Below are positions 1-64,000 of a stretch of 64,000 bases of DNA, one piece after another. The stretch lies in the NCBI RefSeq assembly GCF_038397775.1, contig NZ_CP151650.1, positions 1,240,001 through 1,304,000 on the forward strand, read 5' to 3'. The notes below the pieces were generated by a model. That model had not been told where the DNA came from and made no database searches. It was given only the letters and a program-made list of their open reading frames with translations. This DNA is from Pseudomonas sp. RC10 (GTDB lineage Bacteria > Pseudomonadota > Gammaproteobacteria > Pseudomonadales > Pseudomonadaceae). The position numbers and the translations under genes were made by a program. The stretch's first letter is position 1. Every line of letters starts with the position of its first letter.

Positions 1-3000
1 AAGCTTAAAAACGAAAGCGACATCCGCGCCACCGATGTTGCCGTCAACAGCAAAACGCTCACCAATCGCAAGACCCTCGCGGCCGAGCGCGCCCTGACGG
101 TCAATGCAGAGCGCGTTGACAACCAAGGCGGCACGTTACGCGGTCAGCAGATCGGAGTCGTGAGCCGCGACCGTCTCGACAACCGGGGTGGGGTGATTGC
201 GGGCAGTCAGGTCTCGGTGTCGACCGCGCTGCTGGACAACGGGCGACTGGGCGAGGCCGCCGGGCAACTGACGAGTCTGGTCGATGACCTCGTGCTGTCC
301 GTCGATACGCTGCTCAATCAGGCCGGTTCGATCTTCGCCAAGGGCGCGCTGCGTTTCGAGGGCTCGACCTTCGACAACCGCGAGGGTCAGGTCGCGGGTG
401 GAACGCTGGACCTGAAGGTTGGCGAACTCTTGCTGAATCAACGGGGGATTATCGAAGCCAACGGCGATTTTAGCCTGCGCGCCGCCGCACTCGACAACAG
501 CGGCGGAATGATCAACGGCCTGGGCGACAGCCATCTTGCGCTGGGTTCGGTGACGGCGCTGGGTGTTGTGCAATTCGCAGGCACGTCCCGCTTCGACGCC
601 GAACACGATCTCACGTTGAATGCCGGAGAGCGCCTGTTCAGTGGCAATGGCTTGGCGCTGTCGGCCGCACGCTTGAACAACGCAGGCGAGATTCTGAGCG
701 ACGGCGATCTCAACCTCGCGTTCCTTGGGGACCTGCGCAACAGCGGCCTGATTCAGACGCTGCAACGCCTGACCCTGTCCGCTAGCGATTTGCAGCAGAC
801 CGGTGGCCGCCTCGCCAGCGCGGGAGACGCGACGCTCACGCTCAGCGGTCTGCTCAATAACCTCGGTGTCCTGACCGCCAGCCAAAGCCTGCGGATCAAC
901 GCTGCGCAAATCGACAACCACGGCACCCTCGGCGCTCAGGGCGCGGTGACGCTTCAGGCGCAAACCGGCATCACCAACCACGCTGACAGCCTGCTGTTCA
1001 GCGGCGGCGACATGGCCTTGTTCGGTCCGCGCTTCAGCAATCTGTATGGCGACGTCTACAGCCAGGGAGACCTCCATTTCAGGGGGCTGGACGGCGGTTT
1101 TGCGGAGGCGTTCAGCAACCGCTCCGGCACGGTTGAAAGCGAAGGCAATCTCTCGCTCAAAGCGCGACTGGTGGAAAACGCCAAGGCCGAATTCGAACTG
1201 GGACGCGAGCTGGTGGCCGGTGACCTGGACTGGGTCTGCGGCCAGCACTGCGGCGGCCACGACAGTTTCAAGCGCGGCCTGATCACGATTCTGCAAACCT
1301 GGATCGAGCGCGCCATCGAGGATTCGGCATCGGCGCGTTTGGTTGCCGGGCAATCGATGAACATCGAGGCTGATCGGGTCGAAAACCGCTACAGCCTGAT
1401 GGCCGCGAATGCGGATCTCACCATCACGGCACAGCACCTGCTCAACCTCGGCGCGAGTGCCCGCATCGGCGAAAACATCACGCAGATCGGCACGCCAGGA
1501 CAGATCGACACCGCGTACTGGGACCAGATGGAGTTCATCGACATTCCTGCGTTCAAGGCCGCATTGGCTGCCGGAAATTTCGATCTGGCGTGGTTCGAAC
1601 TGCTCAAGTCACGCTCCGGCGACGACCGATTCGAAGAACTGAGCAACATCATCGAATGGCGCGACAGCGGCGAGACCTACGCTGCGATGCTGCAATCGGG
1701 CGGCAAGATGACGCTCAACGTCGCCCACAGCGTGCAGAACGGTACGGTCCGGGAAAACACCCTTGCGCAGTTGACCGGGCAGGTCGGCGACGACGCGCTG
1801 GGTGCCGTGGACATCGATTTGAGCAAGCGCGTTGCGGATGGCGACGTACTCAATACAGCAGGTTTCGACCCGACCTCGGCCAGCGGTTTTCGCCTGCCTC
1901 AAGGTGACTACGGTCTGTTCATCAAGAGCCAGGACCCGAGCGCCCGGTATCTGGTGGAGCGCAACCCGAACCTCACCGACCTCGGCCAGTTTCTCGGTTC
2001 CGATTACCTGCTCGGCCTGCTGGGCTACAGCGCGGACGGGGCGTGGCGTCGACTGGGCGACGGGTTTTACGAGTCGCGTTTGATTCGTGACGCAGTGGTG
2101 GCGCGCACCGGTCAGCGCTTTCTCTCGGATGACCTGACCAGCGATGAAGCGCAGTTTCGCCACCTGATGAACAACGCCGCCGCGAGTCAGGAAGCGTTGA
2201 AGCTGAGTATGGGCGTGGGGCTGTCTGTCGAGCAGGTCGCTGCGCTCACGACCGACATCGTCTGGATGGAAAACCGCGTTGTCGATGGCCAGACCGTGCT
2301 GGTGCCGGTGCTGTACCTGGCGGATGCCGAGAAGCGCAATGTGCGTGGCAACGCGCTGATTCAGGGACGCGACGTTGAGTTGCTCAGCGGCGGTGATTTG
2401 CTGAACACCGGCACGTTAAGAGGCCAGGAAAATCTTGCCGCGAGGGCCGGTGGCAGCCTCTACCAAGGTGGGCTTGTCGAAGCGGGCGAGCACCTGACGC
2501 TGCTGGCTCAGGACAGTATCCGCAATGCCTTGGCCGGAGAAATCCGTGGCAGCGACGTCAGCCTCTTGGCCATCAGCGGCGACATCGTCAACGACCGCAC
2601 CGCGATTCAGGTTCGCGACGGCGCGGGGATGCGCACGGTCATTGACGGACCAGGCGTCATTCAAGCCAACGCTGGCCTGTCGTTGATCGCGGGGCAAGAC
2701 ATCAGCAACCGGGGCACGATTCGGGCGGGCACCGATGCGAGTCTTCATGCCGGTCGCGACATCAACCTGCTCGCCACGGTCAGCGCGCGTGAGCGACATG
2801 ACCTCGCGGACCGCGGCCATCGCTACACCGTCCGCACCGACATCGAAAACCTCACCTCCACGCTCCAATCGGGCGGCCACCTCAACCTGACCGCTGGGCG
2901 CGACATCAACGTCGTCGCCAGCCAGGCCAACGCCGCCAACGACCTGACCCTCACCGCCGGTCGCGACATCACGGTTGCTTCCGCCGCCGACGTCCATAGC

Positions 3001-5316
3001 GTGGAAACCCGCAGCAAGGACGGCCACACACGCATCACCGAACGCGACGAGCGTCAGACCCAGGTCGGCAGCCTGCTGCTCGCCGGTCAGGACGTTCGCT
3101 CTACCGCTGCTCGCGACACCACGCTGATCGCCAGCCAGATAGAAGCGGGGCGCGACGTCCAGATTCACAGCGGTGGACGGCTCGACCTGATCGCCGCGCA
3201 AAACAGCACATCGACCCTGTACGACATGCAGGAGAACGGCGGCTGGGGCGCCAAGAAAAGCCAGCGCGACGAAGTCACCAACGTCACCCACGTCGGCAGC
3301 GGCATCAAGGCGGGTGGCAACCTCAGCCTCGTCAGCGGCGGCGACCAGCGCTACCAGCAGGCAACGCTCGACGCAGGCGGCAACCTGACCCTCGACAGCG
3401 GCGGGGCGGTGACCTTCGAAGCGGTCAAGGACCTGCAGCAGGAAAGCCACGCCAAGAGCAAAAGCGATCTCGCCTGGTTCAGCATGAAAGGCGAGGGCCG
3501 CACTGACGAAACCCTTCGCCAGAGCGAGCTGACCGCCAAAGGCGCAGTGGTCATCAACGCCGTGCAGGGCCTCAAGATCGATGTGCAACACGTCGATCGG
3601 CAAACCGTCGGTCAGACCATCGACGCGATGGTGGCGGCCGACCCGCAACTGGCCTGGCTCAAAGCGGCCGAGGCGCGCGGGGATGTGGATTGGCGGCAGG
3701 TGGCCGAGATCCACGAGTCGTTCAAGTACGACAACTCGGGGCTGGGGCCTGCGGCGCAGATTGCCATTGCGATTCTGATGGCATGGGCGGTGGGGCCTGC
3801 TGCGTTTGCTGCCGTTGCCGAAGCTGGCGCTGCCGCGAGTGTTGCTGCAGCCGCAAGTGCCGTCGCGACCAGTGCCAGTACGACGGCCGCTGTTTCGGCC
3901 GTAAACAATCGCGGCAACCTCGGCGCAGTGTTCAAGGACGTCACGTCCTCCGACAGTCTCAAAAACTATGCCGTCGCGGGCCTTACCGCTGGCCTGACGT
4001 CCGGGTTGTTCAACGAGTGGACCGGCACTCACACCGACCCCGTCACCGGGAAGGTCACCGGCCCCGCCCTCAACACTTGGCAAGGCATCGGCCAGTTCGC
4101 CGCCAATCAATCCCTGCAAAACGTCACCTCCGCCGCGCTCGCCAAGGCACTGGGGCAGGGCGGGAACGTCAGCGACGGTCTCAAGAGCGCGCTGTTCAAC
4201 ACCCTCGCTGCTGCCAGTTTCAACCTCGTCGGCGACTACACCACCGGCGCCCTCGAAACCGGCAGCGCCAGCAAAATCGCTATCCACGCCATGGTCGGCG
4301 GCCTGCTGGCCAAAGCCACCGGCGGCGACTTCAAAACGGGAGCCCTCGCCGCTGGCGCCAACGAAGCCCTCGTCGGCCACCTCGACGGCCTCGTCCAGGG
4401 CAATGAGGCGCTGCTGACCCTCAGCAGCCAAATGATCGGCCTCCTCGCCGCCGCCGCCCAAAAAGACACCGACGCCGAAAAACTCCAGCAAGGGGTTTGG
4501 GTGGCGAAGAACGCGACGGAGTACAACTACCTCCTGCACAAAGACCTGGAGGCCATGCGCGGCGAACTGGCCACCAGCAAAACCGACGCTGAAAAGCGCC
4601 AGATTCACGAGAAATACGCGCAGCAGAACGAAGACAAAAACGCCGCGCTTGCCAACCTCTGCAAAACCTCGCCAGACACCTGCCGACAGATCTCCGCACA
4701 GCTCGAAGCCGACGACCCGAAGCTCCAAGCCCTGGCCAAAGAGCTTTACGCCCAAGGCGAAATCAAGGAAGGCACCATCATCGCGGCGTTCTTCCAACAG
4801 GAGAACCTGACCGCAAGGCTGGAAATCGCCAGCGAACTCGGCGCGATCAAAAACGGAGAAGGCAGCCGGTTCTGGAACGAACTGGGCGCGGTGATGCTGG
4901 GGGCCGGGGGTGGAAGCTCGACGGCGAAGCCCGGCAAGACGAATGATGGCCGGGCTGACGCTTCGGGCGGGGCACACCGAGATACCTCGCGACCTGTTAA
5001 TGACGGCTTCGATTCTCATCATTGCCCGGCACATGCGTGCTACTCCGGCGCTCCCATCAGTAAGTGGGATGGTCCCGCTATTAAGATGGACCCACGTGAC
5101 CATGTGCAAACAGCGAGTTTCGGTAATTCGGCAGATGCAAAGGCGTATCGAGCGCAGCAACAAAAATTAATAGAGTCTGGGCGAGTGAAAGAAGCCATTG
5201 AAATGGATGTTGCTGATATTAGGGAGAAGTTCGGATCGAAATATGACGACGCAATTAAGCAAATGGAGGCTTATGCTGATAAGCTTGATGCTAGCAGTTT
5301 CATAAAGGGTAGGTAG
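1..5316 (+). CDS. CdiA-type filamentous haemagglutinin / contact-dependent toxin, 5' truncated by the window edge
   Basis: The frame is open from base 1, so the N-terminus (secretion signal, TPS domain) lies outside. About 1,250 codons are degenerate haemagglutinin repeats of the kind 'LDNxGGxI..xGDLxL', which form the beta-helical stalk of two-partner-secreted exoproteins. Around nt 3750 an Ala-rich pretoxin segment starts (AQIAIAILMAWAVG, DUF637-like), followed by a Lys/Glu-rich linker containing NATEYNYLLHKDL. The last ~110 residues (from about nt 4985) are an AT-rich tail with the SHH motif (nt 5013-5021) and a downstream DPRDH, which fits the Tox-SHH branch of HNH/endonuclease VII nuclease toxins. 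No VENN motif was seen. Known of the family: export by a CdiB partner and delivery of the C-terminal toxin into neighbouring cells. The exporter is not in the window. The toxin family is called from the motif only. Confidence 0.88.
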   Translation, partial: KLKNESDIRATDVAVNSKTLTNRKTLAAERALTVNAERVDNQGGTLRGQQIGVVSRDRLDNRGGVIAGSQVSVSTALLDNGRLGEAAGQLTSLVDDLVLSVDTLLNQAGSIFAKGALRFEGSTFDNREGQVAGGTLDLKVGELLLNQRGIIEANGDFSLRAAALDNSGGMINGLGDSHLALGSVTALGVVQFAGTSRFDAEHDLTLNAGERLFSGNGLALSAARLNNAGEILSDGDLNLAFLGDLRNSGLIQTLQRLTLSASDLQQTGGRLASAGDATLTLSGLLNNLGVLTASQSLRINAAQIDNHGTLGAQGAVTLQAQTGITNHADSLLFSGGDMALFGPRFSNLYGDVYSQGDLHFRGLDGGFAEAFSNRSGTVESEGNLSLKARLVENAKAEFELGRELVAGDLDWVCGQHCGGHDSFKRGLITILQTWIERAIEDSASARLVAGQSMNIEADRVENRYSLMAANADLTITAQHLLNLGASARIGENITQIGTPGQIDTAYWDQMEFIDIPAFKAALAAGNFDLAWFELLKSRSGDDRFEELSNIIEWRDSGETYAAMLQSGGKMTLNVAHSVQNGTVRENTLAQLTGQVGDDALGAVDIDLSKRVADGDVLNTAGFDPTSASGFRLPQGDYGLFIKSQDPSARYLVERNPNLTDLGQFLGSDYLLGLLGYSADGAWRRLGDGFYESRLIRDAVVARTGQRFLSDDLTSDEAQFRHLMNNAAASQEALKLSMGVGLSVEQVAALTTDIVWMENRVVDGQTVLVPVLYLADAEKRNVRGNALIQGRDVELLSGGDLLNTGTLRGQENLAARAGGSLYQGGLVEAGEHLTLLAQDSIRNALAGEIRGSDVSLLAISGDIVNDRTAIQVRDGAGMRTVIDGPGVIQANAGLSLIAGQDISNRGTIRAGTDASLHAGRDINLLATVSARERHDLADRGHRYTVRTDIENLTSTLQSGGHLNLTAGRDINVVASQANAANDLTLTAGRDITVASAADVHSVETRSKDGHTRITERDERQTQVGSLLLAGQDVRSTAARDTTLIASQIEAGRDVQIHSGGRLDLIAAQNSTSTLYDMQENGGWGAKKSQRDEVTNVTHVGSGIKAGGNLSLVSGGDQRYQQATLDAGGNLTLDSGGAVTFEAVKDLQQESHAKSKSDLAWFSMKGEGRTDETLRQSELTAKGAVVINAVQGLKIDVQHVDRQTVGQTIDAMVAADPQLAWLKAAEARGDVDWRQVAEIHESFKYDNSGLGPAAQIAIAILMAWAVGPAAFAAVAEAGAAASVAAAASAVATSASTTAAVSAVNNRGNLGAVFKDVTSSDSLKNYAVAGLTAGLTSGLFNEWTGTHTDPVTGKVTGPALNTWQGIGQFAANQSLQNVTSAALAKALGQGGNVSDGLKSALFNTLAAASFNLVGDYTTGALETGSASKIAIHAMVGGLLAKATGGDFKTGALAAGANEALVGHLDGLVQGNEALLTLSSQMIGLLAAAAQKDTDAEKLQQGVWVAKNATEYNYLLHKDLEAMRGELATSKTDAEKRQIHEKYAQQNEDKNAALANLCKTSPDTCRQISAQLEADDPKLQALAKELYAQGEIKEGTIIAAFFQQENLTARLEIASELGAIKNGEGSRFWNELGAVMLGAGGGSSTAKPGKTNDGRADASGGAHRDTSRPVNDGFDSHHCPAHACYSGAPISKWDGPAIKMDPRDHVQTASFGNSADAKAYRAQQQKLIESGRVKEAIEMDVADIREKFGSKYDDAIKQMEAYADKLDASSFIKGR

Positions 5317-5317
5317 G

Positions 5318-5743
5318 ATGGAGTTCTTTTATTCCGATCAAAACTTGCTCACGGCTTTTGATGCAGGTTTGACACGTGATGAAGTCAGGCAAGCTTTGGG
5401 ATGGCCATCGAAGGTGCTTCCTAAGACTCCGTTTAATAAGAATGAAGTTGATGTATTTGGCGCAGCTATGATGAGAGTTTGGTATGACGAGAAATGGACA
5501 GTAGAAGAAGTTGAGTTGTATTCGCCCGCTGCTTCGCTTGTCTACCGAGGGGAGCAGGTTCTCGGAGTTAGCATGGGATGTCTCAAGTTGGCGCTGTCGA
5601 GCATTGGCGAAGAATGGATAATAAGCGAAAGCGATGAGTGCCTTACAATTGCGGGAGGGAGGATTAAATTTACTGTTCCCGATGTCGCTGAGGATGCATT
5701 GAGTACTATCGTGCGAGCAGTCTGTATTTCAATAACTCCATGA
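5318..5743 (+). CDS. putative immunity protein for the upstream nuclease toxin
   Basis: A 141-residue protein with no signal peptide or membrane segment that starts one base after the toxin stop codon. It shares the AT-rich base composition of the toxin tail and differs from the GC-rich repeats before it. This placement is typical of cdiI-type immunity genes, which are exchanged together with the toxin tip. I do not recognise the family: the sequence opens MEFFYSDQNLLTAFDAGLT and carries a run of beta-strand-like segments. The role is inferred from position and composition only. Confidence 0.7.
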   Translation: MEFFYSDQNLLTAFDAGLTRDEVRQALGWPSKVLPKTPFNKNEVDVFGAAMMRVWYDEKWTVEEVELYSPAASLVYRGEQVLGVSMGCLKLALSSIGEEWIISESDECLTIAGGRIKFTVPDVAEDALSTIVRAVCISITP

Positions 5744-6055
5744 CGCGAGTCGCTGTGGAATAAAAGTGGCACAGTTATTGTAGGGTGACGTAGTGACTTG
5801 CCCTAATGTTCTCCGTGATGCATTACATCGGAGTGACGCAGTCATAATGGCCTGCTTCTAAAGCCGCGTTAAAGTGGACGTTGAAGCAGTGCTGGTCGGG
5901 TGCTGCTGTCGGGGGAAGTAAGAACTTGTAGATAGGGCGTTTGAGGCTGTTGTCAAGTATGAATTTTATCTTTTCAAGGGGGGGAGCACGCTAACAACAA
6001 GGCACGGACGCAGCACCAACGAATACTAAAACGTTAAAAAACATTAAGGATCGAT
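5744..6055. other. intergenic stretch without a recognised gene
   Basis: About 310 bases between the immunity gene and a lipoprotein gene. Only very short open frames are present, with no transposase fragment or tRNA. The AT-rich 3' half probably holds the lipoprotein promoter, but no convincing -35/-10 pair was found. Confidence 0.5.
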
Positions 6056-6676
6056 GTGAAAAAATTAATCGCTGTTCTCTTCTGCGCGCTCGTACTCACC
6101 GGCTGCGCCGGGCAGAAATTCTCGGCTGAGCACCGAGCGCAAATCAAAACGGTGAAAGTGCTTCCCGTCCAATGGCAACCTGGCAACATCAGTTATTTCG
6201 GTCGTGCCCAAAATACCGGAATGGCGTTCGGCGGTGCATTGGGGGTTGCCGTCGCAAATATGCTTTCAACGTCCCCACAAGCGGAGATCGTCGAAATGGT
6301 CGATAACGAGAAAATCGATCTGGGTGAGCTTGTGAAACAGCATTTTGTTGCGGAGCTGGCCAAGAACTCTTCGTTCAAAGTGGTGGACGATGACACGACT
6401 GCCGATGCAAACATTCAGCTGACGGTTGACCACTGGGGGTTTCATATATCCCATGGTTTCAGCAGCGTGATTTATCCGGTGGTCAGAATAAACGCCGTAA
6501 TGAAACGTGGAACGGAGCGCGTCTGGCAGCATGCCGAAGGCGTATCGCCATTCACTGCCGGAAATGATCATGGTTATGAGCCGGACAAACTCGGCACTGA
6601 CGCCGAAATCTCACGCTTGGCGCTCGACAAGGTCAGCGAACTGGCAAGTCAATCGCTGGCGAAAGAGCTGTTGTAA
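6056..6676 (+). CDS. putative lipoprotein
   Basis: A 206-residue protein with a lipoprotein signal: MKK, a hydrophobic core, then the lipobox LTGC with the acylated Cys at residue 17. The start is GTG at 6056, because the ATG two bases earlier runs straight into a stop. AAGGA at 6046-6050 is a suitable ribosome site. A Gly/Ala-rich stretch (MAFGGALGVAVANML) follows the mature N-terminus. The rest looks like a soluble periplasmic domain of the kind seen in uncharacterised Pseudomonas lipoproteins. It probably sits in an envelope membrane. No function can be assigned. Confidence 0.8.
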   Translation: MKKLIAVLFCALVLTGCAGQKFSAEHRAQIKTVKVLPVQWQPGNISYFGRAQNTGMAFGGALGVAVANMLSTSPQAEIVEMVDNEKIDLGELVKQHFVAELAKNSSFKVVDDDTTADANIQLTVDHWGFHISHGFSSVIYPVVRINAVMKRGTERVWQHAEGVSPFTAGNDHGYEPDKLGTDAEISRLALDKVSELASQSLAKELL

Positions 6677-6725
6677 CGCACTCATATGAAGGGGCCAGTC
6701 ATTCAAACACCGGCCCCACCGCCCC

Positions 6726-7505
6726 TCACTCCGCCCCTTCATCCCGCAAGAACACCAACTTGTCCGCCGTCGACAGTTCCTTCGCGTAGCGATACCCCTG
6801 CACATCGAACTCCTTCAGTTGTTCAGGCTTTCCAATGCGTTCGGAGATGACGAAACGGCTCATCATGCCGCGGGCTTTTTTGGCGTAGAAGCTGATGATT
6901 TTGTATTGGCCGTTTTTCTGGTCGCGGAATTCGGTGTCGATGACGCGGGCTTTGAGGGTCGGGCGTTTGACGGCGGAGAAGTATTCGTTGGAGGCGAGGT
7001 TGAGCAGGACGTCGTCGCCCTGTTCGGCCAGCGCTTCGTTGAGCCATTCGCTGATGCGGTTGCCCCAGAACGCGTAGAGGTCTTTGCCGCGGCTGTTGGG
7101 CAGTTTGGTGCCCATTTCCAAGCGATACGGCTGCATCAGGTCCAGCGGGCGCAGTAGGCCGTAGAGGCCGGAAAGCATGCGCAGGTGTTGCTGGGCGTAG
7201 TCGAGGTCGGCGTCGGCGAGGGTTTCGGCGTCGAGGCCGGTGTAGACGTCGCCTTTGAACGCGAGGATAGCCGGCTTGGCGTTCTTCGGTGTGAATGCCG
7301 GGGTCCAACTGCCAAAGCGGGCGGCGTTAAGGCCCGAGAGTTTGTCGGACAGGTGCATCAGCTCGCCGATCTGTGCCGGGCTGAGTTCGCGCAGCTGGGT
7401 GATCAATTCCTGGGAATGATCCAGGTATTGCGGCTGGGTGAAGCGCTCAGTCGTCGGCGGCGTTTCAAAATCGAGGGTTTTCGCTGGGGAAATCACCATC
7501 AGCAT
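6726..7505 (-). CDS. yaaA: peroxide stress protein YaaA
   Basis: 259 residues from the ATG at 7505, the usual length for YaaA (UPF0246). The open frame runs further upstream, but the family starts exactly at [17 protein letters not shown] and AGGAGA lies a proper distance before this ATG. Other family motifs are [25 protein letters not shown] and [11 protein letters not shown]. YaaA is a DNA-binding cytoplasmic protein that limits intracellular iron and damage during hydrogen peroxide stress in E. coli. The gene converges with the lipoprotein gene. Confidence 0.95.
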
Positions 7506-7602
7506 GCGGTCGTCTCCTTTAATCGTGGGGGCGATTCTAGGGGTTGCGGGCGGAGGACTCCAGCTATGGTCGTGATAGGCCGCATCGGTGGGGGGGATTT
7601 TC

Positions 7603-7690
7603 TGTGGGAGCGAATTCATTCGCGAAAAAGGGTACAGGCGATAAAGGGGCGTCGGCAGTACCACCTATCGCGAATGATTTCGCTCCCACC
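7603..7690. repeat. REPIN (family with GCGAATTCATTCGCGA core)
   Basis: Two REP half-sites in inverted orientation (TGTGGGAGCGAATTCATT near 7603 and its complement ending in GCTCCCACC near 7690) separated by about 45 bases. The same element occurs at 52483-52573 and 54244-54333. It sits between yaaA and the deacetylase gene. Such elements are non-autonomous and are mobilised by a RAYT transposase located elsewhere. Confidence 0.85.
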
Positions 7691-7805
7691 GGGGTTCACG
7701 GCAGGCCCGAAAGCGGGGTATCAAACAGAATGCCGGGCCACTCAAATCCGCTATAGTGCCTCGCCGGTTTCGGCTTCTTCGTTCAAGGATTGGGAGCACG
7801 TCGTT

Positions 7806-9059
7806 TTGCGCATGTTGTTATTGATCGGCGCCTGCTTGTTGGGCCTGAATGCCCAAGCGGCGACCGGGGATATCGCGACGATGGATCGCAGTGTCTGGCC
7901 CGAGGTGTTGGAAACACCACAGTTATTCGATGTGGCGTCCCGTGCCGAGATCCTGAGTTTCGCCCATCAGTTGCTGGAAAGTGAAAACCTCAGCGACGTT
8001 CAATTGGCGGATCGGCTAGGGCTGCGGCAGCTCAACCTGGCGTCGATGAACCTGATCCGCAACCGGATGTGGATACGCCTGTTCGAAAACTGGAAGGCCG
8101 CCGAGCAATCCTGTGAGGCCGATGCGTCGTTCTGCGTGTTGGTCGATGACGTGCCGATGCTGCGTCAGCGTGCGGCGGAATACAAAGTCGCCGACGATTC
8201 CTTCTATGCCCGCTGGGCAGCGCCTGCCGATGCGTTCAACCAGCGCTACCTGAGCGAACTGTTGCGCATGGCCGCGCTTTTTCCTCAGACCAGCAGCGAG
8301 ATCGAGCGCTACAACTCTGACGAGTTGAGTGGCGACGAGATGCCGGATCGCACCTTCCTGCTCAATTTCGAGAGCGGTCCGACAGTTGCTGATGGCGCCA
8401 CCGACTGGCTCGCGGATTTCATGCGCCAGCAGAAGATCAACGCCACGTTCTTCGTACTCGGCAAGAACCTGCAAAACCGCATTGACAGCAGCTCACCCCA
8501 AGCGCTGCAAACCCTCTATCGCCAGCAATGCGTGGGTTTGCAGGGCTGGGAGTATCGCTCCCACGCGCACTGGAACGGCTGGCAGGATTCCATTGAGCGC
8601 AGCGCCGCGCTGGTCCAGCAAATGCTGCCGGACAACTTCGTGCCGCTGTTCCGTCCGCCCTACGGTCATCGTCGCGCCGACAGCGGGCAGTTTTTCCGCG
8701 ACCAGCAGCTGCGAGTGTCGCTGTGGAACATCGACTCCCAGGACGCCACCGGTCGCATCAGCGTTGAACAAACCGCCAATCGCGTGCTGACCCTGATGCT
8801 GCTCTGGCGTCGTGGCAATGTCGTGTTCCATGACAGCACCGACAAGGCGCAGCAAGCGGTGCCTTGGTTGATGGCCAACACCGCGCAGACGGGAATTGTC
8901 TGGGAGGACTGTCATATCTATCCGCAGCAATTGTCGGACGAATCCGATCAGGACGAGCCCGAGGATGAGGATACCGACGAGCCTGCCGACGAGCCATCTG
9001 CGAATCAGACGCAGGAGTCCGCCGAACAAGCTGAAAAGCCCGAAACACAGGGAGAGTAG
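7806..9059 (+). CDS. polysaccharide deacetylase family protein (NodB homology)
   Basis: About 417 residues with a short signal peptide (MLLLIGACLLGLNAQA). The C-terminal half has NodB-fold motifs: LNFESGPTVADGATDW (a degenerate TFDDG position), NATFFVLGKNL, SHAHWNGW (the metal-site His motif) and FRPPYGHRRADS. The protein is expected in the periplasm, acting on an N-acetylated sugar polymer, but the substrate is unknown. The first metal Asp motif is altered, so activity is not certain. The last ~45 residues are extremely acidic (DEPEDEDTDEPADEP). Start: TTG at 7806 is best spaced from GGGAG at 7792; ATG at 7812 is the alternative. Confidence 0.82.
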   Translation: MRMLLLIGACLLGLNAQAATGDIATMDRSVWPEVLETPQLFDVASRAEILSFAHQLLESENLSDVQLADRLGLRQLNLASMNLIRNRMWIRLFENWKAAEQSCEADASFCVLVDDVPMLRQRAAEYKVADDSFYARWAAPADAFNQRYLSELLRMAALFPQTSSEIERYNSDELSGDEMPDRTFLLNFESGPTVADGATDWLADFMRQQKINATFFVLGKNLQNRIDSSSPQALQTLYRQQCVGLQGWEYRSHAHWNGWQDSIERSAALVQQMLPDNFVPLFRPPYGHRRADSGQFFRDQQLRVSLWNIDSQDATGRISVEQTANRVLTLMLLWRRGNVVFHDSTDKAQQAVPWLMANTAQTGIVWEDCHIYPQQLSDESDQDEPEDEDTDEPADEPSANQTQESAEQAEKPETQGE

Positions 9060-9382
9060 GGCGTTTTACGAGGGGCGCGGTGGGATTTTTCCGAGGATTT
9101 CTCGCCGACCGGACTTCCGACTGTAAACGCGTGAGGGGCATCCGCCAAGGGCTATTCGTCATGCTGTGAAATAAACTTCAAATTCCACTCAAAACGCTTT
9201 TTTATGTCATCGGTTTTGCGGTATTACGACAACAGACCGCCGAACCCTGCAACACAGGTGGCGTCCCCCAGACTCCACTTTGCGCAATTTCCTCCTGCCT
9301 CAAGGGGGAAGCCTCGGCGGCCTTTTCGTAGCGCGGCATCACTGTGTGTCGCGTTATCTGGCTACTACAAAGGTGAGCGAGT
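9060..9382. other. intergenic stretch without a recognised gene
   Basis: 320 bases between the deacetylase and PIN-PhoH genes. It contains no long open frame, RNA gene or clear terminator hairpin. A Shine-Dalgarno-like AAGGTGAG at the end serves the next gene. Confidence 0.5.
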
Positions 9383-10777
9383 ATGGATGACCACGGACGC
9401 ACCCCTTCCTCTAACCAGCCAATCCTCTATGTGCTCGATACCAATGTATTGATTCACGATCCAAACGCTCTGCTGAATTTCGAAGAACACCACGTTGCAA
9501 TCCCCATGACGGTCCTCGAAGAACTGGACAAGCTCAAGGCGGGCAAGCACTCGGTCGCCGCAGAATGCCGCCAGGCTATTCGGTTGATCGACAAGACACT
9601 CGGTGAAGCGACCCCGGAGGAGGTCGAACAAGGCGTACCGATCGATCGCGGTACAGGTGTATTCAAGGGTTATCTGTCCATCCTGATGAGCAAGCGCGAA
9701 GAGCCCAACAGCCTTCTGCCCGAGCACCTGAACGACAACATCATCATCAACCAACTCATCGACATGCACGCGCGCAGAAAGGAAGTGCGCATCGTGCTGG
9801 TCACCAAAGACATCAACATGCGCCTCAAGGCGCGCGCCTGCGGCATTGAGGCTGAGGATTACAGCACCGACCAGTTGGTCGACGACGTATCGATGCTGTC
9901 TCGTGGCTATCACACCATGACCGGCTCCTTCTGGGACCGCGTGAGCAAGGTCGACACCCGTCAGGATCACGGCCGGACCTGGCACAAAGTGCAGATGACC
10001 GAGCAGATCCCGGCGGTCCACATCAACGAGTTCATCATCGACGAGCAGGGTTTCGTCGGCTGGGTCAAAGGCGTCAAGCCTGATGAATTGCTGCTGCTGG
10101 ACATGCACCAGGAACCCTTGCTGCATCAGGAAGCCTGGGGGCTGAAACCACGGGATATCTATCAAGGGCTGGCGCTGTTCGCGCTGCTCGATCCTGATAT
10201 CCATCTGGTCAACCTGTCTGGCGCGGCGGGGTCGGGCAAGACCATTCTGGCGCTGGCGGCTGCCATCGAGCAGACCATGGTCAGCAAACGTTATCGCCGC
10301 ATCATTGCCACGCGTAGCGTGCAGGGGCTCGACCAGGAGATCGGCTTCCTGCCCGGCACTGAGGCGGAAAAAATGGAGCCATGGCTCGGCGCGATCACCG
10401 ACAACCTGGAAGCGCTGCACATGGATGACGAAAACACCCATGGCAGTGTCGATTACATCCTCAGCAAAGTGCCGTTACAGTTTAAATCCCTCAACTACAT
10501 ACGGGGTCGCAGTTTCCAGCAGAGCCTGATTCTGATCGACGAGTGCCAGAACCTGACGCCGCACCAGATGAAAACCATCATCACCCGTGCCGGTGCCGGT
10601 TCCAAGGTGGTCTGCCTGGGTAACCTGGCGCAGATCGACACCCCTTACCTGTCGGCCACGAGTTCCGGGCTGACCTACCTGACGGAGCGCTTCAAAGACT
10701 TCCCGAATGGCGTGCACATCACCCTGCAAGGGGTGCCTCGTTCTATCCTGGCGGAGTACGCAGAAAGCCATCTGTAA
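9383..10777 (+). CDS. PIN domain - PhoH family ATPase
   Basis: 464 residues. The N-terminal PIN nuclease domain (about 14-150) has the metal-binding Asp in VLDTNVLIHDP at residue 19 and the acidic LEELDKLK. The C-terminal PhoH-type P-loop ATPase has Walker A GAAGSGKT near residue 280 and Walker B LILIDECQ near 384. The same fusion in Bacillus YlaK and mycobacterial PhoH2 acts as an RNA helicase/ribonuclease. It is probably cytoplasmic. The ATG at 9383 is preceded by AAGGTGAG. The gene stands alone, followed by a REP-like repeat and moaC. Confidence 0.93.
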   Translation: MDDHGRTPSSNQPILYVLDTNVLIHDPNALLNFEEHHVAIPMTVLEELDKLKAGKHSVAAECRQAIRLIDKTLGEATPEEVEQGVPIDRGTGVFKGYLSILMSKREEPNSLLPEHLNDNIIINQLIDMHARRKEVRIVLVTKDINMRLKARACGIEAEDYSTDQLVDDVSMLSRGYHTMTGSFWDRVSKVDTRQDHGRTWHKVQMTEQIPAVHINEFIIDEQGFVGWVKGVKPDELLLLDMHQEPLLHQEAWGLKPRDIYQGLALFALLDPDIHLVNLSGAAGSGKTILALAAAIEQTMVSKRYRRIIATRSVQGLDQEIGFLPGTEAEKMEPWLGAITDNLEALHMDDENTHGSVDYILSKVPLQFKSLNYIRGRSFQQSLILIDECQNLTPHQMKTIITRAGAGSKVVCLGNLAQIDTPYLSATSSGLTYLTERFKDFPNGVHITLQGVPRSILAEYAESHL

Positions 10778-10784
10778 ATAGCGT

Positions 10785-10857
10785 CGAGCTTTGAGTTTCA
10801 AGCTGCAGGTGTTGGTCCGGCGTAGGGCTAATGCTTGCAGCTTGTAGCTCGAAACTC
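10785..10857. repeat. REP-like inverted repeat (GAGCTxxAAGCTGCAG type)
   Basis: Inverted arms GAGCTTTGAGTTTCAAGC and its imperfect complement (TTGTAGCTCGAAACTC) enclose about 35 bases. Related elements occur around 40027-40079 and 48824-48897. It lies between the phoH-like gene and moaC and may help terminate phoH transcription. Confidence 0.6.
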
Positions 10858-10901
10858 GCGTCTTGCCGCTATAATGCGGGCTCCTGTCCAGGAGTCATCC
10901 C

Positions 10902-11384
10902 GTGCTTACTCATCTCGATTCCCAAGGTCGCGCCAACATGGTCGACGTCACTGAAAAGGCCGTGACGTCCCGTGAAGCCGTGGCTGAAGCGCGCGTGCGC
11001 ATGCTGCCCGAAACCCTGCAAATGATCGTCGCCGGAGGCCATCCGAAAGGCGACGTGTTCGCCGTGGCGCGTATCGCCGGGATTCAGGCCGCTAAAAAAA
11101 CCAGCGACTTGATCCCCCTCTGCCACCCGTTGATGCTCACCAGTGTGAAGGTCGAGCTGAACGCCGAAGGCGCGGACATCGTTCACATCGTTGCCCGCTG
11201 CAAGCTCTCCGGTCAGACCGGCGTAGAAATGGAAGCCCTGACGGCGGCCAGCGTCGCGGCGCTGACGATCTACGATATGTGCAAAGCCGTGGATCGCGGC
11301 ATGGTCATCGAACACGTTCGGTTGCTGGAAAAGCTCGGCGGCAAGAGCGGGCATTTCGTGGCCGATGAGACGGTGGGCGCGTAA
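10902..11384 (+). CDS. moaC: cyclic pyranopterin monophosphate synthase MoaC
   Basis: 160 residues, standard MoaC length. It converts the MoaA product to cyclic pyranopterin monophosphate in molybdenum cofactor synthesis. Family motifs seen are [31 protein letters not shown] (substrate site) and [24 protein letters not shown]. The start is GTG at 10902 after AGGAG. A TATAAT box at 10870-10875 is a possible -10 without a clear -35. The stop codon overlaps the start of moaD, so moaC-moaD-moaE form one operon; moaA is not adjacent. Confidence 0.97.
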
Positions 11385-11635
11385 TGAGCATTCATGTGCA
11401 GGTCCAATATTTTGCCCGGTTTCGCGAGACGCTCGGCACCGAAAGCGAAACCCTCGAAGGCGAGTTCGCCACCATTGACGCAGTGCGTCAGCATTTACTG
11501 CAACGCGGCGGTGTGTGGGACGTATTGAGCGAGCAAAGCATCATGTGCGCGCGTAATCAGGAACTCTGTTCGTTGAATGAGCCGGTTGAACAGGGCGACG
11601 AAGTGGCGTTCTTCCCGACCGTCACCGGAGGCTGA
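11384..11635 (+). CDS. moaD: molybdopterin synthase small subunit MoaD
   Basis: 83 residues, ubiquitin-like fold, ending in the diagnostic Gly-Gly (FFPTVTGG) that is converted to a thiocarboxylate and donates sulfur to cyclic pyranopterin. It starts within the TAATG overlap with moaC and is followed after two bases by moaE, indicating translational coupling. The soluble cytoplasmic partner is MoaE. Confidence 0.95.
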   Translation: MSIHVQVQYFARFRETLGTESETLEGEFATIDAVRQHLLQRGGVWDVLSEQSIMCARNQELCSLNEPVEQGDEVAFFPTVTGG

Positions 11636-11637
11636 AC

Positions 11638-12093
11638 ATGGCCATTCGAGTGCAGGCCGGTGCGTTCGATCCGGGCGCTGAGGTCAACGCCATGCACGAC
11701 GCTGATGTGGGCGTCGGTGCGGTCGTGACGTTCGTCGGCTACGTGCGCGACTTCAATGACGGCCGCGAGGTGTCGGGGATGTTTCTGGAGCACTATCCAG
11801 GCATGACCGAGAAGGCGTTGGGCAAGATCACCGACGAAGCGCAGCAGCGCTGGCCGTTGCTCAAGATCGAGGTGCTGCATCGGGTCGGAGCGCTGGAGCC
11901 GGGCGAACCGATTGTATTCGTCGGCGTGGCCAGCGTGCATCGTCAAGCGGCATTTGAAGCCTGCGATTTCGTGATGGATTATCTCAAGACCCGCGCGCCG
12001 TTCTGGAAGAAGGAAAACACGTCGCAGGGCCCGCGCTGGGTGGAAGGGCGGGAGAGCGATCACCAGGCGGCGGATCGCTGGAAGTCACGTTGA
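11638..12093 (+). CDS. moaE: molybdopterin synthase catalytic subunit MoaE
   Basis: 151 residues, usual length. Motifs: VVTFVGYVRDFN, MFLEHYPGMTEKAL, HRVGALEPGE, and FWKKE with the conserved catalytic Lys. It forms the heterotetrameric synthase with MoaD and makes molybdopterin. It is the last gene of the moaCDE operon; a REPIN follows instead of a classical terminator. Confidence 0.96.
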   Translation: MAIRVQAGAFDPGAEVNAMHDADVGVGAVVTFVGYVRDFNDGREVSGMFLEHYPGMTEKALGKITDEAQQRWPLLKIEVLHRVGALEPGEPIVFVGVASVHRQAAFEACDFVMDYLKTRAPFWKKENTSQGPRWVEGRESDHQAADRWKSR

Positions 12094-12109
12094 TTCACCG
12101 CTGGGCCCT

Positions 12110-12198
12110 GTAGGAGCCAGCTTGCTGGCGAATGCGTCAGGTCAGTCACATCATCGTTGATTGACACGACGTATTCGCCAGCAAGCTGGCTCCCACAG
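12110..12198. repeat. REPIN (family with AGCTTGCTGGCG core)
   Basis: Inverted half-sites GTAGGAGCCAGCTTGCTGGC and GCCAGCAAGCTGGCTCCCAC around a ~45-base centre, between the convergent moaE and rhlB genes. Related copies are at 36871-36960 and 60609-60696. The strong hairpin potential may also limit read-through. Confidence 0.85.
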
Positions 12199-12209
12199 TT
12201 TAGCGGCCG

Positions 12210-13679
12210 TTATTCAGATTCGGCCGCAGGCTGTGCCTTTTGCTTGCGCACCACCGCTCTGAGCAACTCGGTCGGCGGCATTTCGCAGCTGATCTTGCGG
12301 CCCAGTTTCTCTTCGATGGACGGCAACTGGTACGAATCGTCCTCACCCGCGAAGCTGATCGACACACCGTCGGCGCCAGCACGGCCCGTACGGCCAATAC
12401 GGTGCACGTAGTCGTCCGGCACTTCCGGCAGGGTGAAGTTGATCACGTGGCTGATGCCATCGATGTGAATGCCGCGACCGGCAACATCCGTGGCCACCAG
12501 CACGCGAATCTTGCCCTCGCGGAAACCTTCCAGCGTCTTGATCCGCTTGTGCTGCGGGACGTCGCCCGACAGCTGCGCAGCATTAACGCCGTCGCGCACC
12601 AGACGCTCTTCGATGCGGCGCACTTCGTCCTTTCGGTTGGCGAACACCATCACCCGCGACCAGCCGTTGTCGTTGATCAGGTTGTACAGCAGCTTGTATT
12701 TGTCGGCCGCAGCGACCGCGTAAATGTGCTGCTCAACGTTATCGCTGGCGACGTTCACGGATTCGATTTCGACAATGGCCGGGTCGGTGGTCCACTGCTT
12801 CGCCAGGTTCATGACGTCATCGGTGAAGGTCGCCGAGAACAGCAGTGTCTGGCGCTCGCCTTTGTGCGGTGTCTGACGAATGATCGAGCGGACTTGCGGG
12901 ATGAAACCCATGTCCAGCATGCGGTCGGCTTCGTCGAGCACCATGACCTCGACCATGTCCAGGTGCACTTCGCCGCGCTGGTTGAAGTCCAGCAGACGGC
13001 CAGGGGTGGCAACCAGAATGTCGCAGTGACGGGCTTCAAGCTGCTTGAGCTGCTTGTCGAAGTCCATGCCACCCACGAAGGTCATGACGTTGAGGTCGGT
13101 GTATTTGGTCAGCGCGGCGGCGTCTTTCGCGATCTGTACCACCAGTTCACGGGTCGGCGCGATGATCAGCGCACGGGGTTCGCCCATGTAGCGTTCTTTT
13201 GGCGGCGGCGTCTGAGTCAACTGCGTGATGATCGAGATCAGGAACGCGGCGGTCTTGCCAGTGCCAGTCTGTGCGCGACCGATGGCGTCCTTGCCCTTGA
13301 GCGTGAAGCCCAGGACACCCGCCTGAATCGGCGTGCAGTAAGGGAAGCCCAGGTCCTGAATGGCGTGCATCAATTCTGGGGCGAGGGGGAAATCATGAAA
13401 GCGGGTCTTGCCATCTTGGGGTTCCACCACGAAATCTTCGATTTTCCATGGCACTGCGACAGGCTTGGGAGCGCGTTCACGGCGTGGACGCTCGGCCTTG
13501 GGACGTTGCGGAGTGGGCTCGTCGCTGGCGTGCGATGGCGCGGATGGCGCTACCGGTGTAGAGGCTTCCCGAAAAGCGCTTTCAGTCGGACTGGCGGAGG
13601 CGGGGAGAGGCGCAGCGGGCGCGAGCGGCCCAGCCTCGCTTTTACCGAACATTTTTTTAAGTGCTTTGAGCACGGTCAT
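12210..13679 (-). CDS. rhlB: ATP-dependent RNA helicase RhlB (DEAD box)
   Basis: 489 residues. A basic, Pro/Ala-rich N-terminal extension of about 90 residues precedes a complete DEAD-box core: Q motif (CTPIQAG), Walker [24 protein letters not shown] (LLFSATF), and [10 protein letters not shown] in the second RecA domain. RhlB unwinds structured RNA and joins RNase E in the degradosome in E. coli. The overall sequence matches Pseudomonas RhlB better than RhlE or SrmB. ATG at 13679. It is a single gene convergent with moaE. Confidence 0.93.
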
Positions 13680-13788
13680 CTCATCGATTGATTAAGGAAT
13701 GTACGCCGGGCAGTGTAATGCAAGAATCGGGCGCGGCGTAGTGCCATACCAAATTCGCCAGACAAAGGAAAGGATCAAAATGCGCTGT

Positions 13789-14930
<1,142 letters not shown>

Positions 14931-15962
14931 ATGAAGATGTTGAAATCCACCCTGGCTGTAGTGGCCGCCGCAGCAGCGCTCGGTCTGACCGGTTTCGCTC
15001 AAGCGGGCGCCAAACTGGACGCCATTCAGAAGAAAGGCTTCATCCAGTGCGGCGTGAGTGACGGTCTGCCAGGTTTCTCGGTACCGGACAAAAGCGGCAA
15101 GATCCAGGGTATCGACGCTGACTTCTGCCGCGCTGTTGCCGCTGCTGTCTTCGGTGATGCGACCAAGGTCAAATTCAGCCAGCTGAACGCCAAAGAGCGC
15201 TTCACCGCGCTGCAATCGGGCGAGATCGACATCCTCTCGCGTAACACCACCTGGACCAGCTCCCGCGACGCGAGCATGGGTCTGGAATTCCCTGGCTTCG
15301 TCACCTACTACGACGGCGTTGGCTTTCTGGCCAACAACAAGCTGGGCGTGAAAAGTGCCAAGGAACTGGACGGTGCGACCATCTGTATTCAGGCCGGTAC
15401 CACCACCGAGCTGAACGTCTCTGACTACTTCCGCGCCAACAACCTGAAATACACCCCGATCACCTTCGACACCTCCGACGAAAGCGCCAAGTCGCTGGAG
15501 TCCGGCCGTTGCGACGTGCTGACTTCCGACAAATCCCAGCTGTACGCACAGCGCTCCAAGCTGGCTTCGCCGAGAGACTACGTCGTTCTGCCTGAGACCA
15601 TCTCCAAGGAGCCTCTGGCACCGGTTGTGGCCCGTGGTGACGACGAGTGGACCTCCATCGTTCGCTGGGTTGGTTACGCACTGCTGAACACCGAAGAAGC
15701 GGGCATCACTTCGAAGAACGTTGAAGCCGAAGCCAAAGCCACCAAGAACCCGGACGTAGCCCGTCTGTTGGGTGCTGATGGCGAATACGGCCCTCAGCTG
15801 AAACTGCCGAAGGACTGGGTCGTGAAGATCGTTGCCCAAGTCGGTAACTACGGTGAAATCTTCGAGAAGAACCTGGGCAAATCCACTGCTCTGGAAATCG
15901 AGCGTGGTCAGAACGCCCTGTGGAACGCTGGCGGCATCCAATACGCCCCACCAGTACGTTGA
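14931..15962 (+). CDS. aapJ: general L-amino acid ABC transporter, periplasmic binding protein AapJ
   Basis: 343 residues with a Sec signal peptide (MKMLKSTLAVVAAAAALGLTGFAQA) and a type-3 solute-binding fold. Motifs are FIQCGVSDGLPGFSVPD, GIDADFCRAVAAAVFGD and LSRNTTWTSSRD. The AapJQMP system takes up a broad range of L-amino acids in rhizobia and pseudomonads. The ATG at 14931 follows GGAGG. It is the first gene of aapJ-aapQ-aapM-aapP. Confidence 0.96.
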   Translation: MKMLKSTLAVVAAAAALGLTGFAQAGAKLDAIQKKGFIQCGVSDGLPGFSVPDKSGKIQGIDADFCRAVAAAVFGDATKVKFSQLNAKERFTALQSGEIDILSRNTTWTSSRDASMGLEFPGFVTYYDGVGFLANNKLGVKSAKELDGATICIQAGTTTELNVSDYFRANNLKYTPITFDTSDESAKSLESGRCDVLTSDKSQLYAQRSKLASPRDYVVLPETISKEPLAPVVARGDDEWTSIVRWVGYALLNTEEAGITSKNVEAEAKATKNPDVARLLGADGEYGPQLKLPKDWVVKIVAQVGNYGEIFEKNLGKSTALEIERGQNALWNAGGIQYAPPVR

Positions 15963-16028
15963 TTGACTTGTGCCCGGCTGCGTACCCCGCAGCCGGGCGC
16001 TTCGTTGCATTTTCTCTGGGGCACTCCC

Positions 16029-17210
16029 ATGCAAAATCAGATCAGCGCACCTAAGCAGAGGCTATCCCTCAGCGATCCCAAAGTGCGTGCGTGGCTATTT
16101 CAGATAATCACGGTTATCGCCGTAGTCGCGATGGGTTGGTATCTGTTCGATAACACCCAAACCAACCTGCAACACCGGGGTATTACCTCAGGTTTCGGTT
16201 TCCTGCAAAACAGCGCCGGTTTCGGCATCGCGCAACACCTGATTCCTTTTACGGAGTCGGATTCGTACGCGCGCGTGTTCCTCATCGGTTTGCTCAACAC
16301 CCTGCTGGTGACTTTCATCGGCGTGATTCTCGCGACCCTGCTCGGCTTCATCGTCGGCGTGGCGCGGCTGTCTAACAACTGGATCATCAACAAGCTGGCG
16401 ACGGTTTACGTTGAAGTCTTCCGTAACATTCCGCCTCTGCTGCAGATCCTGTTCTGGTACTTCGCCGTGTTCCTGACCTTGCCAGGCCCACGTGCCGCTC
16501 ACGGCTTCCTGGGTTCGTTCTTCGTCAGCAGCCGGGGTCTGAACATGCCGGCGGCGATCACCAACGATGCTACCTGGCCGTTCGTGATCAGCATCGTGGT
16601 GGCCATCGTCGCCATCGTGATCATGGCCAAATGGGCGAACAAACGCTTCGAAGCGACGGGCGTCCCTTTCCACAAGTTCTGGGCGGGCCTGGCCCTGTTC
16701 ATCGTGATCCCGGCGCTGTGTGCCACGATCTTCGGTGCGCCGGTGCATTGGGAAGTGCCGGTGCTCAAGGGCTTCAACTTCGTCGGCGGCTGGGTATTGA
16801 TCCCTGAACTGCTCGCGCTGACCCTTGCCCTGACCGTCTACACCGCCGCGTTCATCGCGGAAATCGTGCGTTCGGGCATCAAATCCGTCAGCCACGGCCA
16901 GACCGAAGCCGCACGTTCCCTGGGCCTGCGCCCCGGACCGACGTTGCGCAAGGTCATCATCCCGCAAGCCCTGCGGGTGATCATTCCGCCGCTGACCAGC
17001 CAATACCTCAACCTGGCGAAAAACTCCTCGCTGGCGGCCGGTATCGGTTATCCGGAGATGGTTTCGCTGTTCGCCGGTACCGTGTTGAACCAGACCGGTC
17101 AGGCCATCGAAGTCATTGCCATCACCATGAGCGTGTACCTGGCGATCAGTATCAGCATTTCCCTGCTGATGAACTGGTACAACAAGCGCATTGCGCTGAT
17201 CGAGCGGTGA
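16029..17210 (+). CDS. aapQ: general amino acid ABC transporter permease AapQ
   Basis: 393 residues, inner-membrane permease of the HisM type with several hydrophobic spans and the binding-protein-dependent EAA loop (GQTEAARSLGLRPGPTLRKV). The frame is open upstream to 15963, but the family N-terminus and a Shine-Dalgarno-like GGGG put the start at the ATG 16029. It pairs with AapM, and AapP supplies ATP hydrolysis. It lies 66 bases after aapJ and 10 before aapM. Confidence 0.95.
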   Translation: MQNQISAPKQRLSLSDPKVRAWLFQIITVIAVVAMGWYLFDNTQTNLQHRGITSGFGFLQNSAGFGIAQHLIPFTESDSYARVFLIGLLNTLLVTFIGVILATLLGFIVGVARLSNNWIINKLATVYVEVFRNIPPLLQILFWYFAVFLTLPGPRAAHGFLGSFFVSSRGLNMPAAITNDATWPFVISIVVAIVAIVIMAKWANKRFEATGVPFHKFWAGLALFIVIPALCATIFGAPVHWEVPVLKGFNFVGGWVLIPELLALTLALTVYTAAFIAEIVRSGIKSVSHGQTEAARSLGLRPGPTLRKVIIPQALRVIIPPLTSQYLNLAKNSSLAAGIGYPEMVSLFAGTVLNQTGQAIEVIAITMSVYLAISISISLLMNWYNKRIALIER

Positions 17211-17220
17211 GGAAACGCGC

Positions 17221-18318
17221 ATGACATCCCATATTTTCAAACCCGACATGCCGCCGCCGAGCAAAGTCTTCGGCCCGGTGGCATGGATGCGCCAGAACCT
17301 GTTCTCGAACTGGATCAACACGCTGTTGACCCTGTTCGCGATCTACCTGATCTGGCTGGTCATTCCTCCGCTGCTGAGCTGGTCGATCTTCGACGCCAAT
17401 TGGGTCGGCACCACGCGCGCCGACTGCACCAAGGCCGGTGCGTGCTGGGTCTTCATCGAACAGCGCTTCGGCCAGTTCATGTATGGCTACTACCCGCAGG
17501 AACTGCGCTGGAGGGTTGACCTGACCGTCTGGCTGGCGATCATCGGCGCGGCGCCGCTGTTCATCAAAGCCATGCCACGCAAAGCCGTTTACGGTCTGAG
17601 CTTCCTGGTCATTTACCCGATCGTGGCGTTCTTCCTGCTGCATGGCGGCATCTTCGGCATGACCGAAGTGGCGACCAGTCAGTGGGGCGGCCTGATGCTG
17701 ACACTGGTCATCGCTACCGTCGGTATCGCCGGTGCCTTGCCGTTGGGTGTAATCCTGGCGCTGGGGCGTCGCTCCGACCTGCCGGCGATTCGCGTGCTCT
17801 GCGTGACGTTCATCGAGTTCTGGCGCGGCGTGCCGTTGATCACCGTGCTGTTCATGTCGTCGGTAATGCTGCCGCTGTTCCTGCCAGAAGGCATGAACTT
17901 CGACAAACTGTTGCGCGCCCTGATCGGCGTGATCATGTTCCAGTCGGCCTATGTCGCCGAGGTGGTGCGTGGTGGCATGCAGGCCATTCCGAAAGGCCAG
18001 TATGAAGCCGCTGCGGCCATGGGCCTGGGCTACTGGCGCCGGATGGGCCTGGTGATTCTGCCGCAAGCCCTGAAGCTGGTGATTCCGGGTCTGGTGAACA
18101 CCGTGATCGCGCTGTTCAAGGACACCAGTCTGGTGATCATCATCGGCGTGTTTGACCTGCTCAACAGCGTCAAGCAAGCCGCCGCCGACCCGAATTGGCT
18201 CGGCATGGCGACCGAGGGCTATGTGTTCGCGGCCCTGGTGTTCTGGATCTTCTGTTTCGGTATGTCCCGCTACTCCATGCATTTGGAGCGCAAGTTGGAC
18301 ACAGGCCACAAGCGTTAG
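17221..18318 (+). CDS. aapM: general amino acid ABC transporter permease AapM
   Basis: 365 residues, the second inner-membrane permease. Hydrophobic spans are followed by the EAA loop [26 protein letters not shown]. The N-terminal half has the long periplasmic insert ([27 protein letters not shown]) typical of AapM. ATG at 17221 after GAGGAAACG. It is followed by aapP after 10 bases. Confidence 0.95.
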
Positions 18319-18328
18319 GAGTTATGAG

Positions 18329-19093
18329 ATGAGTGAAGCTATCAAAAAGCCCCTGGGCGCCGAAGGCATGATCCGGATGGAAGGCGTACACAAGTGGTAC
18401 GGCCAGTTCCACGTGCTGAAAGACATCAACCTGAACGTGCGTCAGGGCGAGCGTATCGTGCTGTGCGGCCCGTCGGGCTCGGGCAAGTCGACCACCATTC
18501 GCTGCCTGAACCGTCTGGAAGAGCACCAGCAAGGTCGCATCGTTGTCGATGGCACCGAGCTGACTTCAGACCTGAAGCAGATCGAAACCATTCGCCGCGA
18601 AGTCGGCATGGTGTTCCAGCACTTCAACCTGTTCCCGCACCTGACCATCCTGCAGAACTGCACGTTGGCACCGATGTGGGTCCGCAAGATGCCGAAGAAA
18701 AAGGCCGAAGAAATCGCTATGCACTACCTGGAGCGCGTACGCATTCCAGAGCAGGCGCACAAATACCCGGGCCAACTCTCCGGCGGTCAGCAACAGCGTG
18801 TAGCCATCGCCCGTGCCCTGTGCATGAAGCCAAAAATCATGCTGTTCGATGAGCCGACCTCGGCCCTCGACCCGGAAATGGTGAAAGAGGTATTGGACAC
18901 CATGGTCGGCCTGGCGGAAGAAGGCATGACCATGCTCTGCGTGACCCACGAAATGGGCTTCGCCCGCACCGTGGCCAACCGCGTGATCTTCATGGACAAA
19001 GGCGAAATCGTCGAACAAGCCGCCCCGAACGACTTCTTCGACAACCCGCAAAGCGACCGCACCAAGCTGTTCCTCAGTCAGATCCTGCACTGA
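18329..19093 (+). CDS. aapP: general amino acid ABC transporter ATP-binding protein AapP
   Basis: 254 residues from ATG 18329, preceded by AGGAG; a longer open frame upstream is overlap with aapM. Walker [11 protein letters not shown]-loop [11 protein letters not shown], signature [15 protein letters not shown], Walker [16 protein letters not shown] and H-loop VTHEMG are all intact. The last 119 bases (18975-19093) are repeated exactly at 25845-25963, on the far side of the island that follows. Despite this the gene is full length and should be functional. Confidence 0.96.
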
Positions 19094-19142
19094 GTTAATA
19101 GCTGCGTTCACCAGAAACCCGGGCCCTGTGCCCGGGGTTTTG
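18975..19142 (+). repeat. left copy of 168-bp direct repeat flanking the island (aapP 3' end plus terminator)
   Basis: Identical to 25845-26012 apart from three substitutions, all after the aapP stop (19097, 19109, 19137). Similarity ends abruptly on both sides. It contains the final 39 codons plus stop of aapP and the following terminator hairpin. Confidence 0.95.
19115..19142 (+). terminator. rho-independent terminator of aapJQMP
   Basis: Perfect stem CCCGGGC / GCCCGGG with loop CCTGT, flanked by AAA and a T-run. It lies 22 bases after the aapP stop. Confidence 0.9.
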
Positions 19143-19196
19143 CAAATAAGGGCATAGGTTTGCTGATTTAAAGACCCGCAACGGATGCCTTATCAG

Positions 19197-20279
19197 TCAC
19201 CAAGGGAACGAAAGCTGAATATCTTCTTGTATGTTTTTCTTGATTTTCACTGAAAGTCCTATCAATCGAACCGCTCTCCCTTCCCTGCGAGTCTCCCACA
19301 ACTTCCTACAAAGCGTGTTGAAGGTGTCACCGCAAAGCCGGTTGGACGATACCTCTGTGGATGAGGTGGAAAAATCAGAAAATTTGAGCTTCACCAAGTT
19401 TTTGATTATTTGATAGCCATCCCCAATTTCGGTAATACGCTCAGCCAAGCCATTAAGCAAATTCTCCAGATGCAACAGGCATTCAGGGAGTGTATAACAG
19501 TCTTGATGAAAAGTTGTCTCAATACCTACCGACCTGATATTACTGCGCTCTTGATGGTCTATCTCGATACCTTGGCATCGCTCCCAAACATAGTATCCGT
19601 GGACACCGAGGTACTGAACCAATGCAGGAATTTTATCTTCTGTGATATCTTTGCAGTACCGGCACCCCAGATTTTCAAGTACTGCATCTGTCTTAGGACC
19701 AACTCCTGGGATTTTCCGAACATCAAGGTCGCGTAAAAAGTCACGAACTGAATTAGGCGATATGACGAACATACCATTGGGTTTATGAACTTCTGAGGCG
19801 ATTTTCGCCAGATATTTCAGCGGCGCCACTCCCGCTGAAGCGGTCAAGTTAAGTTCCCGATGAATTGTGGCCCGGATATCTGCGGCCATATGAGTAGCAG
19901 ACCCGTTGAAATGTTGCTGGCCGGTCACATCTAGAAATGCCTCATCTAAAGACAAAAACTCGACATGATCGGTATAGCGTCTGAAAATGCTATCCAGTTT
20001 TTTCGTGACCTCTTCGTATATTTTAAACCTCACCGGCAACAGCACTAGATCCGGGCATAAGCGATAAGCTTTAGCCGTCGCCAAACCGCTCCGTACGCCA
20101 AAAGCTCTAGCAATGTAATTCGCCGTGCTAATGACTCCCCTCTCAGAAGCTCTGCCGCCTACTGCGACAGGTCGATCGGCCAGATCGGGTGAATCAAGAA
20201 GCTCAACGGAAACAAAAAACGAGTCCATATCTATATGAATGAACTTGCGATGCTTCGCATTTTTTGAAGGTGCTATCAT
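19197..20279 (-). CDS. Y-family DNA polymerase (DinB / Pol IV-like) in island
   Basis: 360 residues, close to DinB length. Catalytic motifs intact: FIHIDMDSFFVSVE (metal Asp near residue 17) and SLDEAFLDVT (Asp-Glu). The helix-hairpin-helix KIPGVGPKTDAVLENLG and little-finger region follow, and the C-terminus QLSFPW resembles a beta-clamp-binding peptide. It should carry out error-prone translesion synthesis. Base composition matches the island, so this is probably an acquired gene and not the core dinB. Last gene of the island operon, 19 bases after the decarboxylase stop and convergent with aapP. Its link to the other island genes is unclear. Confidence 0.92.
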   Translation of the reverse strand: MIAPSKNAKHRKFIHIDMDSFFVSVELLDSPDLADRPVAVGGRASERGVISTANYIARAFGVRSGLATAKAYRLCPDLVLLPVRFKIYEEVTKKLDSIFRRYTDHVEFLSLDEAFLDVTGQQHFNGSATHMAADIRATIHRELNLTASAGVAPLKYLAKIASEVHKPNGMFVISPNSVRDFLRDLDVRKIPGVGPKTDAVLENLGCRYCKDITEDKIPALVQYLGVHGYYVWERCQGIEIDHQERSNIRSVGIETTFHQDCYTLPECLLHLENLLNGLAERITEIGDGYQIIKNLVKLKFSDFSTSSTEVSSNRLCGDTFNTLCRKLWETRREGRAVRLIGLSVKIKKNIQEDIQLSFPW

Positions 20280-20298
20280 TTATGTAGTCATCTATATT

Positions 20299-22443
20299 TC
20301 AGGCTTTTACATCATCTAAAACATTGACGAAGATGGACAGTTCACCATTGATACCTTGAGCGTAATGTATCCCTTGAACATGAGGAGCAAATTCAGGGTA
20401 TAAGTCGATGAGTTTCTGAATTACGATGAGGTAGTCAACCACTACTGCAGTCCAAGTTTCGCCAGGTGCGATGCACATGATCCCCGGAGGATAAGGAATC
20501 ACACCTTCGGCAGCCACGCATCCTAGGGCTTCAGAGAGCGGAACGACTCTTATCTGCCCACGGATTAATGCTTGATTGGCTTCGTATGGAGTTAAATTGG
20601 GAGCTACCGAGGTGTCTAAGCTAAAAAGATCGGATTGAAGCCTCTGGATGTTTGAATCATGGAATAAATTATTAATGTTGTTGCACAATTGCCGCAGTGA
20701 CAGGTCGGAGTAGCGGCCGTCGGAGATCGCAAGGGAAGGAAATATATCTATTATCTGAGTGTCATTGATAAGGTGTAGTTCCAGTGAGGACAGTGCATGT
20801 GCTAATTGATCGAGTACCGTTTCTTTTGAAGCAGGGGAGATTAACAGCGTGAAATTGTAGAAGTCACACTTCTCTGGCGTAAAATTCATTTCTCTAAGGT
20901 ACTGAATCACTACGCTTGCGGGAATCGACATAAAGCCTGCTTGTTCCAACTTCGTGCTAGCGTTTGTGGTGAGGATAATTTTACAAGGGTCGATGAAATG
21001 AAGATCAGCTTCGATAGGTGAAGAACGATTATTGAACGGGGTAAATTCAGTTGGGCGCGACTGAAGCTTGGAGTGGCTTTGCAAGGGATGCGAGCGCCGA
21101 GATTGGCCGCCAGAATAGGTCTTGATTAGCTTGCAACTGTGATCAATTTTTTGTCTGAATTTATTAGCTATACAGACCGCAGAACCCCATATCTCTCGAC
21201 CGTGGCCATTGGCATGAATAGCCGCGTTTACTTCTAATGACATAAACAAAGGATAAAATGGGCTTGTGGACGAGTGGAGCATAAAGGCGCTATCGAACAA
21301 ATGTCGAGAGCAGTAGCGAGACTGGTCCCGGATGTGATGATCTTTTTTATGTATTTGAGAGGTCTGGGAGAGCCCCGCCATTTGCTTATGTACTGACTGG
21401 GTAACAATCACACCTGGTGCATTAGCTGGGAGGTCTCCAATTAGAGGGGATAAATGGGCAAGTTGATCGACAAAGGGCTCGTAACCAAGCCAAGCAGAGT
21501 CAAACAGTACGTAATCACATAGGTGGCCGATCCGTTGTAGTAGAGCAGCTGCGTTCACTACAACACCGTCACACGTAGCGTGCTGCACAATTGCCAAGCG
21601 AAAAGGCCTTTCTTGTTTTGCTATTGTACTGTCGATTCTAGATACCCTGGCTCTGAGCATGTCTTCACTAAGAGCGCCCTTGCGGTAGCCGCCAAGCACA
21701 CCTAACTCGTCGCGATGACTGTCTAAGAACACCGCTCTGGCTCCGCATTGAATCAATGCACCTAGGTATACAGATTTGTGATTGTTTCGGTCCATCAGCA
21801 CGATGTCCCCAGCGCTGAGTAGTGCGCTTGCTACGATTTTGTTCGCCGTGGAAGTACCGTTTAAGACAAAATAGGTCTCGTCAGAGTTGAATACTTCTGC
21901 GGCAAGGTTTTCAGCTTTTCGTATTGGTCCTTGGTGGCTAAGCACATCCCCCAGTTCAGGGGCTGCATGTGGAACATCTACGTTGAAAACGTTTTCTCCC
22001 AACAATTCCTTGAAGCGCAATCCCGCAGGGTGGAGGTCTAGATAATGGCCGCCCTGGTGTCCTGGGCACGCGAAGGTGGGCCTTTGCATAGAAATGAATT
22101 TGGAAACTGCCGCGGTAAACGGAGGAAGCGCTTTTGATTCAAACTGACTGCCTGCATTTAGTATTTTCGCCAATATTGCATCTGACAACGGCGTATTCAA
22201 GATAAATAGTTCATACTTTGCTAGAGGCGTTTGATGGAGTTCTTGCACGCATATGTCTGTTAAAAAAAGGGGTGTTCCCCACTGGTCGATGCAGTTGATC
22301 ACATTGTCGTTGAGTGCATCCTTTTTGTTTAGAACCAATACTGAGGCGACCTCCAAGTGTAAAGATTTTTCAAACTTTATTACCTTCACTTGAGTGTGCG
22401 GATGAAAAATCATTTCTATGCTAGATACAATTTTTATTTGCAT
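20299..22443 (-). CDS. Orn/Lys/Arg decarboxylase family PLP enzyme (island)
   Basis: 714 residues, the size of bacterial inducible ornithine, lysine or arginine decarboxylases. An N-terminal wing domain is followed by the PLP domain: FACPGHQGGHYLD, DETYFVLNGTSTANKIV, LMDRNNHKSVY, DSAWLGYEPF, and the Schiff-base Lys in TQSVHKQMAGLSQTS. The C-terminal domain has IPYPPGIMCIAPGE. All key residues are present, so it is probably active and releases CO2 from a basic amino acid to give a diamine or agmatine. The substrate cannot be read from sequence. Between about residues 440 and 490 there is a Ser/Arg/His-rich stretch unlike the core. The start overlaps the MFS gene end by 23 bases, indicating co-translation. 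Confidence 0.88.
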   Translation of the reverse strand: MQIKIVSSIEMIFHPHTQVKVIKFEKSLHLEVASVLVLNKKDALNDNVINCIDQWGTPLFLTDICVQELHQTPLAKYELFILNTPLSDAILAKILNAGSQFESKALPPFTAAVSKFISMQRPTFACPGHQGGHYLDLHPAGLRFKELLGENVFNVDVPHAAPELGDVLSHQGPIRKAENLAAEVFNSDETYFVLNGTSTANKIVASALLSAGDIVLMDRNNHKSVYLGALIQCGARAVFLDSHRDELGVLGGYRKGALSEDMLRARVSRIDSTIAKQERPFRLAIVQHATCDGVVVNAAALLQRIGHLCDYVLFDSAWLGYEPFVDQLAHLSPLIGDLPANAPGVIVTQSVHKQMAGLSQTSQIHKKDHHIRDQSRYCSRHLFDSAFMLHSSTSPFYPLFMSLEVNAAIHANGHGREIWGSAVCIANKFRQKIDHSCKLIKTYSGGQSRRSHPLQSHSKLQSRPTEFTPFNNRSSPIEADLHFIDPCKIILTTNASTKLEQAGFMSIPASVVIQYLREMNFTPEKCDFYNFTLLISPASKETVLDQLAHALSSLELHLINDTQIIDIFPSLAISDGRYSDLSLRQLCNNINNLFHDSNIQRLQSDLFSLDTSVAPNLTPYEANQALIRGQIRVVPLSEALGCVAAEGVIPYPPGIMCIAPGETWTAVVVDYLIVIQKLIDLYPEFAPHVQGIHYAQGINGELSIFVNVLDDVKA

Positions 22444-23629
22444 TTTTTTTCTTCCAGGCTAAAGGCGAAATGCATAGCAGTGAAGCCATACCGATGAATG
22501 TCGCAGGTCCTGCTATCAGGAACATTAGACTTGCTATGATCCCGGACAGTCCGTCGCCGATGACGGCGGTGAAATAGTAGAGAGAGTAGTTTCTGCCCAC
22601 ATTTTTCGGGTGCGACAGGCGCTGGATGTTTGTGACGATTGCAATGTCAACAAATGCACCAACGAACCCTACGAACGCTAACAGTGCTAAAAAAATATAG
22701 TTGCTAAACGTAAGCGAAATTGCTGTGGCTAAAAATAGCGAGCCATAGATAGACCAGTACCTGACTACCGCATCTGCGGTAGTGGTAGGGTTGAATCGAA
22801 CATATGATAAACTTCCTAACACAGTTCCGGCTGCTAATATCGAAGCAGTGTATCCAACTGCGGCTTCTGATTCAAATGCATCCATGACGGCGGCCGGTAA
22901 AATAAATCGTATCAAGGATGTGGCAAATAAGGCGCACAATGTTGTGCAAAAAATGACTTTAAATAAAGGTTTGTTCATGTGTTTAATGCTTTGGAGTCCA
23001 TTAATCGCATCTTTTAAGATGTATTTAAAGCTAAAGCTACCCATTTCCTTTCTGGTAGAAGATTCCAGTGTAAGTATGTATAGCGTAGACATAAGCGAGC
23101 TAATTGAAAAAAATGCAAAGGCGTGAAGGGGGGTGAACATGATTGTGATTATTGAAAATATCAGTGGTCCGGCGATTGACGCGCCATCTTCGATAACTTG
23201 TAACCGGCTATTGACTAAAGTTAAGCTCTCAGAATCTATAGTTTCTGGAAAAAATGCTCGAAAAGAAGGTGTGTGAAGACAGTCCAGAGCGGTCAAGCAC
23301 ATAGCAGCAATTGCAATCGCTTGAATACTTAGGCTGGAGTATATTCCAACTGAACACAATGATATGGCTACTGTGAGTTTTAGTAGGTCTACGGTGATTA
23401 ATGTGTATTTCTTGTCAGCGTAGTCTGCTAACCATCCTCCCACGGGTGAGAAGAGTGCGCTGGGCATGAAGCGAAGAAAATAAATCAGGCCTACGTCGAG
23501 TAAATTTCCCGTAACGAGTGACACCACCGTCACAGCAAAAGCTATCTCAAATGTAAACTCTCCGACTTTCGTAAAAAAAAAAGAATATGAAAGTTTTTGA
23601 ATTTGATGGTGTGATCGCGCGGTTTTCAT
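22421..23629 (-). CDS. MFS transporter, drug-efflux-like (island)
   Basis: 402 residues with about 12 hydrophobic spans. Motif A-like GGWLADYADKK in the loop after the second span is typical of major facilitator proteins of the macrolide/multidrug efflux type. An inner-membrane antiporter is expected. It lies between the radical SAM gene (18-base gap) and the decarboxylase gene (overlap), so it is the obvious candidate exporter of the island product or a self-resistance pump. The start at 23629 has a weak ribosome site. Confidence 0.88.
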   Translation of the reverse strand: MKTARSHHQIQKLSYSFFFTKVGEFTFEIAFAVTVVSLVTGNLLDVGLIYFLRFMPSALFSPVGGWLADYADKKYTLITVDLLKLTVAISLCSVGIYSSLSIQAIAIAAMCLTALDCLHTPSFRAFFPETIDSESLTLVNSRLQVIEDGASIAGPLIFSIITIMFTPLHAFAFFSISSLMSTLYILTLESSTRKEMGSFSFKYILKDAINGLQSIKHMNKPLFKVIFCTTLCALFATSLIRFILPAAVMDAFESEAAVGYTASILAAGTVLGSLSYVRFNPTTTADAVVRYWSIYGSLFLATAISLTFSNYIFLALLAFVGFVGAFVDIAIVTNIQRLSHPKNVGRNYSLYYFTAVIGDGLSGIIASLMFLIAGPATFIGMASLLCISPLAWKKKNANKNCI

Positions 23630-23647
23630 ATTTTAGTTAATCCAGAG

Positions 23648-25054
23648 CTATACAGTCGAATAGATAATTTCATCTTTTGTAATATCTCTTCCTTTGGCGC
23701 TGAGCTTCTCAAATACTAATTTTTTTAGAATGTTTTGCTCGCTTTGAGGGCATAAGTAGAACATGATATTGCTATACCATAGCCAGCCCAGCTTGGTTAA
23801 CTCATATGTCTTTTCCGTTTCGCATATTAGACCTGCTCTGATCATCTCTTCCAGCTTAGTAAACAAGCCGCTGGGAATATCACTAAACGCGATTTTGTCT
23901 TTTTCTATTTCTCCATGGTAAGGAAGCCTTAGTACAATAGGTTTTACTAGATCAAGAACAGATGCATGTTGGCTAACATTGCATTCGTATATGCCAGAAG
24001 TCATTTTAATAGTGTATTGCTCTCTGAGAGATGTATTAGTGATGACATTCTCAGCAAGGGACGAAATTCCGCCGACACCAAAACCTAATACATCATGATC
24101 AGCGTAGCCGTAAACGTGCTCGTGATAGATAAATGAGTAGTTACTAGCGAACAGTTTTTCCCTTGACAGTCTCTGGCGGATATAACCGTGGCCATTATAA
24201 GGCAAATAGCCTTTCTGACGCATGTGTTCATCGATCATAAGCCTCATGTTCAACTTTCGCATTGCTGGGAAAATTTCACTTGTATGCTGTTTGATTTGTC
24301 TGTGAAGTTTAAGCGATGTTACGACATTGTTGATGGGGTAGATATCGATGTTCGTGACGCCTAGGTCAACGGCTTTGTCAATGTCAGTTAAGGTTTGCGA
24401 TTCATTGCTTCCATTCATTCCATAGAGAATATCGCAGAGGACATGCTGGAAAGAGGATACCAGTGTTTCTGCTGCACGTTCTATTTGAGTAATATCTTGA
24501 GAGAGATTGAATAGTTTTCTCCAGGTAGGGTCTATCGTTTGCAGTCCAAATCGGGCATGGGTAACTCCGATGTCGGCTAGAGCTCTAGTGCGCTCCTCCG
24601 AGACACTCGTGATGTGAAATTCGAACGAAAATTCTTCAACATTAGACATGTCGAAATAACGGTGTAGTGCCTCTCCAATATCATTGATGTTTCGGGGGGA
24701 AAGCAAGGAGGGCGTTCCACCACCAAAAAAGATTGCACGAACTGGAACCTTTTTTAGGTCCATAACTCGCGATTTGTATTCGATCTCTTTGATCAACGCT
24801 TGCGTATATCTATCTATTTCCTCACTATTTTTGTAGAATCCTCGAGTAAACGGGCAGAATGAGCATATCGCTTCGCAAAATGGGATGTGAAAATACAAAG
24901 CTCGAGACGTTGCACTGTTATTTGCAGTTTCGAAGACTTGCGATAGTTGTGTACGGTTGGGACGAAATACTTCGTGACTTTGAGAGGGGAAAAAGAAATT
25001 ATAGAGTGGAAATTGATAATCGAATTTTACTAGTCCGTTATTAAGTATTTTCAC
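23648..25054 (-). CDS. HemN-like radical SAM enzyme (island)
   Basis: 468 residues. The radical SAM cluster motif is CEAICSFC (CX3CX2C) within YFHIPFCEAICSFCPF, as in HemN/HemW. FFGGGTPSLLS (SAM-binding GGGTP) and RFGLQTIDPTWRKLFN follow, and the C-terminal part has HemN-domain features (GFGVGGISSL and a winged-helix-like KLEEMIRAGLI). HemN relatives include coproporphyrinogen dehydrogenase, the haem chaperone HemW and class C radical SAM methylases. The context here (no haem genes, adjacent SAM decarboxylase) argues against a haem role. The start is GTG at 25054, overlapping the speD-like gene end by 14 bases. Substrate unknown. Confidence 0.88.
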   Translation of the reverse strand: MKILNNGLVKFDYQFPLYNFFFPSQSHEVFRPNRTQLSQVFETANNSATSRALYFHIPFCEAICSFCPFTRGFYKNSEEIDRYTQALIKEIEYKSRVMDLKKVPVRAIFFGGGTPSLLSPRNINDIGEALHRYFDMSNVEEFSFEFHITSVSEERTRALADIGVTHARFGLQTIDPTWRKLFNLSQDITQIERAAETLVSSFQHVLCDILYGMNGSNESQTLTDIDKAVDLGVTNIDIYPINNVVTSLKLHRQIKQHTSEIFPAMRKLNMRLMIDEHMRQKGYLPYNGHGYIRQRLSREKLFASNYSFIYHEHVYGYADHDVLGFGVGGISSLAENVITNTSLREQYTIKMTSGIYECNVSQHASVLDLVKPIVLRLPYHGEIEKDKIAFSDIPSGLFTKLEEMIRAGLICETEKTYELTKLGWLWYSNIMFYLCPQSEQNILKKLVFEKLSAKGRDITKDEIIYSTV

Positions 25055-25424
25055 GATCTAAGCTCGCTAGTGATATTTCGCTTCCGCGTACAAGTGTGCG
25101 CATTGCTATGCGTATTTCGTTACCGAAGAATATTTTTAGCTCTTCCTTCAGTCTCAATTTCTTTGTGCCGCAGGTGTATACGTCTACGCTGATATAGCAA
25201 TTTTCTGGGTAGGTGTGGTAAGACAGGTGCGACTCAGATAGTAAATAAAGACCTGTAACTCCCTCGCCATTCGAGATGAATTTGTGCGTCAAGTGATTGA
25301 TGACGTTGAAGCTAGAGCGCTCCAGGGTGTTTAAAAAGAAATCGTGTAGTGCGTGTGCGTTCTTTAGCAAAGCTGCGTCTGCGCCGACTATGTCTAAAAT
25401 TGTATGATTTCCCAAGTCATCCAT
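25041..25424 (-). CDS. S-adenosylmethionine decarboxylase proenzyme (SpeD-like, island)
   Basis: 127 residues from ATG 25424 (MDDLGNHTILDIVG), which has GGAGGAAGGAG upstream; this length and N-terminus match class 1b bacterial AdoMet decarboxylases. The self-cleavage motif LLSESHLSYHTYPE holds the Glu-Ser bond that yields the pyruvoyl group. The His and the VYTCG Cys of the family are present. It should make decarboxylated SAM, normally the aminopropyl donor for spermidine synthase, but no speE lies nearby. The open frame extends upstream to 25520, through a hairpin and into the 3' end of the preceding small ORF; that extension is unlike the family. Confidence 0.9.
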   Translation of the reverse strand: MDDLGNHTILDIVGADAALLKNAHALHDFFLNTLERSSFNVINHLTHKFISNGEGVTGLYLLSESHLSYHTYPENCYISVDVYTCGTKKLRLKEELKIFFGNEIRIAMRTLVRGSEISLASLDRENT

Positions 25425-25464
25425 GGTGATTGCTGCTCCTTCCTCCAGTGAAGCTATACTTTTT

Positions 25465-25494
25465 AGAAGGGGAAGGCGTCGACCTTCCCCTTCT
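25465..25494 (-). promoter_or_regulatory. perfect 12-bp hairpin between the small ORF and the speD-like gene
   Basis: Arms AGAAGGGGAAGG (25465-25476) and CCTTCCCCTTCT (25483-25494) are fully complementary around a 6-base loop. On the minus strand it starts 9 bases after the small-ORF stop and is followed by AAAAAG, not a T-run, so it is not a classical terminator. It could stabilise the upstream mRNA segment or attenuate expression of the enzymes relative to the peptide. Confidence 0.75.
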
Positions 25495-25503
25495 GCTTTC
25501 AAA

Positions 25504-25575
25504 TCACCACAGGCATACACCTTTGGTTGTTACCCCGATTACATCAGTTTCGAACAAATCAATAGCAGATTTCAT
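25504..25575 (-). CDS. 23-residue peptide ORF, possible peptide precursor or leader peptide
   Basis: ATG at 25575 is preceded by AAAAGGAAATACAT, a good ribosome site. The 23 codons start MKSAIDLFET and end TTKGVCLW before a TGA stop. There is one Cys and a C-terminal Trp, and no hydrophobic signal. It is the first gene of the island operon, followed by the perfect hairpin and then the speD-like, radical SAM and exporter genes. The layout resembles peptide-precursor genes at the head of modification operons (pqqA is a familiar example). It could instead be a regulatory leader peptide of the SAM decarboxylase gene. I know of no family with this sequence. Codons and spacing look real, but translation is unproven. 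Confidence 0.6.
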   Translation of the reverse strand: MKSAIDLFETDVIGVTTKGVCLW

Positions 25576-25604
25576 ATGTATTTCCTTTTCTCGTTTTAGA
25601 TATC

Positions 25605-25618
25605 CCTGCCTTAGCAGG
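25605..25618 (-). promoter_or_regulatory. short hairpin and quasi-palindrome upstream of the small ORF
   Basis: CCTGC / GCAGG arms (25605-25618) lie in the likely 5' leader of the island operon. Just upstream, 25633-25647 (GCATTTCGAAATTGC) is nearly self-complementary and could be an operator. No convincing -35/-10 pair was identified, so the promoter position is open. Confidence 0.35.
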
Positions 25619-25844
25619 TGAGATAAGTATTAGCATTTCGAAATTGCTTTTGAACATCAGCAAATGTAAACCGATTTTTCCGCGCTGCGAATCATTGCTT
25701 ATTATGCGTACAGTTTTTTAGTAAAACTCATTTGAAAGCAGATGATTGCAGTCCTTAGCGCGTAAGCGATCTTAAACTCACTTTCTGAATCCATTACCGC
25801 GTGCCTAACGTTCGCTTTGTGTTCTTTGAGTAAGCTATCTTTGC

Positions 25845-25963
25845 CCAACCGCGTGATCTTCATGGACAAAGGCGAAATCGTCGAACAAGCCGCCCCGAAC
25901 GACTTCTTCGACAACCCGCAAAGCGACCGCACCAAGCTGTTCCTCAGTCAGATCCTGCACTGA
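25845..25963 (+). pseudogene. aapP 3' fragment (final 39 codons plus stop)
   Basis: Exact copy of the aapP end, starting inside the codons for [10 protein letters not shown] and keeping the stop. It has no start or ribosome site and cannot encode a transporter part. It marks the right boundary of the island. Confidence 0.93.
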
Positions 25964-25984
25964 GTTGATAGCTGCGTTAACCAG

Positions 25985-26012
25985 AAACCCGGGCCCTGTG
26001 CCCGGGTTTTTG
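25985..26012 (+). terminator. duplicated aap terminator
   Basis: CCCGGGC / GCCCGGG stem followed by six T. With the aapP fragment before it, it has no obvious transcript to stop. Confidence 0.8.
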
Positions 26013-26148
26013 TTTGCGGATTCGTGAATGGTCCAAACGGTTAAAACTGTACCCAATCCTCGTAAAACTTGTGTTCTCTGCTGATCTCCAACAGGATTAC
26101 GTCTTTGCGCAATGCGCTGTTACACATCCTGCCCCCCACGAGAATCCC

Positions 26149-27456
26149 ATGACGACCAAGGCGCCTACGGCGAGCGACACGCTATCCCCTTCCCGAAAAC
26201 ATCATGAAATCGACGAGCTGCTGATTGACGCGGAGGCTGATGACGATGAAGTCCAGCAGCACCGGCCTGTCCTGAAGCGCCCGTGGTTTCTGCTGTTGGG
26301 GCTGGTGCTGGTGGCGTTGAACCTGCGTCCGGCGCTGTCGAGCATGGCGCCGGTGCTCAGTGAGGTGTCGAAGGGTCTGGGTCTGTCAGCGGCCAAGGCG
26401 GGTTTGCTGACGACGCTGCCGGTGCTGTGTCTCGGTTTGTTCGCGCCATTGGCGCCGATCCTGGCGCGGCGTTTCGGCAGCGAGCGCGTGGTGCTGGGGA
26501 TTCTGATGACCCTGACGTGCGGCATCCTGTTGCGCAGTTCGTACGGTGAAGTCGGCTTGTTCGCGGGAAGCATCATGGCGGGCGCGAGCATTGGCATCAT
26601 CGGCGTGCTGCTTCCGGGTATCGTCAAACGCGATTTCGCCAAACAGGCTGGCACCATGACCGGCGTATACACCATGGCTCTGTGTCTAGGGGCTGCGGTG
26701 GCGGCGGGTTCGACGGTGCCGTTGAGCCAGGTGTTTGGAAACGAAAGCGGCAGCGACTGGACACTCGGCCTTGGGTTCTGGATCGTCCCGGCGGTGATTG
26801 CCGCGATCTTCTGGTGGCCACAAACCCGTCAACGCCAGGGTCAGCATCAGGTGGCCTATCGGGTGCGTGGGCTGTTCCGCGATCGTCTGGCGCGGCAAGT
26901 TACCTTATATATGGGGCTGCAATCGTCGCTGGCCTACATCGTTTTCGGCTGGTTGCCGTCGATCCTCATTGGCCGTGGCCTGACACCTACAGAAGCGGGT
27001 CTGCTGCTGTCGGGGTCGATCATGGTGCAACTGGTCAGCTCGCTCACTGCACCCTGGCTGGCTACACGGGGTAAGGATCAACGACTGGCGATCCTGTTGG
27101 TCATGCTGCTGACACTGGGCGGTTTGTACGGTTGTCTGTACGCGCCCCTTAATCAACTGTGGCTCTGGGCCGTGGTGCTCGGGTTGGGGCAGGGCGGTAC
27201 GTTCAGCCTGGCGCTGACCCTGATCGTGCTGCGCTCCCGGGATTCTCATGTCGCCGCCAACCTGTCGAGCATGGCTCAGGGCGTGGGCTACACGTTGGCC
27301 TCGCTGGGTCCGTTCGCGGTTGGCGTTGTGCATGACTGGACGGGCAACTGGAGCGCGGTCGGCTGGATCTTCGGCATCATTGGCGTGGGTGCGATTCTGG
27401 CAGGGATGGGCGCCGGGCGTGCGCTGTACGTCGACGTGACCAGCGAGAAAGTTTGA
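26149..27456 (+). CDS. MFS transporter, CynX/NimT family
   Basis: 435 residues from the ATG at 26149, about 12 transmembrane segments after an acidic cytoplasmic N-terminus (DELLIDAEADDDEV). The first span is followed by LNLRPALSSMAPVL, typical of the cyanate/2-nitroimidazole (CynX/NimT/YycB) group. It should be an inner-membrane transporter with unknown substrate. The frame is open back to 26014, but no ribosome site or family similarity supports that. GC-rich and host-like, so outside the island; it was presumably next to aapP before insertion. Confidence 0.88.
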   Translation: MTTKAPTASDTLSPSRKHHEIDELLIDAEADDDEVQQHRPVLKRPWFLLLGLVLVALNLRPALSSMAPVLSEVSKGLGLSAAKAGLLTTLPVLCLGLFAPLAPILARRFGSERVVLGILMTLTCGILLRSSYGEVGLFAGSIMAGASIGIIGVLLPGIVKRDFAKQAGTMTGVYTMALCLGAAVAAGSTVPLSQVFGNESGSDWTLGLGFWIVPAVIAAIFWWPQTRQRQGQHQVAYRVRGLFRDRLARQVTLYMGLQSSLAYIVFGWLPSILIGRGLTPTEAGLLLSGSIMVQLVSSLTAPWLATRGKDQRLAILLVMLLTLGGLYGCLYAPLNQLWLWAVVLGLGQGGTFSLALTLIVLRSRDSHVAANLSSMAQGVGYTLASLGPFAVGVVHDWTGNWSAVGWIFGIIGVGAILAGMGAGRALYVDVTSEKV

Positions 27457-27545
27457 GTCGAGGTATTTGCCCGGCGAATGTCCGTGGCAAAACGCTCCGC
27501 CGCCGCTTATCGTGCAAGCATCTTTTTCCATGGACGACACTGCGT

Positions 27546-28043
27546 ATGAGCGATCTGCACACCACCGAACAGCCTGGCGAACACAACAGCGCCTTGATCC
27601 GTCGTTTCTACGAGGCCTTCAATCGGCTCGACGCCGAGGCCATGGCGGCCTGTTACACCGACGACGTGCTGTTCAGCGACCCGGTGTTCGGTGAGTTACG
27701 GGGAAGCGAGGCCGGTGACATGTGGCGCATGTTGACGTCGCGGGCCAAGGAATTCTCCATCCGCTTCGATAATGTGCGCGCCGACGAACGCTCCGGCGGC
27801 GCACATTGGCTGGCGACCTACCTGTTCAGCCAGACCGGCCGCACCGTGGTCAACGATATTCAGGCGCGCTTCGTGTTTCGCGACGGCAAGATTTGCGAAC
27901 ACCACGACAACTTCGACCTGTGGCGTTGGTCGCGGCAGGCGTTGGGTGCGAAAGGCGCGTTACTGGGCTGGACGCCGTTCGTTCAAAACGCCATTCGTGC
28001 CCAGGCGCAAAAGGGTTTGAAAGCCTTCCGGGCAGGCCGCTAA
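27546..28043 (+). CDS. NTF2-like / SnoaL-type protein
   Basis: 165 residues. The sequence [37 protein letters not shown] is the standard start of the SnoaL/NTF2-like cone fold. This fold includes isomerases and small-ligand-binding proteins; no catalytic role can be assigned. Cytoplasmic, no signal peptide. Start ATG 27546, 89 bases after the MFS gene. A later start is unlikely because the first helix begins immediately. Confidence 0.82.
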
Positions 28044-28089
28044 GGCTCTGCTAGAATCGCGTCTTTCGCGTTTCAGCTCTCAACCTGCC

Positions 28090-28404
28090 ATGACCGATAC
28101 CGCTGTTGCCCTTGAGTCTGCGCCTCAAACCCTCACGCCAAAGCCGTGGTTCGTGTACCTCGTACGCGCTGCCAACGGCTCGCTGTATTGCGGCATCAGC
28201 GACGACCCCCATAAACGCTTCACCAAGCACCAAAACGGAAAGGGCGCGCGATTTTTCTTTTCCAGCCCTGCCGTGGCGCTGGTGTACATCGAGGCGTGCC
28301 GCGACAAGGGTGAGGCGCTGCGTCAGGAGCGGCTGATCAAGAAACTGCGCAAGCGGGCAAAGGAAGCGCTTGTGGCCAGTTTTGTCCTGACCCCTTCCGA
28401 GTAA
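28090..28404 (+). CDS. GIY-YIG nuclease superfamily protein (YhbQ-like)
   Basis: 104 residues. A 17-residue leader is followed by the GIY-YIG core: [37 protein letters not shown], where VYLV and YCGI take the places of GIY and YIG and the Arg follows in KRF. Catalytic Glu candidate is in [11 protein letters not shown]. Relatives such as E. coli YhbQ are stand-alone single-domain nucleases linked to DNA repair. Cytoplasmic. It probably stands alone. Confidence 0.88.
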
Positions 28405-28552
28405 CGACTTGCTGCTGTGTAGGCCGACGCGCGGAAGCGGGTAAGAACGTGTGCACAGAGATGTCAGTAATTTCGCATGTGAATTACCTGTTTTATTTTG
28501 TGCGTATGTGTACTAGCCTGATTGTCAGATTCGATGAGCAGGAGCGGTATTC

Positions 28553-28960
28553 ATGACAGCCTTGGCGATCACCCGCAACGATGGCGTTGGTGTCGATACC
28601 CCGGAAGCAGGACGCGTAGCCCTGACCTTCTTTTTCAATCTCATGGCGCATTGGGGATGCTCGGTCGAGGACCAGCGAACACTGCTGGGCGCTGTGAGCA
28701 ACACGACCTTTTACAAATACAAACGGACCCCCGACATCCGTTTGCCGCGCGATACGCTGGAGCGAATTTCCTATTTGATGGGCATCCACAAAGCGCTCAG
28801 CATCATCTTCAGCAATCAGTTGGAGCGCGCTTACGAATGGGTCGCAAAACCCAACACGGCGGCACCTTTCAACGGCCAATCCGCATTGCAATACATGTTG
28901 GCCGGTCGGGTGGTGGACATCGCGGACGTGCGTCGGTATCTGGACGGAGTCCGGGGCTGA
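28553..28960 (+). CDS. Xre/MbcA/ParS-family antitoxin of RES toxin system
   Basis: 135 residues. Helical N-terminal part with an HTH-like segment (LLGAVSNTTFYKYKRTP) and the C-terminal toxin-binding domain ending FNGQSALQYMLAGRVVDIADVRRYLDGVRG, as in antitoxins that pair with RES-domain toxins. The stop overlaps the start of the next gene (TGATG), showing a bicistronic module. Antitoxins of this family repress their own promoter; the AT-rich stretch before 28553 is the likely site. Confidence 0.88.
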   Translation: MTALAITRNDGVGVDTPEAGRVALTFFFNLMAHWGCSVEDQRTLLGAVSNTTFYKYKRTPDIRLPRDTLERISYLMGIHKALSIIFSNQLERAYEWVAKPNTAAPFNGQSALQYMLAGRVVDIADVRRYLDGVRG

Positions 28961-29640
28961 TGAAGCATGCACAGACTGTGATCCCGGCCTGGGATGCCGC
29001 GTTCAGGATGATCAACAGTGCTTTTCCTCCGATCACGCTGTTTGAGGATGTGCTCAACCCGGCCGACCTTGAGATGGCGTATGCGCTAGAGTCGATGACC
29101 AACGATCGTCTGCTGGATCAATGCGGTGTATTGCGCAGAGTCGCCGTCGAGGACCGTGTTTCCGGCCCCGGCTCTACCCCCGTCATGGCTGCGTTTACCC
29201 ACATCGGCAAGGCCAGCCGGTTCACGGACGGGACGTACGGTATCTATTACGCCGCGAATAGCCAGGCTGCGGCTATTGCAGAAACACGCTTTCATCAGGA
29301 GCGCTTTCTCGCGGCGACGAACGAGCCCGACATCGAGCTGACGTTGCGCACCTACGTGAATCAGGTCGTGAAGCCGGTGCATGATGTACGTGAGGATTTT
29401 CCTGAACTGCATGACCCGGACCCTTCTCGTTACGGGACCTCGCAAGCCTTCGCAAGCGCATTGCGGGGAGAAGGGGCGTGGGGACTGCTCTACAAGAGCG
29501 TGCGCCTTGACGGGCATGAGTGCGTGGCGGCGTTTCGTCCGCCGACGGTCTCGCTCCCGGTGCAAGGCAAGCATGTTCGGTATGTCTGGGATGCCAAGAG
29601 CCAGACGATCTCCCACGTATTCGAAATCAGCCCGCTCTAA
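28960..29640 (+). CDS. RES-domain toxin (NAD+-consuming)
   Basis: 226 residues from the overlapping ATG 28960; the longer open frame to 28522 is shadow of the antitoxin. RES hallmarks are present: Arg in GKASRFTDG, Tyr in GIYYAANS, Glu in AAIAETRFH, and Ser in RPPTVSLP. RES toxins are related to ADP-ribosyltransferases and deplete NAD+ by phosphorolysis or hydrolysis, causing growth arrest. All key residues are intact, so it is likely active when not bound by the upstream antitoxin. Confidence 0.9.
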   Translation: MKHAQTVIPAWDAAFRMINSAFPPITLFEDVLNPADLEMAYALESMTNDRLLDQCGVLRRVAVEDRVSGPGSTPVMAAFTHIGKASRFTDGTYGIYYAANSQAAAIAETRFHQERFLAATNEPDIELTLRTYVNQVVKPVHDVREDFPELHDPDPSRYGTSQAFASALRGEGAWGLLYKSVRLDGHECVAAFRPPTVSLPVQGKHVRYVWDAKSQTISHVFEISPL

Positions 29641-29785
29641 GTAACGTCTCCGAACTTGGCCTGTTCGTCACTTGTGATCATCACTGGCAACGCTCAACTT
29701 AAGCCACTGTCTGAATACCGTGGCCGGGGGTGCGACATGAGGTCGTCACGCCCGGATTCAATGCCTTCGTTCCAGAGGTCGAAAC

Positions 29786-30718
29786 ATGAGTGAGTTGATC
29801 CTGCACCATTACCCAACGTCCCTGTTTTCCGAGAAAGCCCGATTGATGTTGGGCTTCAAGGGGCTGTCGTGGCGCTCGGTGATCATCCCGCCGATCCTGC
29901 CGAAACCGGACCTCACGGCGCTGACCGGCGGCTATCGCAAGACACCGGTGTTACAGGTCGGCGCCGACATCTATTGCGATACGGCGTTGATTGCCCGGCG
30001 TCTTGAGGCTGAGAAGTCTTCGCCAAGCTTTTACCCGGAAGGGCAGGAGTTTACGTCGGCGAGTCTGGCGAACTGGGCGGATTCGGTGCTGTTCCTGCAT
30101 TCGGTCAGCCTGGTGTTTCAGCCAGCGTCACTGGCCGTGCGTTTTGCCAAAGTGCCCCCTGAGGGCGTGAAAGCATTTGTCGCCGACCGCGCGGCGTTCT
30201 TTGACGGAGGCAGTGCGACGCGTGTTCCGCTGGAACTGGCGCAGCACCAGTGGCCGACGTTGATGGGGCGTCTGGAAACTCAACTCGAGCGCAACGGCGA
30301 CTTCCTGCTCGGTGGGCCTTCAATTGCTGACTTCTCGGTTGCCCACACCTTGTGGTTCTTGAAGCAGACCCCGGTCACTGCCTCATTGGTAGATGATTAC
30401 CCTGCGGTCCTGGCGTGGTATCAGCGCGTCATTGGGTTCGGGCATGGGGCGGCGAGTGAGCTCAGTCCGGCGGATGCCATCGAGATTGCACGCAACGCAG
30501 AACCAGCTCCGCTGCCTGACGAGGCGTTCAAGGACCCGAACGGGTTCGAGCCCGGTCAACAGGTCAGTGTGTCGGCAGTCGATTACGGTGTGAATCCCGT
30601 TCACGGTAAGTTGGTGTTCAGCGGGCGCGAAGAAATCATCGTTCGCCGTGAAGATGAACGTGCGGGCGTCGTTCATGTTCACTTCCCGCGTTTCGGATTT
30701 CGTATCAGCAAAGATTGA
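29786..30718 (+). CDS. glutathione S-transferase family protein
   Basis: 310 residues. The N-terminal thioredoxin-like domain (MSELILHHYPTSLFSEKARLMLGFKGLSW, GGYRKTPVLQVGADIYCDTALIARRLE) carries the cis-Pro and the Asp-Thr glutathione contacts. The helical C-terminal domain runs to about residue 220. About 90 further residues (from EIARNAEPAPL) form a beta-rich extension not found in a minimal GST. Cytosolic; detoxification or isomerase role unknown. It is followed by a strong terminator. Confidence 0.87.
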   Translation: MSELILHHYPTSLFSEKARLMLGFKGLSWRSVIIPPILPKPDLTALTGGYRKTPVLQVGADIYCDTALIARRLEAEKSSPSFYPEGQEFTSASLANWADSVLFLHSVSLVFQPASLAVRFAKVPPEGVKAFVADRAAFFDGGSATRVPLELAQHQWPTLMGRLETQLERNGDFLLGGPSIADFSVAHTLWFLKQTPVTASLVDDYPAVLAWYQRVIGFGHGAASELSPADAIEIARNAEPAPLPDEAFKDPNGFEPGQQVSVSAVDYGVNPVHGKLVFSGREEIIVRREDERAGVVHVHFPRFGFRISKD

Positions 30719-30743
30719 AGTCTGACTTCGGTTCGAGAGAAGA

Positions 30744-30773
30744 AAACGCTGCGACCCTTGCAGCGTTTTTTTT
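30744..30773 (+). terminator. rho-independent terminator after the GST gene
   Basis: AAACGCTGC / GCAGCGTTT stem with loop GACCCTT, continuing into a run of T. It lies about 25 bases past the stop. Confidence 0.93.
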
Positions 30774-31008
30774 CGCCTCTCGGATAATGCCATTCTCGAT
30801 TAGCAAGCTGACGGTAATCGCCAATCGATCTCGGCATCCTTCAATAACTGTCATTTCTGCCAGTTGCCAGCAATGTGCACGGCGCTACTATCTGGATTCA
30901 CTGTTTAAACGCAATCGCCTGATGTGTTCCGTTGCCTTCTTTGTCGAGAGGTTGGCGTCGCCGTGGCTGAGAAAAAGGGAACAGGCTCCATGGAAAGGAG
31001 TGTTGAAA

Positions 31009-32256
31009 ATGAAGAAACCTCAGTTATGGGCGGTGTCTCTGCTGGCGCTGGCCATGCAGGCACCTTATGTCTTGGCAGCAAGTTGTGCGGATACTGCCAA
31101 AGCACTGACCGCTCAATACAACGACACGCGGGACAATTGTGGAAAAAACACCTCCCCGGCGTTTCTCTGCAATGGCGTTATATTCAGGGCGACTGTGCCT
31201 TCCGATGATTACAGCTCCTGGGACCCCAGCCCCAACTCGGTAAAAAGCGGCGGTACTTCATTCTCATACCTGCGTAAAGATGCGAAGTTTTCCAGGCTTG
31301 TGCGCTACGAGAATAACGGCTACATCCTGTTTCCTGTTCAGAACGTCCCACCCGGCAAAAGTACCTACAACGTGCTGTGCGCATTCCCGATGGATGGCGG
31401 CACTGATGCGCGTGAGGACAAGGGGTGTGGGGCATGGACGGGTTCGAAACCCAGCGGGCAAGGCGCTCCTTGTTATTCCCGGCAACCGAACAGAATTACC
31501 ACGGGGCAGGAGTGGGCCGATCATTACAAGGCATTCGTCAACGGTGATAACCGCCGGGAGTGCGGATTTGATGTCAGGGACAATCTCAACAGCTATGCGG
31601 TGGATAACTTCAATGCCAGTTTGAGCGCACAGCGGCGAACACCCGAAGCGTTCAGAAAGCAGAATGAATTACGGCTCGATACATGGAAAAGTACAACGCC
31701 TGCGGGTGAGTTACCTATCCAGGCATTCTTTTATCTGCCGGAGCCCACAGGCGGACGGGATGATGCTCAGTTCGATCAACAGCGTTATTACGAAAAGACC
31801 GGTGTGTGGGTGCCTGTTATCGCGATGACCTTGCCGAGCCGTTTATCGGATGATGCCACTTTCAAATGCAACGCTGACGATCAGGCAGTGGCAGAGTCGG
31901 GCAAGACGATTGATCGGTACGTCAAATCCGCCACCTGGGTTTCGCGCTTTGACCCTGGCACAGGGCAAAATGAGTGGTCGTTGTCAGTGGTATTGACTGA
32001 TCTAGGCCGTAAACAAAGCGGTTCTGCAGGATCGGATGCGGTGTATGCGGAGTTAGTCCGCAAGTATAAGAACGACTATCAGTGGAAACAGAACGGAGGA
32101 GTGGGCATGCGCCGACAATTGGTGTGCCACTTCGTCATTGCTCGTGGGAAGGCCGAGTTCAATCTTGAACCCTTCCGACCCGATGCGACGGAGGCCGAGG
32201 CAGAGAAGGTAGGCTGCAACGTACTGCCCTCTGATCTCAGTGTGGCGACGCAGTAA
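31009..32256 (+). CDS. secreted halovibrin-like protein
   Basis: 415 residues from the ATG at 31009, chosen because AAAGGAG sits 8 bases upstream and a Sec signal (MKKPQLWAVSLLALAMQAPYVLAA) begins there. The mature protein has many Cys and opens ADTAKALTAQYNDTRDNCG, then LCNGVIFR, SFSYLRKD, CAFPMDGG, SATWVSRF and ends NLEPFRPDATEAEAEKVGCN. The same motif string appears in the gene at 34372-35712, so the two are paralogues. I tentatively place both with halovibrins, secreted proteins first described in Vibrio and reported to have ADP-ribosyltransferase activity. The family name is recalled, not tested; secretion is well supported. Confidence 0.6.
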   Translation: MKKPQLWAVSLLALAMQAPYVLAASCADTAKALTAQYNDTRDNCGKNTSPAFLCNGVIFRATVPSDDYSSWDPSPNSVKSGGTSFSYLRKDAKFSRLVRYENNGYILFPVQNVPPGKSTYNVLCAFPMDGGTDAREDKGCGAWTGSKPSGQGAPCYSRQPNRITTGQEWADHYKAFVNGDNRRECGFDVRDNLNSYAVDNFNASLSAQRRTPEAFRKQNELRLDTWKSTTPAGELPIQAFFYLPEPTGGRDDAQFDQQRYYEKTGVWVPVIAMTLPSRLSDDATFKCNADDQAVAESGKTIDRYVKSATWVSRFDPGTGQNEWSLSVVLTDLGRKQSGSAGSDAVYAELVRKYKNDYQWKQNGGVGMRRQLVCHFVIARGKAEFNLEPFRPDATEAEAEKVGCNVLPSDLSVATQ

Positions 32257-32315
32257 CAGCTCTGCTGAACGGGAAGACCACCATTCTGGGGAGATCAGTG
32301 CCTCCCCAGTTGGCT

Positions 32316-32666
32316 TTATTTCAACGCTGCAAGAATCTCATCCGGCGAGAACCCTCTGATCAGCGTGCCGTTCACGTCGATCAGAGGGATGCCACGGCCG
32401 CCCAGCGCCTCATACGCCTTGCGGCCTTCTTTGGACTTCTCGATGTCGTACTCGGTGTAAGGGATACCCTTGCTGTCGAGGAAGCGGCGCGTCTGTTTGC
32501 AGTAGCCGCACCAGTCGGTGGCGTACAGCACGACCTTGGCCTGCGACTGTACTTGCGTCGAGACCGCCTGGGAGGGATTGACGAGGTGCTCGATCTTGCC
32601 CCAGTTCTGGTAGACCACGACCACCAACATGATCAGCGCGAATTTCTTGAGGGTACGCCCGAGCAT
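32316..32666 (-). CDS. membrane-anchored glutaredoxin-like protein
   Basis: 116 residues. One N-terminal hydrophobic anchor (about residues 9-20) precedes a glutaredoxin domain with redox site CGYC in LYATDWCGYCKQTRRFLDSKG and the cis-Pro region GGRGIPLIDVNG. It should reduce disulfides or mixed disulfides with glutathione near the membrane; the orientation of the domain is not certain. It lies 5 bases after the end of yejK on the same strand, so they may be co-transcribed. Confidence 0.88.
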   Translation of the reverse strand: MLGRTLKKFALIMLVVVVYQNWGKIEHLVNPSQAVSTQVQSQAKVVLYATDWCGYCKQTRRFLDSKGIPYTEYDIEKSKEGRKAYEALGGRGIPLIDVNGTLIRGFSPDEILAALK

Positions 32667-32671
32667 GACGA

Positions 32672-33673
32672 TCAGCGCCTCTTCAGTTGATCGGTCAGTT
32701 GAGTCGGCAAACCCTTGATGATCAGCGTGCCTTTCTCTTCGTCGTACTCGATCTTGTCGCCCAGCAGGTGCGCTTCGAAGCTGATCGACAGGCCTTCGGC
32801 ACGGCCGGTGAAGCGGCGGAACTGGTTGAGCGTGCGTTTATCCGCCGGAATTTCCGGCGACAGGCCGTAATCCTTGTTGCGAATGTGTTCGTAGAACGCG
32901 CGCGGACGGTCTTCGTCGATCAGACCGGACAGTTCTTCCAGCGCAATCGGCTCGCCCATTTTGCTCTGGCTACTGGCGTAGTCCACCAGTGCCTTGGTCT
33001 TCTCTCGGGTCGACTCTTCTGGCAGGTCTTCGCTCTCGACGAAGTCGCTGAAGGCCTTGAGCAAGGTGCGGGTTTCGCCGGGGCCGTCCACGCCTTCCTG
33101 GCAGCCGATGAAGTCGCGGAAGTATTCGGAGACCTTTTTGCCGTTCTTGCCTTTGATGAAGGAAATGTACTGCTTGGAAGCCTTGTTGTTCTGCCACTCG
33201 GAAATGTTGATTCGCGCCGCGAGGTGCAGTTGGCCGAGGTCGAGGTGCCGCGAGGGCGTGACATCCAGCGCTTCATTCACCGCCACGCCTTCGCTGTGGT
33301 GCAGCAACGCGATGGCGAGGTATTCGGTCATGCCCTGCTGATAATGGGCGAACAACACATGGCCGCCCACTGAAAGGTTAGATTCTTCCATCAGCTTTTG
33401 CAGGTGCTCGACAGCGGTGAGGCTGAACGCCGTGAAATCCTTGCCCTCATCAACGTACTCCTTCAACCAGCCGCTGAACGGGTGCGCGCCGGACTCGGCA
33501 TGGAAAAACCCCCAGGCCTTACCTTGTTTGGCGTTATAGCTCTCATTGAGGTCGGCCAGCATGTTCTCGATGGCCTGGGACTCCGCGAGTTCGGAGTCGC
33601 GAGCATGGAGGACTGCGGGCGTACCGTCGGGTTTTTTGTCGATCAGGTGAACAATGGCATGACGGATCGGCAT
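32672..33673 (-). CDS. yejK: nucleoid-associated protein YejK (NdpA)
   Basis: 333 residues, the standard length. Family markers are [13 protein letters not shown] at the start, [19 protein letters not shown], and [37 protein letters not shown] near the end. YejK is a cytoplasmic nucleoid-associated protein that interacts with topoisomerase IV in E. coli. It is divergent from hupN, so two nucleoid proteins share the 350-base region between them. Confidence 0.94.
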
Positions 33674-34025
33674 GGATTTCTCGGCTGCTGAGGTGGAACT
33701 GAACGGGTGCCTGCGTGACCCGTGCGAAAGTCGGCAAGTGTACCGCAGACTGGGCCAGAACGTGCTGGAGAGGCCATAAACACTGCTCCGCCCCCATTAA
33801 TCTGACTTTTTTGGCTTTTAACCACGATAAAGCTGACCAAATGGCTAGGTAGGGGCGGATATTTGCGTGGCTCTGTGCTAGTTTTGCCCGGTCTTGCGCA
33901 CTGAAGCGCGCCAAGCATGCAGTTTGTGGGCGTTCGGCCGAACCAAAGGCCGATTTCGGTATCTACATTTCGCGTCTGTACACACTCTGCAAACCATCTG
34001 AATTTGATAGGGAAGGAACACCACC
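33674..34025. other. divergent promoter region between yejK and hupN
   Basis: 350 bases with no gene. GGAAGGAAC at 34011-34019 is the hupN ribosome site. AT-rich patches on both sides are compatible with promoters for both genes, but no element stands out enough to call. Confidence 0.5.
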
Positions 34026-34307
34026 ATGGCTCTGACTAAAGACCAATTGATCGCCGATATCGCAGAAGCTATCGACGCGCCAAAAACCACCGCGCGCAAT
34101 GCTCTCGACCAATTGGGCCAAATCGTCGCTGATCAACTGGAAAATGGCGGCGAAATCACCCTGCCAGGCATCGGCAAGCTGAAAGTAACCGAGCGTCCAG
34201 CTCGCACTGGCCGTAACCCTTCGACCGGCGCTGCCATCGAAATCCCAGCCAAGAAAGTGATCAAACTGGTTGTGGCCAAGGGCCTGACTGACGCAGTCAA
34301 CAAGTAA
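34026..34307 (+). CDS. hupN: HU family DNA-binding protein HupN
   Basis: 93 residues, slightly longer than classical HU. MALTKDQLIADIAEAIDAPKTTARNAL forms the dimerisation helices; PGIGKLKVTERPARTGRNPSTGAAIEIPAKK is the DNA-bending beta-arm with the intercalating Pro. It differs from the main Pseudomonas HupB and fits the HupN type. Strong ribosome site and a rho-independent terminator frame it as a single-gene unit. Confidence 0.9.
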   Translation: MALTKDQLIADIAEAIDAPKTTARNALDQLGQIVADQLENGGEITLPGIGKLKVTERPARTGRNPSTGAAIEIPAKKVIKLVVAKGLTDAVNK

Positions 34308-34328
34308 GCAAAACGCTGCTTGTAGGAG

Positions 34329-34364
34329 AACCGTGTAACGGAGCGATCCGGACACGGTTTTTTT
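34329..34364 (+). terminator. rho-independent terminator of hupN
   Basis: AACCGTGT / ACACGGTT stem with a 15-base loop and a 7-T run. About 21 bases after the stop. Confidence 0.9.
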
Positions 34365-34371
34365 GTGCCTG

Positions 34372-35712
34372 CTATTTGGCGACCGGATTACACCCGGCAG
34401 CTTTCGCCTCACTGGCTGAAACCAATGGCCGGAAGGGCTCAAGGTTCCAGTCAGCACGGTCGGGATAGTTGTTGATGATGCAATTGAGCTGGCTTTCCAT
34501 GCTGCCTGGCATTTTCTCCTCGTCACGCCATTGCTTGTCCGCCCCTTTGAACTGCTGCAGCTCAAGGTAGATGGCTTTGCGGTCATTGACCTGATACGTC
34601 TTGCCGCGCGCAGTGGGGATCACTTTCAGTGACGACACTTTTTGCCCAGTCACGTTGTCGGTGAACTGCGACCACGTCGCCGAGTCGATGTACTGACGTG
34701 GAACACCGCTGCCTTCGCCCAACCAGACGAACTGATCGACCGGGTTATAGCTGAAGCGTTGCTGCGCGGGCTTGCTGAAGTCGATCCTGAGCACTGGCAC
34801 GGCATAGCCCTCCTGATACAGCTTGAGCTGGAAGCGGCGGGCGTTGTCGATCCCGCTTTGCTGCGCGGCGGCTTTTCCGTTATCGCCTCTGACGCCGAAG
34901 TTCTGCGCACCCGTCGGCAGGTAGATAATGGCCGCGATGTAGCGTTTCATCTCGCTGCCGTCACTGCCAGGAAGGTTCTTGAGCATGAATTCGTTGAAAT
35001 ATTTGCGTTCGGCAAAATAGTCCGACGCGGTTGTTGTTGCCCTGGCTTCGTGTGCTGCAATCATGGCGTCCCACTGCGCGGGCACCTCGGCGTTCCAGGA
35101 GCATTGGGTGGTTTGAATCGGCTGTTGTGGGCCGCCGGGGTATTTCTGTTTCCATTGTTCGGCGTTGGTGACGTTTTGCAGGGCGCAGGTGCCGAAGGCC
35201 CATTCCTCGTTCTTGTTTTGCGTGGACGGCTGGGTGGGCGGCGCAAAGGATTTGTCGTTGAACGGACCGCAGCCATACCAGTTGCGGTCGGGGCCGGTGA
35301 AACCGTCAAAGGTGTAAATGCAGGTCCAGCCCTTGTCCAATGCCGGTAGGCCAAGGGCCTGAGCGTCTGCGGGTGTATTCAGGACGAAGCCTGCCGGATG
35401 CGCCAGCACGCTAATGCTCAGGTCCTTGCGGATCCATGTCCAGGATGTCGCGCCGGTCTGCAGGGCGTAGGGGCTGTACGTCCACGGCAGAAAAGGGCCG
35501 TCGTTGACCATGCGCAAGGTGACGCCGCTGCAGTAGTAATGGCCTCGTGTGGCGCCTGTGTCGGGTTCTTTGCAGTCGTTGACCGTCCTGTTGTAGCTGT
35601 CATTCAGACGCTGGGCGGTTGCCTGAGGATTGGGGTCGACTGCCAGCTCAAGGGCGCAAGCCGTGTTGATGAACGTGACGAATAGCGCGATGACGCAGAC
35701 GATGCGGCGCAT
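34372..35712 (-). CDS. secreted halovibrin-like protein, second paralogue
   Basis: 446 residues from ATG 35712, which has GGGAGG upstream and begins a Sec signal (MRRIVCVIALFVTFINTACA). It shares its motif string with the gene at 31009: LNDSYNRTVNDC, YCSGVTLR, SWTWIRKD, CIYTFDGFTGPDRNWYGCG, SATWSQF and the end NLEPFRPLVSASEAKAAGCN. The mature form is Cys-containing and probably extracellular or periplasmic. A longer start to 35739 has no ribosome site. Tail-to-tail with hupN. Confidence 0.58.
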   Translation of the reverse strand: MRRIVCVIALFVTFINTACALELAVDPNPQATAQRLNDSYNRTVNDCKEPDTGATRGHYYCSGVTLRMVNDGPFLPWTYSPYALQTGATSWTWIRKDLSISVLAHPAGFVLNTPADAQALGLPALDKGWTCIYTFDGFTGPDRNWYGCGPFNDKSFAPPTQPSTQNKNEEWAFGTCALQNVTNAEQWKQKYPGGPQQPIQTTQCSWNAEVPAQWDAMIAAHEARATTTASDYFAERKYFNEFMLKNLPGSDGSEMKRYIAAIIYLPTGAQNFGVRGDNGKAAAQQSGIDNARRFQLKLYQEGYAVPVLRIDFSKPAQQRFSYNPVDQFVWLGEGSGVPRQYIDSATWSQFTDNVTGQKVSSLKVIPTARGKTYQVNDRKAIYLELQQFKGADKQWRDEEKMPGSMESQLNCIINNYPDRADWNLEPFRPLVSASEAKAAGCNPVAK

Positions 35713-35809
35713 GGCTGGCCTCCCTGGCAGACGATGCAAGAAGGTTCCAGATTATGGGCCTGAAAAAATGCCCGTCTACTGTCAAAAATGACAGTGGACG
35801 GGGTAGGCG

Positions 35810-36838
35810 TTATGCCTTGGTCTGCCCCCAACGCTCTGCGCGCCAGGCTTGTTGTTGCGCCTTGTCGTGGAAAGTCCAGGCCACGAAGCGGCTTTGTTTC
35901 TGCCCTTGTGACATCTCGACCACGCGGCTTTCAACAGCGCCGGCTTTTTTCAGCGTGCTTTGAATCAGCGGGAGGTTGGACGCCTTGGACACCAGCGTGC
36001 TGAACCACAGCACCTGTGTTGGCACTTGGGCGCTTTCGGTAATCAGCTGCGCGACGAAACGCGCTTCGCCGCCTTCACACCACAGTTCTGCGGGTTGACC
36101 ACCGAAGTTCAGCACCGGCAGTTTGCGCTTGGGATCGGCCTTGCCCAGTGCTCGCCATTTACGCTGGCTGCCGCGCAACGCTTCCTCGGCGGAGGCGTGA
36201 AAGGGCGGGTTGCAGAGACTGATGTCGAAGCGTTCGTCTGCTTGCAGTAGCCCGAGCAGGATGTATTTGCGATTGCCCTGCTGACGCAAGCTGATAGCCT
36301 TGCCCAGCGCGTTGGCCTTGACGATGGTGGTGGCTGAAGCGAGAGCGACCGTGTCGATGTCCGAACCCACGAAGTGCCAGCCATATTCGCTGTGGCCGAT
36401 GAGGGGGTAGACGCCGTTGGCGCCTGTGCCGATGTCCAGCGCCTTGATCGCGGCGCCACGGGGAATGACGCCAGCGTTGTCCTCGGCGAGCAGGTCGGCC
36501 AGGAAGTGCAGGTAATCGGCGCGACCGGGAATCGGTGGGCAGAGGTAATCCGCCGGAATGTCCCAATGGGAGACGCCGTAGAACGCTTTGAGCAATGCGC
36601 GGTTGAACACGCGTACCGCCGCCGGGTTGGCGAAGTCGATGCTTTCCTTGCCATAGGGGTTGGTGATCACGAATTGACCCAGCTCGGGGCTGCTCTTGAT
36701 CAGGCGCGGAAAGTCGTAATGGCCCTGATGGCGGTTGCGCGGGTGCAGGCTGGCCTTCTCGCGCGGCTCGGCAGGTTTGGCTGACTGAGCGGGTTTCGGT
36801 TTCTTGCGAGGCGGCTTGGGCTGCTCGGGTTTAGTCAT
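35810..36838 (-). CDS. rlmF: 23S rRNA (adenine-1618-N6)-methyltransferase RlmF
   Basis: 342 residues from the ATG 36838; the open frame runs to 36952, but the REPIN lies there. A Lys/Pro-rich N-terminus of about 40 residues precedes [16 protein letters not shown]. The SAM-binding motif is [16 protein letters not shown] and the catalytic motif CNPPFHAS (NPPF type, used for exocyclic amino methylation). It modifies A1618 of 23S rRNA. Monocistronic. Confidence 0.94.
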
Positions 36839-36870
36839 TGCGGGTCTTTTCCGGTTAAAACACAAAACCC

Positions 36871-36960
36871 TGTGGGAGCGGGCTTGCTGGCGATAACGGT
36901 CTGTCCGTGACGAATGCTTCGCCTGACACACTGCTATCGCGAGCAAGCTCACTCCTACAG
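36871..36960. repeat. REPIN (AGCTTGCTGGCG-type)
   Basis: Outer arms TGTGGGAGCGGGCTTGCTGG and AGCAAGCTCACTCCTACAG (variant ends) enclose about 50 bases. Located between rlmF and valS. Related to 12110-12198 and 60609-60696. Confidence 0.82.
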
Positions 36961-37009
36961 GGTTCGTGTGAATCAGCCAGCCCGGGATTCAGGCGGGCTG
37001 AGTCGGTCG

Positions 37010-39856
37010 TTACAAACTCGCGATCCGTGCGTGCTGTTCGGCCAGCTTGCCCAGTGCCTGCTCGGCCTCGGTCAGCTTGGCGCGCTCCTTGGCGATGACG
37101 TCAGGCGGTGCCTTGTCGACGAAAGCGGCGTTGGACAGCTTGCCACCCACGCGCTGGACTTCGCCCTGCAGGCGCTGGATTTCCTTGTCCAGACGCGCGA
37201 GCTCGGCGCCCTTGTCGATCAGGCCAGCCATCGGCACCAGCACTTCCATCTCGCCCACCAGAGCCGTGGCGGACAGCGGTGCTTCGGCGCCTGCGGCCAG
37301 TACGGTGAACGATTCGAGCTTGGCCAGCTTCTTCAGCAGGTGCTCGTTTTCGTTCAGGCGGCGCTGGTCTTCGGCGCTGACGTTTTTGAGGAACAGTTGC
37401 AGCGGCTTGCCCGGGCCGATGTTCATTTCGCCACGGATGTTCCGCACGCCCAGCATCAGGCCCTTGAGCCATTCGATGTCGCCTTCGGCAGCGGCGTCGA
37501 TCCGCGCTTCGTTCGCCACCGGCCATGGTTGCAGCATGATGGTCTTGCCCTGCGCACCGGCCAGCGGCGCGAGGCGCTGCCAGATTTCTTCGGTGATGAA
37601 CGGCATGAACGGATGCGCCAGGCGCAGGGCCACTTCCAGCACGCGAACCAGCGTACGGCGAGTGCCGCGCTGACGTTCGATCGGCGCGTTCTCGTCCCAC
37701 AGCACCGGCTTGGACAGCTCCAGGTACCAGTCGCAGTATTGATTCCAGATGAACTCGTACAGCGCCTGCGCGGCGAGGTCGAAACGGAATTGATCCAGCT
37801 GGCGGGTCACTTCGGCTTCGGTGCGTTGCAGCTGCGAGATGATCCAGCGATCCGGCAGCGACAGCTCGACCTCTTCGCCGTTCTGGCCGCAGTCTTCGCC
37901 CTTGTCCAGCACGTAGCGAGCGGCGTTCCAGATCTTGTTGCAGAAGTTGCGATAGCCTTCGACGCGGCCCATGTCGAACTTGATGTCACGACCGGTCGAG
38001 GCCAGCGAGCAGAAAGTGAAGCGCAGGGCGTCGGTGCCGTAGCTGGCGATGCCGTCGGCGAATTCGGCGCGGGTCTGCTTCTCGATTTTCTTGGCCAGTT
38101 GCGGCTGCATCATGCCGCTGGTGCGTTTCTGCACCAGGGCTTCGAGTTCGATACCGTCGACAATGTCCAGCGGGTCCAGGACGTTGCCCTTGGACTTCGA
38201 CATTTTCTGGCCCTGACCATCGCGGACCAGACCGTGCACATAGACAGTCTTGAAAGGAATCTGCGGGGTGCCGTCTTCGTTCTTCACCAGGTGCATGGTG
38301 AGCATGATCATCCGGGCGACCCAGAAGAAAATGATGTCGAAACCGGTGACCAGCACGTCGGTCGGGTGGAAGGTCTTCAGGAATTCGGTCTGCTCAGGCC
38401 AGCCGAGGGTGGAGAAGGTCCACAAGCCGGAACTGAACCAGGTGTCGAGAACGTCGTTGTCCTGTTGCAACGCAACGTCCGGGCCGAGGTTGTGCTTGGC
38501 ACGCACTTCGGCTTCGTCGCGACCGACGTAGACCTTGCCCGACTCATCGTACCAGGCCGGGATGCGATGGCCCCACCACAACTGACGGCTGATGCACCAA
38601 TCCTGAATGTCGCGCATCCAGGAGAAGTACATGTTCTCGTACTGCTTCGGTACGAAGGCGATGCGGCCGTCTTCCACGGCGGCGATGGCAGGCTCGGCCA
38701 GTGGCTTGGTGGACACGTACCACTGGTCCGTCAGCCACGGCTCGATGATGGTGCCGGAGCGGTCGCCTTTCGGCACTTTCAGGGCGTGGTCATCGACGCT
38801 GACCAGCAGGCCAGCGGCGTCGAAGGCTGCGACGATCTGCTTGCGCGCTTCGAAACGGTCCAGGCCTGCGTATTCAGCCGGCAGGGTGCCGTCGACGGTT
38901 TCGTTCAGGGTGCCGTCGAGGTTGAACACCTGAGCAGCGGCCAGCACGTTGGCGTTCTTGTCGAAGATGTTCAGCAGCGGCAGGTTGTGGCGCTTGCCGA
39001 CTTCGTAGTCGTTGAAATCGTGAGCCGGGGTGATCTTCACGCAGCCGGTGCCGAATTCAGGGTCGCAGTAATCGTCGGCGATGATCGGGATGCGACGGCC
39101 TACGAGCGGCAGCTCGACGAACTTGCCGATCAGGGCCTTGTAGCGCTCGTCGTTCGGGTTCACGGCGACAGCGGCATCACCGAGCATGGTTTCCGGACGG
39201 GTCGTGGCGACGATCAGGTAATCCAGACCTTCGGCGGTCTCGGCGCCGTCGGCCAGCGGGTAGCGCAGGTTCCACAGGTTACCTTTCTCGTCGTGGTTTT
39301 CCACTTCAAGGTCGGAAATCGCGGTGTGCAGCTTGGTGTCCCAGTTGACCAGACGCTTGCCACGGTAGATCAGGCCGTCTTCATGCAGGCGCACGAAGGC
39401 TTCTTTGACGGCTTCGGACAGGCCGTCGTCCATGGTGAAGCGCTCACGGCTCCAGTCCACGGAGGAGCCCAGGCGGCGGATCTGACGGCTGATGTTGCCG
39501 CCGGACTGATCCTTCCACTCCCAGACTTTTTCGAGGAATCTTTCGCGACCCAGGCCATGACGGTTCTGGCCCTGAGCTTCGAGCTGACGCTCGACCAGCA
39601 TCTGGGTGGCGATACCGGCGTGGTCGGTGCCTGGCTGCCACAGGGTGTTGCGACCCTGCATGCGGCGGAAACGGATCAGGGCGTCCATGATCGCGTTGTT
39701 GAATCCGTGGCCCATGTGCAGGCTGCCGGTGACGTTCGGCGGCGGAATCATGATGGTGTACGAGTCGCCCGCGCCTTGCGGAGCGAAATAGTTTTCGGAC
39801 TCCCAGGTCTGGTACCAGGAAGTTTCGATGGCGTGCGGCTGGTAGGTCTTGTCCAT
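37010..39856 (-). CDS. valS: valyl-tRNA synthetase
   Basis: 948 residues, the normal length for bacterial ValRS. Class I motifs: HMGH (variant HIGH) near residue 47 and KMSKSKGN near 550. The editing domain (STKPLAEPA region) lies between. The last ~65 residues are a Leu/Lys/Glu-rich coiled coil ([19 protein letters not shown]) that grips the tRNA. Cytoplasmic. It follows holC and a small gene on the same strand, the usual Pseudomonas order pepA-holC-valS. Confidence 0.98.
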
Positions 39857-39917
39857 GCGCGGCGGGAACCTGATCTGCTTTCAGTCGGAAAAGCCGGTCA
39901 GTATAGCCACAGGGGCA

Positions 39918-40079
39918 GCGGCAAGCCACCAGTGACGAGCCGCAAGCGGTGGACGGTTTTGTCTGCCCTGTAGCAGTCCGGCTTGCCGGAGGGGGCGATT
40001 TTAACGGCCCAACCGTTGGCAAGCCGAAGTGCTACAGAAGCTTGCAGCTTAAAGCTTGCCGCTTGTAGCTCCTGCGAGC
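39918..40079. repeat. REP-like sequences between valS and the holC-linked gene
   Basis: Segments such as AAGCTTGCAGCTTAAAGC (about 40034) and GCAAGCCACCAGTGACGAGC (about 39921) resemble the arms of the repeats at 10785 and 48824, but no single clean inverted pair is present. The right end overlaps the 3' end of the neighbouring gene. Confidence 0.4.
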
Positions 40080-40507
40080 AACCGCTCCAGTCGCGCTTCA
40101 AGCCGACGCTTGATTTCGTTTTCGATGTGCGGGGCGAAGTCGTCGATGACGTCTTGCATGATCAGTTGCGCGGCGGCGCGCAGTTCGCTGTCGAGATGGA
40201 GCAGGTCGTCAGGGTTCGGTGCGCGAACGGTTTCCGGCTCGGGCTGCGCGGCGGCAGGCGCCGGGGGGGCCAGAGCGGCGACAGGCTCGGCCGTCAGCAC
40301 CGGGATGTCGTCGGCGCGGACCTCGTGCTCGTCGGTAGCAATCACTTGACCGCTGACCACGTCGAACAACAAGGGGATCTGGCCTTCGCTCTGGACCGTG
40401 TCGGTCAGCAGAGGCGGTTGCAGGGAATCATCGCCGAGCAACTGGCGGATGGACTCAAGGTCATCCAGCAAATGCGCGGAGTCTTTCAGGTGTTTTGTAT
40501 TGTCCAT
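40049..40507 (-). CDS. hypothetical protein encoded with holC
   Basis: 152 residues from the ATG at 40507 (MDNTKHLKDSAHLLDDLESIRQLLGDD). An acidic helical N-terminus, an Ala/Pro-rich linker (PVAALAPPAPAAAQPEPE), then a C-terminal helix (LRAAAQLIMQDVIDDFAPHIENEIKRRLEARLERLL). It lies 7 bases after holC. No catalytic motif. The function is unknown; the constant link with holC in pseudomonads suggests a DNA polymerase III or translation-related partner, which is guesswork. Confidence 0.72.
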   Translation of the reverse strand: MDNTKHLKDSAHLLDDLESIRQLLGDDSLQPPLLTDTVQSEGQIPLLFDVVSGQVIATDEHEVRADDIPVLTAEPVAALAPPAPAAAQPEPETVRAPNPDDLLHLDSELRAAAQLIMQDVIDDFAPHIENEIKRRLEARLERLLAGATSGKL

Positions 40508-40514
40508 CGTGTGC

Positions 40515-40943
40515 TCAAAGACGCTGCAGTCGGTGATCCTGGAGAGGATAGCCCTGTTCACGGTAGAAGCGGAAACTCTCTCGCGCCGCCAGCCGGATGG
40601 ACGGTTCCTCCACCACGATCTCCGCGATGCGGGCGAAACGTTTGAAGAATTCGGGGATGCGCAGGTCCAGATTGACCAGCAAATCCTGATGAGGGCCGGG
40701 ATCGTCACCGATGCCCAATGCCACCGGAGCGTCGTGATCGTCCTCGACCGCACCGTGGGGCACGAAGGTTTCGCCTTTGAAACGCCACAGGCGGGCGTCC
40801 AGTTCGGCACGTTGCTCGGCGTCGCTGCAATGCAGGTAAACGCGATGCCCGAGGCGCCAGGCTTTGTCCGTGAGTTTGCAGGCGAAGTCCAGACGCGCGA
40901 GCGGGTCGGCGCTGGGCAGGATGTAAAAATCGACTTGAGTCAT
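40515..40943 (-). CDS. holC: DNA polymerase III subunit chi
   Basis: 142 residues, the standard length. MTQVDFYILPSADPLARLDFACKLTDKAWRLGHRVYLHC and the region DLLVNLDLRIPEFFKRFARIAEIV match HolC. Chi connects the clamp loader with single-stranded DNA-binding protein. Cytoplasmic. It follows pepA (66-base gap) and precedes the small gene and valS. Confidence 0.95.
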   Translation of the reverse strand: MTQVDFYILPSADPLARLDFACKLTDKAWRLGHRVYLHCSDAEQRAELDARLWRFKGETFVPHGAVEDDHDAPVALGIGDDPGPHQDLLVNLDLRIPEFFKRFARIAEIVVEEPSIRLAARESFRFYREQGYPLQDHRLQRL

Positions 40944-41009
40944 GAACGTTCCAGAGCGTGACCCCCGCCGGGACCTTTCGAGAAGGGCAGCGGCGGGGTC
41001 CAGGGCGTT

Positions 41010-42656
<1,647 letters not shown>

Positions 42657-42805
42657 TTAAGCAAGTATCCGGCGCGCTCAGTGACAGACACACCCAATCA
42701 CAGGATAATGCCGCATATTTTTTCGCTGGTTCGCGGTCGCGCGTCCCATGATTGACCCATTTCCTTGTCAGGCTGTCTGAGCGTGACGACCCTGGAGTGT
42801 CTGGT

Positions 42806-43924
42806 TTGATTGTCTTCCGTTACCTGTCCCGAGAAGTGCTGGTTACCTTGAGCGCTGTGAGCGCCGTGTTGTTGGTAATCATCATGAGTGGCCGTTTCAT
42901 CAAGTACCTCGCTCAGGCGGCCTCCGGTGCGCTCGATCCAGGCGTGCTGTTTCTGATTATGGGCTTCCGCCTGCCAGGTTTCATGCAGCTCATTTTGCCG
43001 CTGGGGCTGTTCCTCGGCATCCTGCTGGCCTACGGCCGTCTGTACCTCGAAAGCGAAATGACCGTGCTGGCCGCCACCGGCATGAGCCAGCAACGTTTGC
43101 TGTGGATGACCCTCGCGCCTGCCGCGCTGGTGTCGCTGCTGGTGGCTTGGCTGAGTTTCAGCCTCGCGCCTCAGGGCGCGACCCAGTTCCAGTTGCTGAT
43201 CAACAAGCAGGACGCCATGACCGAGTTCGACACTCTGGTGCCGGGCCGTTTCCAGTTGCTGCGTGACGGCAGCCGCGTGACCTACACCGAGACCATGACC
43301 GACGACCGCATCAACCTCGGCGGCGTGTTCATCTCCGAAAAGAAGCTGGAAGAAAAGAAAGACCACGGCATCACCGTACTGGTGGCCGAGAAGGGCAAAC
43401 AGGAAATCAAGCCTGACGGTAGCCGCTACCTGATCCTCACCAACGGCTATCGCTACGACGGCAATCCGGGGCAGGCCGATTATCGCGCGATCAAGTACGA
43501 CACTTACGGCGCCCTGTTGCCGAAGCCAGATATCAGCGACGAAATCACCGACCGCGACGCGATTCCGACCACCGAGTTGCTCACGGGTGAGAGCAGCCTG
43601 CGAAACAAGGCCGAGCTGCAATGGCGCATCTCGTTGCCGATTCTGGTCTTCATCGTGACCTTGATGGCCGTACCGCTGGCGCGGGTGAACCCGCGTCAGG
43701 GCCGCTTCCTCAAGTTGTTGCCCGCCATTCTGCTGTACATGGCCTACCTGACCATCCTGATCGCCGCGCGCGGGGCGCTGGAGAAGGGCAAGATTCCGGG
43801 GCCGCTGGGGTTGTGGTGGGTCCACGTGATCTTCCTCGCCATCGGACTGGGGCTGCTGTACTGGGAGCCGATGCGCCTGAAAATGAAGAGTCGCCGCGAC
43901 GCGTCGGAGGTGGCTCATGGTTAA
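42806..43924 (+). CDS. lptF: LPS export ABC transporter permease LptF
   Basis: 372 residues from TTG 42806, preceded by GGAG at 42793; the family begins here with (M)IVFRYLSREVLVTLSAVSAVLL. An ATG at 42752 would add 18 residues unlike the family. Six transmembrane spans in two groups flank a periplasmic jellyroll domain (about residues 100-270). It forms the LptB2FG complex that extracts LPS from the inner membrane. The end overlaps lptG by 8 bases. Confidence 0.93.
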   Translation: MIVFRYLSREVLVTLSAVSAVLLVIIMSGRFIKYLAQAASGALDPGVLFLIMGFRLPGFMQLILPLGLFLGILLAYGRLYLESEMTVLAATGMSQQRLLWMTLAPAALVSLLVAWLSFSLAPQGATQFQLLINKQDAMTEFDTLVPGRFQLLRDGSRVTYTETMTDDRINLGGVFISEKKLEEKKDHGITVLVAEKGKQEIKPDGSRYLILTNGYRYDGNPGQADYRAIKYDTYGALLPKPDISDEITDRDAIPTTELLTGESSLRNKAELQWRISLPILVFIVTLMAVPLARVNPRQGRFLKLLPAILLYMAYLTILIAARGALEKGKIPGPLGLWWVHVIFLAIGLGLLYWEPMRLKMKSRRDASEVAHG

Positions 43925-44978
43925 GCTCGATTGGTATATCGGCAAAAGCGTGTTCATGGCCATTCTGGCCGTGCTGGGCATCATTCTCGGCCTGGCCTCG
44001 TTGTTCGCGTTCATCGATGAGATGGCCGACATCAGCGACACCTATACCTTCTGGGACGCGGGCAGTTTCGTGGTCATGACTGCGCCGCGTCGTCTCTATG
44101 ACATGCTGCCGATGGCGGCGCTGATTGGCTGTCTGATCGGCCTCGGCGCCCTGGCCAGCAGCAGTGAGCTGACCATCATGCGAGCGGCGGGTGTCTCCAT
44201 TGGCCGGATCGTCTGGGCGGTCATGAAGCCGATGCTGATCCTGATGGTTGCGGGCCTGTTGATCGGCGAATACGTCGCGCCTGTCACCGAAGCGTCCGCC
44301 CAGGCGGCCCGTTCGCTGGCCCAGGGCACCGGTGACGCACAGAGTGCCCGGCACGGTCTGTGGCACCGTCAGGGGGATGAGTTCATCCATATCAACACCG
44401 TACAGCCCAATGGCCTGCTGTACGGGGTGACGCGCTACCGTTTCGACGATCAGCGCCACATGCTCAGCGCCAGTTTCGCCAAGCAGGCGAATTACAAGAC
44501 TGATTACTGGGAGCTCAAGGACGTCTCGACCACGGTATTCCATGAAGGCCGCACCGAGGTAGTCAACACGCCGGACGAGCGCTGGAACATCGCCCTGAGC
44601 CCGCAGCTCCTGAGCACCGTGGTGCTGCCGCCAGAGTCGCTGTCCATGACAGGGTTGTACGGGTATGCGCATTACCTGGCGGATCAGGGCCTGGCGAACG
44701 GGCGTTATTGGCTGGCGTTCTACACCAAGATTTTCCAGCCGCTGGTGACAGTGGCGCTGGTGTTGATGGCGATTTCCTTCATCTTCGGTCCGCTGCGTTC
44801 GGTGACGCTGGGTCAACGGGTGTTCACCGGCGTGCTGGTGGGCTTCACCTTCCGCATCGCCCAAGACCTGCTGGGCCCGTCGAGTCTGGTGTTCGGCTTC
44901 TCGCCGCTGTTCGCAGTGCTGGTGCCTGCTGGTGTGTGTGCGCTGGCGGGTGTCTGGCTGTTGCGCCGGGCGGGTTGA
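43917..44978 (+). CDS. lptG: LPS export ABC transporter permease LptG
   Basis: 353 residues, same topology as LptF. VKLDWYIGKSVFMAILAVLGIILGLASLFAFIDEMADI at the start and the pair of C-terminal helices around MAISFIFGPLRSVTLGQRVFTGV are characteristic. Inner-membrane partner of LptF and LptB, contacts the LptA bridge via LptC. Starts within lptF, so co-translated, and is followed by a terminator. Confidence 0.96.
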   Translation: MVKLDWYIGKSVFMAILAVLGIILGLASLFAFIDEMADISDTYTFWDAGSFVVMTAPRRLYDMLPMAALIGCLIGLGALASSSELTIMRAAGVSIGRIVWAVMKPMLILMVAGLLIGEYVAPVTEASAQAARSLAQGTGDAQSARHGLWHRQGDEFIHINTVQPNGLLYGVTRYRFDDQRHMLSASFAKQANYKTDYWELKDVSTTVFHEGRTEVVNTPDERWNIALSPQLLSTVVLPPESLSMTGLYGYAHYLADQGLANGRYWLAFYTKIFQPLVTVALVLMAISFIFGPLRSVTLGQRVFTGVLVGFTFRIAQDLLGPSSLVFGFSPLFAVLVPAGVCALAGVWLLRRAG

Positions 44979-44995
44979 TCGCAGGACTGCAATGA

Positions 44996-45022
44996 AAAGC
45001 CGACCTCTGGGTCGGCTTTTTT
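44996..45022. terminator. bidirectional rho-independent terminator between lptG and the RDD gene
   Basis: AAAAGCCGACC / GGTCGGCTTTT stem with a 5-base loop, A-run on one side and T-run on the other, so it can stop both convergent transcripts. Confidence 0.93.
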
Positions 45023-45030
45023 GTGCCTGC

Positions 45031-45519
45031 CTAGGTCTTCCGTTTCGGAATCCGCACCAGTTGCGTCTCGGAATACAGGTCGTGCCAGCTGCGGTTCTGC
45101 TTGTCGATCAGGCACCAGAAAAAACCCATTCCGACGCACAACCACGACGCGATGGCCACCACGAAGCGCAGCAGCGCCTGCCAGAGGCTGATTCCGGTGC
45201 CGTCGGGGTTTTGCACGCGGATACCCCAGACCTGCATGCCCAGCGTCTGCCCGGCGTGGGTCCAGAATTTGGCGAAGAACGCGAAGAGGGTGAACAGCAG
45301 AATCGTCGAGAGCAGCGGGTCGCCATCCAGCGCGCCGGACTCGGACAACTGACGCAATTTCGCCTCGCCGACGAAACCCATCCAGATCAGCTTATAAAGG
45401 AAGGTCGTCACCATCAGCAGTGCAACGCATAACAGTCCGTCATAGCAGATGGCAGCGAAGCGGCGGCCCAATCCGGCAGGGGGGAAATCGCCTTGGGGAT
45501 GCAATGGATGTCTGGGCAC
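45031..45519 (-). CDS. RDD family membrane protein
   Basis: 162 residues. FPPAGLGRRFAAICYDGLL gives the RDD-type start (Arg near residue 20, Asp in YDGLL), with the second part GMQVWGIRVQNPDGTGISLWQALLRF and WCLIDKQNRSWHDLYSETQLV carrying the other conserved Asp. Three to four hydrophobic spans. Inner-membrane, function unknown in most bacteria. Convergent with lptG. Confidence 0.87.
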   Translation of the reverse strand: MPRHPLHPQGDFPPAGLGRRFAAICYDGLLCVALLMVTTFLYKLIWMGFVGEAKLRQLSESGALDGDPLLSTILLFTLFAFFAKFWTHAGQTLGMQVWGIRVQNPDGTGISLWQALLRFVVAIASWLCVGMGFFWCLIDKQNRSWHDLYSETQLVRIPKRKT

Positions 45520-45569
45520 GGGCAGCGCTCATTCGGCGAGGTGCAGCCAGTTTACTGAATCGCAGGCAT

Positions 45570-45604
45570 AAAAAAGCCCCTGATGGTGACATCAGGGGCT
45601 TTTC
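45570..45604 (-). terminator. rho-independent terminator of the cold-shock gene
   Basis: AAGCCCCTGATG / CATCAGGGGCTT stem; in the minus direction it leads into CTTTTTTAT. Confidence 0.92.
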
Positions 45605-45614
45605 GTTTTGCGAC

Positions 45615-45827
45615 TTAGGCTTCGGCTTGGACTTCGTCGGCCTGCATGCCCTTCTGGCCTTGCACAGCGACGAAAGTCACTTTCTGGCCTTCTTTCAGGC
45701 TCTTGAAGCCGTTGCCCTGAATAGCGCGGAAGTGGACGAACAGATCCGGACCGCTCTCTGGAGTGATAAAACCAAAACCTTTTTCGTCGTTAAACCACTT
45801 AACGGTACCGCTCTGACGTTGAGACAT
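45615..45827 (-). CDS. cold-shock domain protein (CspA family)
   Basis: 70 residues, one OB-fold. RNP1 GFGFITP and RNP2 LFVHF are intact, preceded by [10 protein letters not shown]. It binds single-stranded RNA/DNA and acts as an RNA chaperone. Which Pseudomonas paralogue this is (Csp/CapB type) cannot be told from sequence alone. The ribosome site AAGGAAT lies just upstream of the ATG. Confidence 0.94.
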
Positions 45828-46006
45828 TTTCTTATTCCTTGGAGCATAAATTAATGACAGTCTCTTTCACACGAAAGAGTACTGGGCTGGTTGCAGGAAG
45901 AAGAAACGTAGAGCGGGATGTAGCATTGCTTTTGGCGCTACTGCCCAGGTCACGATCCCAGCGACCTATGCAAACACAGTCGAGAAACTCTACGCTAACT
46001 CCCGCA

Positions 46007-46045
46007 AGAAAAACAAGCCCCGGATAAGCCCGGTTTCAGGGGCTT
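46007..46045 (-). terminator. probable gcvT terminator
   Basis: On the minus strand AAGCCCC ... GGGGCTT arms enclose a 17-base loop and lead into GTTTTTC. It lies about 175 bases after the gcvT stop. Confidence 0.65.
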
Positions 46046-46158
46046 TCGGCCATTTTTTGAAAACTTTTACCAGGGGCGGCGAATCGATAGTTTTTACTGT
46101 TGAGACGTATCTGGAAGTGCAGTTTTCTGACAGTTTGATTGCTGTTTGGGGAGCGCCA

Positions 46159-46209
46159 GACTGCGGCATTCGAACAGTGACTTGCACTGTTGCGGTGCCG
46201 CAGTTTTTT
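46159..46209 (+). terminator. strong nested hairpin with T-run on the plus strand
   Basis: Outer arms ACTGCGGCA (46160-46168) and TGCCGCAGT (46196-46204) pair perfectly; inside them AACAGTG pairs with CACTGTT around ACTTG. Six T follow on the plus strand only. No plus-strand gene precedes it, so it may end an undetected small RNA or stabilise the gcvT mRNA 3' end. Confidence 0.6.
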
Positions 46210-46219
46210 GACGGGTGTA

Positions 46220-47344
46220 TCAGCCGCGGAAGTAACGTGGCGCAACGAAAGGCATTTTGCTCACTAGCATAGGCACTTTCTTCCCACGGACGATGGCCCA
46301 GACCGGCGTTTCGAGTGCGGTGAATGCAGCGTCCACATAACCCATAGCCAGCGGCGCCCCCAGCGTCGGGCCGAAACCGCCGCTGCACACTGCGCCGATC
46401 ACTTTGCCATCGGCATCGACGATTTCCGCGCCTTCGCGCACCGGCGTGCGTTCTTGCGGAAGAAGGCCAACACGCTTGCGAGCTGCACCGCTTTGGTGCT
46501 GGGCGAAGACCTGTTCTGCACCCGGGAAGCCGCCCGCACGGGCGCCATCAGCGCGACGAGTCTTGGAAATGGCCCACAACAGACTGGCCTGAATTGGCGT
46601 GGTCTCAGTGTTCATGTCGTGGCCGTAGAGACAAAGGCCTGCTTCCAGGCGCAGCGAATCCCGAGCGCCAAGGCCAATCGGGGCGACTTCCGGTTCCGCC
46701 AGCAGACGACGCGCCAGCGATTCAGCCTGATCGACGGGTACGGAAATTTCGTAGCCGTCTTCGCCGGTGTAACCCGAGCGGCTGACGAAACAGTCGATGC
46801 CATCAATCTGGACAGGGGCGTATTGCATGAACGTCATTTTTGCGACGGCGGGCGCAAGCCGTGCCAGTGCGGTCACGGCCTGCGGGCCTTGCAGGGCCAA
46901 CAAAGCACGTGCTTCGAACAGCGGCGTGATTTCACACTCGCTGCCGATGTGCTGACGCAAGTGCGCCAAGTCTTCGTTCTTGCACGCGGCGTTGACCACG
47001 AGCATCAGCGTGTCGTCGCCCAGATTGGCGACCATCAGGTCATCCAGAATCCCGCCGGTTTCATTGGTAAACATTGCGTAACGCTGCATGCCCACCGGCA
47101 AGTCTATGATGTCCACCGGCACCAGGGTTTCCAGCGCCTTGGCGGCATTGGCGCCTTTCAGCAGAATCTGACCCATGTGCGACACGTCGAACAGCCCGGC
47201 TTGATCGCGGGTGTGCAGGTGTTCCTTCATCACGCCTGCCGGGTATTGCACGGGCATGTCGTAGCCTGCGAACTCGACCATCTTGGCGCCCAGTTCCCGG
47301 TGCAGGGCGTTGAGCGGGGTTTTCAACAGTTCGGTTGTGGACAT
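46220..47344 (-). CDS. gcvT: glycine cleavage system T protein (aminomethyltransferase)
   Basis: 374 residues from ATG 47344 with AAGGAG before it; an ATG 15 bases further up is less well placed. Family motifs: HRELGAKMVEFAGYDMPVQYP, GLFDVSHMGQI (catalytic Asp), and SRSGYTGEDGYEIS. It transfers the methylene from the GcvH lipoyl arm to tetrahydrofolate. Last gene of gcvH-gcvP-sdaA-gcvT, 72 bases after sdaA. Confidence 0.97.
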   Translation of the reverse strand: MSTTELLKTPLNALHRELGAKMVEFAGYDMPVQYPAGVMKEHLHTRDQAGLFDVSHMGQILLKGANAAKALETLVPVDIIDLPVGMQRYAMFTNETGGILDDLMVANLGDDTLMLVVNAACKNEDLAHLRQHIGSECEITPLFEARALLALQGPQAVTALARLAPAVAKMTFMQYAPVQIDGIDCFVSRSGYTGEDGYEISVPVDQAESLARRLLAEPEVAPIGLGARDSLRLEAGLCLYGHDMNTETTPIQASLLWAISKTRRADGARAGGFPGAEQVFAQHQSGAARKRVGLLPQERTPVREGAEIVDADGKVIGAVCSGGFGPTLGAPLAMGYVDAAFTALETPVWAIVRGKKVPMLVSKMPFVAPRYFRG

Positions 47345-47416
47345 CGTTGACTCCTTCAATGCGATTCCGGACGCGTGGCGTTGACCGCACGGCGCCCGAT
47401 GAAATTCAGGCTGAGA

Positions 47417-48793
<1,377 letters not shown>

Positions 48794-48823
48794 GATCAGG
48801 CTCCGGTGAAAAGCAGTAGCGAG

Positions 48824-48897
48824 GGACGAGCTGCAAGCGGCGAGCTACAAGCCAAAGCAGATCCGCTTTCACTTGTAGCTTGCAGCTGACAGCTCGG
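48824..48897. repeat. REP-like inverted repeat between gcvP and sdaA
   Basis: Arms GACGAGCTGCAAGCGGCGAG and an imperfect complement (CTTGTAGCTTGCAGCTGACA) separated by about 25 bases. Same type as the element at 10785-10857. It lies in the gcvP-sdaA gap, where the P. aeruginosa cluster has glyA2. Confidence 0.6.
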
Positions 48898-48907
48898 GGC
48901 TGTTTTT

Positions 48908-51766
48908 TTACGCGTAATCTTCGATCGACGGACACGCGCAGACGAGGTTGCGGTCGCCAAACACGTTGTCCACACGACCGACCGGCGGCCAGTATTTGCC
49001 TTCGATCAACGAGGCAACCGGGTACACGGCCTGCTCGCGACTGTACGGATGGCTCCACTCGCCGACCAGCTCCGCTGCGGTGTGCGGGGCGTTTTTCAGC
49101 GGGTTGTCTTCCTTGTCCAGCGCGCCACTTTCGACCGCGCGGATTTCTTCGCGGATCTTGATCATGGCGTCGCAGAAGCGGTCCAGCTCTTCTTTCGACT
49201 CACTTTCGGTCGGCTCGATCATCAGCGTGCCAGCGACCGGGAACGACATGGTCGGCGCATGGAAGCCGAAGTCGATCAGGCGCTTGGCCACGTCATCGAC
49301 GCTGATGCCGCTGGTTTCTTTCAGCGGACGCAGATCGAGGATGCATTCGTGGGCCACCAGACCGCTGGTGCCGGTGTACAGCACCGGGTAGTGCTCTTCC
49401 AGACGACGGGAAATGTAGTTGGCGTTGAGGATCGCCAGCTGCGAAGCGCGCTTCAGGCCTTCGCCGCCCATCATGCGGATGTACATCCAGGTGATCGGCA
49501 GGATGCTGGCGCTGCCGAAAGGCGCCGCGCAGACCGCGCCTTCCTTGCGCTCCATCTTGCCGTGACCCGGCAGGAATGGCGCCAGATGCGACTTCACGCC
49601 AATCGGGCCAACGCCCGGGCCGCCACCGCCGTGAGGAATGCAGAAGGTTTTGTGCAGGTTCAAGTGGGACACGTCGCCGCCGAACTTGCCCGGCGCGCAC
49701 AGGCCGACCATCGCGTTCATGTTGGCGCCGTCGATGTACACCTGGCCGCCGTTGTCATGAATGATGCCGCAGATTTCGCGGATGCCTTCTTCGAACACGC
49801 CGTGGGTCGACGGGTAGGTGATCATCAGCGCCGCGAGGTGTTCGCGGTGCTCGATGGCCTTGGCACGCAGGTCTTCGATGTCAACGTTGCCGCGCGCATC
49901 GCACGCCGTCACCACCACGCGCATACCGGCCATGTTGGCGGTCGCCGGGTTGGTGCCGTGGGCGGACGACGGGATCAGGCAGATGTCGCGACGCTCATCG
50001 CCACGGCTCTGGTGATAGGCGCGGATCGCCAGCAGGCCCGCGTACTCGCCTTGCGAACCGGCGTTCGGTTGCAGGGAGATCGAGTCGTAACCGGTGGCGG
50101 CGCAGAGCATCGCTTCCAGTTCGTCGGTCAGTTGCTGGTAGCCAGCGCTTTGCTCGGCCGGCGCGAACGGGTGCAGATTGCCGAATTCGGCCCAGGTCAC
50201 CGGGATCATTTCGCTGGCGGCGTTGAGCTTCATGGTGCACGAGCCCAGCGGGATCATGGTGCGGTCGAGCGCCAGGTCCTTGTCGGCCAGACGACGCAGG
50301 TAACGCATCAGCTCGGTTTCGGAGTGGTAACGGTTAAACACCGGGTGGCTGAGGATTGGCGATTGACGCTTCAGCTCAGCAGGCAGGCGCGCTTCAATGC
50401 TGTTGGCCAGTGCGGCGAAATCAGGCAGGGCCTGACCGTTGGCCGCGAACAGTGTCCACAGCACTTCGACGTCGGCTTGCTGAGTGGTTTCGTCCAGCGA
50501 AACGCCCAGACGCTCGGCGTCCACTTCGCGCAGGTTGATTTGCAGGGTGCGTGCCTTGTCGTGCAGTTCGGCGGTTTTTGCGCCAGTGTTCAAGGTGACG
50601 CTGTCGAAGAAGAACGCTTGCTCGACGTTCAGGCCCAACTGGCTCAGGCCTTTGGCGAAGATTGCGGTCAGGTGGTGAACGCGGTTGGCGATGCGGGTCA
50701 GGCCGACCGGGCCGTGGTACACGGCGTACATGCTGGCGATGTTAGCGAGCAGGACCTGCGCGGTGCAGATGTTGCTGGTGGCCTTCTCGCGACGGATGTG
50801 TTGCTCGCGGGTCTGCATGGCCAGACGCAGCGCGGTCTTGCCGAAACGGTCGATGGACACGCCCACCAGACGGCCCGGCATGTCGCGCTTGTAGGCGTCT
50901 TTGGTGGAGAAGTAAGCGGCGTGCGGGCCACCGAAACCCAGCGGCACACCGAAGCGTTGTGCGCTGCCGATGGCCACGTCGGCGCCGAACTCGCCCGGCG
51001 GCGTCAGCAGGGTCAGGGCAAGCAGGTCAGCCGCAACAGCCACCAGCGCGTTGGCGGCGTGGAAGCGCTCGACCAGCTCGCGGTAGTCGAACACGTCGCC
51101 ATTGCTCGCCGGGTATTGCAGCAGGGCGCCGAAGAACTCGCTGACATCACTCAGCTGGCTTTCGTCCGCCACGACCACGTCGATGCCCAGCGGCTCGGCA
51201 CGGGTGCGCAGCACGTCGAGGGTCTGCGGATGGCAGTGAGCGGAGGCGAAGAATTTCTGGCTGCCTTTGTTCTTGCTCAGGCGTTTGCAGAACGTCATGG
51301 CTTCGGCGGCGGCGGTGGCTTCGTCCAGCAGCGAGGCGTTGGCGATCGGCAGGCCGGTCAGGTCGCTGATCAGGGTCTGGAAGTTCAGCAGCGATTCCAG
51401 ACGGCCTTGGGAAATCTCCGGCTGGTACGGGGTGTACGCGGTGTACCAGGCCGGGTTTTCCAGCAGGTTGCGCAGGATCGGCGCCGGGGTGTGGGTGTTG
51501 TAGTAACCCTGACCGATGTAGGTCTTGAACAGCTGGTTCTTGGCGGCGATGGCTTTGATGTCAGCCAGCGCATCGGCTTCACTTTGACCTGCGGACAGGC
51601 CCAGCACGCTGGTGCCTTTGATCGATTCAGGGATGACGCTGGCGCTCAAGGCCTCCAGTGAGTCGAAACCCAGGGTGGCGAGCATCGCTTGCTCGTCATC
51701 GGCGCGCGGGCCGATGTGACGGGCGATGAACTCGTTGGCGGTACTCAATTCGATGCGATCAGTCAT
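48908..51766 (-). CDS. gcvP: glycine dehydrogenase (P protein) of the glycine cleavage system
   Basis: 952 residues, the fused homodimeric form. N-terminal [22 protein letters not shown], and the PLP Lys in [23 protein letters not shown], are intact, as is [16 protein letters not shown]. It decarboxylates glycine and passes the aminomethyl group to GcvH. Ten bases after gcvH. Confidence 0.98.
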
Positions 51767-51776
51767 TGCGCGTTCC

Positions 51777-52160
51777 TCAGGCTTCGGCGTTGGCTTTGAT
51801 CAGACGGTCGTAGGCGTCCTGATCCAGCAGTTGGCCGACAGCAGCGGCGTCGGAAGGGATGAAACGGAAGAACCAGCCTTGGCCCATCGGGTCTTCGTTG
51901 ACCCGTTCCGGGTTGGCGTCCAGCGCAGGGTTGATCTCGACGATCTCGCCAGTCAGTGGCATGTACACGCCGCTGGCGGCTTTGACGGATTCAACGGTAG
52001 CGGCCTCTGCGCCTTGGTCGTAAGACTGTAGCTCAGGCAGTTGAACGAAGACCACGTCACCCAGTGCGTCCTGCGCGAAAGCCGTGATGCCGACCGTGAC
52101 GCTGCCATCTGCTTCAGCCCGCAGCCACTCGTGATCTTCGGTAAAACGCAACTCGCTCAT
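51777..52160 (-). CDS. gcvH: glycine cleavage system H protein
   Basis: 127 residues from ATG 52160 ([19 protein letters not shown]). The lipoylated Lys is in [14 protein letters not shown] and the C-terminus GWFFRFIP is typical. It shuttles the aminomethyl intermediate between P, T and L proteins. First gene of the operon behind a sigma-54 type promoter; the lpd-encoded L protein is not in the window. Confidence 0.97.
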
Positions 52161-52218
52161 GGAAACTCCCCTGAATGAAAGATTGCTCGTCGTTGGCGCG
52201 AGCATGATGGGTAGGTCA

Positions 52219-52235
52219 TAGCAAGTTTGCGGCCA
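52219..52235 (-). promoter_or_regulatory. sigma-54 (-24/-12) promoter of gcvH-gcvP-sdaA-gcvT
   Basis: On the minus strand TGGCCGCAAACTTGCTA has GG-N10-GC spacing and a TTGCT -12 element (consensus TGGCAC-N5-TTGCW). Transcription would begin near 52208, about 48 bases before the gcvH start. Confidence 0.82.
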
Positions 52236-52299
52236 ACCTTGTGCGAAGGCCGTAGATCAAGGGTTTTGGCGTGATTCCAGGTTTGGCTCTGGTGCGAGG

Positions 52300-52317
52300 T
52301 GTAGCGAAATCGCTACG
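52300..52317 (-). promoter_or_regulatory. GcsR-type operator 1
   Basis: TGTAGCG-AAAT-CGCTACG, a near-perfect 7-4-7 palindrome matching the TGTAACG-N4-CGTTCCG pattern recalled for GcsR of P. aeruginosa. It is the site nearest the promoter, centred about 82 bases upstream of the -24 element. Confidence 0.7.
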
Positions 52318-52380
52318 GCTAAGCGGGGTTTGAAAACCGTAGGGGGATCAAGGCCTTGTCAGACGCGGGGAAAAGGGATT

Positions 52381-52398
52381 TGGAACGAAAACGTTACG
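52381..52398 (-). promoter_or_regulatory. GcsR-type operator 2
   Basis: TGGAACG-AAAA-CGTTACG; on the complement this reads CGTAACG-TTTT-CGTTCCA, close to the GcsR consensus. Confidence 0.78.
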
Positions 52399-52399
52399 A

Positions 52400-52417
52400 C
52401 GTTGCGAATTCGTTCCA
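52400..52417 (-). promoter_or_regulatory. GcsR-type operator 3
   Basis: CGTTGCG-AATT-CGTTCCA, in tandem with operator 2 with one base between. Confidence 0.72.
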
Positions 52418-52482
52418 ATCTTCTCAGTAGAGTGATTGCCCACGGGCTTCACCGTGAATTCTCTAAAGAACCGGAATTTCTC

Positions 52483-52573
52483 TGTGGGAGCGAATTCATT
52501 CGCGAAGGGCCGGTACAACCGATACACATCCTTCGTCTGTTCAGCCGCATCGCGAATGAATTCGCTCCCACAG
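52483..52573. repeat. REPIN (GCGAATTCATTCGCGA core)
   Basis: Arms TGTGGGAGCGAATTCATT and AATGAATTCGCTCCCACA enclose about 50 bases. Located between gcsR and the gcvH operators. Confidence 0.88.
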
Positions 52574-52628
52574 GTTTCGGCGTCCTCAGGCGCCAGCGGT
52601 TATTCATCAACGCGGGATGTGCGACGAA

Positions 52629-54137
52629 TCAGTGCTTCCCCGGAATCCCGTATTTGCGCAGCCGATGGGCGATGGCGGTGTGAGAGGTTTGCAGGCGCGC
52701 GGCCAGTTGTCGGGTCGAGGGGTAATGGCTGTAGAGTTTTTCCAGTAATGATTTTTCGAAATCTTCGACAGCCGCTTCCAGGCTCTCGATCTCGCCGTCA
52801 TTTTCTCGGGCCACCGACGTGCCCGCAATATCCAGATCACCAATGTCTACCAGCGCACTCTCGCAAATCGCGGCCGCACGGAAGATCACGTTCTGCAATT
52901 GCCGCACGTTTCCGGGCCAGCGGTTGCCGAGCAGCGCGGGGTAAGTACCGGGCGCGAGGCGGCAGACGGGGCGCTGAATCTGCGTGCAGGCCTGTTCCAT
53001 GAAGTACCGGGCGAGCAGCAGGATGTCCTGACCCCGTTCGCGCAGGGGCGGGACTTCAAGGTTCAGCACGTTCAGGCGATAGAACAGGTCTTCGCGGAAG
53101 GTGCCTTCGGTGACCATTTTTTCCAGGTTGCGGTGGGTCGCGCTGAGGATGCGTACGTTGACCTGCACTTCCTTGTCCCCACCCACTCGCCGGAAGCTGC
53201 CGTCGTTTAAAAAGCGCAGCAGCTTAGCCTGCAGGTAGGGTGACATTTCGCCGATTTCATCGAGAAAAACCGTCCCTTGGTTCGCCAGTTCCATCAGCCC
53301 CGGTTTGCCGCCCCGTTGTGCGCCGGTGAACGCGCCGGGGGCGTAGCCGAACAGCTCGCTTTCGGCGAGGCTTTCCGGCAACGCCGCGCAGTTCAACGCC
53401 AGAAACGGCGCGCTGTGACGGGCGCTGACGGCGTGGCAGGCACGGGCCACCAATTCCTTACCGGTGCCGGTTTCGCCCTGGATCAACAGCGGCGCATCCA
53501 GCGCAGCGACTCGCTGGGCGCGGGCCTTGAGGGTGCGGATTGGGGTGGAGTCGCCAAGCAGCGCGTCGAAACCTTCGGCATGATCGTGGTGCAGCGCTGA
53601 GAGACGTTCCCCGATGCGGCTCGGCAGGTACAAGGTCAGCAGCGCGCCCGCATCGGTGATCGGCGTGGCGTCCAGCAACAGCGCCTCGCCATTCAGGGTG
53701 ACCTCACGCAATGGCAAGCGGAAGCCGTTTTCCAGCAACGCCGCGTGCAGGGCCGGATCGGAAAACAGGTCGCCCACGGATTCGCCCGCCGGCTCTCGAC
53801 CACACAGTGCGATCAGCGCAGGGTTGGCCAGCAGCACATGACCCGCGCTGTCCAGGGCCAACACGGGGTCGGTCATGGCGGCGAGCAGAGCATCGAGTTG
53901 CAGGTGACGGCGCTGGCCGGGAAGGATGTCGACAACGGTGATCGCTTCCACGCCGCGCACGCGAAACAGCCGATCCTTGAGTTCTTCGAGCACTTCGTGG
54001 CTGAGGGTCGGGGCGTCGATGTAGACGTTCGGTGGCACCATTTCCACCGCGTCGAGGTTCAGGTTTCGCCCACCCAGAATCGCCAGCACTTCCTGAGTGA
54101 TGCCGACGCGGTCGATGAACGTAACGTGGATGCGCAT
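52629..54137 (-). CDS. gcsR: sigma-54 dependent activator GcsR (TyrR-like)
   Basis: 502 residues. N-terminal ACT domain (MRIHVTFIDRVGITQEVLAILGG, about 1-75), PAS domain (about 80-180), then an AAA+ domain with Walker A GETGTGKE near residue 215 and the sigma-54 contact loop GAFTGA (APGAFTGAQRGG). C-terminal TyrR-type HTH: STRQLAARLQTSHTAIAHRLRKYGI. In P. aeruginosa GcsR activates the glycine cleavage operon in response to glycine. Position directly upstream of the operators and the sigma-54 promoter supports the same role here. Confidence 0.93.
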   Translation of the reverse strand: MRIHVTFIDRVGITQEVLAILGGRNLNLDAVEMVPPNVYIDAPTLSHEVLEELKDRLFRVRGVEAITVVDILPGQRRHLQLDALLAAMTDPVLALDSAGHVLLANPALIALCGREPAGESVGDLFSDPALHAALLENGFRLPLREVTLNGEALLLDATPITDAGALLTLYLPSRIGERLSALHHDHAEGFDALLGDSTPIRTLKARAQRVAALDAPLLIQGETGTGKELVARACHAVSARHSAPFLALNCAALPESLAESELFGYAPGAFTGAQRGGKPGLMELANQGTVFLDEIGEMSPYLQAKLLRFLNDGSFRRVGGDKEVQVNVRILSATHRNLEKMVTEGTFREDLFYRLNVLNLEVPPLRERGQDILLLARYFMEQACTQIQRPVCRLAPGTYPALLGNRWPGNVRQLQNVIFRAAAICESALVDIGDLDIAGTSVARENDGEIESLEAAVEDFEKSLLEKLYSHYPSTRQLAARLQTSHTAIAHRLRKYGIPGKH

Positions 54138-54243
54138 GGGGTAGGCAGAAGTTCGGGCGGAAGACGGGGGCGATTATGCCAGTAAATGGCGTGACATCGT
54201 GCGACCGGGACGGCCCTCGTGGTGTGCCTGCCATGCACCGACC

Positions 54244-54333
54244 TGTGTGAGCGAATTCATTCGCGAGACGTGGGTCCAGACGACCCGTCTACAGCGCCTG
54301 AGCCATTCTTCGCGAATGAATTCGCTCCCACAG
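54244..54333. repeat. REPIN (GCGAATTCATTCGCGA core)
   Basis: Arms TGTGAGCGAATTCATTCGCG and CGCGAATGAATTCGCTCCCA (the left arm lacks GG of GTGGGAG) enclose about 47 bases. Third copy of the family at 7603 and 52483. Between gcsR and the DUF5064 gene. Confidence 0.85.
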
Positions 54334-54379
54334 ATCAAGGCGTGCCCGCCTGTATGAGGGCGGCAGGCGATTGGCAGCG

Positions 54380-54730
54380 CTATTCCAGATGTTCCGGTTT
54401 CACCGCATCACCCGATTTCATGTCGAGCTTGTCGCGGATGTCTTCGAACATGGCGTCGTAATCGCCGTGCATGTCGTGCAGGTCGACGTCTTTGGGCAGA
54501 CCATATTTCTCGGCGATGCGTGAGGCTTCGCTGGCGAAGTTGTAGGCCTTGTCTTTGGGAAGGTCGAAGACTTCGTTCACCGGCTTGCCGTTGATCTCAC
54601 CTTCTAGGGTGAAATGCATCCCGGCACCGGCGTCGGTCTGGGCGATTTCGTAGCGAATGTGGATGTCGTAGCCGATGTCGTCTGGCTGCAGGGCGGGTTG
54701 GGCAATGTGCAGATGGCCTGGTTCGAACAT
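54380..54730 (-). CDS. DUF5064 family protein
   Basis: 116 residues, MFEPGHLHIAQPALQPDDIGYDIHIRYEI followed by a beta-rich core and the acidic helix DVDLHDMHGDYDAMFEDIRDKLDM. No signal peptide. This is a small protein commonly seen in pseudomonads and without known function; the domain name is from memory. Monocistronic, ATG at 54730. Confidence 0.8.
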   Translation of the reverse strand: MFEPGHLHIAQPALQPDDIGYDIHIRYEIAQTDAGAGMHFTLEGEINGKPVNEVFDLPKDKAYNFASEASRIAEKYGLPKDVDLHDMHGDYDAMFEDIRDKLDMKSGDAVKPEHLE

Positions 54731-54925
54731 GTGACTGCTCCCTCAAGAGACGATGATCGTAAGGAGGAGACCGTGTGCCATGTCAGGGGTTCACCTTTGG
54801 CCCAGACCGTGTAAAAACTACTGCAGGCTGAACGCCTTCGGCGTCACGCGCATGATGCTGCGTTAAAAACAGGCGAAAAATGCTCATTTAGAAAACCTAG
54901 AGTCGATCGCGACCCCGGCCGTTTT

Positions 54926-55396
54926 TCACCGGTTTTTGCCTTGCCTCATCATCGCTCGTGACGTTTTTACACACTCTGGGCCGGAGGACTCCGAGCATTC
55001 GGCGTTTCGCGCCACTGGTTCAGGCCGCGACCAGATCCAGACGTTCACCAGCACCATCCCCGTGACCGCGAAGTAGATCCACCAGTTGTGTTTCAGTACC
55101 ACCAGCATGACCACCGCACATATCAGCATCGTGACCGTTGCGCTGATTTTGGCGCTGCGGGCGATGAGTTTGCCGTTGCGCCAGTTGCTCAGCATCGGGC
55201 CGAACAGGCGATGGTTTTCCAGCCAGGCGCTCAGGCGTGGCGAGCTTTTGGTCGCGGCCCAGGCGGCCAGCAGGATGAACTCGGTAGTCGGCAGGCCCGG
55301 AATGAAAATCGCGATGATGCCGATGGCCAGGCTGACGTAGGCCAGGATGCCAAAGAGGATGCGGGACAGTTTGCTGCCTGGGGGTGTGTTGGTCAT
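54926..55396 (-). CDS. DUF454 / YbaN family inner-membrane protein
   Basis: 156 residues from ATG 55396; a TTG at 55432 would add 12. The conserved core is GIIAIFIPGLPTTEFILLAAWAATKSSPRLSAWLENHRLFGPMLSNWR, as in E. coli YbaN, with three to four hydrophobic spans in all. Function unknown. Neither possible start has a good ribosome site. It follows the haem oxygenase gene by about 95 bases on the same strand; cotranscription possible. Confidence 0.82.
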   Translation of the reverse strand: MTNTPPGSKLSRILFGILAYVSLAIGIIAIFIPGLPTTEFILLAAWAATKSSPRLSAWLENHRLFGPMLSNWRNGKLIARSAKISATVTMLICAVVMLVVLKHNWWIYFAVTGMVLVNVWIWSRPEPVARNAECSESSGPECVKTSRAMMRQGKNR

Positions 55397-55491
55397 GGGT
55401 CTCGGGTGCGGCAGTGTGACGATGTTTTTCAAGGGAGGTGGTCCTCGAAAAGGCGCCCAGCTTAACAGCGCTGGGCGGCAAACGCTTCGTT

Positions 55492-56091
55492 TCAGGCGGG
55501 TTCGGCTTCGGCAGCCGACGTATAGGCATGGTTCAGCAGCACGTTGAAGCGCTCGAACGCTGCGATAGCGCCCTGGTCGATCTGGCGTTCCTGCTCTTCG
55601 CTGAACGGCAGATCATCGAGGATGCGGATGAAGCGTTTCCAGCCTTCGGCGCGGCCCCCGACCGGTTCGCTCAAATGACGAGCGCCGAAGGTTTCGCTGA
55701 GGTTCAGAGCGGTGGCGCGCTTGATCAGGAACGCCGCGCCCAGCTTTGAGCCTTCAGACACAAACAGCCAGCCCAAGGCTTCGGCTTGCGATGGGCCATC
55801 GACCGCACCTGCCACGGGGCCAGGGAGGGGCGTGTCAAGATCATCAAGATCCGCCTTGGCCTGTTCGGCGCGGCAACGTTCAGGCAGGTCGGCGATCAGC
55901 TCGATCAGTTGCGGGGCGGTGTACAGCGCTTTGAGTTCCTGTTGAAACAGGTACTGAGCACTCAAGAAACGGGTGTAGCTGGCCAGGGTGTCGAACGGCG
56001 CGTTGGCTTTGACGGCCTTGTCCAGTTGCTCGTGAGGGGCGTGAGTGATCTGGTTCAGACGCTGTGAGCGACGAATCGGGTCTTGAGACAT
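55492..56091 (-). CDS. hemO: haem oxygenase (biliverdin-producing, PigA/HemO type)
   Basis: 199 residues, length of P. aeruginosa PigA. Proximal His in RLNQITHAPHEQLDKAV (residue ~17-20 region), distal-helix motif GWLFVSEGSKLGAAFL with the Gly-Ser kink. It opens the haem ring to biliverdin, iron and CO in the cytoplasm. It lies downstream of the TonB receptor gene on the same strand (123-base gap), forming a haem uptake and use unit with it. Confidence 0.93.
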   Translation of the reverse strand: MSQDPIRRSQRLNQITHAPHEQLDKAVKANAPFDTLASYTRFLSAQYLFQQELKALYTAPQLIELIADLPERCRAEQAKADLDDLDTPLPGPVAGAVDGPSQAEALGWLFVSEGSKLGAAFLIKRATALNLSETFGARHLSEPVGGRAEGWKRFIRILDDLPFSEEQERQIDQGAIAAFERFNVLLNHAYTSAAEAEPA

Positions 56092-56164
56092 GGTGTCTTC
56101 CTTGGAAAAAGTGGCGCATGTAGACGAGACGGTTGAAACAGTCCAAAGCGTAAAAAAGACGAGT

Positions 56165-56200
56165 TGTGGGAGCCGGCCAGCAGCAAGGCGGCTCCCACAG
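56165..56200. repeat. short hairpin repeat (single REP-like palindrome)
   Basis: TGTGGGAGCC and GGCTCCCACA arms around CCGGCCAGCAGCAAGG-like loop, between hemO and the receptor gene. It could be a lone REP and may reduce transcription into hemO. Confidence 0.6.
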
Positions 56201-56214
56201 AGCGTGCGTATCTG

Positions 56215-58806
56215 TCAGATATCCCACACCACATTGATCGCGAAGTTGCGACCCGGTTGGGTCAGGCGATCCAGATTCGCAGGTTGCGTGACAGCGGCTT
56301 CACCCACGCCGTCGTAACCGCGCACGTCATCCCAGAGCCAGTATTTCTTGTCGGCCAGGTTGTACAGGCCGCCGCTGACGGTCACGTCGTCGGTGACTTT
56401 GTAGAAGCCGGTCAGGTCCACCAAACCGAAACCTGGCGTTTTGAACTGGCTCGACGAGCCGTCCGGTGCATGGAAGTTGCTGTCGTCCACCCGGGTCTTG
56501 CGCTTGACCAGCGTCCAGCTCAGCAGACCACCGTAGTTCTCGCGGTCGTAACCCAGACCGAACACGCCGGTCAGCGGGTTGATGCTGTTGATCGGCTGAC
56601 CGGTGTCGTCGTTGCGGCCATGCAGATACGCCAGCGAGCCTTGGGTGTAGAGGCCTTGCGGCGCGCCGAACGCATCCAGGTTCAGACGGCCTTTCACCTC
56701 CACGCCCTTGATGGTGGCATGTTTGATGTTGTTGGACTGGAACACCGCGTTGTTCGACGACGCAGGCTGGATGGCGTCTTCATTAATGAAGTCGCGGTAT
56801 TTGTTGTAGAACATCGCCACGTCGAAGGTGCCCTGATCGAAGCGACCGCGCAGGCCGGTTTCATAGCTGCGGCTCTTCTCCGGCTCAAGGTTGGGGTTCG
56901 GCTCGACGATGTAGCCCGTCGTGCGGTTTTCGAAGCGGCCGTACAACGCCTTGGCGCTCGGTGTGCGGAAACCTTCGGCGTACTGGCCGTACCAGGTGTA
57001 GGCGTCGTTGAACGCATAGGTCACGCCCAGTTTTGGGGATAGGCGATGCCATTTCTTTTCTTTATCGTTGAACTGATCAGCGCTGGTCAGGCTGACGGCA
57101 CGCAGGAACTCCTCGGTCGCATGGGGGTTGAGCGTGGTGTAGTCGTAACGCGCGCCCGGCGTGAAGGTCCAGTCGCCCCATTTGATCTGGTCCTGGGCGA
57201 ACAGGGCGTAGGTATTTACGGTCGGGTCCGGGAAGTCGCTGTTAGGCGCCAGGCTGTCAGACGCAGTCGGGCTAGGGGCACCGATGGTGCGGCAGGTGCC
57301 CAGCGCGGCAGCGCAGGTCGCGGTGCCGCTGCGGCTGCCGGTGACTTTTTGCTGCTTGATCGTGGTGCCGTACGTCAGCAGGTGATCGGTGTCAGCGAGG
57401 GTGAACGCCTTATCGAGCTGTGCGTCGAAAATCCACTGGCGTTCTTTATACGTGGTGTCGCGGGTACGCCAGACGTCGCGGCTGCCCGGCACATAGCGCT
57501 CGATCGTGTCCTGATCGGTCTTGGCGATCTGGTAGTTCAGGGTCCACTTCACGTTGTCGACCAGCACGCTATCCAGCGCAAAGGTGTTTTCCAGACCGAA
57601 GCGCTCGCGCGTGATCACGTCGTTGCCTTCGCGGCTTCTGTACATGCCGGATGCGCCCCGGCCAGGAATGAACGGCCCGCCCACCGCACTCTTCTGATTG
57701 GTATGGGTGTCGTCCTTATATTTTTCGTAGGTGAACGCCAGTCGGTCGTTATCCCCATAGTCCCAGCCCAGCTTGGCCAGCACGTTGGTGGCGCGAACGT
57801 CTTCCGGGTTGGCGGCGGTGCGATTCAGGCCTGTGCCGCCATGCTCGCCGTAGGATTCGGTTTCGCGGCCGTTGCGCTGGCTGACGTGCAGCATGGCGTC
57901 GAAATCACCTTCGCGGCCCGCGACGGTCGCCGAGTTCAGCCAACTGTTGTCCGCCGAGCTGTAACCGGTCTTCAAGCGTGCGCCGACGTCCTTGCCCGGT
58001 TTGATGATGTCTTCCGGGTCGAGGGTGTAATAGCTGACAGCGCCGCCGATGGCGCTGCTGCCGTACAGGGCCGAAGCCGGGCCGCGCAGGATTTCAACGC
58101 TTTTGACGATTTCTGGATCGACGTAGTTGCGATGCGTGTTGGCGTACGGGCCGGAGAAATAATTGTCCGGGACTTCGACGCCGTCGACCTGGGTCAGAAT
58201 CCGGTCGCCATCGATGCCGCGAATGTTGAAGCCGCTGGTGCCCGCGCGCTGACCAGCGCCGCCTACGGAAACGCCCGGCTCATGCCGCACCAGATCGCGA
58301 ATGCTGTTGACGTTCTGCCGATCCAGTTCAGCGCGATCGTGCACGGTGACGGTGCTGGGGACGGAATCCACCGATTGGGCCTGACGGGTCGCGCTGACGG
58401 TGACCTGTTCCAGCGCCAATGCGCCTGCCGTGTTGCGCTTCTCCAGCACAACATTGTTGTTGCCCAGGTTGCGATAGCTGAGGTTGCTTCCCGCGAGCAA
58501 ACGCTCCAGCGCTTTTTCTGCCGACATTGTGCCGCTGACGCCGGGCGAGGTGACGTTCTTCGCCAGGTCCGACGACATGCCGACTTGCCAGCCCGTGGTC
58601 TTGCTGAATTCGTTGAGCGCCGACACCAGCGGTTGCTGTTTGATCGAGAACGCGTAGTTGCCCGCGACCCGTGCAGGCTGCTCGGCAGCGGCGACCGGCG
58701 CGGTGTGCAGGCTGGCGCTGAACATCGCCACGGTCAGCAGCGAAAAGGTGAAGTGGCGGGTGGTCCTGGGCGAGTCGGATGTGGCGGGGGTGAACGTGGA
58801 CGGCAT
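56215..58806 (-). CDS. TonB-dependent haem receptor with N-terminal signalling domain (HxuA-like)
   Basis: 863 residues. A signal peptide is followed by a secretin/TonB N-terminal signalling domain (YAFSIKQQPLVSALNEFSKTTGWQVGM..SAEKALERLLAGSNL, about 50-120), then the TonB box region and plug (VRHEPGVSVGGAGQRAGTSGFNIRGIDGDRIL). The barrel has FRTPSAKALYG and PNPNLEPEKSRSYETG, variants of the haem receptor FRAP and NPNL boxes; a His between these two is not seen. It takes up haem or haem-protein at the outer membrane and signals to FecR. The signalling domain and upstream sigma/anti-sigma genes match the HxuIRA arrangement of P. aeruginosa. Confidence 0.88.
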   Translation of the reverse strand: MPSTFTPATSDSPRTTRHFTFSLLTVAMFSASLHTAPVAAAEQPARVAGNYAFSIKQQPLVSALNEFSKTTGWQVGMSSDLAKNVTSPGVSGTMSAEKALERLLAGSNLSYRNLGNNNVVLEKRNTAGALALEQVTVSATRQAQSVDSVPSTVTVHDRAELDRQNVNSIRDLVRHEPGVSVGGAGQRAGTSGFNIRGIDGDRILTQVDGVEVPDNYFSGPYANTHRNYVDPEIVKSVEILRGPASALYGSSAIGGAVSYYTLDPEDIIKPGKDVGARLKTGYSSADNSWLNSATVAGREGDFDAMLHVSQRNGRETESYGEHGGTGLNRTAANPEDVRATNVLAKLGWDYGDNDRLAFTYEKYKDDTHTNQKSAVGGPFIPGRGASGMYRSREGNDVITRERFGLENTFALDSVLVDNVKWTLNYQIAKTDQDTIERYVPGSRDVWRTRDTTYKERQWIFDAQLDKAFTLADTDHLLTYGTTIKQQKVTGSRSGTATCAAALGTCRTIGAPSPTASDSLAPNSDFPDPTVNTYALFAQDQIKWGDWTFTPGARYDYTTLNPHATEEFLRAVSLTSADQFNDKEKKWHRLSPKLGVTYAFNDAYTWYGQYAEGFRTPSAKALYGRFENRTTGYIVEPNPNLEPEKSRSYETGLRGRFDQGTFDVAMFYNKYRDFINEDAIQPASSNNAVFQSNNIKHATIKGVEVKGRLNLDAFGAPQGLYTQGSLAYLHGRNDDTGQPINSINPLTGVFGLGYDRENYGGLLSWTLVKRKTRVDDSNFHAPDGSSSQFKTPGFGLVDLTGFYKVTDDVTVSGGLYNLADKKYWLWDDVRGYDGVGEAAVTQPANLDRLTQPGRNFAINVVWDI

Positions 58807-58914
58807 CGATAGCGCTCCCTGTCATGCGGGTCGTTGTAGTGTTGGCAAGTGCTTTATGAATAGGAATCACTTGCATTGGCTATAACGAGACGTACGACAG
58901 ACAGCTATCGCGTA

Positions 58915-58942
58915 AAAATAATTGTTCTCAATTGAGAATCAC
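58915..58942. promoter_or_regulatory. possible Fur box at the fecR 3' end, before the receptor gene
   Basis: The 14-base palindrome TTCTCAATTGAGAA within AATTGTTCTCAATTGAGAAT lies about 120 bases upstream of the receptor start. It resembles Fur-regulated half-sites only loosely; it also overlaps the fecR stop region. Confidence 0.4.
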
Positions 58943-59875
58943 CACTGCAGGCAGCTCGTGTAATCGCGCCGAGGTGATTTGCGCCAGTGAGCGCACGACG
59001 TCGAGAGGGTTATCCAGCCGGTAATTGCCGGTCACGGCGACTTGATCCAGTTTCGTATTAGTGTTGACGATCCAGCCAGGGTAATAGCGCCGCAGCTCGG
59101 CCAACACTTCCTTGAGCGGGCAGTTATCGAATATCAGCCGACCCTTCACCCACGCCAGGTCTTTGTTCTGATCGAGCTTTTCGCGATGACCGAAGCCTTC
59201 AGGCCCAATGCGCAAACTGTCACCCGCGTTCAAGCTAACTTGTGACGTGCCTCGGGTGGCCTGCACGTTCACCGCGCCGCGCTCAACCTGAATCTGTGCC
59301 ACGCCATCCAGATACCGCACGGCAAATGACGTGCTGCTGGCGCTCATGCGCACTGGACCGGCCTCGACTTCCAACGGCAGGCCTTTGGCTGTGGGCACTT
59401 CAAAGAACGCCTCGCCCTCGTAAAGCCGTGCAACACGTTGCCGATCATCCAGCTCGCTTGAGAACGCAGATCTGGTATTGAGTAGCACCTTCGAACCGTC
59501 GCCAAGCTCCAGCCGCTGGCGTTCTCCGGCCACTGTCAGGTGGTCCGCCTTGAGCCGCATCGGCAAGTCGCTGAAGTTGAAAAGTCCGAGCAGCACGATG
59601 GCCGCAGCCGCCAATGGCACCCAGTGCGGACGCAGACGGCGCAGCGCCGATGGTTTTTTCGGCGTGGCCAGTGTGACAGCCGCCTCAAGCACCGGCTGGG
59701 AATTCCAGACAGCCTCGGCCTTGGCAAAGGCTTCGCCATGGGCAGGGTCGGCCGCCAGCCAGTCCTGGAAGCGTGCCCGTTGCTGGGCGTCAGCGGTTTC
59801 CAGTTCGATCAGCCAGTTCAAGGCCTGATCCATGGCGCTGTCGGTCACAGGACCAGGTGAGTGAGAGTCCGTCAA
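58928..59875 (-). CDS. FecR-type anti-sigma / sigma regulator for the haem receptor system
   Basis: 315 residues. N-terminal FecR_N segment with Trp (ALNWLIELET, RFQDWLAADPAHGEAFAKAEAVW), one membrane span near residue 88-104 (WVPLAAAAIVLLGLFNF), periplasmic FecR domain (LELGDGSKVLLNTRSAF, LYEGEAFFEV) and a C-terminal STN-like part (FDNCPLKEVLAELRRYYPG). It binds the receptor's signalling domain in the periplasm and controls the ECF sigma factor in the cytoplasm. Between sigma and receptor genes. Confidence 0.93.
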   Translation of the reverse strand: MTDSHSPGPVTDSAMDQALNWLIELETADAQQRARFQDWLAADPAHGEAFAKAEAVWNSQPVLEAAVTLATPKKPSALRRLRPHWVPLAAAAIVLLGLFNFSDLPMRLKADHLTVAGERQRLELGDGSKVLLNTRSAFSSELDDRQRVARLYEGEAFFEVPTAKGLPLEVEAGPVRMSASSTSFAVRYLDGVAQIQVERGAVNVQATRGTSQVSLNAGDSLRIGPEGFGHREKLDQNKDLAWVKGRLIFDNCPLKEVLAELRRYYPGWIVNTNTKLDQVAVTGNYRLDNPLDVVRSLAQITSARLHELPAVVILN

Positions 59876-59983
59876 GGAGCGTCCTCGGCTACAGGGTGTG
59901 AAGCACGGTCAAGGGCGGGAGTGTAGCGAGATGTGAGTTCGCTGCCGCCGGTTTCTTATCGATTATGGATCAAGCCGCTCTCA

Positions 59984-60499
59984 TCAACGTTCAAGCCGGG
60001 CTGCCACCCCGACGCAAATCGCCATGATCAGCTTGAGTTCCTTTTGTACGGTACTGGCCGACACGCCCAGTTGCTCGGCGATCTCCAGATAACTGCAACC
60101 GTTGAGTCGGCTCAGGGTGAAGATTTTCTGCTGGCGTGGGGTGAGCTTTTCAAGGCTTGCGTTGAGGCTCTGCAGCAGCTGATTGGCGTGGGCGGCGTCC
60201 TCCAGCGTGGGATTGGGGGCGACAACGTTGTGGAGTTCGGACAGCGGTGCATCGTCGACCATGGTGCGTGCGTGAATGCGTCGTGCACGCAGATGGTCCA
60301 GCGCCAGGTTGCGGGCAGTCTGGAACACGAAGGGTTCGAGGTGATCGATGGCGCGCTCGCCGAGTGCACGGGTCACCCGCAAATAGGTTTCCTGTAGCAG
60401 GTCTTCGGCGGTGCTGGGGTTGCGTACCATGCGTTGCAGGGTGCGCAGGAGGATCGTTCGCCTCGCGAGGAAAACGTCATTGAAGTGCGACTGACTCAC
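59984..60499 (-). CDS. ECF sigma factor, FecI family
   Basis: 171 residues. Region 2 (LLRTLQRMVRNPSTAEDLLQETYLRVTRAL) and region 4 (LEKLTPRQQKIFTLSRLNGCSYLEIAEQLGVSASTVQKEL) are complete. The adjacent fecR and receptor genes and the Fur-like box upstream make this the iron- and haem-responsive sigma of the module, HxuI-like. First gene of the sigma-fecR-receptor-hemO set. Confidence 0.94.
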   Translation of the reverse strand: MSQSHFNDVFLARRTILLRTLQRMVRNPSTAEDLLQETYLRVTRALGERAIDHLEPFVFQTARNLALDHLRARRIHARTMVDDAPLSELHNVVAPNPTLEDAAHANQLLQSLNASLEKLTPRQQKIFTLSRLNGCSYLEIAEQLGVSASTVQKELKLIMAICVGVAARLER

Positions 60500-60522
60500 G
60501 GGGATACCCGACCAAAAATTCA

Positions 60523-60544
60523 GCGAATGATAATGATTGTCATC
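60523..60544 (-). promoter_or_regulatory. Fur box upstream of the ECF sigma gene
   Basis: GAATGATAATGATTGTCATC matches the GATAATGATAATCATTATC consensus well and sits about 25-45 bases before the sigma start. It implies iron repression of the sigma factor. Confidence 0.82.
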
Positions 60545-60608
60545 TGCTGTTCAGGTCAAGGCTGTAAGTTGCAAAGATGGTGTAAATCAGAAGTGTGCAT
60601 AAACCGTT

Positions 60609-60696
60609 GTAGGAGTGAGCTTGCTCGTGATGGCGTCAGGTCGGACATTGGGACATCACTGACACATCGCCATCGCGAGCAAGCTCACTCCTACAC
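60609..60696. repeat. REPIN (AGCTTGCTCG-type)
   Basis: Arms GTAGGAGTGAGCTTGCTCG and CGAGCAAGCTCACTCCTAC flank about 50 bases, between gap and the sigma gene. Same group as 12110 and 36871. Confidence 0.87.
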
Positions 60697-60734
60697 GGTC
60701 AAACGCGCCAGCAGCCATGAAGCTGGCGCAACTG

Positions 60735-61736
60735 TCACTCCGCGTTCATCAACGCCAGGCAGTTATCCAACATGCGGTTGGAGAAGCCCCATTCGTTGTC
60801 GTACCAGGCCAGCACTTTCAGCAAGCGGCCGCTCACTTTGGTGTGATTGGCGTCGAAAATCGACGACAGCGGGTTGTGGTTGAAGTCGTGGGACACCAGC
60901 GGCAGCGTGTTGTAGCCGAGGATTTTCGAATGCTTGGCCGCTTCTTTCATGATCGCGTTGACTTCATCAGCCGTGGTATCACGCTTCAGTTGAATGGTCA
61001 GGTCCACCAGCGACACGTTGATCACCGGTACACGCACCGCCATGCCGGTCAGTTTGCCCGCCAGTTCCGGCAGCACCAGGCCGACGGCCTCGGCAGCGCC
61101 GGTTTTGCTCGGGATCATCGACTGCGTGGCCGAACGCGCGCGGTACGGGTCGGTGTGATAGACGTCGATCAGGTTCTGGTCGTTGGTGTAGGCGTGGATA
61201 GTGGTCATCAGACCGCTCTCGATGCCCAGCTCACGGTTCAGCACCTGTGCAACCGGCGCGAGGCAGTTGGTGGTGCACGATGCGTTGGAGATGACTTCGT
61301 GAGACTGGCGCAGCACGTCGTGGTTGACGCCGTACACGACGGTCGCGTCAGCGCCTTTGGCCGGTGCCGAAATGATGACCTTTTTTGCGCCTGCGGTGAT
61401 GTGAGCCGCCGCCTTGTTGCGGTCGGTGAACAGGCCGGTGCATTCGAACACCACATCGATCTTTTCCGATTTCCACGGCAGCTCGGCCGGGTTGCGAATG
61501 GCGCTGACCGAAATACGGTCACCATTCACGGTGATGCTTTCCTTGTCATGCTCGACGGTCGCGTCGAACGGACCGTGCACGGTGTCGAACTTCAGAAGGT
61601 GGGCGTTGATCTCGCTGTCGCCCAAGTCATTGATGGCGACGACCTGCAAATCCTGACGATAGCCTTGGGTATAGAGTGCACGTAGGACGTTGCGGCCGAT
61701 GCGGCCAAAACCGTTGATTGCGATGCGGAGAGTCAT
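60735..61736 (-). CDS. gap: glyceraldehyde-3-phosphate dehydrogenase, type I
   Basis: 333 residues. NAD-binding [15 protein letters not shown], catalytic Cys in [12 protein letters not shown], and [13 protein letters not shown] are typical. Placed divergently from edd, as in Pseudomonas, where this Gap acts with the Entner-Doudoroff pathway. A HexR box lies between. ATG at 61736. Confidence 0.97.
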
Positions 61737-61758
61737 ACACCCGTCCTCAGTGAATTTG

Positions 61759-61773
61759 TTGTTGGAATTACAA
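61759..61773. promoter_or_regulatory. HexR operator, gap side
   Basis: TTGT-TGGAATT-ACAA fits the HexR consensus TTGT-N7/8-ACAA. It lies 23 bases before the gap start, likely over its promoter. Confidence 0.88.
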
Positions 61774-61820
61774 GATTATTCTCATAAAAATAGAAAACAA
61801 GCCTTTTTAGTGGCAGTATT

Positions 61821-61835
61821 TTGTTTTATCTACAA
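61821..61835. promoter_or_regulatory. HexR operator, edd side
   Basis: TTGT-TTTATCT-ACAA, second consensus HexR site, 139 bases before the edd start. The two sites are 48 bases apart, matching joint control of gap and edd-glk by HexR, which is released by KDPG. Confidence 0.86.
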
Positions 61836-61973
61836 ATAGAAACCCGTCGAGCCCACACAACTGTCTGAAAAGTCTAGCCTTTGCTGAAGCGTTTCTCTTG
61901 GGCCATGATTCGATAGCCGGTTTTTGAAAGCGCCTGAACGGGTGACCCATCCGCTAGCCTGGAGTTCATCACA

Positions 61974-63800
61974 ATGCATCCCCGCGTCCTTGAGGTAACC
62001 GAACGGCTGATCGCCCGCAGCCGTGAAACACGTCAGCGCTATCTGCAAATGATTCGGGGCGCGGCGAGCGACGGCCCGATGCGCGGCAAATTGCAATGTG
62101 CCAACTTCGCCCACGGCGTGGCCGCGTGCGGCACCGAAGACAAACACAGCTTGCGGATGATGAACGCGGCCAACGTGGCCATCGTGTCGGCCTACAACGA
62201 CATGTTGTCGGCGCATCAGCCTTACGAACATTTCCCTGAACAGATCAAAAAAGCCTTGCGGGAAATCGGCTCTGTCGGTCAGTTCGCGGGCGGCGTGCCG
62301 GCTATGTGCGACGGCGTCACCCAGGGCGAGCCGGGTATGGAACTGAGTATCGCCAGCCGAGAAGTCATTGCGATGGCAACGGCGGTCGCGCTGTCGCACA
62401 ACATGTTCGACGCGGCGCTGATGCTGGGCATCTGCGACAAGATCGTGCCGGGCCTGCTGATGGGGTCCCTGCGTTTTGGCCACTTGCCGACGATCTTCGT
62501 GCCGGGCGGGCCGATGGTCTCGGGCATTTCCAACAAGGAAAAAGCCGACGTGCGGCAGCGTTACGCCGAGGGCAAGGCAACGCGCGAAGAACTGCTGGAC
62601 TCGGAAATGAAGTCCTATCACGGGCCGGGCACCTGCACCTTTTACGGCACCGCCAACACCAACCAGTTGCTGATGGAAGTCATGGGGCTGCACTTGCCGG
62701 GTGCCTCCTTCGTCAATCCCTACACGCCGCTGCGCGATGCCCTGACACGCGAAGCGGCGTTTCAGGTGACGCGTCTGACTAAACAGAGCGGCGAATTCAT
62801 CCCTCTAGGGGAAATTGTGGACGAGCGTTCGCTGGTCAACTCGATTGTTGCCTTGAACGCGACCGGCGGTTCCACCAACCACACACTGCACATGCCGGCG
62901 ATTGCCCAATGCGCGGGTATTCAATTGACCTGGCAGGACATGGCCGACCTCTCGGAAGTCGTGCCGACCCTGAGCCATGTCTACCCGAACGGCAAAGCCG
63001 ACATTAATCACTTCCAGGCGGCGGGCGGCATGTCGTTCCTGATTCGCGAACTGCTTGACGCCGGTCTGCTGCACGAAGACGTCAACACCGTGATGGGCCG
63101 TGGTCTGCGTCGCTATACCCAAGAGCCGTTCCTTGAGGATGGCAAGCTGGTCTGGCGCGAGGGGCCTGTCGAAAGCCTGGACGAAAACATTTTGCGACCG
63201 ATTGCCCGTCCGTTCTCCCCGGAGGGCGGCCTGCGCGTGATGGAGGGTAACCTCGGGCGGGGCGTGATGAAGGTGTCGGCTGTGGCGCTGGAGCATCAAA
63301 TCGTCGAGGCCCCGGCCAAGGTTTTCGAAGATCAGCAGGACCTGGCGGACGCATTCAAGGCGGGCGAGCTGGAATGCGATTTCGTCGCGGTCATGCGTTT
63401 TCAGGGCCCGCGCTCCAACGGCATGCCTGAGCTGCACAAGATGACGCCGTTCCTCGGCGTGCTGCAGGACCGGGGTTTCAAGGTTGCGCTGATCACCGAT
63501 GGGCGTATGTCCGGCGCGTCCGGAAAAATCCCTGCCGCGATCCATGTGTGCCCCGAAGCCGCAGATGGTGGCCCTTTGGCACTTGTCCGAGAGGGGGACC
63601 TCGTTCGGGTAGATGGCGTAAAAGGGACGTTGCAAGTTCTCGTCGAACCGGCAGAATTGGCGGCCAGAGAACCGGCAATCGGACGTTTGTCCCATAACGT
63701 GGGCACCGGCCGTGAACTGTTCGGTTTCATGCGCATGGCCTTCAGCTCGGCAGAGAAGGGCGCCAGCGCCTTTACTTCGAATCTGGAGACGCTCAAGTGA
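61974..63800 (+). CDS. edd: phosphogluconate dehydratase (Entner-Doudoroff)
   Basis: 608 residues, the usual Edd length. IlvD/Edd motifs: [52 protein letters not shown], and [22 protein letters not shown]; Cys residues for the [4Fe-4S] cluster are present. It converts 6-phosphogluconate to KDPG. Its stop overlaps the start of glk, so the two form an operon repressed by HexR. Confidence 0.97.
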
Positions 63801-64000
63801 CATTGGCGATGGTGGGTGATATCGGCGGCACGAATGCTCGTTTTGCCATATGGGAAGACGATCAATTGCACTCGATCCGGGTGTTCCCGACGGTCGATTA
63901 CGCCAGTCCCGAAAAGGCCTTGCAGGTTTACCTCGAAGACCTCGAATTGCAGTTGGGCGATGTCGGCTCGATCTGTCTGGCCGTGGCAGGCCCGGTGACC
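63797..64000 (+). CDS. glk: glucokinase, 3' truncated by the window end
   Basis: 68 codons are visible. The start is GTG at 63797, overlapping the edd stop by four bases. [21 protein letters not shown] is the phosphate-binding DxGGTN motif of the bacterial hexokinase/ROK-related glucokinases, and LAVAGPV follows. It phosphorylates glucose. No other start is needed, since this frame begins with the family N-terminus. Confidence 0.93.

Follow-up and report, generated by a model that had tools for sequence, protein, structure and literature searches.

Gene content and layout of the operon

The window, a 64,000-nucleotide stretch of DNA from Pseudomonas sp. RC10, carries an operon of six adjacent open frames between positions 19197 and 25575 (Table 1). 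A frame check found all six, on the minus strand, at the location given in an earlier sequence-only reading, and the overlaps stated there for the SpeD/radical SAM pair (14 bases) and the MFS/decarboxylase pair (23 bases) are exact. The AT-rich island of that reading was also borne out, with a GC content of 41-47% in the region versus about 59% outside. Five of the encoded proteins score above the Pfam cut-offs, as IMS, OKR_DC_1, MFS, Radical_SAM and AdoMet_dc. Two features had gone unnoticed. The gap between the small ORF and speD holds a perfect inverted repeat, and the island is bracketed by a 171-bp direct repeat of the 3' end of a gene that we take to be aapP.

Table 1. Features of the operon and its flanks (window positions; strand in brackets)
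Feature	Position	Description
Putative precursor peptide gene	25504..25575 (-)	23 aa, stop included; MKSAIDLFETDVIGVTTKGVCLW
Hairpin	25465..25494 (-)	Perfect 12-bp inverted repeat in the precursor gene/speD gap
speD-like	25041..25424 (-)	Class 1b S-adenosylmethionine decarboxylase homologue, 127 aa
Radical SAM	23648..25054 (-)	HemN-family enzyme, 468 aa, putative Trp-modifying RiPP enzyme
MFS	22421..23629 (-)	Predicted exporter (MFS_3/MFS_1)
OKR decarboxylase	20299..22443 (-)	PLP decarboxylase, ornithine-type, 714 aa
dinB	19197..20279 (-)	DinB-type Y-family DNA polymerase, 360 aa, operon-specific clade
Left direct repeat	18972..19142 (+)	3' end of intact aapP and its terminator
Right direct repeat	25842..26012 (+)	Partial copy of the aapP 3' end, 98% identical

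Regarding the enzymes, SpeD starts at an ATG with a strong Shine-Dalgarno sequence (a longer ORF to 25520 begins inside the leader region) and passes TIGR03330 with 80.2 bits (cut-off 75.65). By alignment it keeps its catalytic residues, the positions of T. maritima S63, H68 and C83 being invariant in 8/8 rows, and SAM is its predicted substrate; F49, presumably the residue that binds the sulfonium, is kept as well. The best solved matches of the decarboxylase are ornithine decarboxylases, and it retains the SVHKQ motif of the top one, 1c4k/1ord. Its scores lie below the cut-offs of SpeF TIGR04301 (638.6 versus 1310 bits) and of the ornithine decarboxylase subfamily NF010092 (678.2 versus 794 bits), and since the former is missed we file it only as OKR family, ornithine-type. 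DinB scores 404 bits against DNA polymerase IV NF002677 (cut-off 256), and its Asp and Glu (DMDSFF, SLDEAF) were seen by eye in the translation only. With the CX3CX2C motif of the radical SAM enzyme, invariant in the 12 family rows of alignment A2, these observations agree with the earlier statement that all the enzymes keep their catalytic residues.

The operon seems to be a horizontally moved, mobile gene cluster. There is no cleanly readable empty site in the four relatives examined: their aapP side matches, but past the repeat the window's right flank is not found within the 1.5 kb compared. The window's flanks are seen in none of the other eight close clusters described below, where window-like flank repeats are absent within 4 kb.

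Spread of the cluster and its small peptide gene

The order 23-aa ORF, speD, radical SAM gene, MFS gene, OKR decarboxylase gene, dinB is kept in 9/9 close clusters, those of the window, of seven same-genus genomes and of Pseudomonas gingeri. The sequence-only reading had made a single pathway depend on such genes being found together elsewhere, and on relatives keeping both the small ORF and the SpeD/radical SAM pairing. The co-occurrence held, in favour of one pathway, and outside the genus, too, the small ORF accompanies the radical SAM gene. The SpeD/radical SAM pairing did not hold: SpeD was not found at four remote loci (L024, L138, L118 and L135) and is degenerate at L137. Conversely, two of seven same-genus SpeD hits (G051 and G061; E 4e-9 and 5e-9) are weak and come from genomes without this radical SAM protein. 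Because the pairing is lost in these relatives, SpeD is a clade-specific addition and not part of the core. The constant pair is a tiny peptide and a radical SAM enzyme, usually with an MFS protein, while SpeD, OKR decarboxylase, P450 and DinB differ from clade to clade. An MFS gene lies within the cluster at 18/20 radical SAM loci (15 by tblastn, three by Pfam) and a separate PLP decarboxylase at 11/20.

The family is rare, with members in 9/398 genomes of the genus sample, 2/369 of the class sample and 1/398 of the phylum sample, the window's own counted in each. Among the order sample, 19/341 genomes pass E 1e-50, and three of them belong to the family (the window's own, G165 and G1350; E < 1e-190); the other 16 matches (E 1e-55 to 1e-50) were taken as generic HemN-like without individual checks. 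The contig scan for members yields a lower bound, at least the loci found, and further members are possible. In the phage collection four records gave partial 25% matches, and viral contigs gave 15 weak HemN-like matches (20-29%). E. coli genomes gave matches, none of which covers 80% of the Klebsiella query; the 20 matches listed, with 2,236 further records behind them, are to its ISL3 transposase. We found no described counterpart of this cluster type in the literature searched, mostly without subscription papers.

The small ORF, preceded by the Shine-Dalgarno sequence AAAAGG, has orthologues in the eight other close clusters, and a pN/pS of 0.16 places it under amino-acid selection, from which we infer that it is translated. 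Tiny ORFs ending in Trp precede 17/21 loci examined, including 8/12 remote ones, with plasmids of Xenorhabdus, Klebsiella, Glaesserella and Alicyclobacillus among them; of the remaining remote loci, none was found at L027, L118 and L135, and that of L138 ends in Leu. The encoded precursors with Trp range from 7 to 29 aa. Two precursors are tandem repeats, one is as short as 7 aa, and the Cytobacillus precursor has two internal Trp repeats instead and ends in Leu. An [SN]A...F motif near the N terminus is kept in several remote relatives and recurs across several genera while the middle of the peptide diverges; start Met aside, the last Trp alone is common to the 17 Trp-terminal loci (by eye). 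A hairpin follows the small ORF in 17/17 loci folded (in the window, z -4.4 against mononucleotide shuffles), with the Trp codon and stop directly ahead of it in 16, the exception being Cytobacillus. An Rfam search returned nothing above a gathering score, and promoter and terminator scans did no better than chance. As in a RiPP cluster, the gene of the putative precursor adjoins that of the putative modifying enzyme and is conserved with it.

SAM sites of the radical SAM enzyme and the operon DinB

The enzyme has the CX3CX2C motif and, in a predicted model, the HemN-type fold expected of class C methylases. In the alignment, Y54 and D208 are kept in 19/19 sequences, while the positions of NocN Arg153, NocN Ser225 and HemN Arg184 are changed in the family. 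With the usual SAM-I Arg (HemN R184) lost in 19/19, the SAM sites are, to judge by the alignment, remodelled, and family- or clade-specific changes fall at positions 166, 168, 179, 184, 237, 287 and 289. The Arg that contacts the second SAM in NocN is replaced in the SpeD-bearing clade, which hints at the use of decarboxylated SAM without proving it. In the same clade Ser168 is changed to Arg, so the positive charge may have been moved rather than removed. L135 and L137 carry His166 though SpeD is not found in the former and degenerate in the latter. Both SpeD and the change to His166 map to one branch of a tree that has long-branch warnings, and hence count as one event. At L118 (G645) the radical SAM gene is interrupted by an in-frame stop; this locus was excluded from alignments and tables, and its 166/168 motif was read by eye only.

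Among known systems, NosN and NocN (nosiheptide, nocathiacin; class C) share with this enzyme the HemN family, the CX3CX2C motif and, by alignment, the Tyr and Asp that are invariant at the site for two SAM molecules. They act on an indole within a RiPP, according to the portion of PMC12871812 at hand. They differ at positions 166, 184 and 237, and the operon lacks thiopeptide machinery, has SpeD alongside and would offer as substrate an encoded peptide of 7-29 aa with Trp. NocN is not among the 50 matches listed for the enzyme, which says nothing either way. Oxygen-independent coproporphyrinogen III oxidase, HemN, is 19% identical, its Arg184 is not kept, and the operon enzyme scores 126 bits against TIGR00538 (cut-off 325). 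As for SpeD, class 1b homologues have been recruited outside the normal SpeD/SpeE pair and neofunctionalised to ornithine/arginine decarboxylases (PMC10407285, in the part consulted), whereas here SpeD adjoins a radical SAM enzyme and the PLP decarboxylase is separate.

The polymerase, which the sequence-only reading had suspected of being a passenger, sits at the operon end in 9/9 close clusters and forms a clade apart from chromosomal DinB. This conserved order, together with the separate clade, led us to reject the passenger idea. The G070 cluster, 44% identical, has no DinB, and of the remote clusters Xenorhabdus alone has one, which the tree does not resolve from the chromosomal DinB of E. 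coli. The retention of a polymerase in the operon hints that the product damages DNA.

A proposed pathway and competing explanations

On balance we lean towards a horizontally moved RiPP cluster of an undescribed family, with the full pathway proposed below. That the peptide carries a RiPP core is probable; the use of decarboxylated SAM, an idea already put forward from the sequence, is plausible at about even chances; and DNA damage with self-protection is a tentative proposal. What the data show is a conserved peptide and gene set, a predicted fold and the active-site residues, and the cluster is consistent with a RiPP family in which a HemN-fold, class-C-like enzyme modifies the Trp. Where a peptide- or polyamine-based product had been suggested, a peptide-derived one is the best reading. 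Among the five operon proteins, Pfam and NCBIfam gave no hit to a RiPP recognition element (PqqD-like in Pfam included) or to a protease or ligase family, PEARL ligases among them; many RiPP classes lack a recognition element.

In the proposed pathway, the 23-aa peptide would be translated with S-A-I-x-L-F near its N terminus as the leader by which it is recognised and ...VC(L/M)W at its C terminus as the core, as its conservation suggests, and the hairpin behind its gene may keep it in excess over the enzymes. By homology with class C enzymes, which attack sp2 carbons in this way, the HemN-fold enzyme would attack the Trp indole with a SAM-derived methylene radical; part of its conserved residues predict that it binds two SAM molecules. 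The decarboxylated SAM made by SpeD could be its second SAM or an aminopropyl donor, and the OKR decarboxylase may supply putrescine or decarboxylate a later intermediate. A host protease would then free the product, to be exported by the MFS protein. If product or intermediate were electrophilic and damaged DNA, the operon's own DinB might copy past the adducts.

The small ORF could instead be a regulatory leader peptide, on whose last Trp codon ribosomes would stall and, together with the hairpin, tune a polyamine-type operon; TnaC and SpeFL are leader peptides that act by such stalling. This would account for the position of the Trp codon directly ahead of the hairpin, and in the window the CCTTCC of the hairpin could pair with the speD Shine-Dalgarno sequence GGAGGAAGG (by eye). 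However, the peptide tracks the radical SAM gene and not the polyamine genes, since it occurs in L024 and L138, two clusters in which no speD and no decarboxylase was found; its N-terminal motif recurs across genera over a divergent middle, and the tandem-repeat and 7-aa precursors also speak against it, so that we consider a leader peptide improbable. Less easily dismissed, though still rather unlikely, is a variant of the RiPP reading in which the peptide is a mere scaffold, with the C-terminal Trp first remodelled, then released and completed as a small molecule, in the manner of pearlins. In these (BhaA/BhaC1, ammosamide), tailoring enzymes act on a Trp that a tiny peptide carries at its C terminus; BhaC1, which oxidises this Trp, requires a peptide of 20 aa to recognise its substrate (PMC9850906, as far as the text available goes). 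The shared last Trp and the small exporter suit a scaffold, and the decarboxylase could act on the freed amino acid. Yet the Trp is genetically encoded here and ligated in pearlins, no peptide amino-acyl tRNA ligase family was hit in the operon proteins, the enzyme is a radical SAM protein rather than a flavoenzyme, and in Cytobacillus the last residue of the precursor is not Trp.

It is also conceivable, if unlikely, that the peptide is a RiPP core but that the sole effect of SpeD and the decarboxylase is a larger polyamine pool in the host, with DinB an unrelated stress or mobile-element gene. SpeD and an ornithine-type decarboxylase would yield both substrates of spermidine synthase, the aminopropyl transferase is absent from the operon, and Glaesserella has SpeD without the decarboxylase. 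Against this, in all nine close clusters speD immediately precedes the radical SAM gene, which it overlaps in the window; the window genome yielded no second class-1b SpeD, and DinB is never missing from these clusters. Finally, the radical SAM protein might be a ChuW/HutW haem-degrading enzyme in an operon for iron acquisition. Of its 17 NCBIfam hits, none of which reaches a cut-off, HutW TIGR04107 is the best, and the Xenorhabdus copy is annotated hutW. The score of 161 bits versus the HutW cut-off of 400 led us to discard haem degradation, and with no haem-uptake gene among the operon genes and the family- and clade-specific changes described above, we regard it as extremely improbable.

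Returning to the RiPP pathway, a more specific and doubtful version can be drawn. Decarboxylated SAM from SpeD would be the second SAM and be attached via its methyl carbon to the Trp indole of the precursor; the resulting amine-tailed indolyl-methyl sulfonium (or an aminopropyl or putrescine adduct) would bind and alkylate DNA, with the translesion polymerase giving self-resistance. We know of no radical SAM reaction on decarboxylated SAM and of no Y-family polymerase in producer self-resistance in the literature searched, and each would be the first. A distamycin cluster reportedly has three putative DNA replication/repair resistance genes. HemN-like radical SAM enzymes are used by the yatakemycin and CC-1065 clusters (PMC9062424 and PMC6050322, from the parts seen), and cluster-encoded self-resistance by DNA repair is known, via DNA glycosylases, with UvrA-like proteins also named (PMC9040887, in excerpt). 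Unlike clusters of the yatakemycin/CC-1065 and azinomycin/hedamycin types, where glycosylases confer self-resistance, the operon would use its Y-family polymerase in that role and lacks polyketide or NRPS genes.

The cluster would represent a compact, plasmid-mobile RiPP family in which precursors of as few as seven residues present Trp to a HemN-family enzyme. With SpeD beside the radical SAM enzyme, decarboxylated SAM as co-substrate becomes a directly testable question. Should DinB protect the producer, a Y-family polymerase in a small operon could help to find new genotoxic natural products, beside the glycosylase marker described in the available part of PMC9040887.

Layout of the operon and its island

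The six adjacent genes described by the sequence-only reading are present on one strand as claimed, and the two overlaps measure exactly 14 and 23 bases. The region is indeed an AT-rich island, with a GC content of 41-47% compared with ~59% around it, and the gene family assignments were borne out by Pfam and NCBIfam. Two kinds of repeat had been missed: an inverted one, and a direct one derived from the gene flanking the island on its left, which we take to be aapP. As the direct repeat is found on both sides of the island, the block lies between an intact aapP and a copy of the aapP tail. No integrase-like gene was seen inside the island. The flanking repeats suggest gain by recombination and possible precise loss.

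Features of the operon and of related loci (window positions unless a locus is named)
Feature	Source	Position	Strand	Remark or sequence
Six consecutive genes	window	19197-25575	minus	23-aa ORF, class-1b speD, HemN-like radical SAM, MFS, OKR-type PLP decarboxylase, dinB
Perfect inverted repeat, 12-bp	window	directly behind small ORF		
Direct repeat of aapP 3' end, 171-bp	window	18972-19142 and 25842-26012		98% identical; brackets island
Apparent remnants of the broken cluster	Klebsiella pneumoniae plasmids	L186:7861-8369; L135:6141-11143		
Radical SAM relative	G645	L118:1907-3259		
speD and radical SAM gene	Actinocrispum wychmicini	L027:8605-10365		
Weak SpeD match and next ORF	G051	L196:6598-7913		
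132-aa protein	Alicyclobacillus plasmid	L137:9519-9917		
speD and neighbors	Deefgea piscis plasmid	L187:6161-8390		
Trp-terminal ORF	close clusters			MKSAIELFKTDVTGVTTKGVCMW and variants
Trp-terminal ORF	Xenorhabdus			MESAMELFEVDINDCDLQGLCMW
Trp-terminal ORF	Klebsiella			MESAIELFVTESSAENYDFNSVAW
Trp-terminal ORF	Glaesserella			MENAIELFVSRKNEEHYDFNNVAW
Trp-terminal ORF	G1350			MENAKILFVKTTVKDKKFATVVW
Trp-terminal ORF	G070			MNAKSAKGFFKKNQQATSRVKEFGTRACW
Trp-terminal ORF	Trinickia			MEEVSRYFEAPAVAPMPVKMGGW
Trp-terminal ORF	G165			MFREFAW
Trp-terminal ORF	Alicyclobacillus			MRDIVWDIVW
ORF	Cytobacillus			MKKEWVALKNEWVAL; two Trp repeats, final Trp absent

Occurrence and gene order of the radical SAM clusters

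All of the 194 related genomes searched gave some HemN-like match, and clear relatives of the window radical SAM protein were found in only four other genomes (78, 67, 45 and 34%). By profile search, 9 of 398 genus genomes, 2 of 369 in the class sample and 1 of 398 in the phylum sample were positive, counting the window genome in each, while the order sample gave the genome G1350 as a further relative. A scan of contigs from 84,980 species added P. gingeri, Trinickia and Actinocrispum, among the matches listed. Searching plasmids brought in Xenorhabdus, Klebsiella (two records), Glaesserella, Alicyclobacillus and Cytobacillus.

We tallied 20 radical SAM loci, 19 from the tblastn set, window included, plus L159. 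Nine of them (the window, L021, L022, L025 and L113-L117, with P. gingeri represented) have at least 65% radical SAM identity and are termed close clusters; the remaining loci are termed remote. By tblastn, gene order is identical in all nine for the five proteins, with DinB among them. The 23-aa ORF is likewise present in all nine, which strengthens the single-pathway idea as far as the core of peptide and radical SAM enzyme is concerned. Across the 20 loci, the MFS gene is found in 18, SpeD in 15, a relic-like counterpart of it in one (L137), the OKR decarboxylase in 11 and a P450 in two (L135 and L136), the Klebsiella P450 cluster being annotated rSAM-P450-transposase-MFS. The proposed neighborhood held for gene order in the close clusters, but the speD/radical SAM pairing appears lost from L024, L118, L135 and L138, with no SpeD found within their fetched stretches.

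In the Klebsiella pneumoniae plasmids, insertion sequences appear to break the cluster, with remnants of precursor and speD on one plasmid and of radical SAM, P450 and MFS on another. The radical SAM relative of G645 carries one in-frame TAG and sits behind an ORF that resembles, by eye, a cobalamin-type radical SAM protein. In Actinocrispum wychmicini, speD is immediately upstream of the radical SAM gene (37% identity), and ORFs that look ATP-grasp-like by eye flank the pair on either side.

The small ORF as a putative precursor

Judged from its sequence, the small ORF is a gene. In 36 pairs from the nine close clusters, pS was 0.61 and pN 0.10, a ratio of 0.16, all uncorrected for saturation. 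We screened 21 loci, namely the first 19, L159 and the Klebsiella speD locus L186, whose fetched stretch has no radical SAM gene, and detected a Trp-terminal tiny ORF in 17 (9/9 close, 8/12 remote). That of P. gingeri escaped the Shine-Dalgarno filter of the first screen and was recovered in a later one; none was found at L027, L118 or L135, and foreign sequence replaces the 5' side of the last. The Glaesserella ORF equals the C-terminal 24 residues of an annotated 76-aa hypothetical protein. As a control, a filter close to, not identical with, the one used for family loci returned eight such ORFs upstream of 1,189 other genes from 149 sources, including three family loci and one duplicate, which leaves four. 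A hairpin lies behind the ORF in 17/17 loci folded, with z < -2 in 15 of them (mononucleotide shuffles).

Our best reading is a new putative RiPP family, in which a HemN-family enzyme of predicted chemistry would act on a mini-precursor ending in Trp, and to which SpeD, the OKR decarboxylase, P450 and DinB would be clade-dependent additions. One could argue that the small ORF is a leader peptide, and we keep this as a rival. However, the small ORF consistently accompanies the radical SAM gene, hence our reading of the peptide as a RiPP precursor, and it is kept at L024 and L138, where speD and the decarboxylase were both not found. We also favor a precursor over a leader peptide because the N-terminal part and the last Trp are shared between loci, with a variable middle between them, and because two precursors are internally repeated.

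DinB, SpeD and the decarboxylase

The suggestion that DinB is a passenger was dropped, as it is kept in order in all nine close clusters. Identity to the window DinB is 59-72% for the operon DinBs and 42-44% for the chromosomal DinBs, which were found in 8/9 genomes searched. In the tree, operon DinBs form a separate clade (100/100), closer to E. coli DinB than to their hosts' own; a divergent dinB ~0.6 kb from the Xenorhabdus pXT141 cluster was left unplaced. In Cytobacillus, a DinB_2 gene stands behind MFS in place of DinB, and this superfamily presumably includes thiol transferases. DinB hydrolases are reported adjoining genotoxin resistance genes (PMC9040887). That the product damages DNA would be a reasonable, if tentative, reading by analogy, since HemN-like enzymes are known from the DNA-alkylator pathways of yatakemycin and CC-1065 (PMC9062424, PMC6050322).

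Regarding SpeD, its catalytic residues are kept as proposed, with the active-site Ser, His and Cys in 8/8 aligned rows and their roles as given in PMC10407285. The operon SpeD is the only class-1b SpeD found in the window genome (E up to 0.001), and a class-1b match was obtained in 10 of the 11 genomes positive for the radical SAM protein, the exception being G165. Seven of 229 genus genomes match SpeD: five are radical SAM-positive (E 2e-82 to 1e-10), and G051 (E 5e-9) and G061 (E 4e-9) are without a radical SAM relative. In G051, the weak match is immediately upstream of an ORF resembling, by eye, a spermidine synthase, with an amidinotransferase-like ORF nearby. The relic-like Alicyclobacillus protein matches Pfam AdoMet_dc below threshold (E 0.08) and lacks the Glu-Ser motif for cleavage; from its sequence, it is possibly a SpeD turned non-catalytic partner. 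The Deefgea piscis plasmid offers another non-polyamine setting, in which speD adjoins an iron-containing redox enzyme and a DUF3419 protein, which we take to be a BtaA-like 3-amino-3-carboxypropyl transferase. Finally, the OKR protein has ornithine decarboxylases as its nearest PDB relatives and scores below the NCBI ornithine decarboxylase cut-offs.
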